64,000 nt of DNA, from assembly GCF_003353425.1 (NCBI RefSeq), contig NZ_QRAO01000001.1, positions 1,054,001 through 1,118,000 on the forward strand, read 5' to 3'. Origin of the DNA: Marinirhabdus gelatinilytica (GTDB taxonomy: Bacteria; Bacteroidota; Bacteroidia; Flavobacteriales; Flavobacteriaceae). The notes under the pieces are model-generated. The model saw only the letters and a program-made list of their open reading frames with translations, did not search any database and was not told where the DNA came from. The position numbers were made by a program, and so were the translations under genes. Positions 1-64,000 of the stretch are shown here, piece after piece. Positions within the stretch are counted from its first letter, which is position 1. Each line of letters starts with the position of its first letter.

Positions 1-1408
1 CCCGCCAGATCGTGACCGTTTCGACCTGCGAATGAGTGGGAAATTGGAAGGAATAGGAGCACGACTTCAAAAAAAGAACGATTACATTAAAGTGGTGGAC
101 GTTATTAGCGGTGGCCCAGCCTGGAGAGGCGAACATATTGAAGTGGGAGACCTCATTACCAAAGTACGCCAAGAAGATGAAGATGAAGCCGTGAGTATTG
201 TGGGGATGCGAGTGGACGATGCCGTACAGCTCATTAAAGGCCCCAAGGGAACCAAGGTGGTCTTGACCATAAAAGGGGTAGATGGGACCACAAGAGAAGA
301 GACTATTACCAGAGACGTTGTAGAGCTTGAGGAAACCTATGCAAAGTCTACTGTTATAGAGAAAGAAGATAAAAAATTCGGGCTTATTAACCTTCCTGCG
401 TTCTATTTCGATATGGAAAACTACAAAGAGCGCAATTCTGCCAGCGATGTAAAGAGGGAGGTTGAGCGCCTAAAGGAAGAAGGAGTTGAAGGATTGGTGC
501 TGGACCTTCGAAACAATGGTGGAGGTTCCTTGCGTACCGCTGTGGATATTGCGGGGCTGTTTATCAAAGAGGGTCCTGTGGTTCAGGTTTCAAGCAGTAG
601 TGGGAAAGAGGTTCTAAAAGATAAAGACGATTCTATACTTTGGGATGGTCCGTTAGTGATCTTGGTGAACGAGCTTTCTGCCTCAGCATCCGAAATTCTT
701 GCAGCAGCTATGCAGGACTATAAAAGAGCTATTATCTTGGGAAGCAAGCAATCCTATGGTAAAGGAACCGTACAGAATTTGGTAGATCTTAACCAATGGC
801 TCCGTAAAAACGATATGGGAGATATGGGAGCACTTAAGGTAACTACACAAAAATTCTACCGTGTCAATGGTGGCTCTACCCAGTTGGAAGGCGTGAAGAG
901 CGATGTGGTAATGCCAGACCGTTTTAGCTATATCGATGTAGGCGAGAGAGATTATGAAAACCCACTGCCCTACGATAAGATTGCACCTGCAAAATACGAT
1001 GTTTGGGATGGTTATGTAGATTTTGACGAAGCCATAGCAAAAAGCCGTGAAAGAATGGCTAAGAGCCAGCAATTGGCTTTGATCGAAGAAAATGCACTAT
1101 GGATCAAAGAACGCCGTGACGAGACAGACGTGACTCTTAATTTTGATGAATATTATGCTGAAATTGAAAAGCGTAAAGCCGAAACCGAAAAATTTGATGC
1201 CATTGACGAGTATGATAACAAGTTGAATTATCGTTCCCTACCTGATGAGGTAGCCTTGATGAGACAGGACACTACCCTTCGCGAAAAGCGCAAGAGATGG
1301 CACAAAAGCTTGGCAAAAGATATTTATGTTGAAGAAGCCGTAAACGTGCTGGAAGACCTAAAGATTACAAACATAAAAGCCAAGAAAGTAGCCAATATTA
1401 AAAATTAG
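1..1408 (+). CDS. prc: C-terminal processing (tail-specific) protease Prc, 5' partial
   Basis: Periplasmic S41-family serine protease that degrades or trims proteins from their C-terminus. The frame is open from base 2 (PPDRDRFDLRMSGKLEGIGA), so the start lies upstream of the window and the ATG at 32 is internal. Visible in order: a PDZ domain with the GIGA entry, the S41 catalytic core with NELSASASE (nucleophile serine near residue 218 counted from base 32) and YGKGTVQ (general-base lysine near 244), then the long charged C-terminal domain typical of Prc rather than of short CtpA enzymes. It ends 55 bases before a strong intrinsic terminator. Family assignment is secure; substrates cannot be told. 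Confidence 0.93.
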   Translation, partial: PPDRDRFDLRMSGKLEGIGARLQKKNDYIKVVDVISGGPAWRGEHIEVGDLITKVRQEDEDEAVSIVGMRVDDAVQLIKGPKGTKVVLTIKGVDGTTREETITRDVVELEETYAKSTVIEKEDKKFGLINLPAFYFDMENYKERNSASDVKREVERLKEEGVEGLVLDLRNNGGGSLRTAVDIAGLFIKEGPVVQVSSSSGKEVLKDKDDSILWDGPLVILVNELSASASEILAAAMQDYKRAIILGSKQSYGKGTVQNLVDLNQWLRKNDMGDMGALKVTTQKFYRVNGGSTQLEGVKSDVVMPDRFSYIDVGERDYENPLPYDKIAPAKYDVWDGYVDFDEAIAKSRERMAKSQQLALIEENALWIKERRDETDVTLNFDEYYAEIEKRKAETEKFDAIDEYDNKLNYRSLPDEVALMRQDTTLREKRKRWHKSLAKDIYVEEAVNVLEDLKITNIKAKKVANIKN

Positions 1409-1423
1409 GAAATGCAAAACGCT

Positions 1424-1445
1424 AGGTTGAGCGTTGTCGAAACCT
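1424..1445 (+). repeat. Dispersed 22-bp intergenic repeat, copy 1
   Basis: An imperfect inverted repeat with outer arms AGGTT/AACCT around GAGCGTTGTCGA. Near-identical copies occur at 15088-15109 and, inverted, at 24902-24923. All three are intergenic. This looks like a REP-type short repeat; the function is not known. Confidence 0.6.
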
Positions 1446-1463
1446 AATGTTTTTACTAAATAT

Positions 1464-1501
1464 AAACCTGCCCACAATCAAAAGTTGGGCAGGTTTTTTT
1501 G
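1464..1501 (+). terminator. Intrinsic terminator after prc
   Basis: Arms AAACCTGCCCA (1464-1474) and TGGGCAGGTTT (1486-1496) are followed by an uninterrupted T-run. It lies before the ATG at 1509, which argues that the next gene starts there and not at the upstream TTG. Confidence 0.85.
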
Positions 1502-1508
1502 TAGTTTT

Positions 1509-2624
1509 ATGGCAGTGAAAAACAAGTCTACCTCACTTACCAAAATTGCGCTCAGGAAGTTCAAAAAAAACTTCTGGGGAATGCTCAGTCTCTGCTTTTT
1601 ATGTATTTGCACATTGGTTGCAATCTTTGCGTATGCCCTCACTCCGGACGATTCGGAAAACGCTAACCAGATGCATCTCTCCATCCACTCCAAGCAACCT
1701 GGATTTTCTGTAACTATGCTCACCATTCCTTCGGCAGTTGAAGAGGAGAATGGACTTGCCTCATTTTTCTTCGGGAAAAAAACCACTGCCACCGAAGTGC
1801 CCATTTCATCATATAAGGTGACTACTGAAGGTGTCTTGGCCACAGCATATTCGGGAGAAGGTGCCGATGGATTGCAAAAGGGATATAAAACCAACCTTTT
1901 CCCAAAAGCAAAATCTCCCGAAGAAATTTCAGCGAATTACATTTCAGAAAAAAAGTTTTTACTGGGTACCGATAAATACGGCCGTGATTTATTGAGCAGG
2001 ATGCTTGTTGGTATCCGTATTTCATTGGCCATTGGTTTTGTGGCAGTGTTCATCTCGTTGGTTATTGGCATTAGTCTGGGAGCCATCGCAGGTTATTTTG
2101 GCGGAAAGGTAGATGCTGCCATCATGTGGCTTATAAATGTAACGTGGTCCATCCCAACACTGCTGCTTGTTATTGCCATAACATTGGCTTTGGGAAAAGG
2201 ATTTTGGCAGGTTTTTATCGCCGTGGGGCTCACCATGTGGGTAGAAGTAGCGCGTGTGGTCCGGGGCCAGGTGATGGGGGTGAAACAAATGCAATATGTA
2301 ACCGCTGCACGGTCACTGGGATATACAGATTTCAGGATTATATTAAAGCACATTCTTCCCAATGCTATGGCGCCAGTGATTATTATCTCGGCGGCCAATT
2401 TTGCCGCTGCCATTTTAATTGAAAGTGGCTTGAGCTTCTTGGGAATAGGCGCACAGCCTCCAATGCCCAGTTGGGGAGGGATTATTAAGGATCATTATAG
2501 TTATATCATTTTGGGAAAACCCTATCTGGCCATTATTCCCGGGCTGGCCATTATGAGTCTGGTTACCGCTTTTATGCTCATCGGGAATGCACTGCGGGAT
2601 GCCTTGGATGTGAAGACAAGTTGA
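1509..2624 (+). CDS. ABC transporter permease, OppC/DppC type (peptide transport)
   Basis: Inner-membrane permease of the binding-protein-dependent (oligo/dipeptide) class, 371 aa from this start. An upstream in-frame TTG at 1434 exists, but it would place the terminator at 1464-1501 inside the gene. There is one N-terminal membrane segment, a periplasmic insert of about 110 residues that is larger than in E. coli OppC, then five membrane segments carrying the EAA-type loop (AARSLGYTDFRIILKHILPN) that contacts the ATPase. The C-terminal SFLGIGAQPPMPSWGGII is classic for OppC. No partner permease, binding protein or ATPase is adjacent in the window, so it may be an orphan component that assembles with distant genes. 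Confidence 0.88.
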   Translation: MAVKNKSTSLTKIALRKFKKNFWGMLSLCFLCICTLVAIFAYALTPDDSENANQMHLSIHSKQPGFSVTMLTIPSAVEEENGLASFFFGKKTTATEVPISSYKVTTEGVLATAYSGEGADGLQKGYKTNLFPKAKSPEEISANYISEKKFLLGTDKYGRDLLSRMLVGIRISLAIGFVAVFISLVIGISLGAIAGYFGGKVDAAIMWLINVTWSIPTLLLVIAITLALGKGFWQVFIAVGLTMWVEVARVVRGQVMGVKQMQYVTAARSLGYTDFRIILKHILPNAMAPVIIISAANFAAAILIESGLSFLGIGAQPPMPSWGGIIKDHYSYIILGKPYLAIIPGLAIMSLVTAFMLIGNALRDALDVKTS

Positions 2625-2826
2625 TTTTTCGCTAGTTTGTTTCTTGGAAATACCGTTTCAAAACATTACTTCATTACGGGTTTGTTGCATGTCCTTCGGT
2701 CCTATTAAAACTCTTTTTCTTTTCAAATTAATGTTGATATCAATTCATAAATTCTAACTCAGAATTTATGAATTCAAACTTGTCTTCCTTGCTTTTTCTG
2801 AAAATACCATCCAACTTTGGTACAAC

Positions 2827-2912
2827 AAAAAACCTACTAATCCTTTGATGCTCAGCTTTATGTTTAACTGGGGAGTTAGTACGCTGAGTGAAAAGGTAGG
2901 GTAGGTTTTTTT
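2827..2912. terminator. Large imperfect hairpin, possible bidirectional terminator
   Basis: AAAAAACCTAC (2827-2837) pairs with GTAGGTTTTTT near 2901-2911 and GCTCAGC (2850-2856) with GCTGAG (2883-2888), with bulges between. The left A-run and right T-run would allow termination in both directions. Confidence 0.5.
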
Positions 2913-2964
2913 AAAATAAATTTTCAACATAATTATAATGCTGTGACACCGAGTGCTTAAAACC

Positions 2965-3034
2965 AAAAAAAGAGAAAGCCCCTACTAGGTAGGAGCTCTC
3001 GCAGAATTTCAACAAACAAGCGATTGCCTGTTCT
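2965..3034 (-). ncRNA. Candidate small RNA, minus strand
   Basis: The minus strand carries TTG (complement of 3066-3068), 19 bases, then TATATTTA (complement of 3039-3046), close to the Bacteroidota sigma-A consensus. The predicted transcript starts near 3034 and ends in a hairpin (stem CCTAC/GTAGG with flanking GAG/CTC, 2972-3000) followed by a T7 run (complement of 2965-2971). The product would be about 70 nt. I recognise no known RNA family and see no frame worth calling. Confidence 0.4.
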
Positions 3035-3037
3035 ATG

Positions 3038-3068
3038 GTAAATATACAATTATTTGAAGAACCGGCAA
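3038..3068 (-). promoter_or_regulatory. Bacteroidota-type promoter for the candidate small RNA
   Basis: TTG at the -33 position, a 19-base spacer and TATATTTA at -7 on the minus strand, against the consensus TTG-N19-TAnnTTTG. Confidence 0.4.
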
Positions 3069-3149
3069 GGCTGGTGGGATGCTCCCACCCAAAACCAAGC
3101 CGCGGAAACCGAAAAGCGAATGAGTAGGTGTTTTTTAAAGTAATGTATT

Positions 3150-3713
3150 ATGAGAAATTTTAAACCATTTCTAATTTTAATTTTTTTACTATCAACAACA
3201 TATGGTGTTGCACAGGAAAAATATACAGAAGCATCTGTAACAAATGCATTGAAAGAGAATTTCGTTGTTTTTGTTGAAAATGTCCGTCCGGCGTATACAA
3301 AAGGTGATAATTATGCTGAATTTAAAAGAGGTGTTTTAGTAGGAACATCTAAACCGCCTAATTATACCTTGCCGCCGATTCCTATAGAAGGCGAAAACTT
3401 ATTAAAAGAGGCATATCGAGTTTTGGTTGCCAATTACTCTCCCAATCAGATAATGCAGGGATCTAATTTTAAATTGGTGGGAAAAGCTGTACTTTATATT
3501 AACGATCAAACTCAAAAGAAGAGTGTTGCAGATGCTGAAGCAGCATTATTTGGAGGAAATGATTATTTACTAAACAATAACGTAATACTGAATTCTTCCA
3601 GAGGTGAATGTAAGTGGTGGGAGCTTTGGTGCCATCTAAATCAGGTATTTGGAAGTGGCGGCGGAGCACAGATTCTTCAAACAATTGTAACCATAATTAT
3701 CAACATTCTTTAA
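3150..3713 (+). CDS. Secreted protein of unknown function, 187 aa
   Basis: Not recognised. The N-terminus MRNFKPFLILIFLLSTTYGV followed by AQEKY is a signal peptide with an AQ cleavage site typical of Flavobacteriaceae. The middle is mixed alpha/beta with two nearby tryptophan/cysteine motifs (CKWWELWC). The C-terminus is a hydrophobic stretch (ILQTIVTIIINIL) ending at the stop, which could be a membrane-inserting tail. Base composition is AT-richer than the flanking housekeeping genes. It precedes a lipoprotein gene by about 100 bases, separated by a perfect inverted repeat. Confidence 0.7.
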   Translation: MRNFKPFLILIFLLSTTYGVAQEKYTEASVTNALKENFVVFVENVRPAYTKGDNYAEFKRGVLVGTSKPPNYTLPPIPIEGENLLKEAYRVLVANYSPNQIMQGSNFKLVGKAVLYINDQTQKKSVADAEAALFGGNDYLLNNNVILNSSRGECKWWELWCHLNQVFGSGGGAQILQTIVTIIINIL

Positions 3714-3730
3714 TTTGTTTATTAAAATTT

Positions 3731-3787
3731 AAAGTAAACACAGAATATTCACGAAATTGGTAGTGATTAAAGTTCTGTGTTTACTTT
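3731..3787. terminator. Long perfect inverted repeat (15-bp arms)
   Basis: AAAGTAAACACAGAA (3731-3745) and TTCTGTGTTTACTTT (3773-3787) are exact reverse complements with a 27-base loop. There is no T-run beyond the stem, so it may be a terminator, an mRNA-stabilising hairpin or a protein site. Confidence 0.5.
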
Positions 3788-3812
3788 AACCAATTGACAT
3801 AAAATCTTTCCC

Positions 3813-4556
3813 ATGAAAAACTTTCTTGTTTTAGTGATACTTTCCTTGTCTTTTCTAAGCTGCAAAAATCTATTATTCAATGCAGGATTAAGTGCTATGG
3901 GTGTTTATGATGAAGAAGCAAAGTATCATTTAGCTAAATCTAGGTCAAAGGTTATAGTAATACTTCCCACTCATCACATAGGAACCCCAGAATACTATGC
4001 AGATTTAAAGAGTAAAATAGACTCTTTAGCGGCCATTGAGTTTTATTTTTATGTGGAAAGTGTTAATACTCAAAGTCATGATGATTCACTTTTAAGAAAA
4101 TTCAGGAAGTTTTCTGGCAATCCAATTCCTGCATCTGGGTACAAGAATATTGTGGATTCGGTATTGGGAAAAAAGTTCAAGATTAAGTTTAAAAAAGAAA
4201 TTATCGATCAACCATCATATCCCGAACTTGGAGTCCCTTCAGAGAGATACAGTAACGTAGATGCTACCTTAGAACAGTTGGTGGGATATTATGAAAATCG
4301 ATACGGCCCAATACAATTGGACCCGTGTGATTTTGAAACTGAAATATTCGAGGAAACTTCATGTAAAAAAATGAATGTGGCTAGAGAAGTGAAGAAAGAT
4401 GTAATTGAGGATTTCAGAAATGAGATTGTTCTAAACCGAATTGATTCCGAAAAAGAACCTAAAATTGTTCTAATATATGGTGATGGGCATACTCCTGGAT
4501 TAATTAGTGGTCTCAAGGTGAGAGGCTTTTTGATTCAAGAATCAGTTAAAGATTAG
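3813..4556 (+). CDS. Lipoprotein with possible TraB/TIKI-like fold
   Basis: A lipoprotein signal is clear (MKNFLVLVILSLSFLSC, lipidated cysteine 17), giving a surface or periplasmic protein of 247 aa. The mature part begins with VIVILPTHHIGTPEYY and ends near IYGDGHTPGLISGL. Two histidine motifs, the second a G-x-GH-x-PG type near the C-terminus, are reminiscent of the TraB/PrgY/TIKI superfamily, whose members use such motifs for metal-dependent proteolysis. This assignment is inferred from motif shape only. The gene stands alone between an inverted repeat and a long AT-rich gap. Otherwise it should be read as an unknown lipoprotein. Confidence 0.65.
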   Translation: MKNFLVLVILSLSFLSCKNLLFNAGLSAMGVYDEEAKYHLAKSRSKVIVILPTHHIGTPEYYADLKSKIDSLAAIEFYFYVESVNTQSHDDSLLRKFRKFSGNPIPASGYKNIVDSVLGKKFKIKFKKEIIDQPSYPELGVPSERYSNVDATLEQLVGYYENRYGPIQLDPCDFETEIFEETSCKKMNVAREVKKDVIEDFRNEIVLNRIDSEKEPKIVLIYGDGHTPGLISGLKVRGFLIQESVKD

Positions 4557-4740
4557 ATAATCAACGTTTCACAATATAAATATAGAATTTATAAATTCTA
4601 CAGTCCTTAAAGGTAATTAGTACTTATGTGCTTAAAATTGACTTTCTGTAATTTATGTTTTTTGCTTAGAGACATACATAGAGTGAACCTCTGAGTAGCG
4701 TTAAGTACTACCATAATAACACATTAAATACATACATATA

Positions 4741-5172
4741 ATGAAAATATATATCACATTACTTTTATGTAGTATAAGCACCATCTGCTCTGCACAAAGA
4801 GGCTCTGTTTTAGTAGACGCTTCCTTTAACGGCTTTCATTGCGATGGCAAGCACGGCATTTGCGATATAGATAATGCCACCAACCGTGCGCAGAGCAATA
4901 CCGAGATTACCTTCAACGAAGATGGTACACTAACCCTCAAAATAAACCGCTCAAAGCTGTCACCCAACGATGTTAAAAGTATTGCTGGTACAAATTCCCT
5001 CTCAAAAAACAATTCGCAACCCAACCATTTTATAGTAAACGAAAATTTCACACTGTCTGGCGCAATCGTCAAGGACCTTACCAACGAGGAAAAAGTATTG
5101 CGCATAAAAAAAGAAAGCTATCCTATACAGGTTACTAACGAGCACTTAACCATAACCTTTACCTTGGAATGA
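4741..5172 (+). CDS. Small secreted protein of unknown function, 143 aa
   Basis: Not recognised. A signal peptide (MKIYITLLLCSISTICSA, then QRGS) predicts export. The mature protein of about 125 residues is predominantly beta-prone, with a short cysteine pair FHCDGKHGICD near its start that could form a disulfide or bind a metal. It is followed after one base by the next gene, so the two are almost certainly co-transcribed and probably functionally linked. Confidence 0.7.
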   Translation: MKIYITLLLCSISTICSAQRGSVLVDASFNGFHCDGKHGICDIDNATNRAQSNTEITFNEDGTLTLKINRSKLSPNDVKSIAGTNSLSKNNSQPNHFIVNENFTLSGAIVKDLTNEEKVLRIKKESYPIQVTNEHLTITFTLE

Positions 5173-5173
5173 T

Positions 5174-6328
5174 ATGGTGCGCCTCTTCTACATAGCAATG
5201 GTTATTTTGTGTATGACGCAATTTGTGAATGCAAAAACATTGCGGGATGACGATGTTAAAATCGTATTGGAAGAGATGGGCCTGGAAATGTCTTTAATAT
5301 CCAAAACTTTTATAATAAAGCTTCAGCAATATGAAGAGCGATTGTTTACTACCCACCAAATGCTCAGGTCGGTGAACAGTGTCGATGAAAAATTACACTG
5401 GTTGCTCCAAAAAGAGGACCTCGAAAAAGAAATAGATATTTTGGAGGCGCGCTATCTTTCAGACATCAGTAAAATACGCTACCTCAAGGGCCTACAGATT
5501 ATTAAGATTCTCTACGAGAAAACCTTGTCCTTGGACCATCACTTCTCCACCGTTAGTACTTTAAATGAAATCAATAAAATATCCAACCCAAATCAATATG
5601 AGGAATTCAGGGAGGTGAAGGAATTATTGCAAACAAAAAAAGAGAAAAAAGCGGGCTTCGACTTATCCACAATACTTGGTAATAACATCTATACATCAGT
5701 AGTACATTCGTTTGTGTCGCTCTTTACCAATGAAAACACTTCAAAAGTGGAAAAGCAAGGCCAGATAAAGGATGTAGAGTGTATATTGGATTTTACCTTG
5801 CGAATGCACCAAGACCTCAACACCATCTATTTTGAGACTGTTTTCCTGCAAAAGAGCAACGAAACCATAATGGAAGAGCTCGAAAAACTTTTTAACGATT
5901 ATACACAGCCCATACACTATAAAACCGCACTGAAAAAATGTAGAGAAAATGATGACTGGGGTGCTGTTAGAAATAACCTAAATGAATATTTGGACAATCT
6001 CAATACTACCATAGCGTCTGGCAACAAGGCTTCAAAGGTTCGATCTATGCAAATTGATCTGCAGTTCCCAATAGACAGACTGTTGCAATTCATTACCCAA
6101 TACAATGCATTTATCGATCAAGGAGAAAAATTCTATGAAAAGTTCGGTATTATGCTCAATAGTTATGAAAATGAGCAACAATGCGCTAACGAGATCCCAA
6201 CCGAATACCAAACGCTGAAAAATAATATCTCGCTATCTATCGAGAAATTCAATACGGCGTATAAACCTATTGAGATCAATGGCAGCAAACTGAAACAATT
6301 GCTCTATGGTATCAATGAATACGAATAA
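5174..6328 (+). CDS. Secreted, helical coiled-coil protein of unknown function, 384 aa
   Basis: Not recognised. A signal peptide is present (MVRLFYIAMVILCMTQFVNA, then KTLR). The rest is almost entirely alpha-helical and highly charged with leucine-rich heptads, for example around KLHWLLQKEDLEKEIDILEA, suggesting an elongated periplasmic or secreted coiled coil. There is no catalytic motif. The start follows the upstream stop by a single base, indicating translational coupling. An endonuclease gene follows after 99 bases on the same strand. Confidence 0.7.
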   Translation: MVRLFYIAMVILCMTQFVNAKTLRDDDVKIVLEEMGLEMSLISKTFIIKLQQYEERLFTTHQMLRSVNSVDEKLHWLLQKEDLEKEIDILEARYLSDISKIRYLKGLQIIKILYEKTLSLDHHFSTVSTLNEINKISNPNQYEEFREVKELLQTKKEKKAGFDLSTILGNNIYTSVVHSFVSLFTNENTSKVEKQGQIKDVECILDFTLRMHQDLNTIYFETVFLQKSNETIMEELEKLFNDYTQPIHYKTALKKCRENDDWGAVRNNLNEYLDNLNTTIASGNKASKVRSMQIDLQFPIDRLLQFITQYNAFIDQGEKFYEKFGIMLNSYENEQQCANEIPTEYQTLKNNISLSIEKFNTAYKPIEINGSKLKQLLYGINEYE

Positions 6329-6427
6329 CGGAAGGACTTGTTGAAATACTACCCAAAGACCTACACTTTTTAGAAAGATTTTCTCCCAATTCAGGTCAGT
6401 TTTACAGCGGTAGCCTATTTTTGTGGT

Positions 6428-7231
6428 ATGAACCGAAAACACCTATATCCCTTGCTCATAGTACTCGTTACGGTAATCTTGTATTTTGTGGATACGTACG
6501 TGGACAGGCAGCAAGAGGAATATCCTGAAACCAATAATTCCCAAACAAGTTATTCTGAATTTGATGAAGGTTTTTTGCCAACTTCCACCACGGGAGTTGT
6601 TGTCCCGCATCAATATTACACACTATCCTATGTTGAGGCCCACGAACAAGCAGAATGGGTAGCATACGAATTAAAAAAAAACCAAATAAAGAACAACGAT
6701 TTTAAGCGCCCATATTTTGTGCAGGATAGGAGCGTAGCAACTGGATCGGCAGATTGGCGCAATTATAAGAACTCAGGGTACGACCGTGGGCACTTGGTTC
6801 CCGCAGCCGACCGTGAGTTTGACTACGAGGCCTACCACGAAACATTTTTGACCAGTAATATAAGCCCGCAGAACAGAGATTTCAACGGCGGTATCTGGAA
6901 CAAGTTGGAACAGAAGGTGCGCTATTGGGCAAAACGACACGATGGGGTTTTTGTGGTTACAGGCGGTATTTTGCGGGACGGGTTGCCAACCATTGGTGAC
7001 GAGCGGGTTTCGGTACCCGAGGAGTTCTATAAGATTGTGCTCGACAAACGTAAAGGTGAGTATAAGGTATTGGCTTTTTTGATACCCAATACTTCCACTA
7101 CCACATCCTTTTATGACTATATCGTCACGGTTGATAAAATTGAAGAAAAGACAGGCATCAACTTTTTTCCGAAGCTTTCAGAAGCTGAACAGCAGAAAAT
7201 GGAGAGCTCAACAGATAGGTCCGAATGGTGA
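6428..7231 (+). CDS. Membrane-anchored DNA/RNA non-specific endonuclease (NucA/NUC1 family)
   Basis: Beta-beta-alpha metal nuclease that cleaves DNA and RNA without sequence specificity. Residues 5-22 form one membrane anchor or uncleaved signal, so the enzyme acts outside the cytoplasm. The family signature DRGHLVPAADR is complete, with general-base His122, and the metal-binding asparagine lies in NISPQNRDFNGGIWNKLE (about residue 153). Its 267 aa fit the family. A TATTTTTG element ends five bases before the ATG, so the mRNA may have almost no leader. Likely uses are nucleic-acid scavenging or extracellular DNA degradation. Confidence 0.9.
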   Translation: MNRKHLYPLLIVLVTVILYFVDTYVDRQQEEYPETNNSQTSYSEFDEGFLPTSTTGVVVPHQYYTLSYVEAHEQAEWVAYELKKNQIKNNDFKRPYFVQDRSVATGSADWRNYKNSGYDRGHLVPAADREFDYEAYHETFLTSNISPQNRDFNGGIWNKLEQKVRYWAKRHDGVFVVTGGILRDGLPTIGDERVSVPEEFYKIVLDKRKGEYKVLAFLIPNTSTTTSFYDYIVTVDKIEEKTGINFFPKLSEAEQQKMESSTDRSEW

Positions 7232-7330
7232 TCTTCGGCACAATTTTATATTTTACTGAAAATAAAAATAAAATCACCCATCACGTATGATTCCTATTTA
7301 TTGATGAGGTAAGAAAAGCCTGTTCTTCAA

Positions 7331-7750
7331 CCTTCGGTTTCGGTTTCGGTTTCCTGTTTCGATTTCATCAGGTATAATAATAATTCCCCCCGTCCAATCG
7401 AATAAAGACAAACAATGGGCTTTACTGCCGCCATCGCAAGCTGTTTTTTGTGCTGCGCATTTTACAAAAAACACCTTGCTCGCCACCCCGTTTTCAGCCT
7501 TCGGTTTCGGTTTCGGTTTCCTGTTTCGATTTCATCAGGTATAATAATAATTCCCCCCGTCCAATCGAATAAAGACAAACAATGGGCTTTACTGCCGCCA
7601 TCGCAAGCTGTTTTTTGTGCTGCGCATTTTACAAAAAACACCTTGCTCGCCACCCCGTTTTCAGCCTTCGGTTTCGGTTTCGGTTTCTTGTTTCGATTTC
7701 ATCAGGTATAATAATAATTCCCCCCGTCCAATCGAATAAAGACAAACAAC
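7331..7750. repeat. 167-bp tandem repeat, about 2.5 copies, covering the rodA 3' end
   Basis: Units start at 7331, 7498 and 7665. The first two are full length (167 bp) and the third is partial (86 bp to 7750). Each unit opens with a TTCGGT hexamer run. The third unit contains the last 16 codons and stop of rodA; units 1 and 2 repeat that tail with non-coding spacer. Copy 3 differs from copy 2 by at least one base (C to T near 7688). The rest of 7232-7701 holds no gene. Confidence 0.9.
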
Positions 7751-8967
7751 AAAATAGTGAACCCCCACAGGCTGGAGCCACCGTAGCTGAAGAAGGGTAG
7801 CGGAATTCCAATGGTGGGAAAGAGGCCCATGACCATCCCCACATTTACAAAAAAGTGAATGAACAGGATAGCCGCAACACTATAGCCATATACCCTGGCA
7901 AAGGTTCCCTTTTGGCGTTCGGCTAAATAGAGAATGCGAACTATAAGCGCTACAAATAACACTACCACCAACAGGCTGCCCAAAAATCCCCATTCCTCAC
8001 CCACGGTACTAAAAATATAATCGGTATGCTGTTCGGGGACAAAGTTTCCCTTGGTCTGCGTGCCCTGTGTCCAGCCTTTTCCTGTCCAACCACCGCTGCC
8101 TATGGCAATCTCGCTCTGGTTGGTGTTGTAGCCTATTCCCTTTGCATCGGTTTCCTTACCCAGCACAATGTTGAAGCGATCTCTGTGTCGTTGTTCAAAA
8201 ACATTTTCAAAAATATAGTTTACCGAAAAGGCAAAACCAATACAGGCCAATGCAATAAATATATATCGCATTAAAGGTGGTTTCTTTCTGTTTCGTTTTA
8301 AATTATACAAATAGATAAGTGCCCCTAAGAGCAGTACGCCCAATGCTACCCATACCACACCCAATCCCAGCGTAGCAACAAAAAGTGCCGCTGCAAAAAA
8401 ACCAAGTAGTAGGTATACAAAATGCAATCCTTCACGGTAGAGCGGAAAAATAAAGGCAGCGTAGATCAATGCGCTCCCGGGATCTGGCTGGGGAACTATT
8501 AATATCGCAGGCAAAGCTATAATGATAAATGCCCTTATCTGGTGTTTGAACTCCCTGATATTCACTCCCAAATCTGAACAGTACTTAGCCAGTGCCAGTG
8601 CTGTGGCGGCCTTCGCAAATTCACTGGGTTGCAGCCCAAAAGCACCAAAGCCATACCAGGATGTAGCACCGTTTATGTTTTTGCCAAACACAAAGAGCCC
8701 TAGCAGGGACAGGAGTGAGACTATGTAGATAATACTGGAAAACCGTTCGTAGAATTTAGCATCTATTGCCAGTATGAATATAATGAGCAAGACGCTTAAA
8801 ACAATGAACAGTAATTGTTTGGTGTAAATTTGTGAAAGGTCAAAAAAAGTGGTTGCGCTCTCGTCCAGTGAAGCACTGTAAATGTTTACCCACCCAATGG
8901 CCACCAAGGCAAAAAACAGAAAAATGGTGAGCCAATCGAATTTTAAATAAACTTTGCTTTGGGGCAT
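7702..8967 (-). CDS. rodA: Rod-shape-determining SEDS glycosyltransferase RodA
   Basis: Polytopic inner-membrane peptidoglycan polymerase that works with PBP2 to elongate the side wall, using lipid II. The SEDS hallmarks are present: a long membrane-embedded N-terminal half and the extracellular segment GTQTKGNFVPEQHTDYIFST followed by VGEEWGF. At 421 aa it fits Bacteroidota RodA. It starts 18 bases after the mrdA stop in the same operon. Its last codons (VFIRLDGGNYYYT) lie in the third copy of a 167-bp tandem repeat, so the C-terminus may have been altered by the duplication. Confidence 0.95.
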   Translation of the reverse strand: MPQSKVYLKFDWLTIFLFFALVAIGWVNIYSASLDESATTFFDLSQIYTKQLLFIVLSVLLIIFILAIDAKFYERFSSIIYIVSLLSLLGLFVFGKNINGATSWYGFGAFGLQPSEFAKAATALALAKYCSDLGVNIREFKHQIRAFIIIALPAILIVPQPDPGSALIYAAFIFPLYREGLHFVYLLLGFFAAALFVATLGLGVVWVALGVLLLGALIYLYNLKRNRKKPPLMRYIFIALACIGFAFSVNYIFENVFEQRHRDRFNIVLGKETDAKGIGYNTNQSEIAIGSGGWTGKGWTQGTQTKGNFVPEQHTDYIFSTVGEEWGFLGSLLVVVLFVALIVRILYLAERQKGTFARVYGYSVAAILFIHFFVNVGMVMGLFPTIGIPLPFFSYGGSSLWGFTILLFVFIRLDGGNYYYT

Positions 8968-8985
8968 AAAAAGGGTTCTTTTATT

Positions 8986-10914
8986 CTATTGCAACGGTTT
9001 GTCCTCTTTAGGAAGATCTGCAAGGAACTTAGCACTTATTTTTTTACCATCGTTAATAGGGAATGGTCTACCGCGAAGGGGCTTTTCATATTCTTCCATA
9101 AGGCTGCCCTCAAGTACGTATTTCTCAAGATCGGTTCGGGTAATTTCGCCTTTTATGTATTTTTCAATCATTAAGCTGGCTATTTTCCCAGCCCAGCGAC
9201 TTCCCCAATAACCATTTTCAACAAAAACGGCGATGGCAATTTTTGGGTTGTCCTTAGGTGCAAATGCTACAAAGGTAGAGTGGTCCGTAAGCTGTACGGT
9301 CTGTCCTTCTATACGGGTAAAATTTTCGGCAGTTCCTGTTTTTCCGCATATTTCAATACCGGGCACCCGCAAGTTTGCAGCGGTCCCTTTGTTGTACACA
9401 TCCCACATCCCCTGTACTACAGGTTCAAAATGCTGCGGGTCTATCGTAGTGGTAATTCTTGTAGTGTATTCCTGCGGAATTGTGTCTACACCTTTTATAT
9501 TTTTAATAAAGTGCGGGCGGTACCAATAGCCCCTATTTGCAATAGCTGCAGTAAAGTTTGCCATTTGCATAGGGGTTAGGTTTACCTCTCCTTGCCCAAT
9601 GGCGTTGGAGATGGTCGCCGTAGCATACCACTTGTATTTGGGGTATTCGTACCAACGGTTATAGAATTCTGAGCTGGGTATCAAACCTTTTTTTCCACTG
9701 GGGAGATCGTACCCCATATAATCGCCAAGCCCAAAACTGCTCAAATGTTTTTTCCAATTGTCAATACCTTCTTGAGGTGTTGGATATTTTTCAATAGCAC
9801 GGCGGTACGCAGTACAAAAATAAGCGTTACAGGATTGGGCAATCCCATCGGTCATCGCTAGGGGGCTGTAGTGACTATGGCACCCCAGCTTCCTGCCTCG
9901 GCCGTATACGTAGCCGTGGTTGCAGTATATCCTTTCCTTGGTGTCTATCACCCCTTCTTCCATTGCGATAAGCCCTGTGAGGGTTTTAAACGGGGAGCCA
10001 GGAGAATATTCACCCTGCAGTCCTCTGTCGAATAAGGGCTTTGCTATAGTATCGTAATACAGTTTTGTGAAGTTTTTGGAGCGTTCCCTGCCAACGAGCA
10101 ATCCAGGATCGAAATTGGGAGCGGTCACCAGGGCCAAGATTTCGCCCGTGGCGGGTTCAATGGCAACAATGCCACCGCGTTTGTTCACGAACAGTTCCTC
10201 ACCATATTTTTGTAGTTCGGCATCAATGGTCAAGACTATATCCTTGCCACGTTCTGGGATGGTATCGAAAATACCGTCTTTATAGGAACCAATATCGCGG
10301 TTAAATCTATCTTTTTGGATATATTTTACACCCTTAACCCCTCTAAGGACGTCCTCATAAGCCTGCTCTATACCAGCTTTCCCAATAAGTTCGCCCATAA
10401 TATAGTCCGGGTTGTTCTTTATAATGCGTTCGTCCACCTCACGAATGTACCCCAGCACATTGGCAGAGTGGTCCACTTGGTATTCTCTCAAGGAACGTTT
10501 CTGGATATAAAACCCTTCAAACTTGTACATTTTTTCTGAAAGGGAAGCGTATTCAGCTTTCGTCAATTGGGCAATTAGGGGTTGAGGGATACGTGGGGAA
10601 TAGATCCACGCTTTCTCCATTTTTTCGATGAAGGTTTCTTTTGAAATTTTCAGCAAACGGCAAAATTCCAGCGTGTCCAGAGGCTTAACCTCCCGTGGGA
10701 TTACCATAACATCGTAAGAGGGTTGGTTGGATACCAACAGCTCTCCGTTTCTGTCGTACACATATCCTCTTTGGGGGTAGTCGTATTCAACCTTTATGGC
10801 GTTGTTTTCTGAAAGTTTTTCAAACGAGGTATCCAGCACTTGTAAATAGAAGAGCCTGCCGGCAAATACAACGCCAGTGATCATTACAACAACGAGTAAT
10901 AATAATTTTCGCAT
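8986..10914 (-). CDS. mrdA: Penicillin-binding protein 2 (peptidoglycan transpeptidase)
   Basis: Class B PBP that crosslinks peptidoglycan during elongation as the partner of RodA. There is one N-terminal membrane anchor (residues 3-20), then the pedestal/dimerisation domain with the YPQRGYVYDRNGELL box, and the transpeptidase domain with SPFK (nucleophile Ser307, Lys310), SCN (361-363) and KTGTAE (525-530). Its 642 aa are normal for the family. It sits between mreD (28-base gap) and rodA (18-base gap). The tail past the KTG box is somewhat long and proline-rich, as in other Flavobacteriia. Confidence 0.96.
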   Translation of the reverse strand: MRKLLLLVVVMITGVVFAGRLFYLQVLDTSFEKLSENNAIKVEYDYPQRGYVYDRNGELLVSNQPSYDVMVIPREVKPLDTLEFCRLLKISKETFIEKMEKAWIYSPRIPQPLIAQLTKAEYASLSEKMYKFEGFYIQKRSLREYQVDHSANVLGYIREVDERIIKNNPDYIMGELIGKAGIEQAYEDVLRGVKGVKYIQKDRFNRDIGSYKDGIFDTIPERGKDIVLTIDAELQKYGEELFVNKRGGIVAIEPATGEILALVTAPNFDPGLLVGRERSKNFTKLYYDTIAKPLFDRGLQGEYSPGSPFKTLTGLIAMEEGVIDTKERIYCNHGYVYGRGRKLGCHSHYSPLAMTDGIAQSCNAYFCTAYRRAIEKYPTPQEGIDNWKKHLSSFGLGDYMGYDLPSGKKGLIPSSEFYNRWYEYPKYKWYATATISNAIGQGEVNLTPMQMANFTAAIANRGYWYRPHFIKNIKGVDTIPQEYTTRITTTIDPQHFEPVVQGMWDVYNKGTAANLRVPGIEICGKTGTAENFTRIEGQTVQLTDHSTFVAFAPKDNPKIAIAVFVENGYWGSRWAGKIASLMIEKYIKGEITRTDLEKYVLEGSLMEEYEKPLRGRPFPINDGKKISAKFLADLPKEDKPLQ

Positions 10915-10942
10915 GCTACTAACTGAAAATTAGGTATTGGGT

Positions 10943-11449
10943 TTAGTTTTTTCTGCTGAAAAGCAACGTAATGCAAAAAAGCAGAATAATGGTAAATATA
11001 CTTGAAAATAACGTAGATTTCAGTACCAATACTATGTGGCTAATGTTAAAAATTTCTAAGGAAAACAATACTAAATGATGTGCCACTACAGCGGCTGAAA
11101 TATACGTAATACGAGCACCAAAATCTGCTTTGCTCAATTTTATAGTATTGAACTCATAGCTCACGCCGAATGAAAACTTTAACAGTAAAGGACGGATGTA
11201 TGCCAAAAATACACAGGCAGCGGCATGAACCCCGCCAGAATCGCTGAATATATCGACGCTCAAGCCCAGCAAAAATCCTAGGAAAATGAGCAGGCTCTTG
11301 TTTCCCGTAAACGGAAAAATCAATATAAAAAGAATATATGGATACGGATTTACATATCCCAAGAAGTTGATGTGGTTGAACAGCAGGATCTGCACCACGA
11401 TCAAGACTATAAACCGCCCAATATTTAGAAAGAGATCACTGTTCTGCAT
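10943..11449 (-). CDS. mreD: Rod-shape-determining membrane protein MreD
   Basis: Small polytopic inner-membrane component of the elongasome that links MreC to the PBP2/RodA pair. The 168 aa hold about five hydrophobic segments and the typical N-terminal half (NPYPYILFILIFPF). The start overlaps the mreC end by 14 bases, indicating coupling. Sequence conservation in MreD is always weak, and position in the operon carries much of the assignment. Confidence 0.9.
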   Translation of the reverse strand: MQNSDLFLNIGRFIVLIVVQILLFNHINFLGYVNPYPYILFILIFPFTGNKSLLIFLGFLLGLSVDIFSDSGGVHAAACVFLAYIRPLLLKFSFGVSYEFNTIKLSKADFGARITYISAAVVAHHLVLFSLEIFNISHIVLVLKSTLFSSIFTIILLFCITLLFSRKN

Positions 11450-12320
11450 TGTTCTGTGGGGATGGTTGGTTTATAGAGTCCAGGACAACCGTGGGACGGT
11501 TGTCATTGTTTTCAATTTGGAGAATGGCTTCTTTCTCGTTGTTCTTGATAATGTACACCGTGTTCAAACTCGTCATGTCGTTGAAGAGTTCCACCGAGAC
11601 ATCATAATAATCTTGGTTGGTCGAAAGGTTGAAATTTTTTATGGTCCCTATTAAAACTCCTCTAGGAAAAATGGTGGATTTTCCACCCGTGATGATGGTA
11701 TCTCCCACAATAACAGGGGCTTGCCGAGGTATATCTGCCAGTTTCACCACATTGGGGTTTTTGTCTTCAGGTTCCCAACTTAGCGTTCCGAAGTGAAAGG
11801 AGTTTTTAAGTTTTGCGTTTATTTTACTGTTTGTGTTCAGGATAGATTGAACGGAGGCATATTTTTTGGACACATTGTTTACGATACCCACGATCCCCTT
11901 TGAGGAAATTACGCCCATATCTGGCTCAATATTGTCCGAAGCTCTTTTTCGTAGGGTTAGGTAATTTTTTGTTTTGGAATACGAGTTGTTAATTACCTTG
12001 GCTGGAAAATAGGTGAAAGGTGCGGGTAGTATGGTGCTGTCAATCTCTTTTGCCACAACAGTATCCTGTTGTTTACGGAGTAGGGTTCGTAGACGAAGGT
12101 TTTCTTCGGCTAAGGCTTCGTTTTGTTCCCGTAGCCCAAAATAGTTGGTCACACTACTTTTCCAGTTGTAAATGGTTCCGCTGAAAAAATTTGCGGAAGT
12201 AATGTATTTGTTCTTGTGGTAGGAATGGCTATTAATGGTGAACCCTATAGAAACCAAGAACAGTAGAAGGAACAACAGGAAGTTCTTATTCCGTATAAAG
12301 AAATATATAATCTGTTGCAC
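11436..12320 (-). CDS. mreC: Rod-shape-determining protein MreC
   Basis: Bitopic periplasmic scaffold of the elongasome. The N-terminus has a single membrane span (FLLFLLLFLVSIGFTI), followed by a coiled coil (REQNEALAEENLRLRTLL) and the double beta-barrel domain with SSKGIVGIVNNVSKKYASVQ. The length of 294 aa fits. It starts 11 bases after mreB and overlaps mreD. The tail after the barrel is short, polar and asparagine-rich. Confidence 0.95.
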   Translation of the reverse strand: MQQIIYFFIRNKNFLLFLLLFLVSIGFTINSHSYHKNKYITSANFFSGTIYNWKSSVTNYFGLREQNEALAEENLRLRTLLRKQQDTVVAKEIDSTILPAPFTYFPAKVINNSYSKTKNYLTLRKRASDNIEPDMGVISSKGIVGIVNNVSKKYASVQSILNTNSKINAKLKNSFHFGTLSWEPEDKNPNVVKLADIPRQAPVIVGDTIITGGKSTIFPRGVLIGTIKNFNLSTNQDYYDVSVELFNDMTSLNTVYIIKNNEKEAILQIENNDNRPTVVLDSINQPSPQNNAEQ

Positions 12321-12331
12321 ACGCTAGTAAT

Positions 12332-13360
12332 TTATTTAATGAGTACACTCTTGTACTTTCCTATGTTCTTTAAGCATATACCAGTACCCCGAACGACGGC
12401 TCGTAATGGGTCTTCAGCAATATACACGGGAAGATCGGTTTTTTGGGACAAGCGTTTGTCGAGGCCACGAAGCATAGAACCACCACCCGCAAGATAGATA
12501 CCTGTGTTGTAGATATCTGCCGCCAATTCTGGTGGCGTTTGTGATAGGGTTTCCATAACTGCATCCTCGATCCTTAGTATAGATTTGTCCAGTGCTTTGG
12601 CAATCTCACGATAACTGGTTTGTATTTGCTTGGGTTTTCCGGTAAGCAAATCACGCCCTTGAACGCTCATTTCTTCTGGTGGAAGCTCTAGGTCTTCGGT
12701 CGCGGCACCTATCTGTATCTTTATTTTTTCAGCAGTACGCTCTCCCACGTATAGGTTGTGCTGGGTGCGCATATAATAAACAATATCATTGGTAAACACA
12801 TCTCCAGCAATCTTAACCGATTTGTCACAAACAATCCCCCCAAGGGCAATAACGGCTATCTCTGTGGTACCTCCCCCTATATCTACCACCATGTTACCTT
12901 TTGGTTGCATAATATCTACGCCAATACCTATAGCGGCCGCCATGGGTTCGTGAATAAGGTACACTTCCTTACCATTTACCCTTTCGGCACTTTCCTTTAC
13001 CGCTCGCATCTCTACCTCGGTGATCCCACTGGGGATACAAATCACCATTCGTAGGGAAGGGGTGAGCCATTTCTTTTTAAGCGCAGGGATGTCCTTAATG
13101 AACATATTTATCATTTTCTCACTCGCGTCAAAATCTGCTATTACCCCATCCTTGAGCGGCCTGATAGTTTTTATGTTTTCGTGGGTTTTTCCCTGCATCA
13201 TCGCGGCCTCGCGCCCAACAGCAATAATTTTTCCGGTGCTACGGTCTCGGGCAACTATAGATGGCGCATCTACCACTACCTTGTCGTTGTGGATAATGAG
13301 CGTGTTTGCGGTACCAAGGTCAATGGCTATTTCTTCGGTGAGAAAATCAAAAAATCCCAT
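12332..13360 (-). CDS. mreB: Actin-like cell-shape protein MreB
   Basis: Cytoplasmic actin homologue that forms membrane-associated filaments guiding side-wall synthesis. ATP-binding motifs are intact: AIDLGTANTLI at the N-terminus (phosphate 1), MVVDIGGGTTEIAVI (phosphate 2) and GIYLAGGGSMLRGLD (adenosine). Its 342 aa are standard. It is the first gene of the mre operon and has its own promoter element inside the purH 3' end (complement of 13411-13418). Confidence 0.98.
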   Translation of the reverse strand: MGFFDFLTEEIAIDLGTANTLIIHNDKVVVDAPSIVARDRSTGKIIAVGREAAMMQGKTHENIKTIRPLKDGVIADFDASEKMINMFIKDIPALKKKWLTPSLRMVICIPSGITEVEMRAVKESAERVNGKEVYLIHEPMAAAIGIGVDIMQPKGNMVVDIGGGTTEIAVIALGGIVCDKSVKIAGDVFTNDIVYYMRTQHNLYVGERTAEKIKIQIGAATEDLELPPEEMSVQGRDLLTGKPKQIQTSYREIAKALDKSILRIEDAVMETLSQTPPELAADIYNTGIYLAGGGSMLRGLDKRLSQKTDLPVYIAEDPLRAVVRGTGICLKNIGKYKSVLIK

Positions 13361-13410
13361 AAATTTTTAGGTCGGTATAAAAAATTAAATAAAAAGCGAG
13401 CGTTCTCTCA

Positions 13411-13418
13411 CAAATGTA
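13411..13418 (-). promoter_or_regulatory. -7 element of a promoter for mreB
   Basis: The minus strand reads TACATTTG, an exact match to TAnnTTTG, 50 bases before the mreB ATG. No clear -33 TTG at the ideal spacing. Confidence 0.45.
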
Positions 13419-13424
13419 ACAAAA

Positions 13425-14957
13425 TTAGTGTTTAAAGTGACGTGTTCCCGTAAATACCATAGACATATTATTATTGTTACAATAATCTATGCTCAGTTGG
13501 TCTTTAATGGAACCTCCTGGTTGTATCACCGCATTGATTCCTGCATTGTCCGCAATCTCCACACAGTCTGGGAACGGGAAAAATGCGTCACTTGCCATAA
13601 CAGCACCGTCGAGGTTAAACTCAAAGCCGTTTGCCTTTTCAATGGCTTGACGCAGCGCATCAACACGGCTGGTCTGGCCTGTCCCACTGGCACACAATTG
13701 TTTGTTCTTTGCAAGCACAATGGTATTGCTCTTGGTATGCTTGCAAATTTTACTTGCAAACAGTAAATCTTCTAACTCTCTAGCGTCAGGTTTATTGTTG
13801 GTAGCGTGGGTTATTTCTGAAACACTATCGGTTTTAAAATCTTTGTCCTGTACCAACACGCCGTTTAAGCAAGTCCTCACGGTAGTTTCAGGTAGTTTTG
13901 CGTCCTTTTGGATCAATAGGATTCGGTTCTTTTTTCCTTTCAGGATTTCTTCGGCTTCTACTGAAAAGGAAGGGGCGATCACTACCTCGCAAAACAGTTT
14001 ATGGATCTCATCAGCAGTGGAGGTATCGATCCCAGTATTACATATTAAAATTCCGCCAAATGCCGAAACAGGATCGCCTGCCAATGCATCGTTATAGGCA
14101 TCCAGTACGGTATCCCGTTGTGCAATTCCGCAGGCATTATTGTGCTTAAGGATTGCAAAGGTGGGGGCTTCGCCCCTAAACTCGTTCATCAAATTTACGG
14201 CTGCATCTACATCGAGCAGGTTGTTGTAACTTAATTCTTTTCCGTGCAACTTGTCGAACATCGCATCAAAATCTCCAAAGAAGAATCCTTTCTGGTGTGG
14301 GTTTTCACCATAGCGCAGTACTTTACCGTTGGTTTCACTAATCTTTAGTGAAGGGATGGAGTGGTCGCTGTTAAAATAGTTGAAAATCGCACTATCGTAA
14401 TGCGAAGAAACATTGAAGGCCTTGGCGGCATATTTCTTTCGGTCCTCTAGAGACACTTCACCTTCGTTTTCAGAAATGATCGTGAGGAAATCTTTGTAGT
14501 CTTCCATAGAGGAAACACAAATGGTGTCCTTAAAGTTTTTTGCGGCAGCGCGGATAAGTGAAATACCTCCAATATCAATCTTTTCAATAATGTCCTGTTC
14601 TGCAGCGCCAGAGGCAACGGTCTTTTCAAATGGGTATAGATCTACGATCACAACATCCAACTGCGGAATGTTATACTGCCCCATTTCACGTACATCGCTA
14701 TCGTTATCCTGACGGTTCAAGATGCCTCCAAATACCTTTGGGTGCAACGTCTTTACACGGCCGCCCAGGATAGAGGGATAGTCTGTCACGTCTTCTACTG
14801 GAATTACATCGATTCCCAGGTCGTTGATGAATTTTTGGGTGCCTCCCGTGGAATAGATGGTCACACCCAGATCGTCCAATTTTTTAACGATAGGGCCCAA
14901 GCCGTCCTTGTGAAATACCGAAATTAATGCCGAAGAAATTTTTTTGGTTCCGCTCAT
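13425..14957 (-). CDS. purH: Bifunctional AICAR transformylase / IMP cyclohydrolase PurH
   Basis: Cytoplasmic enzyme for the last two steps of de novo purine synthesis: 10-formyl-THF-dependent formylation of AICAR, then ring closure to IMP. The N-terminal cyclohydrolase domain opens with SALISVFHKDGLGP and IYSTGGTQKFINDLGI. The transformylase domain carries LRYGENPHQKGFF and LKHNNACGIA and ends in the usual FTGTRHFKH. I chose the ATG at 14957 (510 aa), which restores the family N-terminus. An upstream in-frame ATG at 15008 would add 17 residues and lies ahead of a good -7 element (14997-15004). Confidence 0.97.
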   Translation of the reverse strand: MSGTKKISSALISVFHKDGLGPIVKKLDDLGVTIYSTGGTQKFINDLGIDVIPVEDVTDYPSILGGRVKTLHPKVFGGILNRQDNDSDVREMGQYNIPQLDVVIVDLYPFEKTVASGAAEQDIIEKIDIGGISLIRAAAKNFKDTICVSSMEDYKDFLTIISENEGEVSLEDRKKYAAKAFNVSSHYDSAIFNYFNSDHSIPSLKISETNGKVLRYGENPHQKGFFFGDFDAMFDKLHGKELSYNNLLDVDAAVNLMNEFRGEAPTFAILKHNNACGIAQRDTVLDAYNDALAGDPVSAFGGILICNTGIDTSTADEIHKLFCEVVIAPSFSVEAEEILKGKKNRILLIQKDAKLPETTVRTCLNGVLVQDKDFKTDSVSEITHATNNKPDARELEDLLFASKICKHTKSNTIVLAKNKQLCASGTGQTSRVDALRQAIEKANGFEFNLDGAVMASDAFFPFPDCVEIADNAGINAVIQPGGSIKDQLSIDYCNNNNMSMVFTGTRHFKH

Positions 14958-14996
14958 AGCTGCTTTGCTGTGTTGTAGGTTTATAATTTGAAAGTG

Positions 14997-15004
14997 CAAA
15001 AGTA
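14997..15004 (-). promoter_or_regulatory. -7 element of the purH promoter
   Basis: The minus strand reads TACTTTTG, matching TAnnTTTG. Transcription would begin near 14990, which supports the purH start at 14957 rather than 15008. Confidence 0.5.
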
Positions 15005-15087
15005 ACAATTACCCTCCGTTTTTTGTAACGAATGTTAACAGAAAGCGTCCTACTTTTCATAACTTTATACTGCTGATTAAAATTGTA

Positions 15088-15109
15088 AGGTTGAGCCCAG
15101 TCGAAACCT
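15088..15109 (+). repeat. Dispersed 22-bp intergenic repeat, copy 2
   Basis: Same element as at 1424-1445, with three substitutions in the centre (GCCCAG in place of GCGTTG). It lies in the divergent gap between purH and the MacB-type permease gene. Confidence 0.6.
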
Positions 15110-15161
15110 CTATCGAGTTTAAAAAAAATTAATGTTTCAGCATTATTTTAAGTAATTAACA

Positions 15162-16418
15162 ATGCTAATCTACCTTCGAGTTCTCAAAGAAAGCTTCAAT
15201 TTTGCAGTGAGTGCGCTTAAAAACAATAAGTTGCGTACCTTCCTATCGTTGGTGGGGGTTACCATTGGTATCTTTTCCATTATTGCCATCTTGGCGGCGG
15301 TAGATTCTCTTAAAAAAGAAATTGACGGCAGTTTGAGCTCCTTGGATACCAGTACTATTTACTTGGGGCGTTTCTCCTTTGGACCAACCGATGTGCCGCG
15401 GTGGAAATTTGAACAGTTCCCGGACGTTACCTACGATGAATATCAATATATAAAACGAAACGTACCTGATGTAAAGGCTGTTTCTTATACACTGAATGTG
15501 CCACAGGAAACTATGAAATATGAAGACAGGTCTGTGAGCAACGTGGAAATTGGGGCCATAACTTCCGAATACTACGAAATTGAGGCTCTGGATATTGCCG
15601 AAGGACGCTTTTTTAACGAAGCAGAATCCTCCAGCGGAGTGAACGTAGCGGTGATTGGTGATGAAATTGCCAACGTGCTTTTCGATGGTGCCGCACAGGC
15701 CGTTGGGAAACAGGCGAGGCTCTATGGAAGAAAATTTACCATAATTGGTGTTTTGAAGAAGGAAGGCTCTGGGCTCTTTGGTAATTCGCGCGATACTGCT
15801 GCCTATGTTCCGGTAAATGCTGTTCGGAAAATCTTTGGCAATAGCAATCGAAACCTATTTCCCTTTATAGTGATAAAACCCGAAAAGGGAGTGGACAATG
15901 CCGAATTTATAGCCTTACTGTCCCAAAAAATTAGAATGGCCCGTGGTCTAAAACCCGACGAAATTGATAATTTTTTCGTGAACCAATTAAAGGGCTTTAC
16001 GGATTTGATAGACAATATTACAGGGCAGATGAATATTGTTGGGCTCATAATTAGCGGCTTCTCTTTGCTGGTTGGCGGTTTTGGTATTGCCAATATTATG
16101 TTCGTAAGCGTTAAGGAGCGCACCAATTTAATAGGGATCCAAAAATCGTTGGGAGCCAAGAATAGGTTTATACTGTTTCAGTTTTTATTTGAGGCAGTGA
16201 TACTGGCGGTAATAGGCGGGCTGATTGGCTTGCTTTTAGTATTTATTGTTTCCATCATCGCCTCTTCTTTTACGGGTGATTTTGAGTTTGTGCTCTCTGC
16301 CTGGAATATGTTTATAGGTACAGCAATTTCTGCGGCTATTGGTTTGATTTCAGGGATACTACCTGCGATTTCGGCATCAAAACTGGATCCAGTGGAAGCT
16401 ATTAGAACAGGAATGTAA
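15162..16418 (+). CDS. MacB-type ABC transporter permease (FtsX superfamily)
   Basis: Inner-membrane subunit of a mechanotransmission ABC system of the MacB/LolC class. It has an N-terminal membrane span (TFLSLVGVTIGIFSIIAILAAV), a periplasmic MacB-PCD domain of about 220 residues, then three spans with the FtsX segment (SLLVGGFGIANIMFVSVKER) and the conserved C-terminal PVEAIRTGM. The length of 418 aa is standard. No ATPase is adjacent. Related Bacteroidota proteins occur in efflux and lipoprotein-export systems; the substrate cannot be inferred. Confidence 0.9.
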   Translation: MLIYLRVLKESFNFAVSALKNNKLRTFLSLVGVTIGIFSIIAILAAVDSLKKEIDGSLSSLDTSTIYLGRFSFGPTDVPRWKFEQFPDVTYDEYQYIKRNVPDVKAVSYTLNVPQETMKYEDRSVSNVEIGAITSEYYEIEALDIAEGRFFNEAESSSGVNVAVIGDEIANVLFDGAAQAVGKQARLYGRKFTIIGVLKKEGSGLFGNSRDTAAYVPVNAVRKIFGNSNRNLFPFIVIKPEKGVDNAEFIALLSQKIRMARGLKPDEIDNFFVNQLKGFTDLIDNITGQMNIVGLIISGFSLLVGGFGIANIMFVSVKERTNLIGIQKSLGAKNRFILFQFLFEAVILAVIGGLIGLLLVFIVSIIASSFTGDFEFVLSAWNMFIGTAISAAIGLISGILPAISASKLDPVEAIRTGM

Positions 16419-16446
16419 GCAGCGTAGCTACAAATCTCAAAAAAAC

Positions 16447-16488
16447 AAATCCCAAATCCCAAAAACATATGTTTGGAATTTGGGATTT
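16447..16488 (-). terminator. Terminator between convergent genes
   Basis: AAATCCCAAAT (16447-16457) pairs with ATTTGGGATTT (16478-16488). The T-run lies on the minus strand (complement of the A-rich 16437-16449), so it mainly serves the GAF-domain gene. Confidence 0.7.
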
Positions 16489-16524
16489 GCTATTATGGAG
16501 TTTTTAATAGTCCTCCTTAAGAGA

Positions 16525-16992
16525 TTAAAGGGTTTGGGGTAGGATCTCTGCTACCTTCTCATTTACCCATTCCAGAAACTTTTCATCTTCTTCCGAAAAC
16601 GGATCGGCAATGTGGGAATCAATGTCTATTTGTCCTATATTTTTGCCATCTTTAAAGAGAGGGACCACTAGTTCGGCTTTCGTGTAGATACTGCACGCAA
16701 TATAGTTGTTTTGTGCCTTGACATCCGGCACCATAAAATTTTCGTTGCTCTCTGCCACTTGGCCGCATATCCCTTTGCCAAAGGGGATTACGGTATGTTC
16801 GGTGGGCTCTCCAGCGAATGCTTTTAAATGTAATGTCTTGGCTCCGTGATTGGCAAAATAGAATCCTACCCAATCGTAATACCCAACAGTGGTTTGCAAT
16901 ACCTCACATACTTGTGTCAAGCGATTGTCAACTGTTTCTTCCTCATTATGTAAAAGGGCAGTTACGCGGGGTTGTAAATTTTTAAAAGGCAT
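16525..16992 (-). CDS. GAF-domain protein, free methionine-(R)-sulfoxide reductase type
   Basis: Cytoplasmic GAF protein of 155 aa that covers a single domain. It matches the fRMsr (YebR) pattern: GKGICGQVAES, then NNYIACSIYTKAELVVPL with a cysteine at the place of the catalytic one, then GQIDIDSH. Enzymes of this family reduce free methionine-R-sulfoxide with thioredoxin. Two of the usual three cysteines are visible (ICG and IAC). The activity is inferred from these motifs. Monocistronic, with its own terminator. Confidence 0.85.
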   Translation of the reverse strand: MPFKNLQPRVTALLHNEEETVDNRLTQVCEVLQTTVGYYDWVGFYFANHGAKTLHLKAFAGEPTEHTVIPFGKGICGQVAESNENFMVPDVKAQNNYIACSIYTKAELVVPLFKDGKNIGQIDIDSHIADPFSEEDEKFLEWVNEKVAEILPQTL

Positions 16993-17072
16993 CTCTTTTT
17001 GATTTTACACAAATGTATTTTAAAAGCGGTAACTTTTTGCAGGGTAAATGCTGTATTTTTGTTAAAGTTATA

Positions 17073-17621
17073 ATGAAAAAGCTCTTCAGCAAATATAAAG
17101 GCGTAATAGTGTTCTTGCTCCTGTTTTTAGGAAGCTATTTAGTGTTGACCGTAGCGTACGTAATGTATTTAAATCTTTCAGAAAATGGAAGCTATCCGCC
17201 GGATTTTGTGACAAACCTCGTCTCAAAACAAGCCAGTGCTGTTGTAGAAAGCTTTGGATATAAAGCGCAGCTGGTGCCGCATCCCAGTCAGCCATCCATG
17301 AAGATTTATGTAGAAGGGATGCTAAGAGGAAGAATTGTTGAGGGTTGCAATGCGCTTAGTATCATTATTTTATTTGTCTCCTTTGTCATCGCCTTTGCGC
17401 AGGGTTTTAAAAAGACGCTGTTGTTTTTGCTGGCCGGTATCACTATTATTTATGCCGCCAATGTTGTTCGAATCGCAATTCTCGCTGTGGCCTTGTACGA
17501 GTTTCCGGAGCAAAGGCATGTATTGCACGGGGTAGTTTTTCCGGGAATTATTTACGGGATGGTGTTTTTACTTTGGCTTATCTGGGTACGATTATTAACA
17601 CCAAAAGTAAAAGTAAAATGA
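17073..17621 (+). CDS. xrtF: Exosortase family protein XrtF
   Basis: Polytopic membrane cysteine transpeptidase-like enzyme of the exosortase/archaeosortase superfamily. It is predicted to process C-terminal sorting signals of exported proteins in Flavobacteriia. The putative catalytic triad is visible: Cys in VEGCNALSIIILF, Arg in AANVVRIAIL and His in HVLHGVVFPG. The ATG at 17073 gives 182 aa with a proper membrane N-terminus; an upstream in-frame ATG at 17013 adds an unlikely 20 residues. It ends with an ATGA overlap on its partner gene. No recognisable target protein is in the window. Confidence 0.92.
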   Translation: MKKLFSKYKGVIVFLLLFLGSYLVLTVAYVMYLNLSENGSYPPDFVTNLVSKQASAVVESFGYKAQLVPHPSQPSMKIYVEGMLRGRIVEGCNALSIIILFVSFVIAFAQGFKKTLLFLLAGITIIYAANVVRIAILAVALYEFPEQRHVLHGVVFPGIIYGMVFLLWLIWVRLLTPKVKVK

Positions 17622-18052
17622 ACAAAATGCTGAAATTTTTTCTGGCGCTTTTGGCGTTTGTGCTTTTGGTGCTCGTTCGGTTGTTTGAAGAAAATTTATT
17701 TTATGACCCACTGCTCAGCTTTTTTAAAACCGATCATACTACCGAAGCGTTACCCGATCTTGAAACAGGGAAGCTTCTGTTACATACATTTTTTCGATAC
17801 GTTATAAATGGGGTGCTTTCTATTTTTATTTTATGGATACTGTTTCAGAAAAAAGGAGCTGTGAAGTTTTCAATAGTACTGTATTCAATTTTATTTGTAT
17901 CGCTGTTCATTGTTTTTTTCATCTTGCTGAAATCGTCACAACCCGGAGAACATCTGGCTTTATTTTACGTAAGAAGGTTTTTAATTCAGCCATTACTGCT
18001 ACTGCTTTTGCTACCTGCTTTTTATGTACAACGGCTTAACAAGAGTTTATAA
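17618..18052 (+). CDS. Exosortase F system-associated membrane protein
   Basis: A 144-aa integral membrane protein with about four hydrophobic segments, ending in a basic tail. It begins in an ATGA overlap with xrtF, the arrangement typical of the xrtF-associated family found next to this exosortase throughout Flavobacteriia. It has a short acidic loop (LPDLETGKLLLHTFFRY) conserved in position. The molecular role is not known. Confidence 0.85.
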   Translation: MNKMLKFFLALLAFVLLVLVRLFEENLFYDPLLSFFKTDHTTEALPDLETGKLLLHTFFRYVINGVLSIFILWILFQKKGAVKFSIVLYSILFVSLFIVFFILLKSSQPGEHLALFYVRRFLIQPLLLLLLLPAFYVQRLNKSL

Positions 18053-18098
18053 AAATATGCTTCTCAAAATGTGTAACTTTGTACTTTAAATGAAACTT

Positions 18099-18653
18099 AT
18101 GAAAACTACGCTTAGACTTCTCGCATTAGCTGTACTGGTTACTTTTACAGCTTGTAAAAATGATACAAAAGAACATACGCCTGAAACCGTTGAGGTAACT
18201 TCCGGAGATGAGGTGACACAGGAAAACAGTAAGAAACCAACCATTGGTGAAGTGGCTTTTAATGACCCGAAAATGGCGGTTGTGTTTCGCGAATATCTAG
18301 GCCTAAAAGATGCTTTGGTAGGCTCAAATCCCGCTAAGGCTGGAGCTTCTGCCTCAAGATTAATGACCGCTTTTGCAAACATTGGCGTTGAAGATAACGT
18401 ATTGAAAGCTGCACAGAATGTACTCGATGCAAAAAATATCGAAGAGCAACGTACCGCATTTGTAGCGGTAACTACTGAAGTAGAGGCTATGCTGAAAGGA
18501 GAGATTGCCTCCGGGACTGTTTACAAACAATACTGTCCCATGGCCTTTAATAATACCGGCGCCTCATGGCTAAGTGCAAGCAGTGATATCATGAATCCTT
18601 ATTTTGGTGATAAAATGCTGCGTTGTGGTAGGGTAGAAGCGAAAATAGAATAG
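18099..18653 (+). CDS. DUF3347 lipoprotein, probable metal (copper) handling
   Basis: Periplasmic or outer-membrane lipoprotein, with lipidation at the cysteine of LVTFTAC. The DUF3347 domain fills the protein, running from FREYLGLKDALVGSN to the diagnostic C-terminal block YCPMAFNNTGASWLS and NPYFGDKMLRCG, which carries Cys, Met and His/Cys residues suited to Cu(I). Either ATG (18090 or 18099) is possible. I prefer 18099 because a TAACTTTG element lies at 18074-18081. It heads the metal cluster that continues to 22694. The domain also occurs at the end of CusB-like adaptors. Confidence 0.87.
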   Translation: MKTTLRLLALAVLVTFTACKNDTKEHTPETVEVTSGDEVTQENSKKPTIGEVAFNDPKMAVVFREYLGLKDALVGSNPAKAGASASRLMTAFANIGVEDNVLKAAQNVLDAKNIEEQRTAFVAVTTEVEAMLKGEIASGTVYKQYCPMAFNNTGASWLSASSDIMNPYFGDKMLRCGRVEAKIE

Positions 18654-18675
18654 ATTTTATACCTTTGCTTTACAA

Positions 18676-19086
18676 ATGAAAAAAATAATTTCCATATTTA
18701 TGTGTGTCTTGCTTATGGCAAGTACAAGTGGTGTAGCCTACGCCCAGCATTTCTGTGGAGATTTTGAAATGCTTGCAACGGTAACCTTGGGAGAGGAAAA
18801 ACTCACTTGCTCCATGGCAACTTCACAAGACGACGATTGTGATAATGAAGATGCCGAAGACCATGACTGTTGCGATAGCCAATACATAAAAATTTCAACC
18901 GACGATAATTTTAATGCCTCCCAAGATACATTTCAGCTGCCAACAAACTTTGTAGCAGCTTTTGTTTCGGTGTTCGTTCTACAAAACGATGTTTCACTAA
19001 GTGACGAGACACCAATACCTTCAGAATATATACCTCCAGCACTCACTAAGGACATACCTGTGCTTTATGAGTTTTTCCTTATTTGA
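18676..19086 (+). CDS. HYC_CC_PP family exported protein
   Basis: Small secreted cysteine-rich protein of 136 aa. A signal peptide (MKKIISIFMCVLLMASTSGVAYA) is followed by QHFCGDFE, the H-aromatic-C motif. Next come a cysteine/acidic cluster ending HDCCDSQY and a C-terminal YIPPALTKDIPVLYEFF. The three motifs in this order define the HYC_CC_PP family, usually found beside metal-uptake or efflux TonB receptors. A TACCTTTG element ends nine bases before the ATG. Metal chelation is plausible from the Cys/His/Asp content but unproven. Confidence 0.85.
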   Translation: MKKIISIFMCVLLMASTSGVAYAQHFCGDFEMLATVTLGEEKLTCSMATSQDDDCDNEDAEDHDCCDSQYIKISTDDNFNASQDTFQLPTNFVAAFVSVFVLQNDVSLSDETPIPSEYIPPALTKDIPVLYEFFLI

Positions 19087-19209
19087 TTTTTTATTGAAAC
19101 GTTAGTTCGCACTAGCGAGCGTTATGGTGCTTCCCATGCTCTTTTTGGGGTGCGCTTAACTATAATTCGATAAAAAATTTTATTCATCTTATTAAAAGAT
19201 AAATTACCT

Positions 19210-21447
19210 ATGAGGAAACTTATCGTAATCCTATTATTATTTCCTATGGCAGTCCTTTCCCAAGATAAAGTAGAAGGGATAGTTTTGGAAATTCTAAATA
19301 ATAAAGAAGTCCCGCTGGGGGGAGCCAACGTTTTTTGGTTAAACTCCAAGGTGGGCGACGTAACCGATTTTGACGGGATTTTTGAAGTCCCCTTCGAAGA
19401 AGGCCATATCAAATTGGTGATTAGTTATGTAGGCTACGAGTCTGATACACTTACCATCACCCAGCCCAAAAAAATTAGGCACGTCTTGAAATCCAAAGGT
19501 TCGTTGGACGAAGTAACGGTTACTACCAGAAAAAAAGCCACGTCCCGTTCGTTCTTAAATACCCAAAATACTATAAATGTAAGTAGCGCAGAATTGCTGA
19601 AGGCCGCGTGCTGCAACCTTTCAGAAAGTTTTGAGACCAACCCGTCCATCGATGTAAATTTTGCCGATGCCGTGACCGGTGTTCGACAAATCAGGATGCT
19701 TGGGCTTACGAGTCCGTACACGCTCATCACGGTAGAGAATATTCCTGCCATTCGTGGGGCAAGGCAATCCCACGGGTTGAGCTTTATTCCCGGGACTTGG
19801 GTGGAGAGTATACAAATTACCAAAGGCGCCGGAAGCGTTGTGAACGGTTTTGAGAGCATTGCCGGGCAGATAAATGCCGAATTTGTAAAACCCCAAACCG
19901 ACCACGACCTTTTTGTGAATGCCTATGGTGCTATTAACGGCCGTACCGAGTTGAACACCCACCTAAATACCAAGGTTAGCGATCGATGGGATACGGGTAT
20001 ATATGTACACGGAAATTACAGAGGCGTGGAAAACGATAGGAACGAAGATGGCTTTTTGGACACACCTCTGGCAAAACAAATAAACTTGCTGAACCGCTGG
20101 CAATATACCAACGCTGAAAAGGGGTTTGTTAGTTTTATGAATCTTAGGTATATGAAGGATGATAAACAAATAGGGCAGACCAATTTTAACCCAGAAACGG
20201 ACCGTGGCACAACCAATGTTTGGGGTGGAGAGGTAGATACGCAACATCTCGGTTTTACAGGGAAACTAGGATATGTATTCCCTGAAATCCCTTACCAGAG
20301 CATGGGTTTACAGCTATCGTACAGTGACCACGAACAAGAGTCTTATTTTGGGTTGCGTAATTTCAACATCCGGCACCAGAGTTTTTATGCAACTGCATTG
20401 CTAAGTTCTATCATTAGCGATTCTAGACATAAATTCAAGACAGGTCTCAATACCACCTACGAGAATTATGACGAATTTGTAGAAGGTGTGGATTACAGCA
20501 GGGTGGAGAATTCGGTCGGGGCCTTTTTTGAATATGCCTATGACGACCTGGAGAATTTCACAATGACCGCTGGGCTGCGAGCCGATGTGCATAACCTGTT
20601 AGGGACATTTATCACCCCAAGGATACACGCGAGGTACACCCCATGGGATAAAGCCGTGATCCGGGCTTCGGTAGGGAGAGGAAAGCGAAGTGCCAATATT
20701 TTTGTTGAAAATCAATCACTGTTTTCTACAAACCGTACCATTTCAATCTTGGACACCACTGGTGATATTTATGGGCTGGACCCCGAAATTGCTTGGAACT
20801 ATGGTCTTTCGTTTTTGCAAGGTTTTAATCTGTTTGAGAGAAGGGCCAATATTGCTTTCGATCTTTATAGAACAGCTTTCCAAAACCAAGTAGTGGTAGA
20901 TTGGGAGGATGCAAACCGGATAAGGTTCTATAATTTACGAGGCAACAGCTTTGCCAATAGCTTTCAGGTAGAACTGGATTATAACCTCGCAAAGCACTTA
21001 GATATTCGTACTGCATATAAATTTTATGAAGTAAAGACAGACTACGCCAGCGGAACATTGGAAAAACCGTTGACACCAAGCCACAGGATTTTTGCCAATA
21101 TCGCGTACGAAACCCATTTAAACGAACAAACCGGCGCCCGCTGGAAATTCGACCTTACCTACAATTGGCTGGGGAAACAACGCTATGCCTCCACGGCATC
21201 CAATCCAGTATATTTTAGGCGTGGAGAGTACTCGCCCACCATTGGTACCTTCAACGCACAGGTTACCAAAGTATTCAGTGCTGCTTTTGAAATGTACTTG
21301 GGCGCAGAGAACTTTACGGACCAAACCCAAGACGATCCCATTATTGATCCAGAGAATCCCTTTGGCTCAAATTTTGATACTACCTTTGTCTACGGTCCTG
21401 TATTTGGTAGTAATTATTATCTTGGACTTAGATATAAACTCAATTAA
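19210..21447 (+). CDS. TonB-dependent outer-membrane receptor, probably for copper or another metal
   Basis: Outer-membrane gated channel of 745 aa. The order is signal peptide (MRKLIVILLLFPMAVLS), a carboxypeptidase-regulatory-like beta-sandwich (residues 20-95), plug domain (about 110-225, with LKAACCNLSESFETNPSIDV and GAGSVVNGFESIAGQINAE), and a 22-strand barrel ending in an aromatic-rich strand (SNYYLGLRYKLN). The twin cysteine in the plug (AACCNLSE) recurs in receptors linked to HMA proteins. It lies between HYC_CC_PP and HMA genes, so a metal or metallophore substrate is likely. Confidence 0.92.
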   Translation: MRKLIVILLLFPMAVLSQDKVEGIVLEILNNKEVPLGGANVFWLNSKVGDVTDFDGIFEVPFEEGHIKLVISYVGYESDTLTITQPKKIRHVLKSKGSLDEVTVTTRKKATSRSFLNTQNTINVSSAELLKAACCNLSESFETNPSIDVNFADAVTGVRQIRMLGLTSPYTLITVENIPAIRGARQSHGLSFIPGTWVESIQITKGAGSVVNGFESIAGQINAEFVKPQTDHDLFVNAYGAINGRTELNTHLNTKVSDRWDTGIYVHGNYRGVENDRNEDGFLDTPLAKQINLLNRWQYTNAEKGFVSFMNLRYMKDDKQIGQTNFNPETDRGTTNVWGGEVDTQHLGFTGKLGYVFPEIPYQSMGLQLSYSDHEQESYFGLRNFNIRHQSFYATALLSSIISDSRHKFKTGLNTTYENYDEFVEGVDYSRVENSVGAFFEYAYDDLENFTMTAGLRADVHNLLGTFITPRIHARYTPWDKAVIRASVGRGKRSANIFVENQSLFSTNRTISILDTTGDIYGLDPEIAWNYGLSFLQGFNLFERRANIAFDLYRTAFQNQVVVDWEDANRIRFYNLRGNSFANSFQVELDYNLAKHLDIRTAYKFYEVKTDYASGTLEKPLTPSHRIFANIAYETHLNEQTGARWKFDLTYNWLGKQRYASTASNPVYFRRGEYSPTIGTFNAQVTKVFSAAFEMYLGAENFTDQTQDDPIIDPENPFGSNFDTTFVYGPVFGSNYYLGLRYKLN

Positions 21448-21504
21448 ATAAACAATCATAATTATCTACTGAACATTTCAGTAGTGCCTTAAAAAACCAT
21501 TACA

Positions 21505-21864
21505 ATGAAAAATATAATAATAGCCGTACTAGTGGTGTTTGCAGGAATTACTGCAAGTGCCCAAGACAAAAATGCAAGAGCTACCATTGAGGTAGATGGT
21601 GTTTGTGGTATGTGTAAAAAACGTATCGAGACCGCTGCCATCAAGACCAAGGGAGTGAAATCTGCAGTTTGGAACGTGGAGACCAAGGAATGTAGCCTTA
21701 TCTTCGACGAGCGCAAGACAGATCTTACGACCATAAGCCAAAGCATTGCGGACGTAGGTCACGATACCAAAGAAATAAAAGCTACGGACGAAGCCTATAA
21801 CAGTGTACACCCTTGCTGCCTCTATCGCGATGAGGAAGTACAAAAGGACCACGGAAACAACTAA
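21505..21864 (+). CDS. Periplasmic heavy-metal-associated (HMA) domain protein
   Basis: Secreted metallochaperone-like protein of 119 aa. The signal peptide MKNIIIAVLVVFAGITASA is cleaved before QDKN. The HMA ferredoxin-like fold carries GVCGMCKKRIET, a CxxC variant of the usual MxCxxC site. A second cysteine pair near the end (HPCCLYRDEE) could add a ligand set. It follows the TonB receptor by 57 bases and ends at an intrinsic terminator, so it closes that transcription unit. It probably accepts metal delivered by the receptor. Confidence 0.88.
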   Translation: MKNIIIAVLVVFAGITASAQDKNARATIEVDGVCGMCKKRIETAAIKTKGVKSAVWNVETKECSLIFDERKTDLTTISQSIADVGHDTKEIKATDEAYNSVHPCCLYRDEEVQKDHGNN

Positions 21865-21886
21865 AAAAGTTTAAAGCAGTTCACAT

Positions 21887-21918
21887 AAAGCTCATCCCTA
21901 AAAAGATGGGCTTTTTTT
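21887..21918 (+). terminator. Intrinsic terminator after the HMA gene
   Basis: AAAGCTCATC pairs with GATGGGCTTT (one bulge) and is followed by T7. Confidence 0.75.
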
Positions 21919-21956
21919 GAAAATCTATATAAGCCAATATTGAAAAATAGTATAAA

Positions 21957-22694
21957 ATGAAGCAAACCTATACAGTTGAAGGAATGACCTGCGAGGGCTG
22001 TAAAGCTTCGGTTACAAAGCATCTCTCCCAAATTAAGGGCGTTACGGAAGTTTCGGTACATCTAGAAAAAGCTGAAGCCACCGTAGTTTCTGAAAAACCT
22101 TTGGTTATTTCAACGCTAAAGGAAGCACTCCCTTCAAAATATACCATCTCAGAAAAGAACATTTTTAAAGAAAATACCAACACTGTTACAACTGAAGTGC
22201 AAAACAAAGAAGGAAAGAGCAAGCTACAGCAACTGAAACCATTGTTTTTAATTTTCCTTTTTATCGCACTTATTGACGGCGCAATGAACTACCCCCAATT
22301 TAAAACCCAAGCGCTTATGCTGGATTTTATGGGATTGTTCTTTATGGTATTCAGTCTCTTTAAGTTATTCGATTTAAAAGGTTTTTCCAGCTCGTTTGCT
22401 ATGTACGACCCCTTGGCAAAAATGGTACCTCCCTACGGTTTTGTGTATCCTTTTATTGAAGTTGGTTTGGGCATATTGTTTTTAATGCGCATCGCGATTC
22501 CGGGGTTGTTAATCATTACGTTGGTTGTTCTGTCAATCACGACTATTGGTGTAACCCGCTCATTACTGGGTAAAAGGAGCATTCAATGTGCCTGTTTGGG
22601 CACCGTCTTGGATTTGCCCATGACCCAGGCCACGTTTATTGAAAACGCCGTAATGATCGTGATGGCATTGGTGATGATTTTTGGCTGGGTATAA
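21957..22694 (+). CDS. HMA domain fused to a MauE/DoxX-like membrane domain
   Basis: Inner-membrane protein of 245 aa. Residues 1-65 are a cytoplasmic HMA domain with the canonical GMTCEGCKASV site. After a short linker come four membrane spans resembling MauE/DoxX proteins, with a second cysteine pair (QCACLGTVLDLP) near the last helices. The fusion suggests metal or thiol transfer across the membrane. A terminator separates it from the preceding HMA gene, so it may have its own promoter. Confidence 0.87.
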   Translation: MKQTYTVEGMTCEGCKASVTKHLSQIKGVTEVSVHLEKAEATVVSEKPLVISTLKEALPSKYTISEKNIFKENTNTVTTEVQNKEGKSKLQQLKPLFLIFLFIALIDGAMNYPQFKTQALMLDFMGLFFMVFSLFKLFDLKGFSSSFAMYDPLAKMVPPYGFVYPFIEVGLGILFLMRIAIPGLLIITLVVLSITTIGVTRSLLGKRSIQCACLGTVLDLPMTQATFIENAVMIVMALVMIFGWV

Positions 22695-22782
22695 AGAAAA
22701 TAGTTTCGTTAAACTTTAGCCAACGGAATATCTTTTACAGACTTCTGTTGTACATTTATGGTGTTCTTAGCAATCTAAGGAT

Positions 22783-22842
22783 ATGAGTTGTAAGTGCTGC
22801 CCAACAAGGCAAAAACCCAACTCAGTAACTTTAATACCTTAA
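22783..22842 (+). CDS. Possible 19-residue cysteine-rich peptide
   Basis: A tiny frame reading MSCKCCPTRQKPNSVTLIP, ending three bases before the next small frame. The SCKCC start is suggestive of metal binding or a leader peptide, and it follows metal-handling genes. This could equally be chance. Confidence 0.25.
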   Translation: MSCKCCPTRQKPNSVTLIP

Positions 22843-22845
22843 GTT

Positions 22846-22935
22846 ATGAAACAAAAGCAGAACAAGCCATCTCAGAAGCCAGAACAAAAGCAGGCTCCTA
22901 AGAAAGCTCCTCAGCCTACTTCAAAGAAGAAGTAA
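22846..22935 (+). CDS. Small Lys/Gln/Pro-rich basic peptide, 29 aa
   Basis: An ATG frame encoding only polar and basic residues (MKQKQNKPSQKPEQKQ, then a KK-AP repeat region ending in TSKKK). The composition is too biased to look like random out-of-frame sequence, and it ends 66 bases before a good intrinsic terminator (23002-23032). It resembles the disordered basic mini-proteins found in many Flavobacteriia. Function unknown. Confidence 0.45.
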   Translation: MKQKQNKPSQKPEQKQAPKKAPQPTSKKK

Positions 22936-23001
22936 TTTGAGCTGAAGTTTTAGAGAAAACTTCCTACTCGATTTCTGGTCGAGCATTAAAAGAACTAGAA
23001 G

Positions 23002-23032
23002 AAAACCGCCTTTTTTAAGGGCGGTTTTTTGT
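23002..23032 (+). terminator. Intrinsic terminator
   Basis: AAACCGCC/GGGCGGTTT stem with a T-rich loop and a trailing T-run; it closes the plus-strand unit with the small basic peptide. Confidence 0.8.
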
Positions 23033-23125
23033 GTTTTATTATTACGTTTAAGGCCCTCATGAAATTCCCAATTTTTTGTAAGGGGTCTACGGGAATTTAA
23101 ATTTCGACTATGACCAACGACCAAC

Positions 23126-23159
23126 AAAAAAAAGACCCCTACTTAAAAGCAGGGGTCTT
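23126..23159 (-). terminator. Terminator of the groL transcript
   Basis: On the minus strand, AAGACCCCT and AGGGGTCTT form a 9-bp stem followed by a long T-run (complement of 23125-23133). Confidence 0.8.
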
Positions 23160-23206
23160 GAGAGTAGGCAAGGCCAAACTCTATTGTTGTTTGTGGCGAC
23201 AGGCCA

Positions 23207-24923
<1,717 letters not shown>

Positions 24924-24974
24924 GACAATACGTAGGTAAGTTCGCAGTTAATTTTGAAATTAATATTCGAGAAA

Positions 24975-25250
24975 TTATATTATCGCAAGTATGTCGTCCT
25001 CGCGCATAATTAGGTAATCGTTACCTTCTAGTTTGAGCTCGCTACCCGAATATTTTCCGTAAAGAACAGTGTCGCCCACTTTAACGGTCATCTCGTGGTC
25101 TTTTTTGCCTTTACCAACGGCAACTACTTTACCTTGTTGTGGTTTTTCTTTTGCGCTATCTGGTATGTACAATCCAGATGCAGTCTTAGTCTCGGCCTCT
25201 TGTGGCTGGACAACAACTCTGTCTGAAAGGGGTTGGATTTTTAATGCCAT
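24975..25250 (-). CDS. groS: 10-kDa co-chaperonin GroES
   Basis: Heptameric lid of GroEL. Its 91 aa include [16 protein letters not shown] at the N-terminus, the mobile loop around [20 protein letters not shown] and the C-terminal [14 protein letters not shown]. It precedes groL on the minus strand. A promoter close to consensus lies at 25331-25361, and a GAAA-capped hairpin sits in the leader. Confidence 0.98.
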
Positions 25251-25269
25251 ATTAAAATTTTAATTTAAG

Positions 25270-25287
25270 CTTCCGCGAAAGCGGAAG
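25270..25287. repeat. GNRA-capped perfect hairpin in the groS leader
   Basis: CTTCCGC-GAAA-GCGGAAG, a 7-bp perfect stem with a GAAA tetraloop, 20 bases upstream of the groS start. It would be in the 5' untranslated region. Confidence 0.5.
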
Positions 25288-25330
25288 TCTTGTTAAACAT
25301 ATTTGTTAATATCTACGAGGCACAATAGGC

Positions 25331-25361
25331 AGAAAGTATGCCAATGGGTTATAACTGACAA
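25331..25361 (-). promoter_or_regulatory. Promoter of groS-groL
   Basis: On the minus strand TTG (complement of 25359-25361), 20 bases, then TACTTTCT (complement of 25331-25338), one base from TAnnTTTG. Confidence 0.5.
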
Positions 25362-25380
25362 ATTGAAAGTCCTGTAAACA

Positions 25381-25416
25381 AAAAATGCCAGCTTATGACA
25401 AGCTGGCATTTTTTTT
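25381..25416 (-). terminator. Terminator of the miaB-secG operon
   Basis: AATGCCAGCTT and AAGCTGGCATT form an 11-bp stem, flanked by an A-run and a T-run, so it can end transcription on either strand. It ends the minus-strand operon whose last gene is secG. Confidence 0.85.
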
Positions 25417-25432
25417 AATTTTTAAAAATATC

Positions 25433-25765
25433 TTATTCGGTATCAGTATCTGTTGCAGCATCGGTGCCTGTATTCGTTTCAGGTACTACATTCTCAACAT
25501 CTTCTTGAAATGTGCTATCGGTCCCTGTACCACTCATAATAGGGATATTGCTGGCAAGGATAAGTACCAAAAGGGCTACGGCAAGCGTCCAGGTACTCTT
25601 GTCCAGAAAGTCGGTTGTCTTTTTTACACCACCCATTTGGGTGCCGCCGCCACCGCCAAAGGTAGAGGAGAGTCCACCTCCTTTTGGGTTCTGTACCATA
25701 ATAACTACCACCAACAAAAAGGCGATAAAAATAATCAAGACTAAAAATATTGTAAACGTGCTCAT
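25433..25765 (-). CDS. secG: Preprotein translocase subunit SecG
   Basis: Small inner-membrane subunit of the SecYEG channel. Two hydrophobic segments (residues 3-22 and about 55-73) flank the conserved VVIMVQNPKGGGLSSTFGGG loop. The tail is acidic and threonine-rich, as usual in Bacteroidota. The ATG overlaps the stop of the preceding TPR gene (ATGA). Confidence 0.95.
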   Translation of the reverse strand: MSTFTIFLVLIIFIAFLLVVVIMVQNPKGGGLSSTFGGGGGTQMGGVKKTTDFLDKSTWTLAVALLVLILASNIPIMSGTGTDSTFQEDVENVVPETNTGTDAATDTDTE

Positions 25766-26703
25766 TGTTCTTCTTTTGTATTCAGTTTTTTAATTGCCCG
25801 AATTTGGTCTGCAAAGAAACCACTTTTTTCGGGATTTTTCAAAATTAATATTTCATAGGCTTTTATAGCCTTTTTATAGTTTTTTTGTTGCAGGTATACC
25901 TTTGCCAAGGTCTCTGTCATCAAGGCATTGTTTGTTTGTGTGTAGGGCTTGGCGAGGTTTGCTTGCTTGCTCGCAGGGACAGATACCTCCAGTTTTGGTT
26001 TTTCTTGGATAAACTTTTCAATGAGCTCGAATTTCTTTTCTACAGACGGCGTGGCCTCACTTTCCTCGTTTTTCGAATTTTTTTCAAGCGTTTTATTTTC
26101 TTCCCTTTCAATGGGTTGTGCCTTGGTGAGCTTTAGCCATTCGGTAAAAGAGTGGGTGTCTTCTTTTTTGAAGCTGAGCGGAGCATCCACCTCAATTTCA
26201 GGAGTTTCGGGTTTTTGGGTCTCTTTTTCAGTTTCAGTAGTATTTTCTTCTGGAACCTGTCTGCCCACAGGCAAGATTTCAACTACAGATTCTACCTTGC
26301 GCTCAAATAATTGTGGGTTAAGGATGGCTTCGGCCTTTTGTAGCTCGGCCTTCATTTGCTTGTCCAATTCGAGAGCGGTTTGCTCTGAAATATCCTCAAA
26401 GTCAACTTCAATGTCGTTCGCAGAAGCATCATGCTGAAGGATGATTTCTGAAATTTTATCCTGTGCAAATTCTTCCGAGGTAATGTACTGGAAAAGGATA
26501 TCACGATCTGCCGTGTAGGCTGCCGTAATCTTGAGGGTGTCGTTGTACAAGAAGCTATTTGTATTCTTCAGTCCTTTTAGCTGAAGGGCACGTGCGCTCT
26601 GGAAATACGGGTATTTCTGCACCACACTGTTGAGCTCCGAAAGCTGTTGGTCCGACAACTGCTGCGGGTGTGCCAAGAGATATGTGAGGGTTTCTGTGTT
26701 CAC
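25762..26703 (-). CDS. Tetratricopeptide-repeat protein of the lptE-secG operon
   Basis: Cytoplasmic-looking protein of 313 aa without signal peptide. It begins with GTG (NTETLTYLLAHPQQL) two bases after the lptE stop. The N-terminal 110 residues are helical, the middle is a long acidic linker rich in E, T and P, and the C-terminal MTETLAKVYLQQKNYKKAIK with KAYEILILKNPEKSGFFADQ is a clear TPR. This gene is regularly located between lptE and secG in Flavobacteriia, but its role is not established. Confidence 0.85.
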   Translation of the reverse strand: MNTETLTYLLAHPQQLSDQQLSELNSVVQKYPYFQSARALQLKGLKNTNSFLYNDTLKITAAYTADRDILFQYITSEEFAQDKISEIILQHDASANDIEVDFEDISEQTALELDKQMKAELQKAEAILNPQLFERKVESVVEILPVGRQVPEENTTETEKETQKPETPEIEVDAPLSFKKEDTHSFTEWLKLTKAQPIEREENKTLEKNSKNEESEATPSVEKKFELIEKFIQEKPKLEVSVPASKQANLAKPYTQTNNALMTETLAKVYLQQKNYKKAIKAYEILILKNPEKSGFFADQIRAIKKLNTKEEQ

Positions 26704-26705
26704 GG

Positions 26706-27218
26706 TTACCAGTTTGCGAGCGATTTGTTAAAGATATCTTGTGTGATGCGCTCAAATATAACATCTATGGCAGCATCCAAGGTAGAGCCCGTTAACTGGG
26801 TAGATCCTGGATAGTCAAAATAGAACGAGAAGCGTTGTTCAAAATCTTTTTCGTCCTTGTTTGTGTTGTAAAAACGTACGTTCACGCTTATGGTCAAACG
26901 GTTTTGGGCGGCAGTACTGTTTGCCTGTGCCGTGATGGGAGCTATATAGTATTCAACAATTTCGCCTTCGTAAATAAGATCGCCATTGTTGTTCACCAGG
27001 TCCAGACTGGTCTGGTTAATGAGTATGTCCTGTAATTTTAAGGTGAAATCCCTAGCAATCCCAGGCTCTACGATAGGAGCGTTGTTCTGGAAAAAATTTA
27101 CCTGGAACGTTTGGGTAGTGCTATAATCTATGTCTGCCCCGGTAAAGGAGTAGAATTTGCAACCTTGTACTAGAGGCACAAGGCAAATTAGGATCGCTAT
27201 TTTTAAGGTTTGGATCAT
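26706..27218 (-). CDS. lptE: LptE-like LPS-assembly lipoprotein
   Basis: Outer-membrane lipoprotein that plugs LptD during lipopolysaccharide insertion. The signal ends in LVPLVQGC with Cys20 lipidated. The mature part follows the Bacteroidota LptE pattern: a CKFYSFTGADIDY start, FFQNNAPIVEPGIARDFTLK, and alternating strands around YEGEIVEYYIAPITAQAN. At 170 aa it fits. It lies between the sigma-54 activator (16-base gap) and the TPR gene (2-base gap). Confidence 0.9.
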   Translation of the reverse strand: MIQTLKIAILICLVPLVQGCKFYSFTGADIDYSTTQTFQVNFFQNNAPIVEPGIARDFTLKLQDILINQTSLDLVNNNGDLIYEGEIVEYYIAPITAQANSTAAQNRLTISVNVRFYNTNKDEKDFEQRFSFYFDYPGSTQLTGSTLDAAIDVIFERITQDIFNKSLANW

Positions 27219-27234
27219 CTAGGGTGCAAGGTAC

Positions 27235-28509
27235 TTATAAATTATATTGTTTTATCTTCCTGTACAGGGTACGTTCGCTTATGCCCAGCTCGTCTGCAGC
27301 GTCCTTGCGTTTTCCGTTATGCTTTTCGAGTGATTTGCGTATAAGTTCCAGCTCTTTGTCCTGTAGGGACAGGCTTTCTTCTTCTTGTATTTCTTCGGCA
27401 AAGTCGTACTTGTCCTCCTTTTTTTCAGAAGCGTTTTCAGCGAGATTGAGTACTTCTACCTTGCTGGGTTCTTCGTATTCCTCTTCTACAATGGCAGCGA
27501 GCTCTTCTTGGTGATCGTGCTTTTGAGAGTAGATTTTGTTGATCAGACCCTCGTTATCTTCCTTCACTTTACTGGTGTTGCCAGATTTCATCAATTCCAA
27601 GGTAAGTTTTTTCAGGTCGTTCACGTCCCGTTGCATATCGAACAAGACCTTATAGAGTATTTCACGTTCGCTGCTGAAATCGCTCTCGTTTTTCTTCGGA
27701 TTGATAACTGCGGGTAGGTTGCTGCCCATGTCCGGAAGGTACTGGCGCAGTTTGTCTCGAGAGATGGTCCGGTCTTGTTCCAGTACTGAAATTTGCTCGG
27801 CAACATTACGTAATTGACGAATATTTCCGCTCCAGCGGTAATTGAGCAACATTTGTACGGCGTCATCGTCCAGTCTTAGCGTTGGCATTTTATATTTCTG
27901 GGCAAAATCTGCCGCAAATTTTCTGAAGAGTAAGTGGATGTCTTCCGATCGTTCCCTGAGCGGCGGTAAATTAATGTCCACGGTACTCAAACGATAGAAT
28001 AAATCCTCACGGAATTTACCCTTTTCAATAGCTTCTACCATTTTTACGTTGGTGGCTGCAACAATTCGAACATCGGTCTTCTGGATTTTTGAAGAACCTA
28101 CTTTTAGAAATTCACCATTTTCGAGCACACGTAACAAACGAACTTGTGTTGGTAGGGGCAGTTCTCCCACTTCATCCAAAAAAATGGTACCGCCATCAGC
28201 TACTTCAAAATAACCGCTGCGGGTTTGTGTGGCACCTGTAAACGAGCCTTTTTCGTGACCGAACAGTTCACTATCTATGGTCCCCTCCGGGATGGCACCA
28301 CAGTTTACGGCAATGTACTTGCCGTGCTTTCGGTGGGATAGCGAGTGTATTATCTTGGGAATGCTCTCCTTACCCACACCGCTCTCGCCGGTCACCAATA
28401 CCGAAATATCGGTAGGGGCCACCTGTATGGCTTTTTCTATGGCGCGGTTCAGTTTTGGGTCGTTCCCAATAATCCCGAATCGCTGTTTTGTTGCTTGTAC
28501 GCTTTCCAT
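27235..28509 (-). CDS. Sigma-54-interacting AAA+ transcriptional activator without receiver domain
   Basis: Activator of RpoN-dependent promoters, 424 aa. The AAA+ domain starts almost at the N-terminus: Walker A GESGVGKE, then the sigma-54-contacting loop as GSFTGA (standard GAFTGA, Ala to Ser), Walker B GGTIFLDEVGE and an arginine finger region FREDLFYRLS. A long acidic linker precedes a Fis-type helix-turn-helix (KDAADELGISERTLYRKIKQ). No sensory domain is present, so activity must be controlled by level or by a partner. It is co-transcribed with miaB and lptE. Confidence 0.93.
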   Translation of the reverse strand: MESVQATKQRFGIIGNDPKLNRAIEKAIQVAPTDISVLVTGESGVGKESIPKIIHSLSHRKHGKYIAVNCGAIPEGTIDSELFGHEKGSFTGATQTRSGYFEVADGGTIFLDEVGELPLPTQVRLLRVLENGEFLKVGSSKIQKTDVRIVAATNVKMVEAIEKGKFREDLFYRLSTVDINLPPLRERSEDIHLLFRKFAADFAQKYKMPTLRLDDDAVQMLLNYRWSGNIRQLRNVAEQISVLEQDRTISRDKLRQYLPDMGSNLPAVINPKKNESDFSSEREILYKVLFDMQRDVNDLKKLTLELMKSGNTSKVKEDNEGLINKIYSQKHDHQEELAAIVEEEYEEPSKVEVLNLAENASEKKEDKYDFAEEIQEEESLSLQDKELELIRKSLEKHNGKRKDAADELGISERTLYRKIKQYNL

Positions 28510-28560
28510 ATATATTTAAAATTCCAACCCTCAACTACGCTCGGGTTACCGTGTTTTTGT

Positions 28561-30012
28561 TTAGCCCTGCACACTGAGCGGAGCTGGAGTGCCAATTAAC
28601 GTAGCGCTTGTGCAATCATGAATCTTTACGTTCACAAAATCACCGGGCTGGTAGTTTTCTTTCGGAAAGACCACCACAATGCTCTGTTCGTTACGGCCGC
28701 TCCACTGGTTAGGATCTTTTTTAGATTCCTTTTCTATTAAAACCTCGGTTGTTTTCCCGATAAATTGTTGTGTGCGATGCGCACTATGGTTTCTTTGTGC
28801 GTTCACTATTTCTGTGAGGCGTCTTTTCTTGGTTTCTTCTGGGACGTTGTCCTCCAGTTTTCTGCCTGCCAGGGTTCCGGGTCGCTCAGAATATTTGTAC
28901 ATATACCCAAACACAAATTTTATGTCCTCCATAAGTTGTAGCGTATCTTGGTGGTCTTCTTCAGTCTCGCCTGGGAAGCCTACAATAATGTCTTGCGAAA
29001 TTGTGCAATCTGGTAAAATTTCCCACATTCGGTGTGCCAGGGCACGGTACTCTTCGGCGGTGTGCTGGCGGTTCATGGCTTTCAAAATACGATCGCTTCC
29101 ACTTTGAAAAGGTAAGTGTATGTGGTTGCAAATGTTTTGGTGCTTGGCCATTATGTGAAACACATCCTCGGTCATATCCTGCGGATTACTGGTAGAAAAC
29201 CGAACGCGCATCTTAGGCTGTGCCCGTGCGACCATTCCAAGCAGTTGTGCAAAATTTGTTGCCGTGGCTTTTTGCATTTCCGAAGCATCCTTAAAATCCT
29301 TTTTGAGTCCGCCACCATACCACAAATAGCTATCTACGTTTTGCCCAAGGAGTGTCACCTCCTTATAGCCCTTGGAAGCTAGGTCGTTCACTTCTTCCAA
29401 TATACTTTGTGGGTCCCTGCTACGTTCTCGCCCCCGGGTAAAGGGTACCACACAAAAGGTGCACATATTGTCACAACCACGGGTAATGCTTACCAAAGCA
29501 TTGATTCCGTTGGTGTTCAGCCTTACGGGAGCAATGTCGCCATAGGTTTCTTCTTTGGAAAGGATGACATTTACTGCATCGTTACCGGATTCTACCTCGG
29601 CCAACAGATTGGGAAGATCTTTATAGGCATCTGGGCCTACTACCATATCTACAATTTTTTCCTCATCCAGGAATTTTTCCTTGAGGCGTTCTGCCATACA
29701 GCCCAATACACCAACTTTCATTTTTGGGTTCAGGTCACGCTTTACGGCATTGTACTTTTCCAAGCGTTTCCGTACGGTCTGCTCTGCCTTATCGCGAATG
29801 GAGCAAGTGTTTACCAAGACAAGGTCTGCATCCTCCAGGTTCTGGGTAGTATTAAAGCCCTGCTCGTTGAGGATAGAAGCTACAATCTCACTGTCGCTAA
29901 AATTCATAGCACAGCCATAGCTCTCGATAAAAAGCTTTTTGGTGTTTTCCTTCTTATCGTCAAGTACTAGGGTGTTGCCCTGTTGTGTTTCGTCTATGGT
30001 CTTTTTTTGCAT
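28561..30012 (-). CDS. miaB: tRNA-2-methylthio-N6-dimethylallyladenosine synthase MiaB
   Basis: Radical-SAM methylthiotransferase that adds the 2-methylthio group to i6A37 of tRNAs reading UNN codons. The UPF0004 domain has cysteines in ESYGCAMNFSDSE, NTCSIRDKAE and VLGCMAERL. The radical-SAM triad is CDNMCTFCVVPFTRGRERSR, and a TRAM domain closes the protein. Its 483 aa are standard. It is the first gene of the operon, with a strong promoter at 30052-30083. Confidence 0.96.
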   Translation of the reverse strand: MQKKTIDETQQGNTLVLDDKKENTKKLFIESYGCAMNFSDSEIVASILNEQGFNTTQNLEDADLVLVNTCSIRDKAEQTVRKRLEKYNAVKRDLNPKMKVGVLGCMAERLKEKFLDEEKIVDMVVGPDAYKDLPNLLAEVESGNDAVNVILSKEETYGDIAPVRLNTNGINALVSITRGCDNMCTFCVVPFTRGRERSRDPQSILEEVNDLASKGYKEVTLLGQNVDSYLWYGGGLKKDFKDASEMQKATATNFAQLLGMVARAQPKMRVRFSTSNPQDMTEDVFHIMAKHQNICNHIHLPFQSGSDRILKAMNRQHTAEEYRALAHRMWEILPDCTISQDIIVGFPGETEEDHQDTLQLMEDIKFVFGYMYKYSERPGTLAGRKLEDNVPEETKKRRLTEIVNAQRNHSAHRTQQFIGKTTEVLIEKESKKDPNQWSGRNEQSIVVVFPKENYQPGDFVNVKIHDCTSATLIGTPAPLSVQG

Positions 30013-30051
30013 TTTATTCTGAAATGGTACCTAGCGTTCTCAAGCAGTGTG

Positions 30052-30083
30052 CAAAGATACAGATTATTCTAAATTTGTGTCAA
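30052..30083 (-). promoter_or_regulatory. Promoter of the miaB operon
   Basis: Minus strand: TTG (complement of 30081-30083), 21 bases, then TATCTTTG (complement of 30052-30059), an exact -7 match. Transcription would begin about 35 bases before the miaB ATG. Confidence 0.55.
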
Positions 30084-30130
30084 AATGGCAGATTTCTTTT
30101 TAGTATCTTTAAAATTAATTTCTGCTGAAA

Positions 30131-30907
30131 ATGAATAACCAAGAGCACCCTATTTTCCAACGAATTGAAAAAGCGCCAAAACCAGATTTTGGGAACATCC
30201 TCACCGTCTCTTTCGATGCTGTAAAAGAGCTTTGGCAACCTGCCCTGTACCACGGCTTGATAAGCTTGATCTTTATGGTGCCTTTTTTGCTGTTGGTGTA
30301 TGCTCCCCTGGCACCTTTTTATATCGATCTGTTTCAAAACATGGGAGATCCTTATTATCAACCTGAGTTTGAGTACCCACTTTCTTTTTGGCTTTGGTAC
30401 ACTATGGGGTGTTTGGTAGTGGCGCTCCTCATCCAGTTATTTAATTTTTCTTTGGTAGCACACTTTTACAAAGTAATTAAACTGAAAGATGCAGGCTCTA
30501 GAGAAAGTGCTGGTGGTTACTTTTCCTATTTAAAAGGTAATGTGGGTAAAATTCTCTTGCTCAATGTGGCTGCTATGGTAATTGCGGTTGTGGCCGCTTT
30601 GCTGTGTTATTTACCCATATTTTATGTTATGGTGCCGTTACAATTGTTTGCGGTTATCTTTACGTTCAATCAAGACCTTTCGGCATCGCAGATCATTAAG
30701 GCTGCATTTAAGTTAGGGCATAAATTCTGGCTCATTATCTTTGGAGTCGTGTTAATTTCATCTATGATTGCACAGTTGGGCATCATATTTTGCTTTGTGG
30801 GTGTTTTCGTGACCCAGCTTTTTGTGCATATACCTATTTATAATATCTATAAAAATACGATTGGTTTTTCTGAAATTTCTGATGAAACAACTATTCAGCA
30901 TCCTTAA
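30131..30907 (+). CDS. Polytopic membrane protein of unknown function, 258 aa
   Basis: After a soluble N-terminus of about 35 residues there are five or six membrane segments, with small conserved-looking loops such as KLKDAGSRESAGGYFSYLKG and FNQDLSASQIIKAAFKLGHK. The pattern resembles the glycerophosphoryl diester phosphodiesterase membrane-domain/YciC class of helical proteins, but this is only a resemblance. The last 17 bases overlap the convergent pyrophosphatase gene. Confidence 0.75.
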   Translation: MNNQEHPIFQRIEKAPKPDFGNILTVSFDAVKELWQPALYHGLISLIFMVPFLLLVYAPLAPFYIDLFQNMGDPYYQPEFEYPLSFWLWYTMGCLVVALLIQLFNFSLVAHFYKVIKLKDAGSRESAGGYFSYLKGNVGKILLLNVAAMVIAVVAALLCYLPIFYVMVPLQLFAVIFTFNQDLSASQIIKAAFKLGHKFWLIIFGVVLISSMIAQLGIIFCFVGVFVTQLFVHIPIYNIYKNTIGFSEISDETTIQHP

Positions 30908-31520
30908 AATACCCAGCCAGTTTTTTAAGTTCTGCGAGCGCTTCTCTCTCGTTGCTCCAGCCTTGTATGGTGATGGATTCCGAAGGATCGTTATGTTGAA
31001 ACCAGAGTTTTAGTATCTCCAGTGCCATAGGGTGTTTTTTGTTGAAATCTTCCAGCCCTTTGGCCTGCATAATTTGTAATGCTGGATCTTTAGGGATGCA
31101 AATCACCTTATCGTCCATTTGCCCCTCGTCCACGAGCCGAAGTATCCCTATGGGGTATGCCTCCACAACGCTCCCTGTGGGCAGGCTTTCGCATAGCAGC
31201 AATACGTCTATGGGGTCGCCGTCGCCACCTTTCTGTGGGTCTGAGAACGTAGAAGGAACAAATCCGTAATTGGCAGGATAGGGGAGGTACTCCTTGATAC
31301 GCTGTTTTCCGTTTCTTTTGTCGACCTCAAAGGTGTTCGTACTTTTGTTGAACTCAATCTTTTTATTGGTGCCGGCGGGGATTTCAATAATACAGTTTAC
31401 AGTGTTGGTGCTCACGAAGGCGGGCGTATTCAAAGGTTGCTTTTTTGAACTGCAGGACATTGTAGGGAGTGCCGACCAAAATAATACCAAACCTAATAGA
31501 ACAGAGGAAGTCTTTCGCAT
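30891..31520 (-). CDS. Lipoprotein-type inorganic pyrophosphatase (family I)
   Basis: Soluble family I pyrophosphatase fold, PPi to two phosphates, preceded by a lipoprotein signal (LGLVLFWSALPTMSC, Cys23, then SSKKQ). Catalytic elements are present: EIPAGTNKKIEF, the YGFVPST segment and the metal-binding GGDGDPIDVLLLC. The total length of 209 aa leaves a full catalytic domain after the signal. Placement outside the cytoplasm is unusual, since this enzyme normally drives cytoplasmic biosynthesis. The 3' end overlaps the convergent membrane-protein gene by 17 bases. Confidence 0.9.
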   Translation of the reverse strand: MRKTSSVLLGLVLFWSALPTMSCSSKKQPLNTPAFVSTNTVNCIIEIPAGTNKKIEFNKSTNTFEVDKRNGKQRIKEYLPYPANYGFVPSTFSDPQKGGDGDPIDVLLLCESLPTGSVVEAYPIGILRLVDEGQMDDKVICIPKDPALQIMQAKGLEDFNKKHPMALEILKLWFQHNDPSESITIQGWSNEREALAELKKLAGYFKDAE

Positions 31521-31625
31521 AACTAGAGTGGTTGTTTACTAGTAAAAGGTCGCAAATACTTTACAAATGTATGTTAATGGAAGCCTAATTTTTTAGGTTA
31601 AAATTTCGGTATAAAAAAAATCATA

Positions 31626-31633
31626 TACTTTTG
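31626..31633 (+). promoter_or_regulatory. -7 element of the topA promoter
   Basis: TACTTTTG matches TAnnTTTG exactly and is placed 56 bases before the topA ATG. The -33 region reads TTTC rather than TTG. Confidence 0.45.
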
Positions 31634-31688
31634 TAGTCCAAAAAAATGAATTTCCTCCTTCTGGGGAAATGTGTAAGAAAGCATATAT

Positions 31689-34196
31689 ATGGCAAAGAAT
31701 TTAGTGATTGTGGAGTCCCCGGCAAAAGCCAAAACCATAGAGAAGTTCCTTGGAAAGGATTTTAAGGTAACCTCAAGTTTTGGGCATATTGCAGATTTGC
31801 CCTCAAAAGAATTGGGTGTTGATGTAGAGGGAGACTTTACTCCTAAATATATAGTCTCTCCAGACAAGAAGAGCCTGGTGAAAGACCTGAAGGGTTTGGC
31901 AAAAAAGGCCGATACCGTATGGCTGGCAAGTGATGAGGACCGCGAGGGAGAAGCCATTGCGTGGCACTTGGCCGAAGAATTGGATCTTAAGGATGAAAAC
32001 ACAAAACGGATTGTGTTCCACGAGATCACAAAATCCGCTATCTTAAAAGCCATTGAAAACCCTAGAAAGATAGATTATAACTTAGTCAATGCCCAACAGG
32101 CCAGACGTGTCTTGGACAGGCTGGTGGGGTATGAGTTGTCTCCCGTACTTTGGCGAAAGGTAAAGGGAGGGCTTTCTGCAGGTCGTGTGCAAAGTGTGGC
32201 CGTGCGATTGATCGTTGAGCGCGAACGTGAGATAGAAGCCTTTACGCCTGTTGCTTCCTATAGAGTTGATGCAGAATTTTTAACAGTTGATGGAAGTTCC
32301 TTTAAAGCGAAGCTCCCAAAGAATTTTGAAACCGAAGAAGAAGCAAGGGCCTTCCTAAAAAAGAATCTGGGCGCCGATTATAAAATTGCTGATCTCACCA
32401 AAAAACCGGCAAAAAAATCGCCTGCTGCTCCATTTACTACTTCTACTTTACAACAAGAAGCCTCTAGGAAATTATATTTTTCGGTGGGCAAGACCATGAC
32501 CATTGCACAGCGATTGTACGAGGCCGGTCTCATTACTTATATGAGGACCGATAGCGTAAACCTGAGCAACGATGCCCGTAAAGCGGCACAGAAGGAAATA
32601 GAAAGTTATTATGGCGTCACCTATAGCCAGCCACGTAACTACAAAGGGAAGTCCAAGGGGGCGCAGGAGGCTCACGAGGCCATTCGACCAACCGATATGA
32701 GCAAGCACGGTATTGAAGGCGATCGCGACCAAGCAAGATTGTACGACCTAATCTGGAAACGTACCCTTGCCAGCCAAATGGCCGATGCGAAATTGGAACG
32801 TACCAATGTAAAGATAGATGTGCTGGGGAAGGAAAATGTAAAGGAGCAATTTACTGCAAACGGAGAAATGATAAAGTTCGATGGTTTCCTAAAAGTATAT
32901 CTCGAAGGAACCGATTTTGAAGAAGAAGAACAGGACGGGATGCTTCCACACCTTACTAAAGGTGACAATTTGGATAATAAATACATCACCGCTACCCAGC
33001 GTTTTACAAGACCGCCGTATCGTTTTACGGAAGCTTCCTTGGTAAAGCAATTGGAGGAACTTGGTATTGGGCGACCTTCCACGTATGCTCCTACCATCTC
33101 TACTATCATCAGTCGAAATTATGTTGAAAAGGGAACTATCGAAGGGGTAGAGCGTAAGTACCTGCAGCTTTCCTTAGAGGAAAACTCCTTAGATGAAAAA
33201 GAACTTACCGAGACCGTAGGCAGCGATAAAGGAAAACTCGTTCCTACAGATATTGGGATGATCGTGAACGATTTTTTGGTGGAGCACTTCGGAAATATTC
33301 TGGAATATAATTTTACCGCTAAGGTTGAAGAAGATTTTGACGATATAGCTGAAGGAAAAGAGGACTGGAAGCAAATGATGAAGGATTTTTACAAAAAATT
33401 CCACCCCCACGTAGAAGACGTCCAGGAAAATGCCGAAAGAGAAAGTGGTGAGCGAATTTTAGGTGAAGACCCCGAAACTGGACGTCCTGTGCTGGTACGA
33501 TTGGGTAAGTATGGCCCTATGGCACAAATAGGAGCCCCGGACGATGAGGAAAAGAAATTTGCCAGTCTGCGCCCAGACCAGCAATTGCACTTGGTAACTT
33601 TTGAAGAGGTAATGGACTTGTTCAAGCTCCCAAAAACCCTGGGTGTGTTCGAAGGCGAGGATGTAGAGGTGAACAATGGTCGTTATGGGCCTTATGTTCG
33701 CTTTGGGAAAACATTTATCTCATTGCCCAAGGGGATGGATCCGCTGGATGTGGATATGCAGTTCGCCAAACAATTGATCGAAGAGAAGAAAAAGGCAGAT
33801 GCACCTATATATACGTATGAGGATTTGCCTGTTCAAAAAGGAAAGGGAAGATTTGGCCCGTACATCAAGTGGAACAATATGTTCATTAATGTGAACAAGA
33901 AGTACGATTTCGATAATCTTTCGGAAGAAGATATTGTACAATTGATCGAAGATAAAAAACAAAAGGAAATAGATAAGCTTATCAACGAGTGGCCCGAAGA
34001 GGGAATCCGTTTGGAGAAAGCAAGATGGGGTCGTTTCAATCTTATAAAAGGAAAAACCAAGGTGGAGTTGCCCAAGACTACAAAGGCGGATAAGATTACC
34101 TTAGAAGACGCCCAGGAATTACTGGACAAAAAAGCCCCCAAGAAGAAAACTCGAAAAAAGAAAACCACTGCAAAGAAAAAAACTACCAAAAAGTAA
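31689..34196 (+). CDS. topA: DNA topoisomerase I
   Basis: Type IA topoisomerase that relaxes negative supercoils. Order: TOPRIM domain from VIVESPAKAKTIEKFLG with the metal triad in DEDREGEAIAWHLAE, then the gate domains with active tyrosine in GLITYMRTDSVNLS (about residue 284). The C-terminus has repeated topoisomerase modules built on GRYGPYVRFG and GRFGPYIKWN in place of zinc fingers, and a lysine-rich tail (KKTRKKKTTAKKKTTKK) for DNA contact. Its 835 aa are typical for Bacteroidota. Confidence 0.98.
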   Translation: MAKNLVIVESPAKAKTIEKFLGKDFKVTSSFGHIADLPSKELGVDVEGDFTPKYIVSPDKKSLVKDLKGLAKKADTVWLASDEDREGEAIAWHLAEELDLKDENTKRIVFHEITKSAILKAIENPRKIDYNLVNAQQARRVLDRLVGYELSPVLWRKVKGGLSAGRVQSVAVRLIVEREREIEAFTPVASYRVDAEFLTVDGSSFKAKLPKNFETEEEARAFLKKNLGADYKIADLTKKPAKKSPAAPFTTSTLQQEASRKLYFSVGKTMTIAQRLYEAGLITYMRTDSVNLSNDARKAAQKEIESYYGVTYSQPRNYKGKSKGAQEAHEAIRPTDMSKHGIEGDRDQARLYDLIWKRTLASQMADAKLERTNVKIDVLGKENVKEQFTANGEMIKFDGFLKVYLEGTDFEEEEQDGMLPHLTKGDNLDNKYITATQRFTRPPYRFTEASLVKQLEELGIGRPSTYAPTISTIISRNYVEKGTIEGVERKYLQLSLEENSLDEKELTETVGSDKGKLVPTDIGMIVNDFLVEHFGNILEYNFTAKVEEDFDDIAEGKEDWKQMMKDFYKKFHPHVEDVQENAERESGERILGEDPETGRPVLVRLGKYGPMAQIGAPDDEEKKFASLRPDQQLHLVTFEEVMDLFKLPKTLGVFEGEDVEVNNGRYGPYVRFGKTFISLPKGMDPLDVDMQFAKQLIEEKKKADAPIYTYEDLPVQKGKGRFGPYIKWNNMFINVNKKYDFDNLSEEDIVQLIEDKKQKEIDKLINEWPEEGIRLEKARWGRFNLIKGKTKVELPKTTKADKITLEDAQELLDKKAPKKKTRKKKTTAKKKTTKK

Positions 34197-34276
34197 TGGT
34201 AGTGAACTATGCCAGAGCAACGATAAAATAATTTTAGATACTTTAGCGCAATCCAAACAATAGGCATTTTACTAAA

Positions 34277-35440
34277 ATGATCGAATTTCTTTCCCCCGTC
34301 CCAAAAAAAGTATTGGCCCATAAAGAAGTTCTGCCCGCAGGAACTTTGGGGAAACAAATACAGGCGTACCATAAAAAAGGTGAGTTGCCCACTCTGGAAA
34401 ATGTAGGGTTCGCTCTCTTGGGTGTGTTGGAAAACCGCAGGGATGTAGATTTTATAGGTGAGGAGCTGGTTCTGGATTCTTTCAGAAAAGCCTTTTACTC
34501 CCTTTACCCCGGAAACTGGGACAAGAAGATCCTGGATTTGGGTGATATAAACAAAGGGGATACGGTAGACGATACCTACTTTGCCCTAAGAACCGTAGTG
34601 GAGGCGCTGCTTAAAAAAAACATCATTCCGCTTATTTTGGGAGGTAGCCAAGATGTGCTCTATGCGCAATATCGGGCCTACGATGGATTTGGGAAAATGG
34701 TGAATATGGTAAACGTAGATGCCAATTTCGATCTGGGAGATGCCGAAAAACCCATAAACAGTAAATCCTATGTGGGAAAAATTATTGTAGACGAGCCTTA
34801 CAACCTCTTTAATTATAGCGTAGTTGGGTATCAATCTTTTTTCAACCCACCTGGAGAGATCGAGTTGATGAACAAACTATATTTCGATGCATACAGGTTG
34901 GGTGAGATCACCGCTGATACCTCGATAGTAGAACCCATTATGCGCGATGCAGATTTGGTAAGTATAGACAGCACGGCAATAAAAGGAGCAGAATTAAGTT
35001 ATAAAAATAGCACAAGTCCTAACGGATTTGACAGCCGGGAAATATGCGCCCTGGCAAGGTACGCCGGTATAAGCAATAAGGTGCGGTCTTTTGGCGTTTA
35101 TGAGTTAAAGGATTTTAATGGTTCCAAAAATGGCGCAATGCTCATTGCGCAACTATTGTGGTATTTTATTGAAGGTGTTAATTTCCGTGTTTCAGATGAA
35201 GATTTTACCGATGAACGGCAATATTCTACCTATAAAGTACCAATAGGTGAAGATGTTCTAGTCTTCAAAAAGAGCCACAAAACCGGTAGGTGGTGGATAG
35301 AAATACCATTTATTTCAGAAGTAGATACTAAACTGAAAAAGCATACGTTATTACCTTGCACTTACAGTGATTACGTGGGTGCGACAAATCAGGAGATTCC
35401 TGAGCGGTGGATTAAAGCCCGCCGAAAAAACGAAGTATAA
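34277..35440 (+). CDS. Arginase/formimidoylglutamase-fold protein with degenerate metal site
   Basis: Ureohydrolase superfamily fold of 387 aa. The order of motifs is right but ligands are changed. GG(D/N)H is here GGSQD (His to Gln), D-x-H-x-D is DANFD (His to Asn), and S-(F/I)-D-x-D is SIDSTAIK (second Asp lost). At least two or three of the six Mn ligands are missing, so the protein may be catalytically dead or use another chemistry. It lies 80 bases after topA and 110 before gldK. Proteins of this type are often labelled formimidoylglutamase; I would not assume that activity. Confidence 0.8.
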   Translation: MIEFLSPVPKKVLAHKEVLPAGTLGKQIQAYHKKGELPTLENVGFALLGVLENRRDVDFIGEELVLDSFRKAFYSLYPGNWDKKILDLGDINKGDTVDDTYFALRTVVEALLKKNIIPLILGGSQDVLYAQYRAYDGFGKMVNMVNVDANFDLGDAEKPINSKSYVGKIIVDEPYNLFNYSVVGYQSFFNPPGEIELMNKLYFDAYRLGEITADTSIVEPIMRDADLVSIDSTAIKGAELSYKNSTSPNGFDSREICALARYAGISNKVRSFGVYELKDFNGSKNGAMLIAQLLWYFIEGVNFRVSDEDFTDERQYSTYKVPIGEDVLVFKKSHKTGRWWIEIPFISEVDTKLKKHTLLPCTYSDYVGATNQEIPERWIKARRKNEV

Positions 35441-35484
35441 ATTAAATCAAGTAACATTGGTTTAAGGGTTTTTTGAGAAAAATG

Positions 35485-35515
35485 TTGTTTTTCTTGAATA
35501 TTATAAATAGGTTTA
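35485..35515 (+). promoter_or_regulatory. Promoter of the gldKLMN operon
   Basis: TTG (35485-35487), 20 bases, TAGGTTTA (35508-35515), one base from consensus, 35 bases before the gldK ATG. Confidence 0.5.
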
Positions 35516-35550
35516 CGCCCTTAAATCAAACGAATTTAACCGAAATACCT

Positions 35551-36924
35551 ATGAAGAAGTTTCTTGCATTAACTGCAGTGGTAGCCTTTTTGTTTAGTTG
35601 TAACTCTGGAGATAGAGGTGAACTTGTTGGAGCTAAAGGCAAAAAATGGTACCCAGAAAAACCTTACGGAATGACGCTAATTCCCGGAGGTTCATTTATT
35701 ATGGGTAAATCTGACGATGACTTTGTGGCCGTAAACGACGCCCCCACAAAAACTGTAACAGTACGTTCTTTCTACATGGACGAGACCGAAATCACAAACG
35801 CAGAGTACAGACAGTTTGTAGAATGGGTACGAGACTCTACCGTACGTCTTAAGCTGGCTATCCTTGCCGATGAGGTAGGAGCAACTCCAGGCGATGGTGG
35901 TATTGGAGATTTTGCATTTGTGGACCAAGAAAACGAAGAAATGACCCCGTACGAGCAATATATGTACGACAACTACTATGGTATGGGAGACGATTTCTAT
36001 GCAGGTAGAAAAATAAATAACGATGTAGACCTTATCTGGGACACTTCTGAATATCCAGACGAGTACTACTCTGAGGTAATGGATACCATGTATATTCCTG
36101 CTGAAGAGGCCTACAATGGGCAGCGTACCATAGATGTAGAAAAACTGAAGTTTCAGTATACCTACATGGATATCCAATCTGCAGCACGTGCAGGCGACAA
36201 GCGTAGAAAAGACTTTATTAAAAAAGAAGAGGTTCAAATATACCCAGACACAACAGTATGGATTAGAGACTTCAACTACTCCTACAACGAACCCATGCAC
36301 AACGACTACTTTTGGCACGCAGCTTATGGGGATTATCCTGTAGTGGGTGTTAACTGGAAGCAGGCAAAGGCTTTTTGTGCCTGGAGAACCTTGTATAAAA
36401 ATTCGTACCAAAAATCCAAAGGCCGACAGCATGTAAACTCATTCCGTCTTCCTGGTGAAGCAGAGTGGGAGTATGCAGCACGTGGTGGTTTGGAATCTGC
36501 TACCTACCCTTGGGGTGGTCCTTATGCAAAGAACGACCGTGGTTGTTTTATGGCTAACTTTAAGCCATTGCGTGGAGATTATGCAGCAGATCAAGCATTG
36601 TACACTGTAGAAGCAGATGCCTACGAGCCAAACGACTATAACCTTTACAACATGGCAGGAAACGTGGCCGAATGGGTAGCCTCAAGCTATGAGCCAGCCT
36701 CTTATGAATATACTTCAACAATGAACCCAAGTGTAAACGATCCAGACAACATGCGTAAAGTTGTTCGTGGTGGTTCTTGGAAAGACGTTGCTTACTTCTT
36801 ACAGGTAAGTAGCCGTGACTTCGAGTATGCAGATTCTGCAAGAAGTTACATAGGTTTCCGCACCGTACAAGACTACATGGGTACAGATATTACCGTAAAC
36901 ACCAACTTTGGAGATGCAAGATAA
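35551..36924 (+). CDS. gldK: Type IX secretion lipoprotein GldK
   Basis: Outer-membrane lipoprotein of the type IX secretion/gliding machinery that forms the periplasmic ring with GldN. The ATG at 35551 gives a proper lipoprotein signal (MKKFLALTAVVAFLFSC, Cys17); an upstream in-frame ATG lies inside the promoter region. The rest is a formylglycine-generating-enzyme-like (SUMF1) fold: MTLIPGGSFIMGKSDDDF, SFYMDETEITNAEYRQF, FRLPGEAEWEYAARGG, NVAEWVASSYE and VVRGGSWKD. The catalytic cysteines of true FGE are not expected here. First gene of the cluster. Confidence 0.97.
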   Translation: MKKFLALTAVVAFLFSCNSGDRGELVGAKGKKWYPEKPYGMTLIPGGSFIMGKSDDDFVAVNDAPTKTVTVRSFYMDETEITNAEYRQFVEWVRDSTVRLKLAILADEVGATPGDGGIGDFAFVDQENEEMTPYEQYMYDNYYGMGDDFYAGRKINNDVDLIWDTSEYPDEYYSEVMDTMYIPAEEAYNGQRTIDVEKLKFQYTYMDIQSAARAGDKRRKDFIKKEEVQIYPDTTVWIRDFNYSYNEPMHNDYFWHAAYGDYPVVGVNWKQAKAFCAWRTLYKNSYQKSKGRQHVNSFRLPGEAEWEYAARGGLESATYPWGGPYAKNDRGCFMANFKPLRGDYAADQALYTVEADAYEPNDYNLYNMAGNVAEWVASSYEPASYEYTSTMNPSVNDPDNMRKVVRGGSWKDVAYFLQVSSRDFEYADSARSYIGFRTVQDYMGTDITVNTNFGDAR

Positions 36925-36998
36925 GCGCTTGCGCCTCCTTCCCCTTAATATTGAATCTTAACGTACTTAAATTAACTTAACTAAAAACTATTGTAATT

Positions 36999-37640
36999 AT
37001 GGCACAGTCAAAATCATCAAAAAAATTATTTAACATGGCCTACGGGCTTGGAGCTTCTATCGTAATCTTGGGAGCACTTTTTAAAATCCTTCACTGGGAA
37101 CTTGGGCCCCTAAACGGAGGTCTATTACTAGCAATTGGACTTATTACCGAAGCGATTATTTTCGCTATATCTGCATTCGAACCTGTAGACGATGATTTAG
37201 ATTGGTCTTTGGTATACCCAGAATTGGCTGGAGGACAGTCTAAAGGAAAGAAAGAAGAACCTAAAGATGCTGAAGGAATGTTGTCCAAGAAATTAGACAA
37301 TATGCTTAAAGAAGCTAGAATCGACGGTGAGTTGATGGCAAGCTTAGGAAACAGCATCCGTAACTTCGAGGGCGCTGCAAAAGGAATCGCTCCTACCGCA
37401 GACGCTATGGCTTCTACTAAGAAGTACAGTGAGGAAATGGCATTGGCAGCAGCACAAATGGATTCATTGAACAGCTTGTACAAAGTACAGATAGAGTCTA
37501 CTAGCCGCCAGACCGAAGCAAACGAGCAAGTAGCCCAAAATGCAGAGCAATTAAAGGCACAGATGGAAAACCTAGCCAGCAACCTTTCTTCATTGAACGG
37601 TGTGTACGGAGGTATGCTATCTGCAATGAACAGAAACTAA
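36999..37640 (+). CDS. gldL: Type IX secretion inner-membrane motor protein GldL
   Basis: Inner-membrane protein that, with GldM, converts proton motive force into rotation for secretion and gliding. Two N-terminal membrane helices (FNMAYGLGASIVILGALFKI and GLLLAIGLITEAIIFAISAF) include a membrane-embedded glutamate (ITEAII). The C-terminal part is a cytoplasmic coiled coil. Its 213 aa are normal. It lies 74 bases after gldK. Confidence 0.96.
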   Translation: MAQSKSSKKLFNMAYGLGASIVILGALFKILHWELGPLNGGLLLAIGLITEAIIFAISAFEPVDDDLDWSLVYPELAGGQSKGKKEEPKDAEGMLSKKLDNMLKEARIDGELMASLGNSIRNFEGAAKGIAPTADAMASTKKYSEEMALAAAQMDSLNSLYKVQIESTSRQTEANEQVAQNAEQLKAQMENLASNLSSLNGVYGGMLSAMNRN

Positions 37641-37684
37641 AGATTGTTTTTCAACCTATTATAAACTTTTAAAAAGAAAAAAAT

Positions 37685-39256
37685 ATGGCAGGAGGACAAT
37701 CCCCCAGACAGAAGATGATTAACCTGATGTATCTGGTTTTCATCGCAATGCTCGCACTCAACATGTCAAAAGAAGTACTATCGGCTTTTGGTTTGTTGAA
37801 CAATAAAATTGAAACAGCGAATGCTGAAACAGCTGCAAGAAATACCGCATTTATGGACGGTTTGAGCACTAAGGCTTCTGATGAGCCTGCTCAATATGCG
37901 GCAGTATATTCCAAGGCACAAGAAATTGAAACAGCTTCAAACGAATTAGACACCTATCTTTCCACTTTGAAATCTGGAGCAATTGAAGGCTTGGAAGATC
38001 CTACCGATTATGAGGTAATGGACAAGCCAGATTACTACAACAATTTGTTCTTTACTGGTGACAATTACAAGCCAGAAGGGCAAGAGTTTATCGATAAAAT
38101 GAACAATTATCGTACTGAAATGATGGCAATTCTTTCTGATACTGCTGTCGCAAAAAAAGTTGCAGGCGTTGAAGATATCAAGAAATCTATCGAGAATAAC
38201 TTTTCTACCGCACCAGAAGAAAATCGTGATGGTAAGGAAGTAGAGTGGTTAAACTACCACTACGAAGGATTCCCGTTAATTGCTTCTTTGACCAAATTAA
38301 CGCAATTACAAGCCGATGTTAAGACTGCAAAAAGTGAAATACTTTCTAAAATGCTTTCTGGACAGCAGGCAGCGGCACTTTCTTTTAGTAACTATTCTAC
38401 GATAATGGATGTTGAGAAATCTGCATACTATTCAGGAGAGACTTTTAATGGTGCCATTATGCTAGGTCGTACCGATGCTAGTACTGTGCCACAGGAAGTA
38501 AACCTTACGTTGGATGGGAGACCGCTAACCGAAGAGCAATATGATGTTGTGGGTGGTAAAGTTGTATTAAAAGTTGGTGCGGGAAGCCCCGGAGATCATA
38601 AGATTGAAGGAACGTTGGTATACGGTGAAGGTGGAGAAAAAGTTGAAGTTCCTGTAAAAACAGGTTTCGCGACCATCTCTAAACCAAACGCCGCCGTTAT
38701 CGCTGCCGATAAGATGAACGTGGTATACCGTGGTGTAGATAACCCAATGACTGTGTCTATCCCTGGTATCCCAGATAATAAGGTGAGCGCTAGTGGTGCT
38801 GGACTTTCAAAGGTATCGGGGAGTAAGTACGTAATGCGTCCACAATCAGGTACCACTGTAACCATTACGGCTAGCGGTACTTTGCCAGATGGACAAAAGG
38901 TAAGTTCTAACTCGCAATTCCGTATCAAGGGTATTCCTGCTCCGTTAGGAACCATCCGTGGAGAGTCTGGTATTGTTCGTATGCAACGCCAAGGACTTGA
39001 AATTTCAAGTGTAGGTGCTTTGTTGGAAGATTTCGATTTCGATCTTAACCTACGTGTAACAGGATTTAGCTTTAAGGTTTCCGGACAGCCTACCGTTGTG
39101 GTAAGTGGAACAAAACTTAATGGAGCTGCAAAAGCTGCATTGCGAAGAGCAAAGCGTGGTGATGTAGTTCAAATTTTCGATATCAATACAAGTATATCTG
39201 GTAGCAATGTGAAGTTGAGAAAAACAGCGCCTGTTACCGTTGAATTAACAAACTAG
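37685..39256 (+). CDS. gldM: Type IX secretion motor/shaft protein GldM
   Basis: Bitopic inner-membrane protein whose periplasmic shaft reaches the GldK/GldN ring. The N-terminus has one membrane span (MINLMYLVFIAMLALNM). Next come a helical D1 domain and then beta-rich periplasmic domains with VSIPGIPDNKVSASGAGLSK and FRIKGIPAPLGTIRGESG. Its 523 aa are standard. The start follows gldL by 44 bases. Confidence 0.97.
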   Translation: MAGGQSPRQKMINLMYLVFIAMLALNMSKEVLSAFGLLNNKIETANAETAARNTAFMDGLSTKASDEPAQYAAVYSKAQEIETASNELDTYLSTLKSGAIEGLEDPTDYEVMDKPDYYNNLFFTGDNYKPEGQEFIDKMNNYRTEMMAILSDTAVAKKVAGVEDIKKSIENNFSTAPEENRDGKEVEWLNYHYEGFPLIASLTKLTQLQADVKTAKSEILSKMLSGQQAAALSFSNYSTIMDVEKSAYYSGETFNGAIMLGRTDASTVPQEVNLTLDGRPLTEEQYDVVGGKVVLKVGAGSPGDHKIEGTLVYGEGGEKVEVPVKTGFATISKPNAAVIAADKMNVVYRGVDNPMTVSIPGIPDNKVSASGAGLSKVSGSKYVMRPQSGTTVTITASGTLPDGQKVSSNSQFRIKGIPAPLGTIRGESGIVRMQRQGLEISSVGALLEDFDFDLNLRVTGFSFKVSGQPTVVVSGTKLNGAAKAALRRAKRGDVVQIFDINTSISGSNVKLRKTAPVTVELTN

Positions 39257-39273
39257 AATTTAAATACTAATTT

Positions 39274-40176
39274 ATGACTTTTAAAAATGTTGTTTTAGGT
39301 GTTTTTGGACTGTTGTTGTGTACAACCACAGCCTCGGCCCAGTTGAACATTCTCAACGCCAAAACACCGGATGAAATAGGCAAGAAGACAGAAGCGCAGA
39401 TTGCTTATGACAATGATGAGCCGTTACCCTATGGGTACACAGACGAGCGTGACATCCTATGGTCCAAGACCGTTTGGGAAATCATAGACCTCGATGAGCG
39501 TGTGAACTTCCCGTTGTACTATCCTATAGACACTAACAACATTGGTAGCGAAAGACGTTCTTTGTACGATGTTTTGGTAAAGAACATCAAGAATGGAAAT
39601 ATTGAAGAGGTTTATGCGGATTCGTATTTTACTGAAAAGCGTACCCTCGACGATATTGGAGCTTCCCTCGCCTATGTAGATACTACTGATGCCGGTATAG
39701 ACCAGTTTAACGCCGAAGGTAGGGTAGACCCTCAATATATCCGTAGATTCGATTTGGACGCAGGAGACGTTGAAGAGTGGAGAATACGCGGTATCTGGTA
39801 CTTGGACAAACGTCAAGGTGAATTGAAATACCGTATGTTGGGTCTTTGTCCGGTAGCGAACGAAGCACGTTCCAAAGCATTCCCGGACGATAATATAGAT
39901 AGTAAAGTAGAGTTGTTCTGGGTATGGTTCCCAGGAGCGAGAGAAGCATTGCATGAGGCAAAAGCCTTTAACCGCAAAAACACCTCCCAACCCATTACTT
40001 ACGATCATCTATTGAACTCCAGACGCTTTAACGCCATGATCTATAAGGAAGATAACGTCCAAGGAGACCGAGGTGTCCGTGACTACATCAACGATAATGC
40101 GATGATGCAGTTACTCGAGGCTGAGCGTATCAAGGACCAAATCCGTAATATGGAAATAGACCTCTGGAACTACTAA
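39274..40176 (+). CDS. gldN: Type IX secretion ring protein GldN
   Basis: Periplasmic partner of GldK. A signal peptide (MTFKNVVLGVFGLLLCTTTASA, then QLN) is followed by the GldN domain with DERDILWSKTVWEIIDLDER near its start and WVWFPGAREALHEAKAFNRK later. Its 300 aa are typical. It starts 17 bases after gldM and is followed by a strong terminator, so gldKLMN is a closed operon. Confidence 0.97.
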   Translation: MTFKNVVLGVFGLLLCTTTASAQLNILNAKTPDEIGKKTEAQIAYDNDEPLPYGYTDERDILWSKTVWEIIDLDERVNFPLYYPIDTNNIGSERRSLYDVLVKNIKNGNIEEVYADSYFTEKRTLDDIGASLAYVDTTDAGIDQFNAEGRVDPQYIRRFDLDAGDVEEWRIRGIWYLDKRQGELKYRMLGLCPVANEARSKAFPDDNIDSKVELFWVWFPGAREALHEAKAFNRKNTSQPITYDHLLNSRRFNAMIYKEDNVQGDRGVRDYINDNAMMQLLEAERIKDQIRNMEIDLWNY

Positions 40177-40196
40177 AAGTCCCAATATAAAATACC

Positions 40197-40233
40197 AAAA
40201 ACCTCCTAAGTATCATTCTTAGGAGGTTTTTTA
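40197..40233 (+). terminator. Terminator of gldKLMN
   Basis: AACCTCCTAAG/CTTAGGAGGTT stem with a 7-base loop and T-run. Confidence 0.85.
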
Positions 40234-40310
40234 TTTTCATCCAAGATCTCAAAATCCAAAACCTCCCAATAGCTAACGTTGTAATCAGGTTAGTATCATT
40301 GGATAGTTTT

Positions 40311-40366
40311 GTCAAGCTGAACTTGTCGAAGTGCCTCAATAAACGTCTTCGACAAGCTCAGACTGA
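40311..40366. repeat. Inverted pair of short extragenic repeats
   Basis: TCAAGCTGAACTTGTCGAAG and, after a short spacer, CTTCGACAAGCTCAGACTGA are near-perfect reverse complements. The GTCGAA core is shared with the 22-bp repeats at 1424, 15088 and 24902, suggesting a related REP-like family. Confidence 0.55.
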
Positions 40367-40415
40367 TATGTCGCTAGTATTCCGTTTCAATTTTAAACCT
40401 TAATTTTACAGCAAA

Positions 40416-41480
40416 ATGAAACAAGTAGACTACATCATAGTGGGATTTGGCATTGCAGGCCTCTGCTTTGCCGAAACATTGTTGCAGCACGGAAAAACCT
40501 TTATAGTGGTGGAAGATGGCAAAGAAGGTGCTACAACCGTTTCTGGGGGCGTATTAAATCCCACAGTGCTCAAAAGGTTTACCGCGGCATGGAATGCAGC
40601 ACAATTTTTTGAAAAGGCCCTGCCATTTTATAGAACACTAGGGCAGGGATTGGGAAAACAAATAATACGTCCTATTTCCATACACAGGATTTTCAATGCT
40701 GTTGAAGAACAGAACAATTGGATAGTGGCAAGCGATAAAAATGAACTTTCACAATTTCTTTCAACCGAAATAGTAAAAAACAAGAACCTTTCAATAAACG
40801 CTCCTTTGGGCTTGGGCGTAGTAACTGGAGGTGCCATTATAAACCCTCCCCAACTTATTGAACACTACAGGATCTTTCTGAAAGAAAAAAAACTGCTGGT
40901 TTCTGAAACTTTTAACTATCAATCCCTCTCAAGTAGTAATGGTGGTGTAACCTATTCAAATATCTCTGCAAAACAAATCGTTTTTGCGCAGGGAACAGCC
41001 GTTCGCGACAATCCTTATTTTCAACTTTCAGTATCGCCAATGGGTTCCAAGGAGTTTGTGGGCAACAAAGGGGAGTATATTATTTTTAGGGCACCCAAAC
41101 TTCAGCTAAAGGAAGTTTTAAAAGGTCCGGTCATGATTATCCCATTGGGTGACCATTGCTATAAGGTAGGTGCTAGTTTTGGCCGTGACGAATTTTCTAC
41201 AGGAACTACCCAAGAGGCACGTGAAGAAATAGTTTCAAAACTAAAAAAAATGATTTCCTGTGATTTTGACGTGCTAGATCAAGTTTCGGGTATTCGTCCT
41301 ACGGTTAAGGACAGAAAACCGTTGCTCGGAAATTTTCCAGAAAACAAAAATGTGTATTTCCTGAATGGTTTGGGTACACGTGGCTTGTCCATGGCTCCAC
41401 TGTTGGCTGAGTGGCTTTTTCAGTATGTCGAAAACCACAAGAAGCTGCCGGAATCCGTCAACGTAAAAAGGTTTCTCTAG
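40416..41480 (+). CDS. FAD-dependent amine/amino-acid oxidase family protein (DAO fold)
   Basis: Flavoprotein of 354 aa. The N-terminal Rossmann motif is GFGIAGLCFAETLLQHGKTF, followed by the DAO-type GATTVSGGVLNP loop and a C-terminal SGIRPTVKDRKPLLG and GLGTRGLSMAPLLAEWL. This matches glycine-oxidase-like enzymes in layout. The substrate cannot be read from sequence, and no cofactor-biosynthesis genes are adjacent. Monocistronic between the gldN terminator region and a convergent gene. Confidence 0.85.
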   Translation: MKQVDYIIVGFGIAGLCFAETLLQHGKTFIVVEDGKEGATTVSGGVLNPTVLKRFTAAWNAAQFFEKALPFYRTLGQGLGKQIIRPISIHRIFNAVEEQNNWIVASDKNELSQFLSTEIVKNKNLSINAPLGLGVVTGGAIINPPQLIEHYRIFLKEKKLLVSETFNYQSLSSSNGGVTYSNISAKQIVFAQGTAVRDNPYFQLSVSPMGSKEFVGNKGEYIIFRAPKLQLKEVLKGPVMIIPLGDHCYKVGASFGRDEFSTGTTQEAREEIVSKLKKMISCDFDVLDQVSGIRPTVKDRKPLLGNFPENKNVYFLNGLGTRGLSMAPLLAEWLFQYVENHKKLPESVNVKRFL

Positions 41481-41587
41481 TCATTTTAACATTGGAGACG
41501 TCACATCCCAATGGGCCGTCAGAGCCAGTAAAGATTATATACAGGAATTTCAGTCTAAATCTTGGATGTATCTTGTAAGCCTTAACA

Positions 41588-41965
41588 TCACACCTTCTTC
41601 CCGTCAAACTTAAAAAAGAAATTGATCCAGATATTGCGTGAAAGCCTTAATATAACCGGTAATAGCACGATAAGGGTTCCCATAATAACAAAAAAGGTGT
41701 GTAGCCTACCCAGCCCTATAAAGAAAAAGGCAATAATAAATGCCGCAACCGCTATTGCAACACCTACGGCGTAACTAACGTACATCGCACCATAAAAAAA
41801 AGAAGGTTCAATCTTAAATTTTACATGGCAGTGCGGGCAGTGTTCATGCATTTCCAAGGTTTGCGAAAAATGGTAGGGATTGCTGTTTTTATACATGGGA
41901 CCCGTATGGCAAACTGGGCATTTTCCTGTAAAAATACTATAGATTTTGGTTCCTTTTAAGCCCAT
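41588..41965 (-). CDS. DUF983 membrane protein with zinc-ribbon-like cysteines
   Basis: Small protein with two CxxC-type pairs (GKCPVCHTGPMY and EHCPHCHVKFKIE) followed by two membrane spans and a basic end. This is the DUF983 layout. I chose the ATG at 41965 (125 aa, MGLKGTKIYSIFTGKCP). Earlier in-frame starts at 42013 and 42070 are possible, but the latter runs into the divergent ABC-F gene. Function unknown; the pairs suggest a metal or redox role. Confidence 0.82.
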   Translation of the reverse strand: MGLKGTKIYSIFTGKCPVCHTGPMYKNSNPYHFSQTLEMHEHCPHCHVKFKIEPSFFYGAMYVSYAVGVAIAVAAFIIAFFFIGLGRLHTFFVIMGTLIVLLPVILRLSRNIWINFFFKFDGKKV

Positions 41966-42053
41966 ATATAACTGGTTGAGATTGTATTTTTTTTGCAGGG
42001 TAAATTTAAGCATCTTTGCACCAAAATATAAGTAAACCGCATCAATAAATCTT

Positions 42054-43967
42054 ATGCTCAATATCCACAATCTATCAGTTTCATTTCAGGGCGAATACCT
42101 TTTCGAGGGTATTACCTTTATGCTATCCCCTGGTAACCGTGTAGGTTTGGTAGGTAAAAATGGTGCGGGAAAGTCTACCTTGCTCAGGATTATTTCTGGC
42201 GAACAGGAATACGACGAAGGTGCCATTGCTACAGATAAAGAAGTGTCCATAGGATTTCTGAAACAGGACATAGATTTTACCAAGGGAAGAACCGTTCTAG
42301 AAGAATCTTATGAGGCCTTTTCTGAAATAAAAAAATTCGAAAAACAGCTAGAGGAAATAAATACCCAGCTTGCCGAACGTACCGATTATGAGAGCGACAG
42401 CTATAACCAGTTGATGATAGATCTCAACGAGGTACAGCACCAGTACGAAATACACGGTGGGTACAACTATCAAGGCGAAACCGAACGTATTTTGCAGGGG
42501 TTGGGCTTTCAACGGGAAGATTTCAACAAGGTGACCGAAACTTTCTCTGGTGGGTGGCGTATGCGTATCGAATTGGCAAAATTACTATTACAGAATAATG
42601 ATATACTGTTGCTGGATGAGCCCACGAACCACTTGGATATTGAATCTATCCTTTGGCTTGAAGAATTTTTGAACAACTACCCCGGTGCAGTTGTGGTGGT
42701 GTCCCACGATAAAATGTTCCTCGATAACGTGACCAATCGTACCATCGAGATTTCCTTAGGGAAGATTTACGATTACCCTAAGCCCTACACAAAATATCTG
42801 GTGCTTCGCAAGGAGTTGCGCGAGCAGCAGTTGGCATCCCAAAAAAATCAGCAAAAACAGATTGAGCAAACCGAAAAGCTTATCGAAAAGTTCCGTGCCA
42901 AGGCCAGTAAGGCTACCATGGCACAGTCGCTCATAAAAAAGCTGGATAAGATGGATAGGATTGAGGTGGACGAGGATGATAATGCTGTAATGAGCCTTCG
43001 GTTTCCTGTTTCTGTAACCCCTGGGAAGGTGGTGATCACTGCCCAAAACGCTTCAAAGAGTTATGGAGACAAGCAGGTGTTGAATAACGTTAACTTGTTG
43101 ATAGAGCGAGATTCCAAAACTGCTTTTGTGGGCCAGAACGGACAGGGAAAATCTACCTTGGCAAAGATGATTGTGGGTGAGATTCCTTTCGATGGCTCCA
43201 TTGAACTGGGGCACAACGTACAAATAGGCTACTTTGCCCAAAACCAAGCCGATTATTTGGACGGCTCCAAAACCGTGGAGGAAACTATGATAGACGCCGC
43301 CGATGAAAAAACAAGGCCCCGTGTTCGTGATATTTTGGGTTCATTTCTGTTTCGTGGTGAAGAGGTGGACAAATACGTTCGGGTACTCTCTGGGGGCGAG
43401 CGTAACCGGTTGGCTCTGGCAAAATTATTGTTACAGCCCTTCAATGTCTTGGTGATGGATGAGCCCACGAACCACTTGGATATCAAATCAAAAAACGTGC
43501 TTAAGGAGGCATTGCGAAACTTTCAGGGAACGCTCATACTGGTATCGCACGACCGTGATTTCTTGCAGGGCCTGACCAATAAGGTGTACGAATTTAAGGA
43601 TAGGGAGTTAAAGGAATATCTTGGAGACATAGATTATTTCCTGGAACAGCGCAACCTTCAGAATTTGCGGGAGGCCGAAAAAAGAACAAAGGTCGCTTCC
43701 GAAGAAAAAAAGAATACCTCCAACGGAAAACAGAGTTACGAAGAACAAAAGAAAGTGAAATCCCTTCAGAATAAACTCAGCAAGACCGAAGCACAAATCT
43801 CGAAGCTGGAAAAGGAAATAAAGGAAATAGACGTGGAACTCCAGATAAATTATGAAGAAACCATTGCCAAGCCTAATTTCTTCGATTTCTACCAAGCCAA
43901 AAAGGACAAGCTCAATACCTTGATGGAGGAGTGGGAAACCATTACAGAAAGATTAGAAAAGCTCTAA
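42054..43967 (+). CDS. ABC-F family ATPase (ribosome-associated, Uup/YdiF-like)
   Basis: Soluble protein of 637 aa with two ABC domains and no membrane part. Domain 1 has GKNGAGKSTLL, SGGWRMRIELAKLLL and DEPTNHLD. The interdomain linker is helical. Domain 2 has GQNGQGKSTLAK, LSGGERNRLALAKLLL and DEPTNHLD. A C-terminal coiled coil (EEQKKVKSLQNKLSKTEAQI) matches the Uup-type extension. ABC-F proteins rescue or modulate ribosomes, and some protect against antibiotics. Nothing here specifies resistance. Confidence 0.95.
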   Translation: MLNIHNLSVSFQGEYLFEGITFMLSPGNRVGLVGKNGAGKSTLLRIISGEQEYDEGAIATDKEVSIGFLKQDIDFTKGRTVLEESYEAFSEIKKFEKQLEEINTQLAERTDYESDSYNQLMIDLNEVQHQYEIHGGYNYQGETERILQGLGFQREDFNKVTETFSGGWRMRIELAKLLLQNNDILLLDEPTNHLDIESILWLEEFLNNYPGAVVVVSHDKMFLDNVTNRTIEISLGKIYDYPKPYTKYLVLRKELREQQLASQKNQQKQIEQTEKLIEKFRAKASKATMAQSLIKKLDKMDRIEVDEDDNAVMSLRFPVSVTPGKVVITAQNASKSYGDKQVLNNVNLLIERDSKTAFVGQNGQGKSTLAKMIVGEIPFDGSIELGHNVQIGYFAQNQADYLDGSKTVEETMIDAADEKTRPRVRDILGSFLFRGEEVDKYVRVLSGGERNRLALAKLLLQPFNVLVMDEPTNHLDIKSKNVLKEALRNFQGTLILVSHDRDFLQGLTNKVYEFKDRELKEYLGDIDYFLEQRNLQNLREAEKRTKVASEEKKNTSNGKQSYEEQKKVKSLQNKLSKTEAQISKLEKEIKEIDVELQINYEETIAKPNFFDFYQAKKDKLNTLMEEWETITERLEKL

Positions 43968-44042
43968 ATTTAAGATACTTTTAACGTCAGTAGCGTGCCA
44001 TCGCAGTATTTTTGACAATCCTAATCAAACATACTGAAGCCA

Positions 44043-45188
44043 ATGCGCAAATTGATACTATATGGACTGGGGGTATTGCTACTTATTGTTGCAATCTTTG
44101 GAGCAAAATACATTGTAGATAGTAACAACAAGCCAAAACCAAAGATAGAAAAGGTGGTTAAGACCGTGTTTACCCAAACAGCACAAAATACTACCGTTCC
44201 TATTACAATTCCTACCAACGGGACCCTGCAGGCCAAAGAACGTCTAGAGCTATACAGTGAGGTACAAGGGATTTTCCAGAGCAGTGCCCACGATTTTAAA
44301 GTAGGACAAACCTATAAAAAGGGACAAACGCTTATTAGGATAGACGCTTCAGAATACAACGCTTCGGTACAAGCTGCCAAGAGTGAATTTTATAACTTGG
44401 TTACTTCGTTAATGCCAGATCTTAGGCTGGACTATCCAGACGCTTTCCCCAAATGGCAAACCTATTTGAACAATTTTGATGTTAACAAAGCGGTGCCACA
44501 GTTGCCAGAAACTTCATCTGAAAAAGTAAAGTATTTCATTACGGGTAGAGGAGTATATGCTTCTTATTATAACATTAAAAATTTAGAGCAGCGACTTGGC
44601 AAATATGGTATTTATGCGCCCTTCAACGGTGTTTTGACCGAAGCCCTTGTGACGCGCGGAACCTTGATACGTCAAGGACAAAAACTGGGAGAGTTTATAA
44701 ATACTTCCGTCTTTGAGGTTGAGCTGGCCATTGGTAAAACCTTTAGCGATTTACTAAAAATAGGAGAGGAGGTAACGCTTTCGGTTCTGCAGAGTACCAA
44801 AACATACACAGGCACCGTGAGCCGGATCAACGGCCGTATAGACCCAGCCACACAAACCATAAAAGTGTTTGTAGAGGTAAAAGGTGAAGATTTAAAGGAA
44901 GGGATGTACCTGGAAGCGCAATTGGAGGCAAGGGAGCAAGAAAACGCCATTAAAATATCCAGAAAATTATTGGTGGACGAGTCCGAAATATTTGTAGTTC
45001 GGGATAGTATTTTGGATTTAATCCCTGTAGAGCCCGTGTATTTTTCGCCTAAAGAAGTTGTAGTACAAGGTGTGCCCAACGGCACCCAAATTTTGTCCCG
45101 TTCCATCCCTGGGGCGTATGCCGGAATGCTGGTAAAAGTAAATAAAGAGAACTCTTCTGCTACCCAACAAATCGAAACAACCCAATAA
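44043..45188 (+). CDS. RND efflux periplasmic adaptor (membrane fusion protein)
   Basis: Periplasmic adaptor of a tripartite pump, anchored by an N-terminal membrane segment (LYGLGVLLLIVAIFGAKYIV). The barrel-sandwich halves are PTNGTLQAKERLELYSEVQG and YGIYAPFNGVLTEALVTRGT, with a beta-barrel domain after. The helical hairpin is short. Its 381 aa are normal. The pump gene starts two bases after the stop, so expression is coupled. Confidence 0.93.
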   Translation: MRKLILYGLGVLLLIVAIFGAKYIVDSNNKPKPKIEKVVKTVFTQTAQNTTVPITIPTNGTLQAKERLELYSEVQGIFQSSAHDFKVGQTYKKGQTLIRIDASEYNASVQAAKSEFYNLVTSLMPDLRLDYPDAFPKWQTYLNNFDVNKAVPQLPETSSEKVKYFITGRGVYASYYNIKNLEQRLGKYGIYAPFNGVLTEALVTRGTLIRQGQKLGEFINTSVFEVELAIGKTFSDLLKIGEEVTLSVLQSTKTYTGTVSRINGRIDPATQTIKVFVEVKGEDLKEGMYLEAQLEAREQENAIKISRKLLVDESEIFVVRDSILDLIPVEPVYFSPKEVVVQGVPNGTQILSRSIPGAYAGMLVKVNKENSSATQQIETTQ

Positions 45189-45190
45189 TT

Positions 45191-48100
45191 ATGAGAAAGC
45201 TTATAAGTTATTTCATAAAATACGATGTTGCGGTGAACGTACTCATTCTCGCATTTATCATCTTTGGTTTTGTGGGCATATTGCAGCTTAAATCCTCTTT
45301 CTTTCCCTTACAGGAATCTGAGATTATAACCATAAGTGTAGCGTATCCGGGAGCAGCACCACAAGAGATTGAAGAAGGTATCGTACTCAAGATCGAAGAT
45401 AACCTGAAGGGCCTTATTGGTGTAGAGCGCGTAACTTCTACCTCCCGTGAAAACGGTGGTAGCATTACCGTAGAGATTGAAAGCGATGAGGATATTGACG
45501 ATATGCTTGCTGAAGTAAAAAATGCTGTAGACCGTGTGCCCAATTTCCCCACTGGAATGGAACCACTGGTTGTGGCAAAGCAAGAGCGAATACGGCAAAC
45601 CATAGATTTTGCCATAAGCGGCGACAATATTGAACTGTCCTCTCTAAAACAAATAGGCAGGCAGGTAGAGAACGACCTTCGCGCTATGGAAGGTATCTCG
45701 CAAATAAACATCACTGGCTATCCTGAGGAAGAGATTGAAATTGCCGTTCGGGAAGACGATTTGCTGGCGTATAATTTGAGCTTTGCTGAAGTTTCCCAAG
45801 CAGTATCCCAAGCCAATATACTCTCTACGGGAGGGAATATTAAAACAGACTCCGAAGATTATTTGATACGTGCCAATAACCGTTCCTATTATGGAGACGA
45901 ACTAAACAATCTTGTGGTTCGCGCCAACGAAAATGGTACTGTGGTACGGTTGCAGGACGTGGCTACCGTACAGGATAGGTTTTCTGAAACGCCCAATGCA
46001 TCATATTTTAATGGGAATGTTGCGGTGAATGTTGAGATTACCAACACCAATAGCGAAGATTTAATCTCCACGGCTGAGCAGGTGAACGCTTATGTAGATG
46101 AGTTCAATCAAAAATATACAGGCGTAAAGATTGATGTGGTGAGCGATTCTTCCATACGTTTGAACGATCGTACACAACTGTTGTTGGAAAATGGTGCAGT
46201 AGGAATCTTGTTGGTGCTGCTGTTCCTATCTTTTTTCCTGAATACCCGCTTGGCATTTTGGGTTGCTTTTGGGCTGCCTATCTCATTCTTGGGAATGTTC
46301 ATGTTTGCCGCCCAGTTTGATGTTACCATCAACGTACTTTCCCTCTTTGGGATGATTATAGTAATTGGGATACTCGTGGACGATGGTATCGTGATTTCAG
46401 AAAATATCTACCAACATTACGAAAAAGGCAAATCGCCCGTAAAAGCTGCCATTGACGGAACCATGGAGGTGTTGCCGCCTATTGTTTCAGCAATCTTAAC
46501 CACAGTCCTAGCTTTTTCAACGTTTTTATATCTCGACGGAAGAATAGGCGATTTCTTCAGTGAAGTTTCAGTAATCGTTATTTTAACACTGCTGGTATCG
46601 TTAGTTGAGGCGCTTATCATACTTCCTGCCCACATAGCGCATTCAAAAGCATTGGTAAGGGAGACCGAAGCTGAAAGGCGTGAGAAAAAAGGAATTGCCA
46701 GGCTGTTTATGAAACTTCGGAAATTTAATGAGTACGGAGATAGGTTTATGCGCTACTGCCGTGATAATGTGTACAGTCCTGTGCTACGTTTTTCACTCAA
46801 CCAGCGCTTCTTGACCATAGCAGTCCTCTTTACGTTAATGATCTTAACAGTAGGATCTTTTATGGGGGGTGTTGTAAGGGCTTCCTTTTTTCCCAGTATT
46901 GCCAGTGACCGTGTAAGTATAGACTTGCTCATGCCCGAAGGGACCAACCCAAAAATAACCGATAGTATTATTACTATGGTAGAACAGGCTGCGTGGCGTG
47001 TAAACGAAGATTTCACCGAAAGGCAAACGGGCAAGAAACAAGTTGTAGAAAATATAATTAAACGAGTTGGGCCAGGAAACAACAAAGCCTCACTCAACGT
47101 AAATTTACTTCCAGGAGAAGAGCGTGATTTCGGTTCCCCAGAGATCACCAACGCTATTAGGGAAGAGGTGGGTGCTGTGTATGGTGTGGAGAGGCTTACC
47201 TTTGGTTCTGGCGGTAATTTTGGGGGTAGCCCCGTCTCGGTTTCACTATTGGGCAACAATACTGAAGAGTTGAAAGCCGCTAAGGATGAGCTAAAACTTG
47301 TCCTCGAGAACGACGCGCTACTCGCCGATGTGTCCGATACAGACCCCGAGGGTATTAAAGAAATAAACATTGAGTTGAACGAGACGGCATACGCCTTGGG
47401 CCTCAACCTTAGGGATGTAATGAGCCAGGTACGTGCTGGTTTCTTTGGGTTGCAGGCACAGCGTTTCCAGCGTGGGCAAGATGAGATTAGGGTTTGGGTG
47501 CGTTACGATAGGTCCAACAGGGAGTCTATAAACGATCTGGACGATATGCGTATTGTTACCCCTGGTGGTGAGCGCGTCCCGTTTGGTGAAATAGCTACCT
47601 ATACCATTAAACGGGGTGACGAGAGCATTAGCCACCTTAACGGACTTAGAGAGATTCAGGTAAATGCAGACTTAGCGGACCAAAAAGGAAGTGCCACGGA
47701 GATTTTGGCAGATATCAGGACAAACGTAATGCCGGATATCCTTTCAAAATACCCCACAGTTTCGGTGCAATACGAGGGGCAGAACAGGGAGGCAAACAAA
47801 CTTACAGACTCTGCAAAAACAGTAGTTCCCATTGTTCTGTTCTTAATTTATGTAGTAATTGCGTTTACTTTTCGCAGTTATAGCCAGCCGTTAATGCTCA
47901 TGGTCATGATACCCTTTAGCTTTATCGCCGTGGCTTGGGGGCATTGGTTGCACGATTTTCCAATAAATATTCTTTCAGCTTTGGGGATAATTGCGCTCAT
48001 AGGAATTATGGTGAACGATGGCTTGGTGCTTATAGGCAAATTCAATAGTTATTTGCGCGAAGGGATGAAATTTGACAAGGCCCTTTACGAAGCAGGCCGT

Positions 48101-48388
48101 TCTCGATTTAGAGCAATTTTCTTGACCTCGCTCACGACCATTGCTGGTATTGCCCCACTATTGCTTGAAAAGAGCCGGCAAGCACAATTTTTAAAACCTA
48201 TGGCTATCTCCATTGCTTATGGTATAGGGATAGCAACCGTATTAACCCTTATTATCCTACCCGTACTGCTGTCTATAACCAATAGTTTTAAAACCCGCTC
48301 CAAATGGCTGGTTACGGGCAATACTATAGAAAAAGAAGATGTTGAACGTGCAATCAAAGAACAAAAACAAGAAGAACATGCAGCTTAA
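45191..48388 (+). CDS. RND-family efflux pump, inner-membrane transporter
   Basis: Proton-driven exporter of 1065 aa in the AcrB/HAE1 superfamily, with 12 membrane helices and two large periplasmic loops. TM1 lies in VAVNVLILAFIIFGFVGILQ and the TM4 proton-relay aspartates in GILVDDGIVISENIYQHYEK. The second-half equivalent GIMVNDGLVLIGKFNSYLRE has the usual N-D. The substrate class is unclear: the CzcA/CusA metal motifs are not evident, so organic compounds are likelier. It is the second gene of the adaptor-pump-TolC operon. Confidence 0.95.
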   Translation: MRKLISYFIKYDVAVNVLILAFIIFGFVGILQLKSSFFPLQESEIITISVAYPGAAPQEIEEGIVLKIEDNLKGLIGVERVTSTSRENGGSITVEIESDEDIDDMLAEVKNAVDRVPNFPTGMEPLVVAKQERIRQTIDFAISGDNIELSSLKQIGRQVENDLRAMEGISQINITGYPEEEIEIAVREDDLLAYNLSFAEVSQAVSQANILSTGGNIKTDSEDYLIRANNRSYYGDELNNLVVRANENGTVVRLQDVATVQDRFSETPNASYFNGNVAVNVEITNTNSEDLISTAEQVNAYVDEFNQKYTGVKIDVVSDSSIRLNDRTQLLLENGAVGILLVLLFLSFFLNTRLAFWVAFGLPISFLGMFMFAAQFDVTINVLSLFGMIIVIGILVDDGIVISENIYQHYEKGKSPVKAAIDGTMEVLPPIVSAILTTVLAFSTFLYLDGRIGDFFSEVSVIVILTLLVSLVEALIILPAHIAHSKALVRETEAERREKKGIARLFMKLRKFNEYGDRFMRYCRDNVYSPVLRFSLNQRFLTIAVLFTLMILTVGSFMGGVVRASFFPSIASDRVSIDLLMPEGTNPKITDSIITMVEQAAWRVNEDFTERQTGKKQVVENIIKRVGPGNNKASLNVNLLPGEERDFGSPEITNAIREEVGAVYGVERLTFGSGGNFGGSPVSVSLLGNNTEELKAAKDELKLVLENDALLADVSDTDPEGIKEINIELNETAYALGLNLRDVMSQVRAGFFGLQAQRFQRGQDEIRVWVRYDRSNRESINDLDDMRIVTPGGERVPFGEIATYTIKRGDESISHLNGLREIQVNADLADQKGSATEILADIRTNVMPDILSKYPTVSVQYEGQNREANKLTDSAKTVVPIVLFLIYVVIAFTFRSYSQPLMLMVMIPFSFIAVAWGHWLHDFPINILSALGIIALIGIMVNDGLVLIGKFNSYLREGMKFDKALYEAGRSRFRAIFLTSLTTIAGIAPLLLEKSRQAQFLKPMAISIAYGIGIATVLTLIILPVLLSITNSFKTRSKWLVTGNTIEKEDVERAIKEQKQEEHAA

Positions 48389-49694
48389 ACTGAAGATTTT
48401 ATGGATATGCTGTATGCTAGTGGGGGTAACAAATGCCCAAGAAATATTATCGAAGCAGGAAGCCATTAAAGAAACCCTAGAGAACAATTTTGGGATCGAA
48501 ATTGCAAACAACGATCTGGAGATAGCCGAAAATAACCAGGATATCTTAAACTCGGGGTTTTTACCATCCCTGACTGGCATCGCCGGTGCCAATTATAATA
48601 TAGAAGACCAAGAGGTGACATTTAACAATGGCGAAACAAACGTTGTGGACGGTGCCGAAACTACCCAATACAATGCCTCATTGAACCTAAATTATACTTT
48701 ATTTGATGGTCTGGGCAGATGGTACAATTATAAAAGCCTAAAAGAAGCGTACGATCTTGGAGAATTGCAAGCGCGCCAAACCATTGAGACTACCATCCTA
48801 CAATTGTTCTCGGTGTATTACGAAGTGGCACGAATTACCGAAAATATAGAAGTACTGGAACAAACGTTCGAAAATACCAAAAGGAGGCTAACACGCGCAG
48901 GGTATAGTTTTGAGTATGGCCAAGTGAACAAACTGGAAGTGCTAAATGCAGAGGTAGATATTGTTACGGACAGTATAAACCTATTGAATGCACGCCAGCA
49001 GTTGCGCAGTACCAAGCGTGATTTAACGGTAGTTTTGAATTCGGATCTTCAACGAAATTTTGAAGTGGACACCACTGTCACTTTTATAGGTGAACTACAG
49101 CTCGAAGAGTTTGTTCAAAAAAGTGACACTGCCAATGTACGATTGCTTCAGGCCAGAAAAAACATTCGCATTGCAGATTACGATTACAAAGCGAGCAAAT
49201 CGGTTTACTTGCCATCTGTTGGGCTTACAGGCTCGTATGGCTGGAACGAAGGGCAATTCCCCGTGACAAGTTTTGCCAGCTCAAGAACTACAACGGGTTT
49301 TGCAGCGGGAGTGTCTCTTACGTGGAATTTATTTGATGGCGGCAGTGGTATCACCACCGTTAAGAACTTGCGAATCCAAAAGGATTCACAACAGTTACTC
49401 TTACAACAAATAGAGAACGAGGTAAAGCGGGATGTTGCCAATGCCCATGACGTGTATCAAAACAGGTTGGAGGTGTACCGCTTACAAGAACAAAACGTTG
49501 TTACGGCAAGCAATAATTACGACCGTTCGCAGGAGCGTTACAAATTGGGGCAGATAACTTCGGTGGAGTTGCGACAAGCTCAGATTAATCTGCTAAATGC
49601 AAAAACCAATAAAAATTTGGCCAAGTACGAAGCAAAGTTAGCAGAGCTGGAGTTGCTTCAGTTAACCGGACAATTGCTGAATGTGGATTTTTAA
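48378..49694 (+). CDS. TolC-family outer-membrane efflux channel
   Basis: Outer-membrane channel of the same pump, 438 aa. The ATG at 48378 overlaps the pump stop by 11 bases and gives a signal peptide (MQLKLKILWICCMLVGVTNA, then QEIL). An upstream ATG in the pump's 3' end is unlikely. Two repeats of the OEP fold carry NYTLFDGLGRWYNYKSLKEA and LTWNLFDGGSGITTVKNLRI, plus long helical stretches. Confidence 0.94.
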   Translation: MQLKLKILWICCMLVGVTNAQEILSKQEAIKETLENNFGIEIANNDLEIAENNQDILNSGFLPSLTGIAGANYNIEDQEVTFNNGETNVVDGAETTQYNASLNLNYTLFDGLGRWYNYKSLKEAYDLGELQARQTIETTILQLFSVYYEVARITENIEVLEQTFENTKRRLTRAGYSFEYGQVNKLEVLNAEVDIVTDSINLLNARQQLRSTKRDLTVVLNSDLQRNFEVDTTVTFIGELQLEEFVQKSDTANVRLLQARKNIRIADYDYKASKSVYLPSVGLTGSYGWNEGQFPVTSFASSRTTTGFAAGVSLTWNLFDGGSGITTVKNLRIQKDSQQLLLQQIENEVKRDVANAHDVYQNRLEVYRLQEQNVVTASNNYDRSQERYKLGQITSVELRQAQINLLNAKTNKNLAKYEAKLAELELLQLTGQLLNVDF

Positions 49695-49819
49695 TTCCCT
49701 TCCGAGCTTTAGTGCGGCATTTGCCTTCAAAAGTTCGACTTCCTCGGAGGGCGAGTGATTATTTAATGTGTCAATGCGTTAATTTTTATTTTACGAACCA
49801 CAAACCACAAACGCTAACT

Positions 49820-49999
49820 ATGTACGAACACTATTTTCAGTGCCCCTATTGTTGGGAGGAAATATCCATGCTGTTGGACCCTTCGGTATCACAGACCTAT
49901 GTGGAGGACTGTGAAGTTTGCTGTAACCCCATTACCATATCGGTACGTTTTGAAGGTGGTGAGCTGCAAGAATTTTCGGCAGAAAATTTGGGTCAGTAA
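49820..49999 (+). CDS. CPXCG-motif cysteine-rich small protein
   Basis: A 59-residue protein with CPYCWEEI and CEVCCNPITISV, two zinc-binding pairs in the layout of the CPXCG family, which is common in Gram-negative bacteria. The ATG at 49820 is chosen because the upstream in-frame extension to 49712 is basic and unlike the family. Function unknown. Confidence 0.85.
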   Translation: MYEHYFQCPYCWEEISMLLDPSVSQTYVEDCEVCCNPITISVRFEGGELQEFSAENLGQ

Positions 50000-50032
50000 T
50001 TTTTCGTACCTTTAGTAAACAATTCACTTTCA

Positions 50033-50392
50033 ATGCATCCGAGCTTTAGTTTTTCTGAGGAAACCGTTGGTTTCTTGATTGAAGATGGCGTTTTTGATAA
50101 AGAGCGCTCTGAAGAACTATTTGCTGAAATTTCAAAAAAAATTAAACGATTCGGCAAGATAAATCTCTACTTGGAAGATCAGGGCATCGATAAATTTACG
50201 CTTCCAGCTATTAGCGATAATGTGCTTTTCAAACATGAGAACAAGGAAAAGTTGAACAAAGTTGCCCTAGTGAGTGACCGCAAATGGATCCATGCCTGTG
50301 CTACTGTTGAAAATCTTTTTTTACCCATAGCGGTAAAGAGTTTTACAGTAGACGAAAGAATGGAGGCAATGTCTTGGATTATGGAAAAATAA
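50033..50392 (+). CDS. STAS/SEC14 (SpoIIAA-like) domain protein
   Basis: A 119-aa single-domain protein of the SpoIIAA-like/CRAL-TRIO type. It has the EISKKIKRFGKINLYLEDQG strand-helix, KVALVSDRKWIHACATVENL and an ending at EAMSWIMEK. Family members are small, cytoplasmic and of unclear function. It follows the CPXCG gene by 33 bases and is convergent with the AsmA-like gene, with two bases between them. Confidence 0.8.
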   Translation: MHPSFSFSEETVGFLIEDGVFDKERSEELFAEISKKIKRFGKINLYLEDQGIDKFTLPAISDNVLFKHENKEKLNKVALVSDRKWIHACATVENLFLPIAVKSFTVDERMEAMSWIMEK

Positions 50393-50394
50393 TC

Positions 50395-51945
50395 TTAGAG
50401 TAAACAATCCTTGAGTGCCGCAGCAATATTGAGCCATAGATAATTAAAAAATGATTTTGTGCGGTCTGGTGTTACCGTGGCAGAACCTTTTTTAAAGTCA
50501 TCCTCACTGCTATCACTATCCTTGTTTACAAAAATGTTTACGATACCGGATAGGATACCACTTTTCTTATTTCTCTTTTCGTTTAAGATTTCAACTTTAA
50601 ATTCATCATAATTTATTTGCATGTCAATTTTAGATTGACTGCTATTGCCATAGATCGAAAAATAATTTTTATTTACCTCACCTTCCATTGCTACCAGCAA
50701 GTTTGGTTTTGTAAACGGGTTCATTTGCTTGGCGGGCAGGTTGGTCAATTCGGCTTTAAAAGTAAACTTGTCTTGGGTGTTGTTTACATCGAAGCTCCAA
50801 TCTACTTGTATGGGAGCGCTTTTCATAAACCTTGCATCTACAGTAATGGTAGTGTTGGTTCCTTGTTTATAGGTGTTGCTAACGTTACTTAGTCTGGCAT
50901 TAAAAGAATCGAAATAAACAGACCCCGCGGGTTGCTCTTGCTTTACTTTTTCTTGGTATGTAATGGTGCTTTTTGTTATTGCAACCGAATCTATCGTGAG
51001 GTCTATGGGAAGGTCACGCAACATTTTACTGTATAGGGGCTTTATTGTGGGGTCGTCTGCCACCAATTTATTCCTATAGATGGTTGCTTGTATTTCAGTG
51101 AATTTAACAAAGTCGCTCTGGGCGAAAAACTTCCGGTTGTTGAAACCAAAATCTATATTATTTATTTCAAGGCTGTCCAACAGGACGTTAAAGTGGTCGC
51201 GTTCTTTTTTCAGCATACTGGCGTGTTCGGCTTTTGAATACTTGGTGAAAAGGTGCAAGTTTGAAACAGTAGCTTTTTTATCCTTTACAATAACATCCCC
51301 AACGGTAAGGTTTTCGTAAGGGCTCATCTTAAGGAAAATGGAATCTGTGTTAGCTTCATAATTGCTATATTCTAATGGCAACCTTCGGTTTAGGGTGGTT
51401 TTGTTTACCAAGATATCGTCCACTTCAACGGTGAGGTTTCTAGCGTGCAATAGTGTGTCTTTTTCGCTGGTATCAAAAAAAGTAACCGTGGCATTGTTTA
51501 TACTCAGTTCATCGACCAGCAAGGGTTTCTTAAGGCTCATAAACGGTTTCTGGCTTGCAGAATCTTTTGTAGTAACCAATCTATCCTTGAAATAACGAAT
51601 CGTTGGGGATTTCAGTTTTACGTCTTCAATGTGTATTTCATTATCGAACAAGTAATCCCAGTAGCTAAGGTCTGCCACTATCACTTTATCTGCGGTGAGA
51701 TAGGTGTGGGCGGTATCGTTGGACTTATTTTTTAGTGTTACGGCTACGTCACTGTAGGTAAGCGTTCCATTTAGTAAATGCAGGGAGACGTCCTTAAAAG
51801 TTGCGGAAATGTTCTCTGGCAGTCTTTCCTTTGTGAAATTTTCAACTTTATTTTTTAAGATGATATTCGTGGAAATGAGGACAATAAAAAACAGAAGAAC
51901 AATTCCTAGAAAGATATAAAGGGTTTTGCGCACGGTTTTAGACAT
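50395..51945 (-). CDS. AsmA-like periplasmic protein
   Basis: A 516-aa protein with one N-terminal membrane anchor (LYIFLGIVLLFFIVLISTNI) and a long beta-rich periplasmic body of repeated strands (DVSLHLLNGTLTYSDVAVTL, EIHIEDVKLKSPTIRYFKDR, SLEINNIDFGFNNRKFFAQS). This is the pattern of the AsmA/TamB bridge-like lipid transport superfamily. The end contains a short hydrophobic helix (WLNIAAALKDCLL). A role in envelope lipid homeostasis is inferred from the fold only. Confidence 0.75.
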   Translation of the reverse strand: MSKTVRKTLYIFLGIVLLFFIVLISTNIILKNKVENFTKERLPENISATFKDVSLHLLNGTLTYSDVAVTLKNKSNDTAHTYLTADKVIVADLSYWDYLFDNEIHIEDVKLKSPTIRYFKDRLVTTKDSASQKPFMSLKKPLLVDELSINNATVTFFDTSEKDTLLHARNLTVEVDDILVNKTTLNRRLPLEYSNYEANTDSIFLKMSPYENLTVGDVIVKDKKATVSNLHLFTKYSKAEHASMLKKERDHFNVLLDSLEINNIDFGFNNRKFFAQSDFVKFTEIQATIYRNKLVADDPTIKPLYSKMLRDLPIDLTIDSVAITKSTITYQEKVKQEQPAGSVYFDSFNARLSNVSNTYKQGTNTTITVDARFMKSAPIQVDWSFDVNNTQDKFTFKAELTNLPAKQMNPFTKPNLLVAMEGEVNKNYFSIYGNSSQSKIDMQINYDEFKVEILNEKRNKKSGILSGIVNIFVNKDSDSSEDDFKKGSATVTPDRTKSFFNYLWLNIAAALKDCLL

Positions 51946-52018
51946 ATTTAAATGTATGAAATGATGACCTTTTGCTGAAATTTTTGTGATTTATTGTTAA
52001 AATATAGCGTGAATATAC

Positions 52019-52048
52019 TTGCGGGAGTGTAAAACCTTTGTATCTTTG
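52019..52048 (+). promoter_or_regulatory. Consensus promoter of the initiator tRNA unit
   Basis: TTG (52019-52021), exactly 19 bases, TATCTTTG (52041-52048): a full match to TTG-N19-TAnnTTTG. The transcript starts near 52054, about 56 bases before the decayed tRNA copy and 126 before the intact one. Confidence 0.75.
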
Positions 52049-52109
52049 CAGTCCAATAATTCTGCTGGCATTATGAACTGGCACAAACAAGATGCATTGG
52101 AGCATACAT

Positions 52110-52179
52110 CGCGGGCTTAGCCCAGATAGCTAACTCGTCGGGTTCACAAGTCGAAAGTCGCTTGAAGATAAACATACAT
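52110..52179 (+). pseudogene. Decayed tandem copy of tRNA-fMet
   Basis: The block starts CATACATCGCGGG exactly as the intact tRNA does 70 bases later. It keeps AACTCGTCGGGTTCA and AAGTCGAAAGTC, which align with the D-stem end and anticodon arm of the initiator tRNA. The D-arm and T-arm are broken, the CAT anticodon reads CAC, and the 3' acceptor strand is missing. It cannot fold as a tRNA and is best read as an old 70-bp duplication. Confidence 0.65.
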
Positions 52180-52252
<73 letters not shown>

Positions 52253-52263
52253 CTAGATTAGAC

Positions 52264-52297
52264 AAGGCTTCACAGAAATGTGAAGCCTTTCTTTTTT
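52264..52297 (+). terminator. Terminator after tRNA-fMet
   Basis: AAGGCTTCACA-GAAA-TGTGAAGCCTT, an 11-bp perfect stem with a GAAA loop and a T6 run. Confidence 0.9.
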
Positions 52298-52303
52298 ACA
52301 ATG

Positions 52304-52325
52304 GGTACAGAATAGGTACAGAATT
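52304..52325 (+). repeat. Tandem 11-bp direct repeat next to the tRNA, possible integrase arm sites
   Basis: GGTACAGAATA followed directly by GGTACAGAATT, just beyond the tRNA terminator. Short direct repeats beside a tRNA attachment site are typical arm-type sites for tyrosine recombinases. No core duplication can be seen because the other element end is outside the window. Confidence 0.45.
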
Positions 52326-52371
52326 AGGTTATTTTCATAAATCAATTTTAACTGATACCAATTGTCAGTAT

Positions 52372-52387
52372 TTGGGATTAATCCCAA
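52372..52387. promoter_or_regulatory. 16-bp perfect palindrome, candidate parS or operator
   Basis: TTGGGATTAATCCCAA is its own reverse complement. It lies about 240 bases upstream of the parB-like start, in otherwise featureless AT-rich DNA. A weaker inverted repeat (ACTGA/TCAGT) precedes it at about 52351-52369. Confidence 0.45.
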
Positions 52388-52470
52388 TTAATTCTTTTAA
52401 AAAATTCTTCTTTTGGATAATTGAATCTATTCTTCTTCGTAAGTAGAGTTTATTATCATACAATATACAC

Positions 52471-52608
52471 GCAAGGTAAACTCGTAAAATACTTCCATCA
52501 AAAGACTACGGCATAAAACCAACGCTTAAGCCCCTACTCATTTATTCCGTTTCCTTTTGAGCCAAGATTTTATCTTCCGTTTGGTTTCTGCTCAAATATT
52601 GTTTAATC
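52471..52608 (+). promoter_or_regulatory. Repeated structured leader, copy A (before parB)
   Basis: Arms CAAAAGACTACGGCATAAA (52499-52517) and TTTATTCCGTTTCCTTTTG (52541-52559) pair at 15 of 19 positions around a 23-base loop. A second pairing, GAGC (52559-52562) with GCTC (52590-52593), follows, and then an AT-rich segment shared with copy B leads to the start codon. Copy B at 54520-54658 is about 80% identical with an identical stem. It may be a cis-acting RNA or an operator pair. Confidence 0.6.
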
Positions 52609-52623
52609 AAAAATTTGAGTATT

Positions 52624-54411
52624 ATGACAACAAAAGCGAGTACCACAAAGAAGCGCAGTAGAACTAAAGTAACTGCGAAAAAAGAAGTAAACGGAAAGAA
52701 AACATCCGCACTTCAAATTCAGAACTTACCATTGGGTAAAATCAAGCCTGACCTTGAACAGCCGAGAAAGACCTTTAACGAGGATGCGTTAAAGCAGCTT
52801 TCTGAGAGTATCGAAAAGCACGGTGTGTTGCAGCCAATCACTGTAAGACAACTAAATGGCCATTACATCATCGTGATGGGCGAACGCCGATATCGTGCAA
52901 GCAAGCTGGCAGGAAAAAAGACCGTACCCTGTATCATTAGGACTTATGAGAACAATGATGTGCTTGAAGTTCAGATTATCGAAAATCTACAAAGACAGGA
53001 TGTCGAACCGACCGAAGAAGCTGAGGCGATTGCTTACCTAAGCGAGAAATATGCACCCACCGAAATTGCGAAGCGATTGGGTAGAACTGATAACTTCATC
53101 AGACAGCGACTTAAACTGGCTGGATTGATTGACGGTTTCAAGCACTTTGTCCGCACTGGCGAAATGACCATATCATTGGGTGTCGGTGTAGCACTCTTTG
53201 AACCGGAAGAGCAACAGATGATATTGGAAACGATGGGAGAGGATTTTAATGCACATCAGTTAAACAGGATGATTAAAGACCAGACCTACGATTTGGAAAA
53301 AGCATCCTTTGATGTGACCGACAAAAAATTGGTTCCAAAAGCTGGGTCCTGTGTTGATTGTCCCTTCAATGCAGCAAATCAAGGCAACCTGTTCGGCGAA
53401 GGCAAAATGGTCTGTACTAAAGCAGCCTGTTTTGAAACGAAGAAAAGCAAATCGTTCTTGAACCTGATTGAAAAATCCAAGAAAGAGAATATCCTTTTAA
53501 TCCCTGAAATACGACAGTATTGGGCAGATGACGAGAACAATCAGCTCATTATATCGCAATTGGAAAAGAAAGGATTGAAAGTCTATCTATTGGATGATGT
53601 TGAAATCATTGAAAATCCGATTGAGCCAACAATCGAAGCTATCCAAAAAGAGTATCAACATTACAATTATTCTGAAGATGAGTTAAAGGCAGAATTGGAT
53701 GAAGCAATGCAGAATTACAAGGAAGCATTGAAAGAATATAATTCAGCGAAAGAAAATGGATTCGTCAATGGCAATTTGTTCCATCCTGAAACGTACAGGA
53801 ATAAAGAAGTCTTCATAAAAATTGTTGAAAAATCGAAAGATGAATCAACAGATTATTCGGCACCATTGGCCAACAGAAAAATGGCAGATTGTACACCCGA
53901 AGAACAAATTATAAAAATCAACGAAAGGGAAATCCGTAAGAAGCAAATAGAGAACAACAAGCAGTTTGAAGAAGTGGTACAGATGATTCGTGAGACAAAA
54001 TATATTGATACGAAAAAGACACTTTCAACAGACGAAATGGTGGCATTCTCGATATCGCTCTTTGAAAATAATGTGGACTATATGAGCCAACAAAAGTACT
54101 TTTCAAAGTTTTTGGGCGACACTTCAAAGATGACCAAAGTTGAAATGGTCGAGAATTTCAAGAAGAAGTTCAAAAAGGAAATCTTTCACAAGTTGATACG
54201 CTATATGCTCACAAAGCAAGTGCATTTTGGCGAAAGCAATCACGTCAACAATTTGACGAACATTTCATTCTACAATGCGATGCAGGGATATTACAAATCC
54301 AAGATTGCCGTCATAGAAAAAGAATATGCTGAAAAACGAGAAAAGCGTGAGGAACGTTTGAAGGAGCGCATCACAGTTCTTGAAAAGCAAATTCAGGAAC
54401 TCAACGATTAG
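52624..54411 (+). CDS. ParB/RepB/Spo0J-family partition protein with cysteine cluster
   Basis: Plasmid/ICE partition-type protein of 595 aa. The ATG at 52624 is preferred over an in-frame TTG nine bases earlier. The N-terminal ParB CTPase domain has IKPDLEQPRKTFNEDALKQL, GERRYRAS (about residues 86-93) and ENLQRQDVEPTEEAEAIAYL. The helix-turn-helix follows (EIAKRLGRTDNFIRQRLKLA). Next is CVDCPFNA with a second pair in VCTKAACF, probably a zinc site. The C-terminal half is a long charged helical region ending in a coiled coil. There is no ParA in the window. It could segregate or regulate the element. Confidence 0.9.
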   Translation: MTTKASTTKKRSRTKVTAKKEVNGKKTSALQIQNLPLGKIKPDLEQPRKTFNEDALKQLSESIEKHGVLQPITVRQLNGHYIIVMGERRYRASKLAGKKTVPCIIRTYENNDVLEVQIIENLQRQDVEPTEEAEAIAYLSEKYAPTEIAKRLGRTDNFIRQRLKLAGLIDGFKHFVRTGEMTISLGVGVALFEPEEQQMILETMGEDFNAHQLNRMIKDQTYDLEKASFDVTDKKLVPKAGSCVDCPFNAANQGNLFGEGKMVCTKAACFETKKSKSFLNLIEKSKKENILLIPEIRQYWADDENNQLIISQLEKKGLKVYLLDDVEIIENPIEPTIEAIQKEYQHYNYSEDELKAELDEAMQNYKEALKEYNSAKENGFVNGNLFHPETYRNKEVFIKIVEKSKDESTDYSAPLANRKMADCTPEEQIIKINEREIRKKQIENNKQFEEVVQMIRETKYIDTKKTLSTDEMVAFSISLFENNVDYMSQQKYFSKFLGDTSKMTKVEMVENFKKKFKKEIFHKLIRYMLTKQVHFGESNHVNNLTNISFYNAMQGYYKSKIAVIEKEYAEKREKREERLKERITVLEKQIQELND

Positions 54412-54423
54412 CTTTTGTTGTTT

Positions 54424-54463
54424 GAAGAGGGGTCGGCATTCGTGCTGGCCCTTCTTCTTTTTT
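54424..54463 (+). terminator. Terminator after the parB-like gene
   Basis: A 15-bp stem with G-T wobbles (GAAGAGGGGTCGGCA with TGCTGGCCCTTCTTC), capped by TTCG and followed by T6. Confidence 0.9.
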
Positions 54464-54519
54464 ATGATAGTTTTTAAAAGATTTGTTTACAAGGAAGGGG
54501 TTATCAATCAATAGTTAGC

Positions 54520-54658
54520 GCAAAGGTAAACTCATAAAATACACCCATCAAAAGACTACGGCATAAAGCCAACGCAGCATCCTACGCTTATTTATTCCGT
54601 TTCCTTTTGAGCTGTGATTTTAGCTTCCGTTTGGGTACTGCTCAAATATTGTTTAATC
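54520..54658 (+). promoter_or_regulatory. Repeated structured leader, copy B (before the DUF932 gene)
   Basis: Same architecture as copy A: identical stem arms at 54549-54567 and 54591-54609, a loop of the same length (23) with different sequence, the GAGC/GCTC pair, and CTGCTCAAATATTGTTTA before the start codon. It follows the parB terminator, so the DUF932 gene is a separate transcription unit with the same control region. Confidence 0.6.
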
Positions 54659-54672
54659 TAAATTCAAAAGCT

Positions 54673-55509
54673 ATGTATTTACAAAACTTGCAACAGGATG
54701 AGATCTTCGTACCATCAGAAATGAAATCCTTAAAGAGTTTGACCCAGATGGAATCCCGAAGAGGGCTTGAAAATGTCATTATCTCAAATGGCAAAATCGT
54801 CAATGTGGTATCGAACAGCTATGGCCACATTCCAAATCAGCTATTCTTCAAGAAAGCTGAAGAAATGCTGACCGATGCACAACTGAACTTCCACAAACGC
54901 ACCATCAACAAAAATGACAGGTCGTTCATCACAGATTTTATAATCGATGATAAAAGCCAGTTTACGGTCAAGAATCATAAGGACTTGATACTGCCTATGC
55001 TTCGATTTAAAAACTCGTATGACGGAAGTGAAAAGACCTCTGGTCACTTCGGGTTTTATAGAGAAGTGTGCTCGAACGGTCTGCACGTGTCACAAGCAGA
55101 AATCGAGTTTTCCATAAAACACAGTAAGAACAATACACACTTGATTATGCCCAGATTGAACAATTTATTCGATAAGTTTCTGGACAATGAATTCTATACC
55201 ATTACAAAGAAATTCGACAAGATGAAAGAATTTAAAATCATTGATACACAAGAATTTGTGAAAGCGATTCTTGACAGAACGAAACTGTTCCGGTATGAAT
55301 GTAGCGACAAGAACAGCGACCCGTCGAAAAAATCTCGTGAGGTCATCGAAATCTTAAACTATGAAGCCTTGTTACTAAATGAACAACCAAATCTATGGTT
55401 GGGATACAATGCATTCAATTCTGTACTTCATAACGTTTTGAAGAAAAGCTTTGGCCAACAAGAACGGTTGGATAAGAAACTGTTCGATGAAGTTTATGCA
55501 ATGGCATAA
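54673..55509 (+). CDS. DUF932 (phage/plasmid-like) protein
   Basis: A 278-aa protein of the DUF932 family found on plasmids, phages and ICEs. Recognisable segments are VSNSYGHIPNQLFFKKAEEM, MLRFKNSYDGSEKTSGHFGF and REVCSNGLHVSQAEIEF. The ATG at 54673 is used; a frame from the TTG at 54607 would run through the structured leader. Its function is not established; family members may protect the element or bind nucleic acid. It is followed by an intrinsic terminator. Confidence 0.85.
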   Translation: MYLQNLQQDEIFVPSEMKSLKSLTQMESRRGLENVIISNGKIVNVVSNSYGHIPNQLFFKKAEEMLTDAQLNFHKRTINKNDRSFITDFIIDDKSQFTVKNHKDLILPMLRFKNSYDGSEKTSGHFGFYREVCSNGLHVSQAEIEFSIKHSKNNTHLIMPRLNNLFDKFLDNEFYTITKKFDKMKEFKIIDTQEFVKAILDRTKLFRYECSDKNSDPSKKSREVIEILNYEALLLNEQPNLWLGYNAFNSVLHNVLKKSFGQQERLDKKLFDEVYAMA

Positions 55510-55525
55510 AATAAATAAAGGTTTG

Positions 55526-55551
55526 TCCAGTACCTCAAACTGGATTTTTTT
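55526..55551 (+). terminator. Terminator after the DUF932 gene
   Basis: TCCAGT/ACTGGA stem with a 7-base loop and T7. Confidence 0.75.
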
Positions 55552-55670
55552 GTGAGAAAATTTTAACTAAAAAGCCTTTTGTTTTCAGCACTAAAATTCT
55601 TAATAAAAGTTCCTTTTTCATTAGGGCTTAAATTCGATTATATTGTAAGCAAAATTAATTTCCAATTTTA

Positions 55671-58526
55671 ATGAAAGAAAACATCCAAAAATTAGTAGAA
55701 TATACAGCCAGATTGGATGGCGATGAAAAGGGAGAAGCTCAAGTATTTTGTGATAGATTTTTTCAGGCATTTGGTCATAATGGATACAAAGAAGCAGGTG
55801 CAACTTTAGAATTTAGAGTCAAATCCAAAAAGACTACCAACTTTGCTGATTTACTGTGGGGGGACAAAGTGCTTATTGAAATGAAAAAAAAGGGTGCTAA
55901 ACTAAAAAGCCATAGGACTCAAATTTTTGATTATTGGTGGAAGTTGAGACCTTCACAACCAAAGTATTCTGTTTTATGCAATTTTGAAGAGTTTATTATA
56001 TATGATTTTTCGCTTCAAGACGAGCCTTTAGATAGAATTGGAATTGATGAATTACCCGATCGATATACTTCATTCAACTTTATGTTTCCGCAACCGGAAA
56101 CACCAATTTTTAGAAATAACCTTGAAGAAGCTACCAGAAAGACTGCCAGTTTAGTGGCAGCTGTATTTAATTCATTTTTAGAACGCGGAGAAGATAGGAT
56201 TAGAGCTCAAAGGTTTATACTACAAGCTATATTTACGATGTTTGCGGAAGACTATAACTTGCTTCCCAAAGATATTTTCACACAAATATTGATTGATTGT
56301 CAAAATGGTAATGGAAACAGTTATGATTTAATTAATGGTCTTTTCCAACAAATGGACTCGAAAATACCTGCTCGTGGTGGTAGGTTTAAGGATGTCCAGT
56401 ATTTTAATGGTGGACTCTTTTCGATTCCGGAGGCAATCGAATTAACGAGGGATGAATTAGATATGCTGAGACAGGCAGCCTCACGTAAATGGAGCAAAGT
56501 TAATCCTGCTATTTTTGGAACTATTTTTCAAAAAAGTATGGGTACGGATGCGAGACACGCATTTGGTGCTCATTTTACATCCGAACTGGATATTCTAAAA
56601 ATTGTTCAACCAACAATTATTCAACCGTGGCGAGAAAAAATTGTAAAAGCAAAGACACTTAAAGAGATGAAATCTTTGCGGAAAGCTCTTGCAAGTTACA
56701 AAGTTTTAGACCCAGCTTGTGGAAGTGGAAACTTTCTATATGTTGCTTATCGTGAATTGAAGAGAATTGAGATGGAACTGCTTGATAAAATTCATATTGA
56801 ATTTCCAAAAAGCGCTTCTGAAATAGGTACGCAAAGTATTGTTAGTATAAAGCAGTTTCACGGAATGGATTACAACCAATTCGCCGTTGAATTGGCTAAA
56901 GTAACTTTAATGCTTGCAAAAGAAATTTCTATTCAAGAAACTCAAGAATGGATTAATACTATTCAAACAGGCTTAGCATTTCAAATGGAAAATACTTTGC
57001 CTCTCGATAATATGGATGATAATATCATTTTTGCCGATGCACTTTTTATAGATTGGCCTAAAGCGAATGTTATTATTGGAAATCCACCTTATCAGAGTAA
57101 AAATAAGATGGTTAAAGAATATGGTATTGAATATATGAATACTGTGTGGGATGCTTATCCAGAAATTTCAGGTAATGCTGATTATTGTGTGTACTGGTTT
57201 TATAAGGCACATCAAAATTTATATAACGGTGGTTACGCGGGTCTTGTTGGGACCAATACCGTAACTCAGAATTATAGCAGAGAAGGAAGTTTGGATTATA
57301 TTGTTAAAAATGATGGACAAATATTCAATGCAATTGCTTCTCAACCTTGGTCTGGGGATGCAGTAGTATTCGTTTCAATTGTAAATTGGAAGAAGGGAAA
57401 TTTTAAAGGGAAAAAGTTTCTCTATGTAGAAAATGAGAAAAAAGAGCAAGTTGAATACGTGGTTGCTAATATCAACAGTAGCCTTTCTTTAGAAATTGAC
57501 GTAACATCTGCTGAAATTTTGAACTGTAATAAAAAACCAAAAATGGTCTTTCAAGGGCAGACTCACGGAAACTCAGGGTTCCTAATCAGTAAGAAAAAAG
57601 GAATAGAAATTTTAAATGCTAATCCAAATTTTTCTGAAGTTCTAAAACCATTTTTGATAGGTAGAGAGTTAGTTGCATCCGTAAATAGTCAGCCTAATAG
57701 ATTTGTAATTGATTTTACTGGAAAGGATGTCATTGAATCGGCCACCTATAAAAGTCTTTTTGAGATTGTAAAAAAGAAAGTTCAGCCAATTCGGGAAAAA
57801 AAAGCAATAGACCAACAGGAAAAAAATCAAGCTGCTCTTGAAAAAAATGAAAAAGCTAAAACAAATAAGCATCATATAAATTTCTATAATAAATGGTGGT
57901 TGCTTTCTTATGGCAGAGAAGATATGTTAGACGCCATTTCTAAAAGTAAAAGATATATAGCTTGTTCGAGAGTTTCAGCCCGTCCAATATTTGAATTTGT
58001 TTCAAGTAGAATAAGTCCAAATGATGCACTTATGGTTTTCAATTTTCAAGACGACTATACTTTTGGAATCATTCAATCAAGAATTCATATCCTATGGTAT
58101 CAAGAAAAGTGTTCAACAATGAAAGGCGACCCCAGATATACACCAAACACGATATGGGACACTTTTCCTTTTCCACAAAAACCTACTCTAAATCAGATTA
58201 GAAAAGTTTCGAATTCCGCTTTGACTCTACGTCTAAAACGAAATGAAATGATGAAGCGTCATCAATTTACATTGAGAGATATTTATAGAATATTAGAAGA
58301 GCCTGGCAATAATCCTTTAAAAGATTTACACACAGCTTTGGATAATGCAGTTTTAGAAGCATATGGATTCAATAGAAAAAAAGATATTCTAACTCAACTT
58401 TTAGAATTGAATTTAAAAGTCTATTCAAACGAACAAGAAAGTATAGAAGTGCAAGCCCCAGGGCTACCCTCTTTTGTCCAAAACTCAAATGAATTTATTA
58501 GTGAAGATTGTATCAGTTTTTTATAA
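55671..58526 (+). CDS. Type IIL (MmeI-like) restriction-modification enzyme
   Basis: Single-chain R-M protein of 951 aa joining nuclease, helical spacer, adenine-N6 methyltransferase and target-recognition domains. The nuclease D-x9-E-x-K is present (Asp60, Glu70, Lys72 in FADLLWGDKVLIEMKKKG). SAM-binding motif I is DPACGSGNFLYVAYREL (about residue 347) and catalytic motif IV is NPPYQS (about 471). The C-terminal part has the MmeI-class FEFVSSRISPNDALMVFNFQ and PRYTPNTIWDTFPFPQ. Methylation and cutting share one recognition domain, so specificity can drift without loss of protection. Composition is AT-rich. It stands alone in the element as probable cargo. Confidence 0.9.
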   Translation: MKENIQKLVEYTARLDGDEKGEAQVFCDRFFQAFGHNGYKEAGATLEFRVKSKKTTNFADLLWGDKVLIEMKKKGAKLKSHRTQIFDYWWKLRPSQPKYSVLCNFEEFIIYDFSLQDEPLDRIGIDELPDRYTSFNFMFPQPETPIFRNNLEEATRKTASLVAAVFNSFLERGEDRIRAQRFILQAIFTMFAEDYNLLPKDIFTQILIDCQNGNGNSYDLINGLFQQMDSKIPARGGRFKDVQYFNGGLFSIPEAIELTRDELDMLRQAASRKWSKVNPAIFGTIFQKSMGTDARHAFGAHFTSELDILKIVQPTIIQPWREKIVKAKTLKEMKSLRKALASYKVLDPACGSGNFLYVAYRELKRIEMELLDKIHIEFPKSASEIGTQSIVSIKQFHGMDYNQFAVELAKVTLMLAKEISIQETQEWINTIQTGLAFQMENTLPLDNMDDNIIFADALFIDWPKANVIIGNPPYQSKNKMVKEYGIEYMNTVWDAYPEISGNADYCVYWFYKAHQNLYNGGYAGLVGTNTVTQNYSREGSLDYIVKNDGQIFNAIASQPWSGDAVVFVSIVNWKKGNFKGKKFLYVENEKKEQVEYVVANINSSLSLEIDVTSAEILNCNKKPKMVFQGQTHGNSGFLISKKKGIEILNANPNFSEVLKPFLIGRELVASVNSQPNRFVIDFTGKDVIESATYKSLFEIVKKKVQPIREKKAIDQQEKNQAALEKNEKAKTNKHHINFYNKWWLLSYGREDMLDAISKSKRYIACSRVSARPIFEFVSSRISPNDALMVFNFQDDYTFGIIQSRIHILWYQEKCSTMKGDPRYTPNTIWDTFPFPQKPTLNQIRKVSNSALTLRLKRNEMMKRHQFTLRDIYRILEEPGNNPLKDLHTALDNAVLEAYGFNRKKDILTQLLELNLKVYSNEQESIEVQAPGLPSFVQNSNEFISEDCISFL

Positions 58527-59040
58527 CGGAAATGAATTTTCTCGTTTGCTTGTATTAATTTTTGAGCAAAAGATTCAATAAAATTAAGTCAGCTTTAAAT
58601 TCTACTAAAAAATTAAATCGTAATAATAATCCCCTCAGCACATTTCCCTACATTTCGCGAAAAGCTACATTTCGGGAAAAGAGCTTCATTCACATTTCTT
58701 GGACATAATCCCCAATTTCAGCTTTCCATTACGCTAACCCTTCCCGTTTCTCTGGGAAGGAACACTTCATTACAGAGCCAAAATCGTGAATTAAGTCCGC
58801 CTGAACTGAGTTGCATCTTTGCGTTTAGTTCCACTTCCAATGGTTTCGTATTTCCCAAAGGCCTCTAGACCCACTCCCGAAGCCGCCACTGTCTTTACCT
58901 TTTTTTGACAGCAAAACAACAAAATTCATTTTTGGACGACGGCATAAAGCCGTTGCGCTGCGCTCCACTTTATATACGCCTTACCAAATCTGAATGTTGT
59001 ACCACATCAAGCAACAAAAAAAGGTAACAGCGACGGCTCT
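58527..59040. other. 514-bp non-coding stretch with repeats and a structured element
   Basis: No gene seen. It contains a 17-bp tandem repeat (CTACATTTCGCGAAAAG at 58648-58664 and a one-base variant at 58665-58681), a CCTTCCC/GGGAAGG hairpin (58739-58760), and a block bounded by long inverted repeats (58882-59037) that includes the third version of the repeated leader. Confidence 0.6.
58882..59037. repeat. 156-bp block bounded by inverted repeats, containing leader version C
   Basis: The left boundary runs GCCGCCACTGT to ACCTTTTTTTG (58882-58907) and the right boundary CAAAAAAAGGT to GACGGC (59015-59037). The inner 11 bp are perfect and the rest imperfect. Inside, ACGGC-ATAAA-GCCGT (58939-58953) and CTTTAT (58968-58973) echo the stems of leaders A and B. 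It may be a structured RNA leader or a small inserted element. Confidence 0.5.
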
Positions 59041-59220
59041 ATGGGAAGTAAATCTAAAACGAATCTTATGAAATCTTACGAAAACATCAAAAAGGAAGCG
59101 GAACTAAAGTTAAAAAAACAAAAAAGGGAAAACGCTCTGGATATAATAAGTAAATCCCTAAAAAAATATATAAACGCAAACTGTCTGAAAAGTTCAGATA
59201 GCATTTTAATTAATATTTAA
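59041..59220 (+). CDS. Small lysine-rich protein, 59 aa
   Basis: Not recognised. The frame begins at ATG 59041 (GSKSKTNL) or at 59068 (50 aa) and ends ten bases before the ssb start. The centre is strongly basic and helical (KKEAELKLKKQKRENALDII). It lies directly after the inverted-repeat block. Coupling to ssb suggests a DNA-related accessory role. Confidence 0.5.
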   Translation: MGSKSKTNLMKSYENIKKEAELKLKKQKRENALDIISKSLKKYINANCLKSSDSILINI

Positions 59221-59230
59221 ATCTTTTATT

Positions 59231-59587
59231 ATGAGTACTTTAAGAAATCACGTACAGTTAATTGGAAACGTTGGACAAGAGCCAACAATTACGAACCTTG
59301 AAAGTGGGAAGAAAGTAGCCCGTTTCTCACTCGCTACAAATGAATATTACAAAAACGATAAGGGCGAAAAAGTGCAAAATACCGAATGGCACACCGTAGT
59401 AGCCTGGGGCAAGACTGCCGAAATCATCGAAAAATATGCTGGAAAAGGCAAGGAAATCGGTGTAACGGGAAAATTGAAATCTCGTAGCTATGATGATAAG
59501 GACGGTATCAAACGATATGTTACCGAAGTGGAAGCCAACGAAATCCTTTTGTTGGGAACTAAAAACGGCAACGGATCTGCTGATTAA
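59231..59587 (+). CDS. ssb: Single-stranded DNA-binding protein (element-encoded)
   Basis: An OB-fold SSB of 118 aa: NHVQLIGNVGQEPTITNLES, then FSLATNEYYKNDKGEK and NTEWHTVVAWGKTAEIIEKY. The usual long acidic tail and terminal DDxPF are missing; it ends KNGNGSAD. Such short SSBs are common on conjugative elements, where they coat transferred single strands. A terminator follows. Confidence 0.95.
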   Translation: MSTLRNHVQLIGNVGQEPTITNLESGKKVARFSLATNEYYKNDKGEKVQNTEWHTVVAWGKTAEIIEKYAGKGKEIGVTGKLKSRSYDDKDGIKRYVTEVEANEILLLGTKNGNGSAD

Positions 59588-59599
59588 TTTGTAAAAATA

Positions 59600-59638
59600 A
59601 AGAGGGCGTACCAGTCGAAAGTAGCGCCCTCTTTTTTC
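59600..59638 (+). terminator. Terminator after ssb
   Basis: AAGAGGGCG/CGCCCTCTT stem with a 15-base loop and T-run. Confidence 0.85.
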
Positions 59639-59656
59639 ATTATTCAAACAAAATAG

Positions 59657-60112
59657 ATGACAATGAAGAACAAAGTTAATGAAATTAAGATTAGCTACAA
59701 AGGCGGTTTAAAATCTTCTATGTGGCAAAAAGTTAGTAATTCAAAGGACGCAGCCCAGCTATTATTCGAGGATTGGGATAAAGATACAATTGCTTTACAG
59801 GAGATTTTTAAAGTGGTTCTCTTAAATAACAGCAACAAGGTAAAAGGAGTCTATCAAATTTCACAGGGTGGTATTACAGGAACATTACTTGACATACGAA
59901 TTTTATTTGCTGTTATATTAAAATCGTTATCGGTTGCCATCATATTATGCCACAATCATCCAAGTGGTAAATTGGTTCCGAGCGATGCAGATAAAAATCT
60001 TACCGCAAAAATTAAGAAGGCTTCAGAGCTTTTTGATATTAAGCTTTTGGACCATTTGATTTTTGCACCTGATGGAGATTATTATAGTTTTTGTGATAAT
60101 GGAATTTTATAA
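59657..60112 (+). CDS. RadC-like JAB-domain protein
   Basis: A 151-aa protein carrying the MPN/JAB metalloprotease-like domain: the glutamate region LQEIFKVVLLNNSNKV and the metal-binding HNHPSGKLVPSDAD. It lacks the N-terminal helix-hairpin-helix of full RadC, as is normal for copies on mobile elements. The role is unknown; it may be deubiquitinase-like, anti-restriction or replication-linked. Confidence 0.9.
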   Translation: MTMKNKVNEIKISYKGGLKSSMWQKVSNSKDAAQLLFEDWDKDTIALQEIFKVVLLNNSNKVKGVYQISQGGITGTLLDIRILFAVILKSLSVAIILCHNHPSGKLVPSDADKNLTAKIKKASELFDIKLLDHLIFAPDGDYYSFCDNGIL

Positions 60113-60123
60113 AATGAAAGGCT

Positions 60124-60321
60124 ATGATTTATCTAAATTTTACCGATTTAAACGAGGAAACACAAGAACGATTACTTGCCAATTCCAAGGAAGATGTAAA
60201 GCGCAACTACGGCAAGGATATAATGGATTATGCAACCCAACATAATACCAATTTGGATGAGATGCTTGACGAAGAAGCAATGAGAAATTTATATAGTTAT
60301 ACCTATGTATTTAATATATGA
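60124..60321 (+). CDS. Small acidic protein of unknown function, 65 aa
   Basis: A frame of 65 codons starting 12 bases after the RadC-like stop (MIYLNFTDLNEETQERLLAN). It is rich in acidic residues and predicted helical, with no recognised domain. The tight spacing and following terminator support a real gene in the same unit. Confidence 0.6.
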   Translation: MIYLNFTDLNEETQERLLANSKEDVKRNYGKDIMDYATQHNTNLDEMLDEEAMRNLYSYTYVFNI

Positions 60322-60340
60322 TGTAACCAAAATTGAAACT

Positions 60341-60371
60341 AAAGACCTTTGAATTTTCAAGGGTCTTTTTT
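60341..60371 (+). terminator. Terminator after the small acidic gene
   Basis: AAAGACC pairs with GGGTCTT; a CTTTGAA/TTTTCAA extension and a T-run support it. Confidence 0.75.
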
Positions 60372-60464
60372 CGTTTCTTCCACTTTTGAATTTAATTATT
60401 CGCAATGGTTTCGGTCTTTCAGTAAAGATAATTTTACGTTTCAATTTAATTCGTCTTAAAAAAT

Positions 60465-60594
60465 CCCGCTCATTTTTTCTGCTCAGAAAATGCCATTATT
60501 TTTTCTGTAATGGTATGGAATTTTGTCCTGCGAGCGGGACGAAAAGGAATAGCAAGAGGGCAACACGCTTCGCGATGTTGAGCATTCCTTTTCG
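60465..60594. repeat. Nested inverted repeats upstream of the mobilization genes
   Basis: CCCGCTC (60465-60471) pairs with GAGCGGG (60532-60538) and encloses CCATTA/TAATGG. It is followed by CGAAAAGGAAT (60540-60550) and ATTCCTTTTCG (60584-60594), an 11-bp perfect pair that encloses CAACA/TGTTG and CGC-TTC-GCG. Such dense structure next to mob genes is typical of transfer origins or single-strand initiation sites. The gene-free span is 60322-60718. Confidence 0.55.
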
Positions 60595-60662
60595 TTTTTA
60601 AAACATTGAAAATTAAGGTTTTAAGTTATTGATGGTTTGCGCGAAATCAAGAATCGGCATCA

Positions 60663-60719
60663 TTTTTCACGGAAAAACCGTGTCAGACCAGTAAAACCAG
60701 CAAATTTTTCACGGAAAAA
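60663..60719. other. Candidate oriT / relaxosome operator
   Basis: Two exact copies of the palindrome TTTTTCACGGAAAAA at 60663-60677 and 60705-60719, start to start 42 bp (four helical turns). The first also forms CACGG-AAAAA-CCGTG (60668-60682). The second ends on the A of the start codon of the BfmA-like gene. A nicking-accessory protein binding here would also repress its own translation or transcription. Confidence 0.5.
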
Positions 60720-61117
60720 TGGATAAAGGATATGAAAAAGAACGGTTCGAGAGTATAAGTATCAAAGCTTCGGTGGTCAAGAAATTCAGGCGGTTTTCTC
60801 GTCAGCTTTCCAAGTCACAATCGATGACCTTGCTCTTGATGATTGAATTTTTTGAGGACAATGGCATTTCGCCAACCGAGGCTATGGGACCTAAAATGCA
60901 GACGCTTGAAAAGCTAATCAAAAAACGAATCAATGGGGTCATTGCCATTTTGAAGGACATCGAAAAGAGCCAAACCAAGCCGACAGTGGCGATGATGGAA
61001 ACCTTATTTAAGGAAGCCGAACCGAAGAAAAAACCTTTGATTTTGGCAAAGAAAAATGTTGTAAAACAGAACGAAATTGATTTCAAAGAAAACCAAAAAT
61101 CAGATAATGAAATTTAG
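60719..61117 (+). CDS. BfmA/BtgA-type mobilization accessory protein
   Basis: A 132-aa basic DNA-binding protein. Its N-terminal half (SIKASVVKKFRRFSRQLSKS, QSMTLLLMIEFFEDNGISP) resembles ribbon-helix-helix relaxosome proteins of the BfmA/BtgA family from Bacteroides mobilizable elements. A coiled coil and lysine-rich tail follow. It is 12 bases upstream of the relaxase. The start codon lies in a palindromic site, which suggests autoregulation. Confidence 0.8.
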   Translation: MDKGYEKERFESISIKASVVKKFRRFSRQLSKSQSMTLLLMIEFFEDNGISPTEAMGPKMQTLEKLIKKRINGVIAILKDIEKSQTKPTVAMMETLFKEAEPKKKPLILAKKNVVKQNEIDFKENQKSDNEI

Positions 61118-61129
61118 AAAATTAATACT

Positions 61130-62161
61130 ATGTATATAACCATAACGGCTCAAAAAATAGGTGGAGATTATTCACAAAGTTCAGCTGGTTTTGTGGGCTA
61201 TTTGGAAAAAGAAAACCAAGATACGGAACAAGAAAATATGGAACACTTTTTCAATCAATATGGCGATGAAATTTCAGCAGAAGAAGTGGTCAGGGAAATT
61301 GATGGAAATACCGCCAAGCTTAAAAAGAAGGAACCGAAATTCTATTCCATCACAGTCAACCCTTCCAAATATGAATTGAGGTATTTGGAAAATAGCAGTG
61401 CCGATTTAAAGAGGTACACTCGTGAGTTGATGAAAGAGTATGTGAAATCTTTTAACCGTGAAATTAATGGTCGGGCAATTACCGTGGATGATATAAAATA
61501 CTATGCGAAAATCGAACATAAAAGAATTTTTAAGGGAACGGATAGACAGGTTCGGGAAAACCAACCTTTTGCTACAAAAATACTTCGGTTAAAAAATGAA
61601 ATTCGAAAGATAGAAGAAGGCGAAGCCAAAGGAAATACGGAGCGATTAAAATTAAAAATAGGCAAACTGGAACGTGAAGCTCCACACCAACAAAACGGAA
61701 AACGGATTGTCCAGGGAATGGAAAAGGCGGGAGACCAGAGTCACATCCATATTATTGTAAGTAGAAAGGATGCATCCAACTCAGTAAGTCTCTCGCCCGG
61801 AAGCAAGTATAAAGCTTCAGAAGTGGATATGCACGGTAAAATGGTAAAGCGTGGTTTTGACCGGGACCGGTTTTTTGAGCAAGCTGAAAAAACCTTTGAC
61901 AAGACTTTTGGGTATAAAAGAAACTTTGCCGAAACCTATAAAGCCCGAAAAGATTTTGTGAAAAATCCAAACCTCTATTTTGCCGCGTTGATAAAATTGC
62001 CAGCCAATGAAAAGGCGATGGCATTCAAGCTGATGCACAAAACAGGAATACCTGTCATTCCCAATATTCCGACCAGTCAGGCGCAATTGGCTCTGCGAAT
62101 TTTTAAGAGGTTACGACAAGGAGTGGATATTGCTGTTAAATCAAGTTCAATCGGTATTTAA
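61130..62161 (+). CDS. Relaxase/mobilization protein (BtgB/MobB-like, DUF5712)
   Basis: Relaxase of 343 aa that should nick oriT and lead the strand into the recipient. The N-terminal MYITITAQKIGGDYSQSSAG and the His-x-His motif SHIHIIVSRKDASNSVSLSP match the DUF5712/BtgB group. A long charged helical insert lies before the HxH motif. The C-terminal third is basic. It lies between the accessory protein and the coupling protein, the usual order in Bacteroidota mobilizable elements. Confidence 0.85.
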   Translation: MYITITAQKIGGDYSQSSAGFVGYLEKENQDTEQENMEHFFNQYGDEISAEEVVREIDGNTAKLKKKEPKFYSITVNPSKYELRYLENSSADLKRYTRELMKEYVKSFNREINGRAITVDDIKYYAKIEHKRIFKGTDRQVRENQPFATKILRLKNEIRKIEEGEAKGNTERLKLKIGKLEREAPHQQNGKRIVQGMEKAGDQSHIHIIVSRKDASNSVSLSPGSKYKASEVDMHGKMVKRGFDRDRFFEQAEKTFDKTFGYKRNFAETYKARKDFVKNPNLYFAALIKLPANEKAMAFKLMHKTGIPVIPNIPTSQAQLALRIFKRLRQGVDIAVKSSSIGI

Positions 62162-62170
62162 ATGTAGGCT

Positions 62171-63751
62171 ATGGAATTTTATAATTTGTATCACACTCTT
62201 TTATTTTTATCACTGTTTAGTTTGGTCTTTTACTTGCTGTATCGAATTACAAAGTTTGCATTTGCTCTTAATTTTCTGACGACTTTGTCTGTTATTTATT
62301 GGATATATAATTCAGGGCAATTATTTCAAGGTTTATTGTATTTGATATGCCCATTATTATTGGTCAATACAATTTTATATGTTTTTCTTCATAAGGTAGA
62401 TGATTCGGAGAAAACCGAAAATAAATACCGAGTAAGTTTTAGAACGAATAAAGGCAACTTTAAAATTGGAAATATAAAACGGGGTGCATCTGTCATAGGA
62501 TCTGCTGGAAGTGGAAAAACTGAAAGTATAGTGTACGGTTTTCTAACCCATTTCCGAAAAAACAGTTTTTGCGGGATTATCCACGATTATAAGGATTTTG
62601 AAATTACCGAAATGGCGTATCCACTTTTCAAAAATTCTAACATTCCCTTTAAAGTGATTTCTTTTGATAAGATCATTCATCGGGTTAATCCCATTGCACC
62701 GAGGTATTTGGAAAACGAGGAAAGTGTAAACGAGGTGTCCAGGGTATTGATTGAAAATCTGTTGGAACAACGGGAATCTGGCACAACTGGAACAAGCAAA
62801 TTTTTTAATGATGCTGCAGAAGGATTGATTGGCGGGTTGATTTGGGAATTGAAAACATCATACCCCCAATTCTGCACATTACCACATCTAATAGCAGTTT
62901 ATCAGTATCTGGACACAGATAGCCTTGTCGCTTTTTTGGAATCAAATACAACATCGAGAGCGATGGCAGACGCTTTTATAAGTGGAAAAGATTCGGAACG
63001 GCAGACGGCAGGAGTAAAAAGTACGCTGGCCAATGCGCTTAAACGCATTAGCACCCAGCGGATATTTATGGCATTGTCCGCAGACGAAGTTCCCTTAAAT
63101 ATTAATCACACAGAGAATCCTGCGGTAATTTCGGTGGTCAATAATCCTAAATTTGAGACTTCGTATTCGCCCGTAATTGCCACTATCATCCATACTATCA
63201 CTAAACAGATGAGTGTGCACAATTCAATTCCTTCCTTTCTTCTGATGGAAGAAGCACCGACCATTCGCCTATTGAATATGCACCGCATTCCGGCAACGCT
63301 CAGAAGTTATGACATCGCAACTGTTTATGTAATGCAGGATAAAATTCAGAACGATATGATGTATGGTGACAAAGCGAGTAAAGCGATATTGAGCAACCTT
63401 TCCTATCAATTCTTCGGAAAAGTGAATGACCCGGACACCGCTAAATACTATGAGCGCTTTTTCGAAATCGTAAAAAAGGAAACCACAAGCATAAACCGTG
63501 GACACAACCTTAATTTTGATACACGTATCACAACAGGGGAACGAGAAATTCCTAAAATACGAGCGGACCAATTTTTTCGATTAAAGCAGGGGCAATTTAT
63601 TACCTATGCAGATGGAGCTGATAAGAAAGTACAGTTTAAATTGTCGAAGATTAACAGGCAGCTTCCAAACGGAACCAAGGAATATACTAAAGCTGATTTG
63701 CAGGCTAATTTTGATAGGATTTTTCGGGAAGCGCGATCGATTTTTGAATAG
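62171..63751 (+). CDS. VirD4/TraG-type conjugative coupling protein
   Basis: Membrane ATPase of 526 aa that links the relaxase-DNA complex to a type IV secretion channel. Three hydrophobic segments fill residues 8-74. Walker A is GSAGSGKT (110-117) and Walker B lies in FLLMEEAPTIRLL (about 355). The C-terminal part contains the TraD/TraG segment YVMQDKIQNDM and GKVNDPDTAKYYERFF. Spacing to the relaxase is nine bases. Its presence means the element brings its own coupling protein, even if the channel is supplied elsewhere. Confidence 0.92.
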   Translation: MEFYNLYHTLLFLSLFSLVFYLLYRITKFAFALNFLTTLSVIYWIYNSGQLFQGLLYLICPLLLVNTILYVFLHKVDDSEKTENKYRVSFRTNKGNFKIGNIKRGASVIGSAGSGKTESIVYGFLTHFRKNSFCGIIHDYKDFEITEMAYPLFKNSNIPFKVISFDKIIHRVNPIAPRYLENEESVNEVSRVLIENLLEQRESGTTGTSKFFNDAAEGLIGGLIWELKTSYPQFCTLPHLIAVYQYLDTDSLVAFLESNTTSRAMADAFISGKDSERQTAGVKSTLANALKRISTQRIFMALSADEVPLNINHTENPAVISVVNNPKFETSYSPVIATIIHTITKQMSVHNSIPSFLLMEEAPTIRLLNMHRIPATLRSYDIATVYVMQDKIQNDMMYGDKASKAILSNLSYQFFGKVNDPDTAKYYERFFEIVKKETTSINRGHNLNFDTRITTGEREIPKIRADQFFRLKQGQFITYADGADKKVQFKLSKINRQLPNGTKEYTKADLQANFDRIFREARSIFE

Positions 63752-63817
63752 GAAAAGATTCAGTTATAAAAAAGAAGGCATTTTAATTTTGAATCACTTT
63801 CTGAAAAATATAAATTG

Positions 63818-64000
63818 TTATGAATTAAATTTAGGGTAAAAACCTTCATTCTTCATCCATTCAAATGTATCGATTATTTCTTGTCTTTCAAATTTAGATT
63901 TATCTGGGTGCCAGTCATAAAATCGAAATATCAATGTCTCATCGTTCAATAGTTGTTTTTCTTCAAGAATTTCTTTCCAGCACGCAAAAACAGTGGCTAT
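63818..64000 (-). CDS. Unknown protein, C-terminal 60 residues (5' partial)
   Basis: On the minus strand the frame is open from the window edge to a stop at 63818-63820. The residues include TLIFRFYDWHPDKSKFERQE and end EGFYPKFNS. The protein-like composition and absence of stops over 60 codons support a real gene entering from the right, convergent with the coupling-protein gene. Not recognised. Confidence 0.55.
   Translation of the reverse strand: MATVFACWKEILEEKQLLNDETLIFRFYDWHPDKSKFERQEIIDTFEWMKNEGFYPKFNS

Follow-up and report, generated by a model that had tools for sequence, protein, structure and literature searches.

A putative oriT and mob control region ahead of bfmA and mobB in Marinirhabdus gelatinilytica: a constant core and a variable pair of candidate BfmA sites

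The DNA analysed here, hereafter the window, is a stretch of 64,000 nucleotides from a contig (C1) of Marinirhabdus gelatinilytica. Near its end lie, in this order, bfmA, mobB and the gene of a VirD4-type coupling protein, with SSB and RadC-like genes before bfmA. The coupling protein also matches the NCBIfam model Bacteroid_MobC, at 164.6 bits, below the cut-off of 900. The genes and the features ahead of them are as follows.

60525-60540, plus strand: further upstream inverted repeat, GTCCTGCGAGCGGGAC, with hairpin arms of at least 6 in relatives
60539-60550, plus strand: left arm of an outer inverted repeat, ACGAAAAGGAAT, 12 bp, 100% complementary to the right arm
60551-60560, plus strand: core AGCAAGAGGG, presumed relaxase recognition/nic region, near-invariant across loci
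60561-60580, plus strand: bulged hairpin CAACACGC-TTC-GCG-(A)-TGTTG, adjoining the core, with compensatory changes
60584-60595, plus strand: right arm of the outer inverted repeat, ATTCCTTTTCGT, pairing with the left arm around core and hairpin
60663-60677, plus strand: putative BfmA site 1, TTTTTCACGGAAAAA, with the 11-bp dyad TTTCACGGAAA at 60665-60675
60678-60704, plus strand: inter-site stretch, including CCAGTAAAACCAG, with a weakly conserved CC..TAAA..GG in some relatives
60705-60719, plus strand: putative BfmA site 2, the same 15-mer, with its 11-bp dyad at 60707-60717 and its last A being the A of the bfmA ATG
60719-61117, plus strand: bfmA, BfmA/BtgA family mobilization protein (NF041200, 109.5 bits, cut-off 24)
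61130-62161, plus strand: mobB, MOBB-type relaxase, DUF5712 (PF18976, 381.5 bits, cut-off 25; NF041495, 407.9 bits, cut-off 200)
62171-63751, plus strand: VirD4-type coupling protein (PF02534, 55.7 bits, cut-off 20.1)

In contig coordinates, the relaxase (C1:1115130), the coupling protein (1116447) and TraG (TIGR03783, 1126581-1128971) all fall within 14 kb. Farther along the same contig, this TraG-type conjugation ATPase lies about 9 kb, and a tyrosine recombinase domain (1174466-1174924) about 56 kb, beyond the window, which makes it probable that the window ends in the mob region of an ICE. The same genome carries a second related mob set (L022), with its relaxase at C1:919977-921005, TraG at 929422 and a recombinase at 969861; its BfmA is 44% identical to that of the window, and its sites are of a different class, TTTGCGTCAAA/TTTACGTCAAA. 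An MmeI-like combined methyltransferase/restriction gene (55671-58526, plus strand) sits between a DUF932 gene and the SSB gene, in the DNA just ahead of the mob region. A tblastn search of plasmids with the window BfmA gave no match at E 0.001, though annotated distant BfmA/BtgA genes occur there, and the window relaxase has matches in 122 plasmid records, of which 10 cover over 80% of its length.

The 15-mer TTTTTCACGGAAAAA is present as exact copies at just two places in the genome, the two sites listed above. As the initial annotation had claimed, these are identical repeats 42 bp apart from start to start, corresponding to four helical turns, and the second overlaps the mob start codon, ending on the A of the bfmA ATG (60719-60721). 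Its description of them as exact palindromes is too strong, because the 6-bp arms, TTTTTC and GAAAAA, flank an asymmetric ACG. The evidence from the window alone is modest, with 2 matches to the 15-mer at up to 2 mismatches versus 0.94 expected in shuffles. An additional CACGG/CCGTG hairpin had also been proposed, and the hairpin-forming sequence does exist at 60668-60682 (CACGG at 60668-60672, CCGTG at 60678-60682); by eye, L031 keeps it, L032 and L033 keep part of it, and L010 and L026 have lost it, and because of these losses it is not a conserved part. The conservation of the inter-site stretch was likewise judged by eye, from 69 distinct 53-mers.

Relatives were gathered by relaxase and BfmA searches, with 16 duplicate or fragment loci removed early; 68 further regions were picked among the family matches listed, favouring strong scores and leaving out many lookalikes of the commonest class. 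At E <1e-12, and with L001, L002 and L142 left out, this gave 238 loci, 237 with upstream DNA and 195 of them distinct. The best 11-bp dyad pair is 42 bp apart in 158 of the 195 distinct loci and 41-44 bp apart in 176 (42 bp, 158; 43 bp, 11; 41 bp, 4; 44 bp, 3; 33-34 bp, 3; none, 16). An identical scan of a control stretch 345-560 bp upstream found 42 bp in 0/194 and 41-44 bp in 2/194, and a second control stretch, 585-800 bp upstream, gave 0/129 for both. With a strict score (at least 6), the pair is at 42 bp in 134/195 versus 0/194 and 0/129 in the controls. Among the first 124 loci with a relaxase homologue, a scoring dyad pair was present in 110 with the spacing fixed at 42 bp, and when spacings of 25-70 bp were scanned freely, 42 bp was best nearly wherever a pair was found. 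The initial annotation had staked its reading on the spacing and the palindromes being retained in homologous elements, and in most of these loci they are; its proposal of a same-face site pair for the BfmA-like protein in the relaxosome region is supported by the same counts. In some lineages one dyad copy is flipped (L218, L221 and L228; L250, L253, L261 and L269), which is compatible with a symmetric dimer, as such a dimer would tolerate it.

Several arrangements depart from this pattern. L250, L253, L261 and L269 carry mirror-image sites, ATTATGTTAAT and ATTAACATAAT, at a spacing of 43 bp. In L017, L255 and L259, the BfmA strand reads SRLQ(L/V/I) and the 42-bp pair is absent; GTATCCA- or ATATCCA-type inverted repeats, seen by eye, stand in its place in L259 and L017.

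What is conserved among these loci is the architecture, and the site letters vary and track residues of the predicted BfmA strand. The site classes include TTTCACGGAAA, TTTTCAGAAAA, TTTACAGTAAA, TTTGCAGCAAA, TTTGCGACAAA, TTTGCGGCAAA, TTTGCGTCAAA, TTTTACTAAAA and ATTGTAACAAT, and comparison of loci demonstrates that the two copies of a locus change jointly. Position 4 of the arm and its mate mostly change together (C:G, T:A, A:T, G:C), with the exceptions TTTACGTCAAA, TTTTCGTCAAA and TTTCACGAAAA. The class goes with the strand F-a-b-I-c-I-K, residues 10-16 in the window protein, as was analysed in 171 of the 195 loci (spacing 41-43; L191 and L268 excluded by hand). For correlations, 100 of the 171 were used, the relaxase being readable in 133 and having at least 250 residues in 100. 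Over these 100 loci (4950 pairs), the difference between second sites correlates with strand residues 12, 14 and 16 at a Spearman coefficient of 0.954, or 0.913 as a partial coefficient given relaxase distance. Relaxase distance itself correlates at 0.676, falling to 0.053 given the strand, and BfmA distance without the strand at 0.873, falling to 0.108 once the strand is known.

Close relatives make the same point, although the pairs counted are of related loci and are not independent events. At relaxase distances below 0.1, the site is shared within one mismatch in 912/912 pairs with the same strand versus 0/89 with a different strand. Where BfmA is at least 85% identical outside the strand, the mean site difference is 0.00 if residues 12 and 14 are both the same (2454 pairs), 84% of 70 pairs are still within one mismatch if one of the two differs, and 0/11 pairs are if both differ. 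L010 and L147, for instance, share 91% identity outside the strand, and FESLSIK goes with TTTCACGGAAA in the former versus FEKLGIK with TTTTCAGAAAA in the latter. Furthermore, residues 16 and 14 rank first and second among all BfmA columns in the 45-65% and 50-80% identity bands. Since the site letters follow strand residues 12, 14 and 16, BfmA is very probably the binder of the paired sites. The residue-to-site code is not universal and depends on the clade, because agreement at residues 12 and 14 no longer predicts the site once BfmA identity falls below 45%: pairs sharing both residues have the same site in 2% of 189 cases at 35-45% identity and in 0/19 below 35%, and residue 14 lies outside the top 8 columns below 45%.

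A table assigning a site to each combination of residues b and c was fixed before new loci were fetched, and it covers 57 of 96 held-out distinct loci. For 39 of the 57, the predicted site agreed with one copy or both to within one mismatch, 37 of them exactly. The failures were confined to three combinations (T,R, 13/17; S,S, 3/7; G,R, 2/12), the other classes being right in 21/21; the 13 failed T,R loci all have M-D-D/G-F type sequences, a type absent from the training set. Set against the nearest BfmA relative outside the strand as a predictor (48 loci with an aligned pair), both were right in 32, the table alone in 7, the neighbour alone in 0, and both were wrong in 9. On a BfmA tree of 91 of the 171 loci with the strand columns removed (15/87 branches well supported), underpowered sign tests on independent pairs did not reach significance (at best 5 pairs, with a median p of 0.125), and almost no pairs went in the wrong direction. 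In L215 and L217, the two sites differ, being TTTAGCGTAAA and TTTCACGGAAA beside an S,S BfmA, by eye a possible intermediate in a change of specificity.

The N-terminus of BfmA is predicted to be ribbon-helix-helix (RHH)-like, with the strand F10-E-S12-I-S14-I-K16. In the AlphaFold model, residues 1-50 have block means of 90-96 and comprise an extended N-terminus and helices at 17-29 and 34-48; the monomer has no strand assigned, and beyond the RHH part there are helices at 60-84 and 87-98 and then a low-confidence tail. Most of the top structural matches in the PDB are RHH proteins (Arc, CopG, MatP), with weak E-values: the best Foldseek E is 0.43, with CopG at a probability of up to 0.96 and a target TM of 0.8. 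Arc (1bdv_D) matches with Z 7.1 over 50 residues, model residues 2-51 falling on Arc 1-50, which places residues 12 and 14 at Arc positions 11 and 13, base-contacting residues in that protein. A sequence search of the PDB with the BfmA alignment gave nothing meaningful (best E 0.35). The structure prediction is strongly suggestive of an RHH fold.

The initial annotation had placed the nick, with oriT, at the palindromes, and for the nick the comparison does not support this. The best nic candidate is presumed instead to be the core AGCAAGAGGG together with the covarying bulged hairpin at 60551-60580. Allowing up to 2 mismatches, a 14-base pattern starting AGCAAGAGGG is found upstream in 192 of the 195 loci (missing in L165, L213 and L027), and core positions 0-6 and 8 have a conservation of 1.0 in 191 distinct stretches. 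The hairpin was analysed in 112 of the 192 cores. Pairs 11-17 are Watson-Crick in 110-112 of these divergent loci and pair 10 in 79, and a one-base bulge fits all 112 (0 or 1 allowed). Compensatory changes are seen at pair 14 (A:T, G:C, C:G) and pair 15 (C:G, T:A, G:C). In the 50 loci with a non-majority left arm, pairing with their own right arm is 7.84/8 versus 5.93 with the majority right arm; in a control with equal fitting freedom, the values are 7.68/8 with the own arm versus 6.44 with that of another locus. An unbulged register was rejected for its poor fit (mean 5.12/8 versus 4.53) and replaced by the bulged one. By eye, the outer inverted repeat around core and hairpin is not kept in all relatives, and the upstream inverted repeat has hairpin arms of at least 6 in 69/112 relatives versus 14/560 simple shuffles. 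By analogy with other relaxases, we infer a nick on the minus strand within CCCTCTTGCT, 3' of the hairpin.

In its own genome, AGCAAGAGGG occurs 6 times, and the hairpin is found only at the two relaxase-linked copies. In viral contigs, the exact core pattern occurs in 3 stretches, two of them alike; tblastn detected neither relaxase nor BfmA in the DNA available around them, and a hairpin of this kind was not visible by eye. A blastn search of plasmids with 76 bases around the core gave none. Sixteen distant MOBB gene sets were also scanned, namely 10 of 12 plasmid stretches (L274 and L283 being without upstream DNA) and 6 genome loci. A core-like motif, AGC[AG]AG.GG, lies upstream of 10/16 of these sets (other families, plasmids), often followed by a hairpin, in a count made without a control; a dyad pair at 41-44 bp is found upstream of 0/16. 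The 42-bp dyad pair is therefore, as far as these sequences indicate, not part of every MOBB oriT, and the core accompanies the relaxase and the dyads this branch of BfmA.

The distance between core and sites changes in helical steps. In the window, the core starts 112 bp before site 1 and 114 bp before its 11-bp dyad. Over 171 loci, the distances to site 1 are 93-94, 102-107 and 112-118 bp, none being at 95-101 or 108-111, and so form clusters at about 94, 104 and 115 bp with one turn between; a distance of 99 is found in one locus outside the 171. The set was thinned to 88, 60, 42 and 28 loci. In the 28 divergent loci (<65% BfmA identity), the best period is 10.5 bp (R 0.74), and in all 171 unthinned it is 11.5 (R 0.82), a value put down to close relatives. 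The distance from site 2 to the ATG also gives an R of 0.69, because most loci share one value. Four turns between the sites and whole turns to the core favour a role in the relaxosome over that of a plain operator.

Taken together, these results suggest, with a probability of roughly 0.75, that 60525-60719 is the MOBB-type oriT and mob control region of a flavobacterial conjugative element, in which a constant core and hairpin are read by MobB and a variable, helically phased docking pair by BfmA. In the constant layer, the MobB relaxase would recognise the core and bulged hairpin, and the nick would most likely be made there. In the variable layer, two 11-bp pseudo-palindromes four turns apart would each physically bind one BfmA dimer through its RHH strand. 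BfmA, lying on one face of the DNA and helically in phase with the core about 10 turns off, would position or recruit MobB and perhaps also the coupling protein. Because site 2 covers the bfmA start, BfmA binding may also repress the bfmA-mobB-T4CP operon, and such autoregulation is plausible. In addition, we lean slightly towards a natural, modular lock on oriT specificity, in which strand residues and paired sites have switched together repeatedly while relaxase and core changed little. Flavobacteriaceae elements would then have at least nine specificity classes built on one scaffold, and the geometry, four turns between sites and about 9, 10 or 11 to the core, would be set by a helically phased relaxosome.

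It might instead be supposed that the palindromes are an operator only, through which BfmA represses its own operon without contributing to the relaxosome. Site 2 does end within 4 nt of the assigned ATG in 42 of 59 thinned loci, and MobC of RA3, an RHH protein, autoregulates mobC-nic via a palindrome whose deletion left transfer unaffected when the operon was otherwise driven (PMC4175270); in the same system, however, operator mutations cut mobilization of test plasmids 2-3 fold. Furthermore, a fixed 42-bp pair is needless for a single operator, the pair stays in helical phase with the core, and in the other 17 of the 59 loci a gap of 9-37 nt separates the end of site 2 from the assigned ATG, with the site spacing unchanged. 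A common promoter motif was not found either, as the promoter-like TANNTTTG, the Bacteroidetes -7 box, occurs in only 3 of the 195 upstream stretches. An operator alone is thus unlikely. The 9-37 nt loci equally argue against the repeats acting as RNA in the 5' leader and masking the bfmA start from ribosomes, an idea suggested by the overlap of site 2 with the start codon in the window. Some lineages have one copy flipped, and the letters follow protein residues, fitting recognition of double-stranded DNA, so that this is the least probable of the alternatives.

A nick at or between the palindromes, with the relaxase reading the CACGG/CCGTG hairpin or the CCAGTAAAA middle, is decidedly improbable. 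It could draw on the hairpin-forming sequence there and on the CC..TAAA..GG middle seen by eye in some loci, but the hairpin is lost in two relatives, the site letters ignore relaxase divergence once the strand is given, and the upstream core is better conserved and has the covarying hairpin. Very improbable is a partition function, with the sites centromere-like for an RHH protein and not concerned with transfer. ParG, a partition protein, appears low in the BfmA fold list, and a ParB-domain gene lies 6-8 kb upstream, but there are two sites only and no array. Moreover, among 8 plasmid stretches where a BfmA/BtgA gene is annotated, the relaxase gene is its immediate neighbour in 7 and is separated from it by a single small gene in the remaining one, and a coupling-protein gene follows the relaxase in 6.

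For an oriT with a docking pair, known systems, above all SmpO and its oss sites but also PcfF and RA3 MobC, show by analogy that each step proposed exists elsewhere, and on the best reading the pair would work like the staphylococcal sites. SmpO and the ossA/ossB sites belong to pWBG749-family oriTs of Staphylococcus and, in the passages available (PMC4652767, PMC8136818), resemble the present system in several ways. There too the accessory protein is RHH-like and its gene neighbours that of the relaxase, oriT holds a pair of short specificity sites at a near-fixed distance (65-67 bp there, 42 bp here), copies may be flipped, a residue of the predicted strand region (residue 7) switches specificity, and this specificity can vary to some extent on its own while other parts of the cluster do not. 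The likeness is by mechanism only: those passages describe staphylococcal plasmids with relaxase SmpP and sites GNNNNC, one of them within an inverted repeat beside the core, whereas here 11-bp dyads both lie outside the core hairpin, with a MOBB relaxase, in conjugative elements of Bacteroidota. RA3 (IncU) MobC, in its abstract (PMC4175270), is likewise an RHH protein with a palindromic operator, a mobC-nic operon beside oriT and a dual role as autorepressor and in transfer, but it clusters with auxiliaries of MobP relaxases and has a single operator between promoter boxes, and that abstract-level account is without paired sites or a residue code. PcfF of pCF10 is again an accessory protein of the RHH type; it binds oriT and touches the relaxase via a C-terminal stalk, and BfmA likewise has predicted helices after its RHH part. 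PcfF comes from an enterococcal plasmid and has been shown to bend DNA (PMC6514445).

Closer by name are BtgA and BtgB of the Bacteroides plasmid pBFTM10, which share the NCBIfam family name BfmA/BtgA; binding of BtgA to oriT was reportedly the subject of an original study on pBFTM10. Papers on the Bacteroides CTn341 mob operon and on BtgA binding may describe related sites. Three of our loci (L121-L123) are judged to be of the BtgA/BtgB type. The 16 distant BfmA/BtgA loci examined here have an AGCAAG core in 10/16 and, unlike the window, the dyad pair at 41-44 bp in none. In the passages available, BtgA is said to bind the pBFTM10 oriT (PMC10865816), MOBB relaxases are reported as Bacteroidetes-specific (PMC3158045), and the CTn341 nick site is mentioned without its sequence (PMC5729914). 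SmpO already provides a case of an RHH-type accessory protein that has paired specificity sites. A BfmA site code was not found in the open-licence literature searched, and as far as that search goes, the 42-bp BfmA pair, its residue dependence, and the core with its covarying hairpin in flavobacterial MOBB elements are new.

If true, this reading would give about 190 loci an oriT open to testing, its core, hairpin and docking sites being named, and would make oriT predictable in environmental Bacteroidota. It would also add a second, independent case in which the strand residues of an RHH-type accessory protein determine the choice of oriT. The idea that variable sites keep co-resident elements apart was rejected, as co-resident pairs share a site more than expected (13/40 versus 5.5, P 0.003 for that many or more, among 105 chosen loci). 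Finally, a second dyad pair, TTTCGCTGAAA/TTTCGCCGATA, 50-51 bp apart and about 730-745 bp upstream of the relaxase, was seen in L004, L007, L034 and others; a pair of this type, not listed for the window, is present in many relatives.
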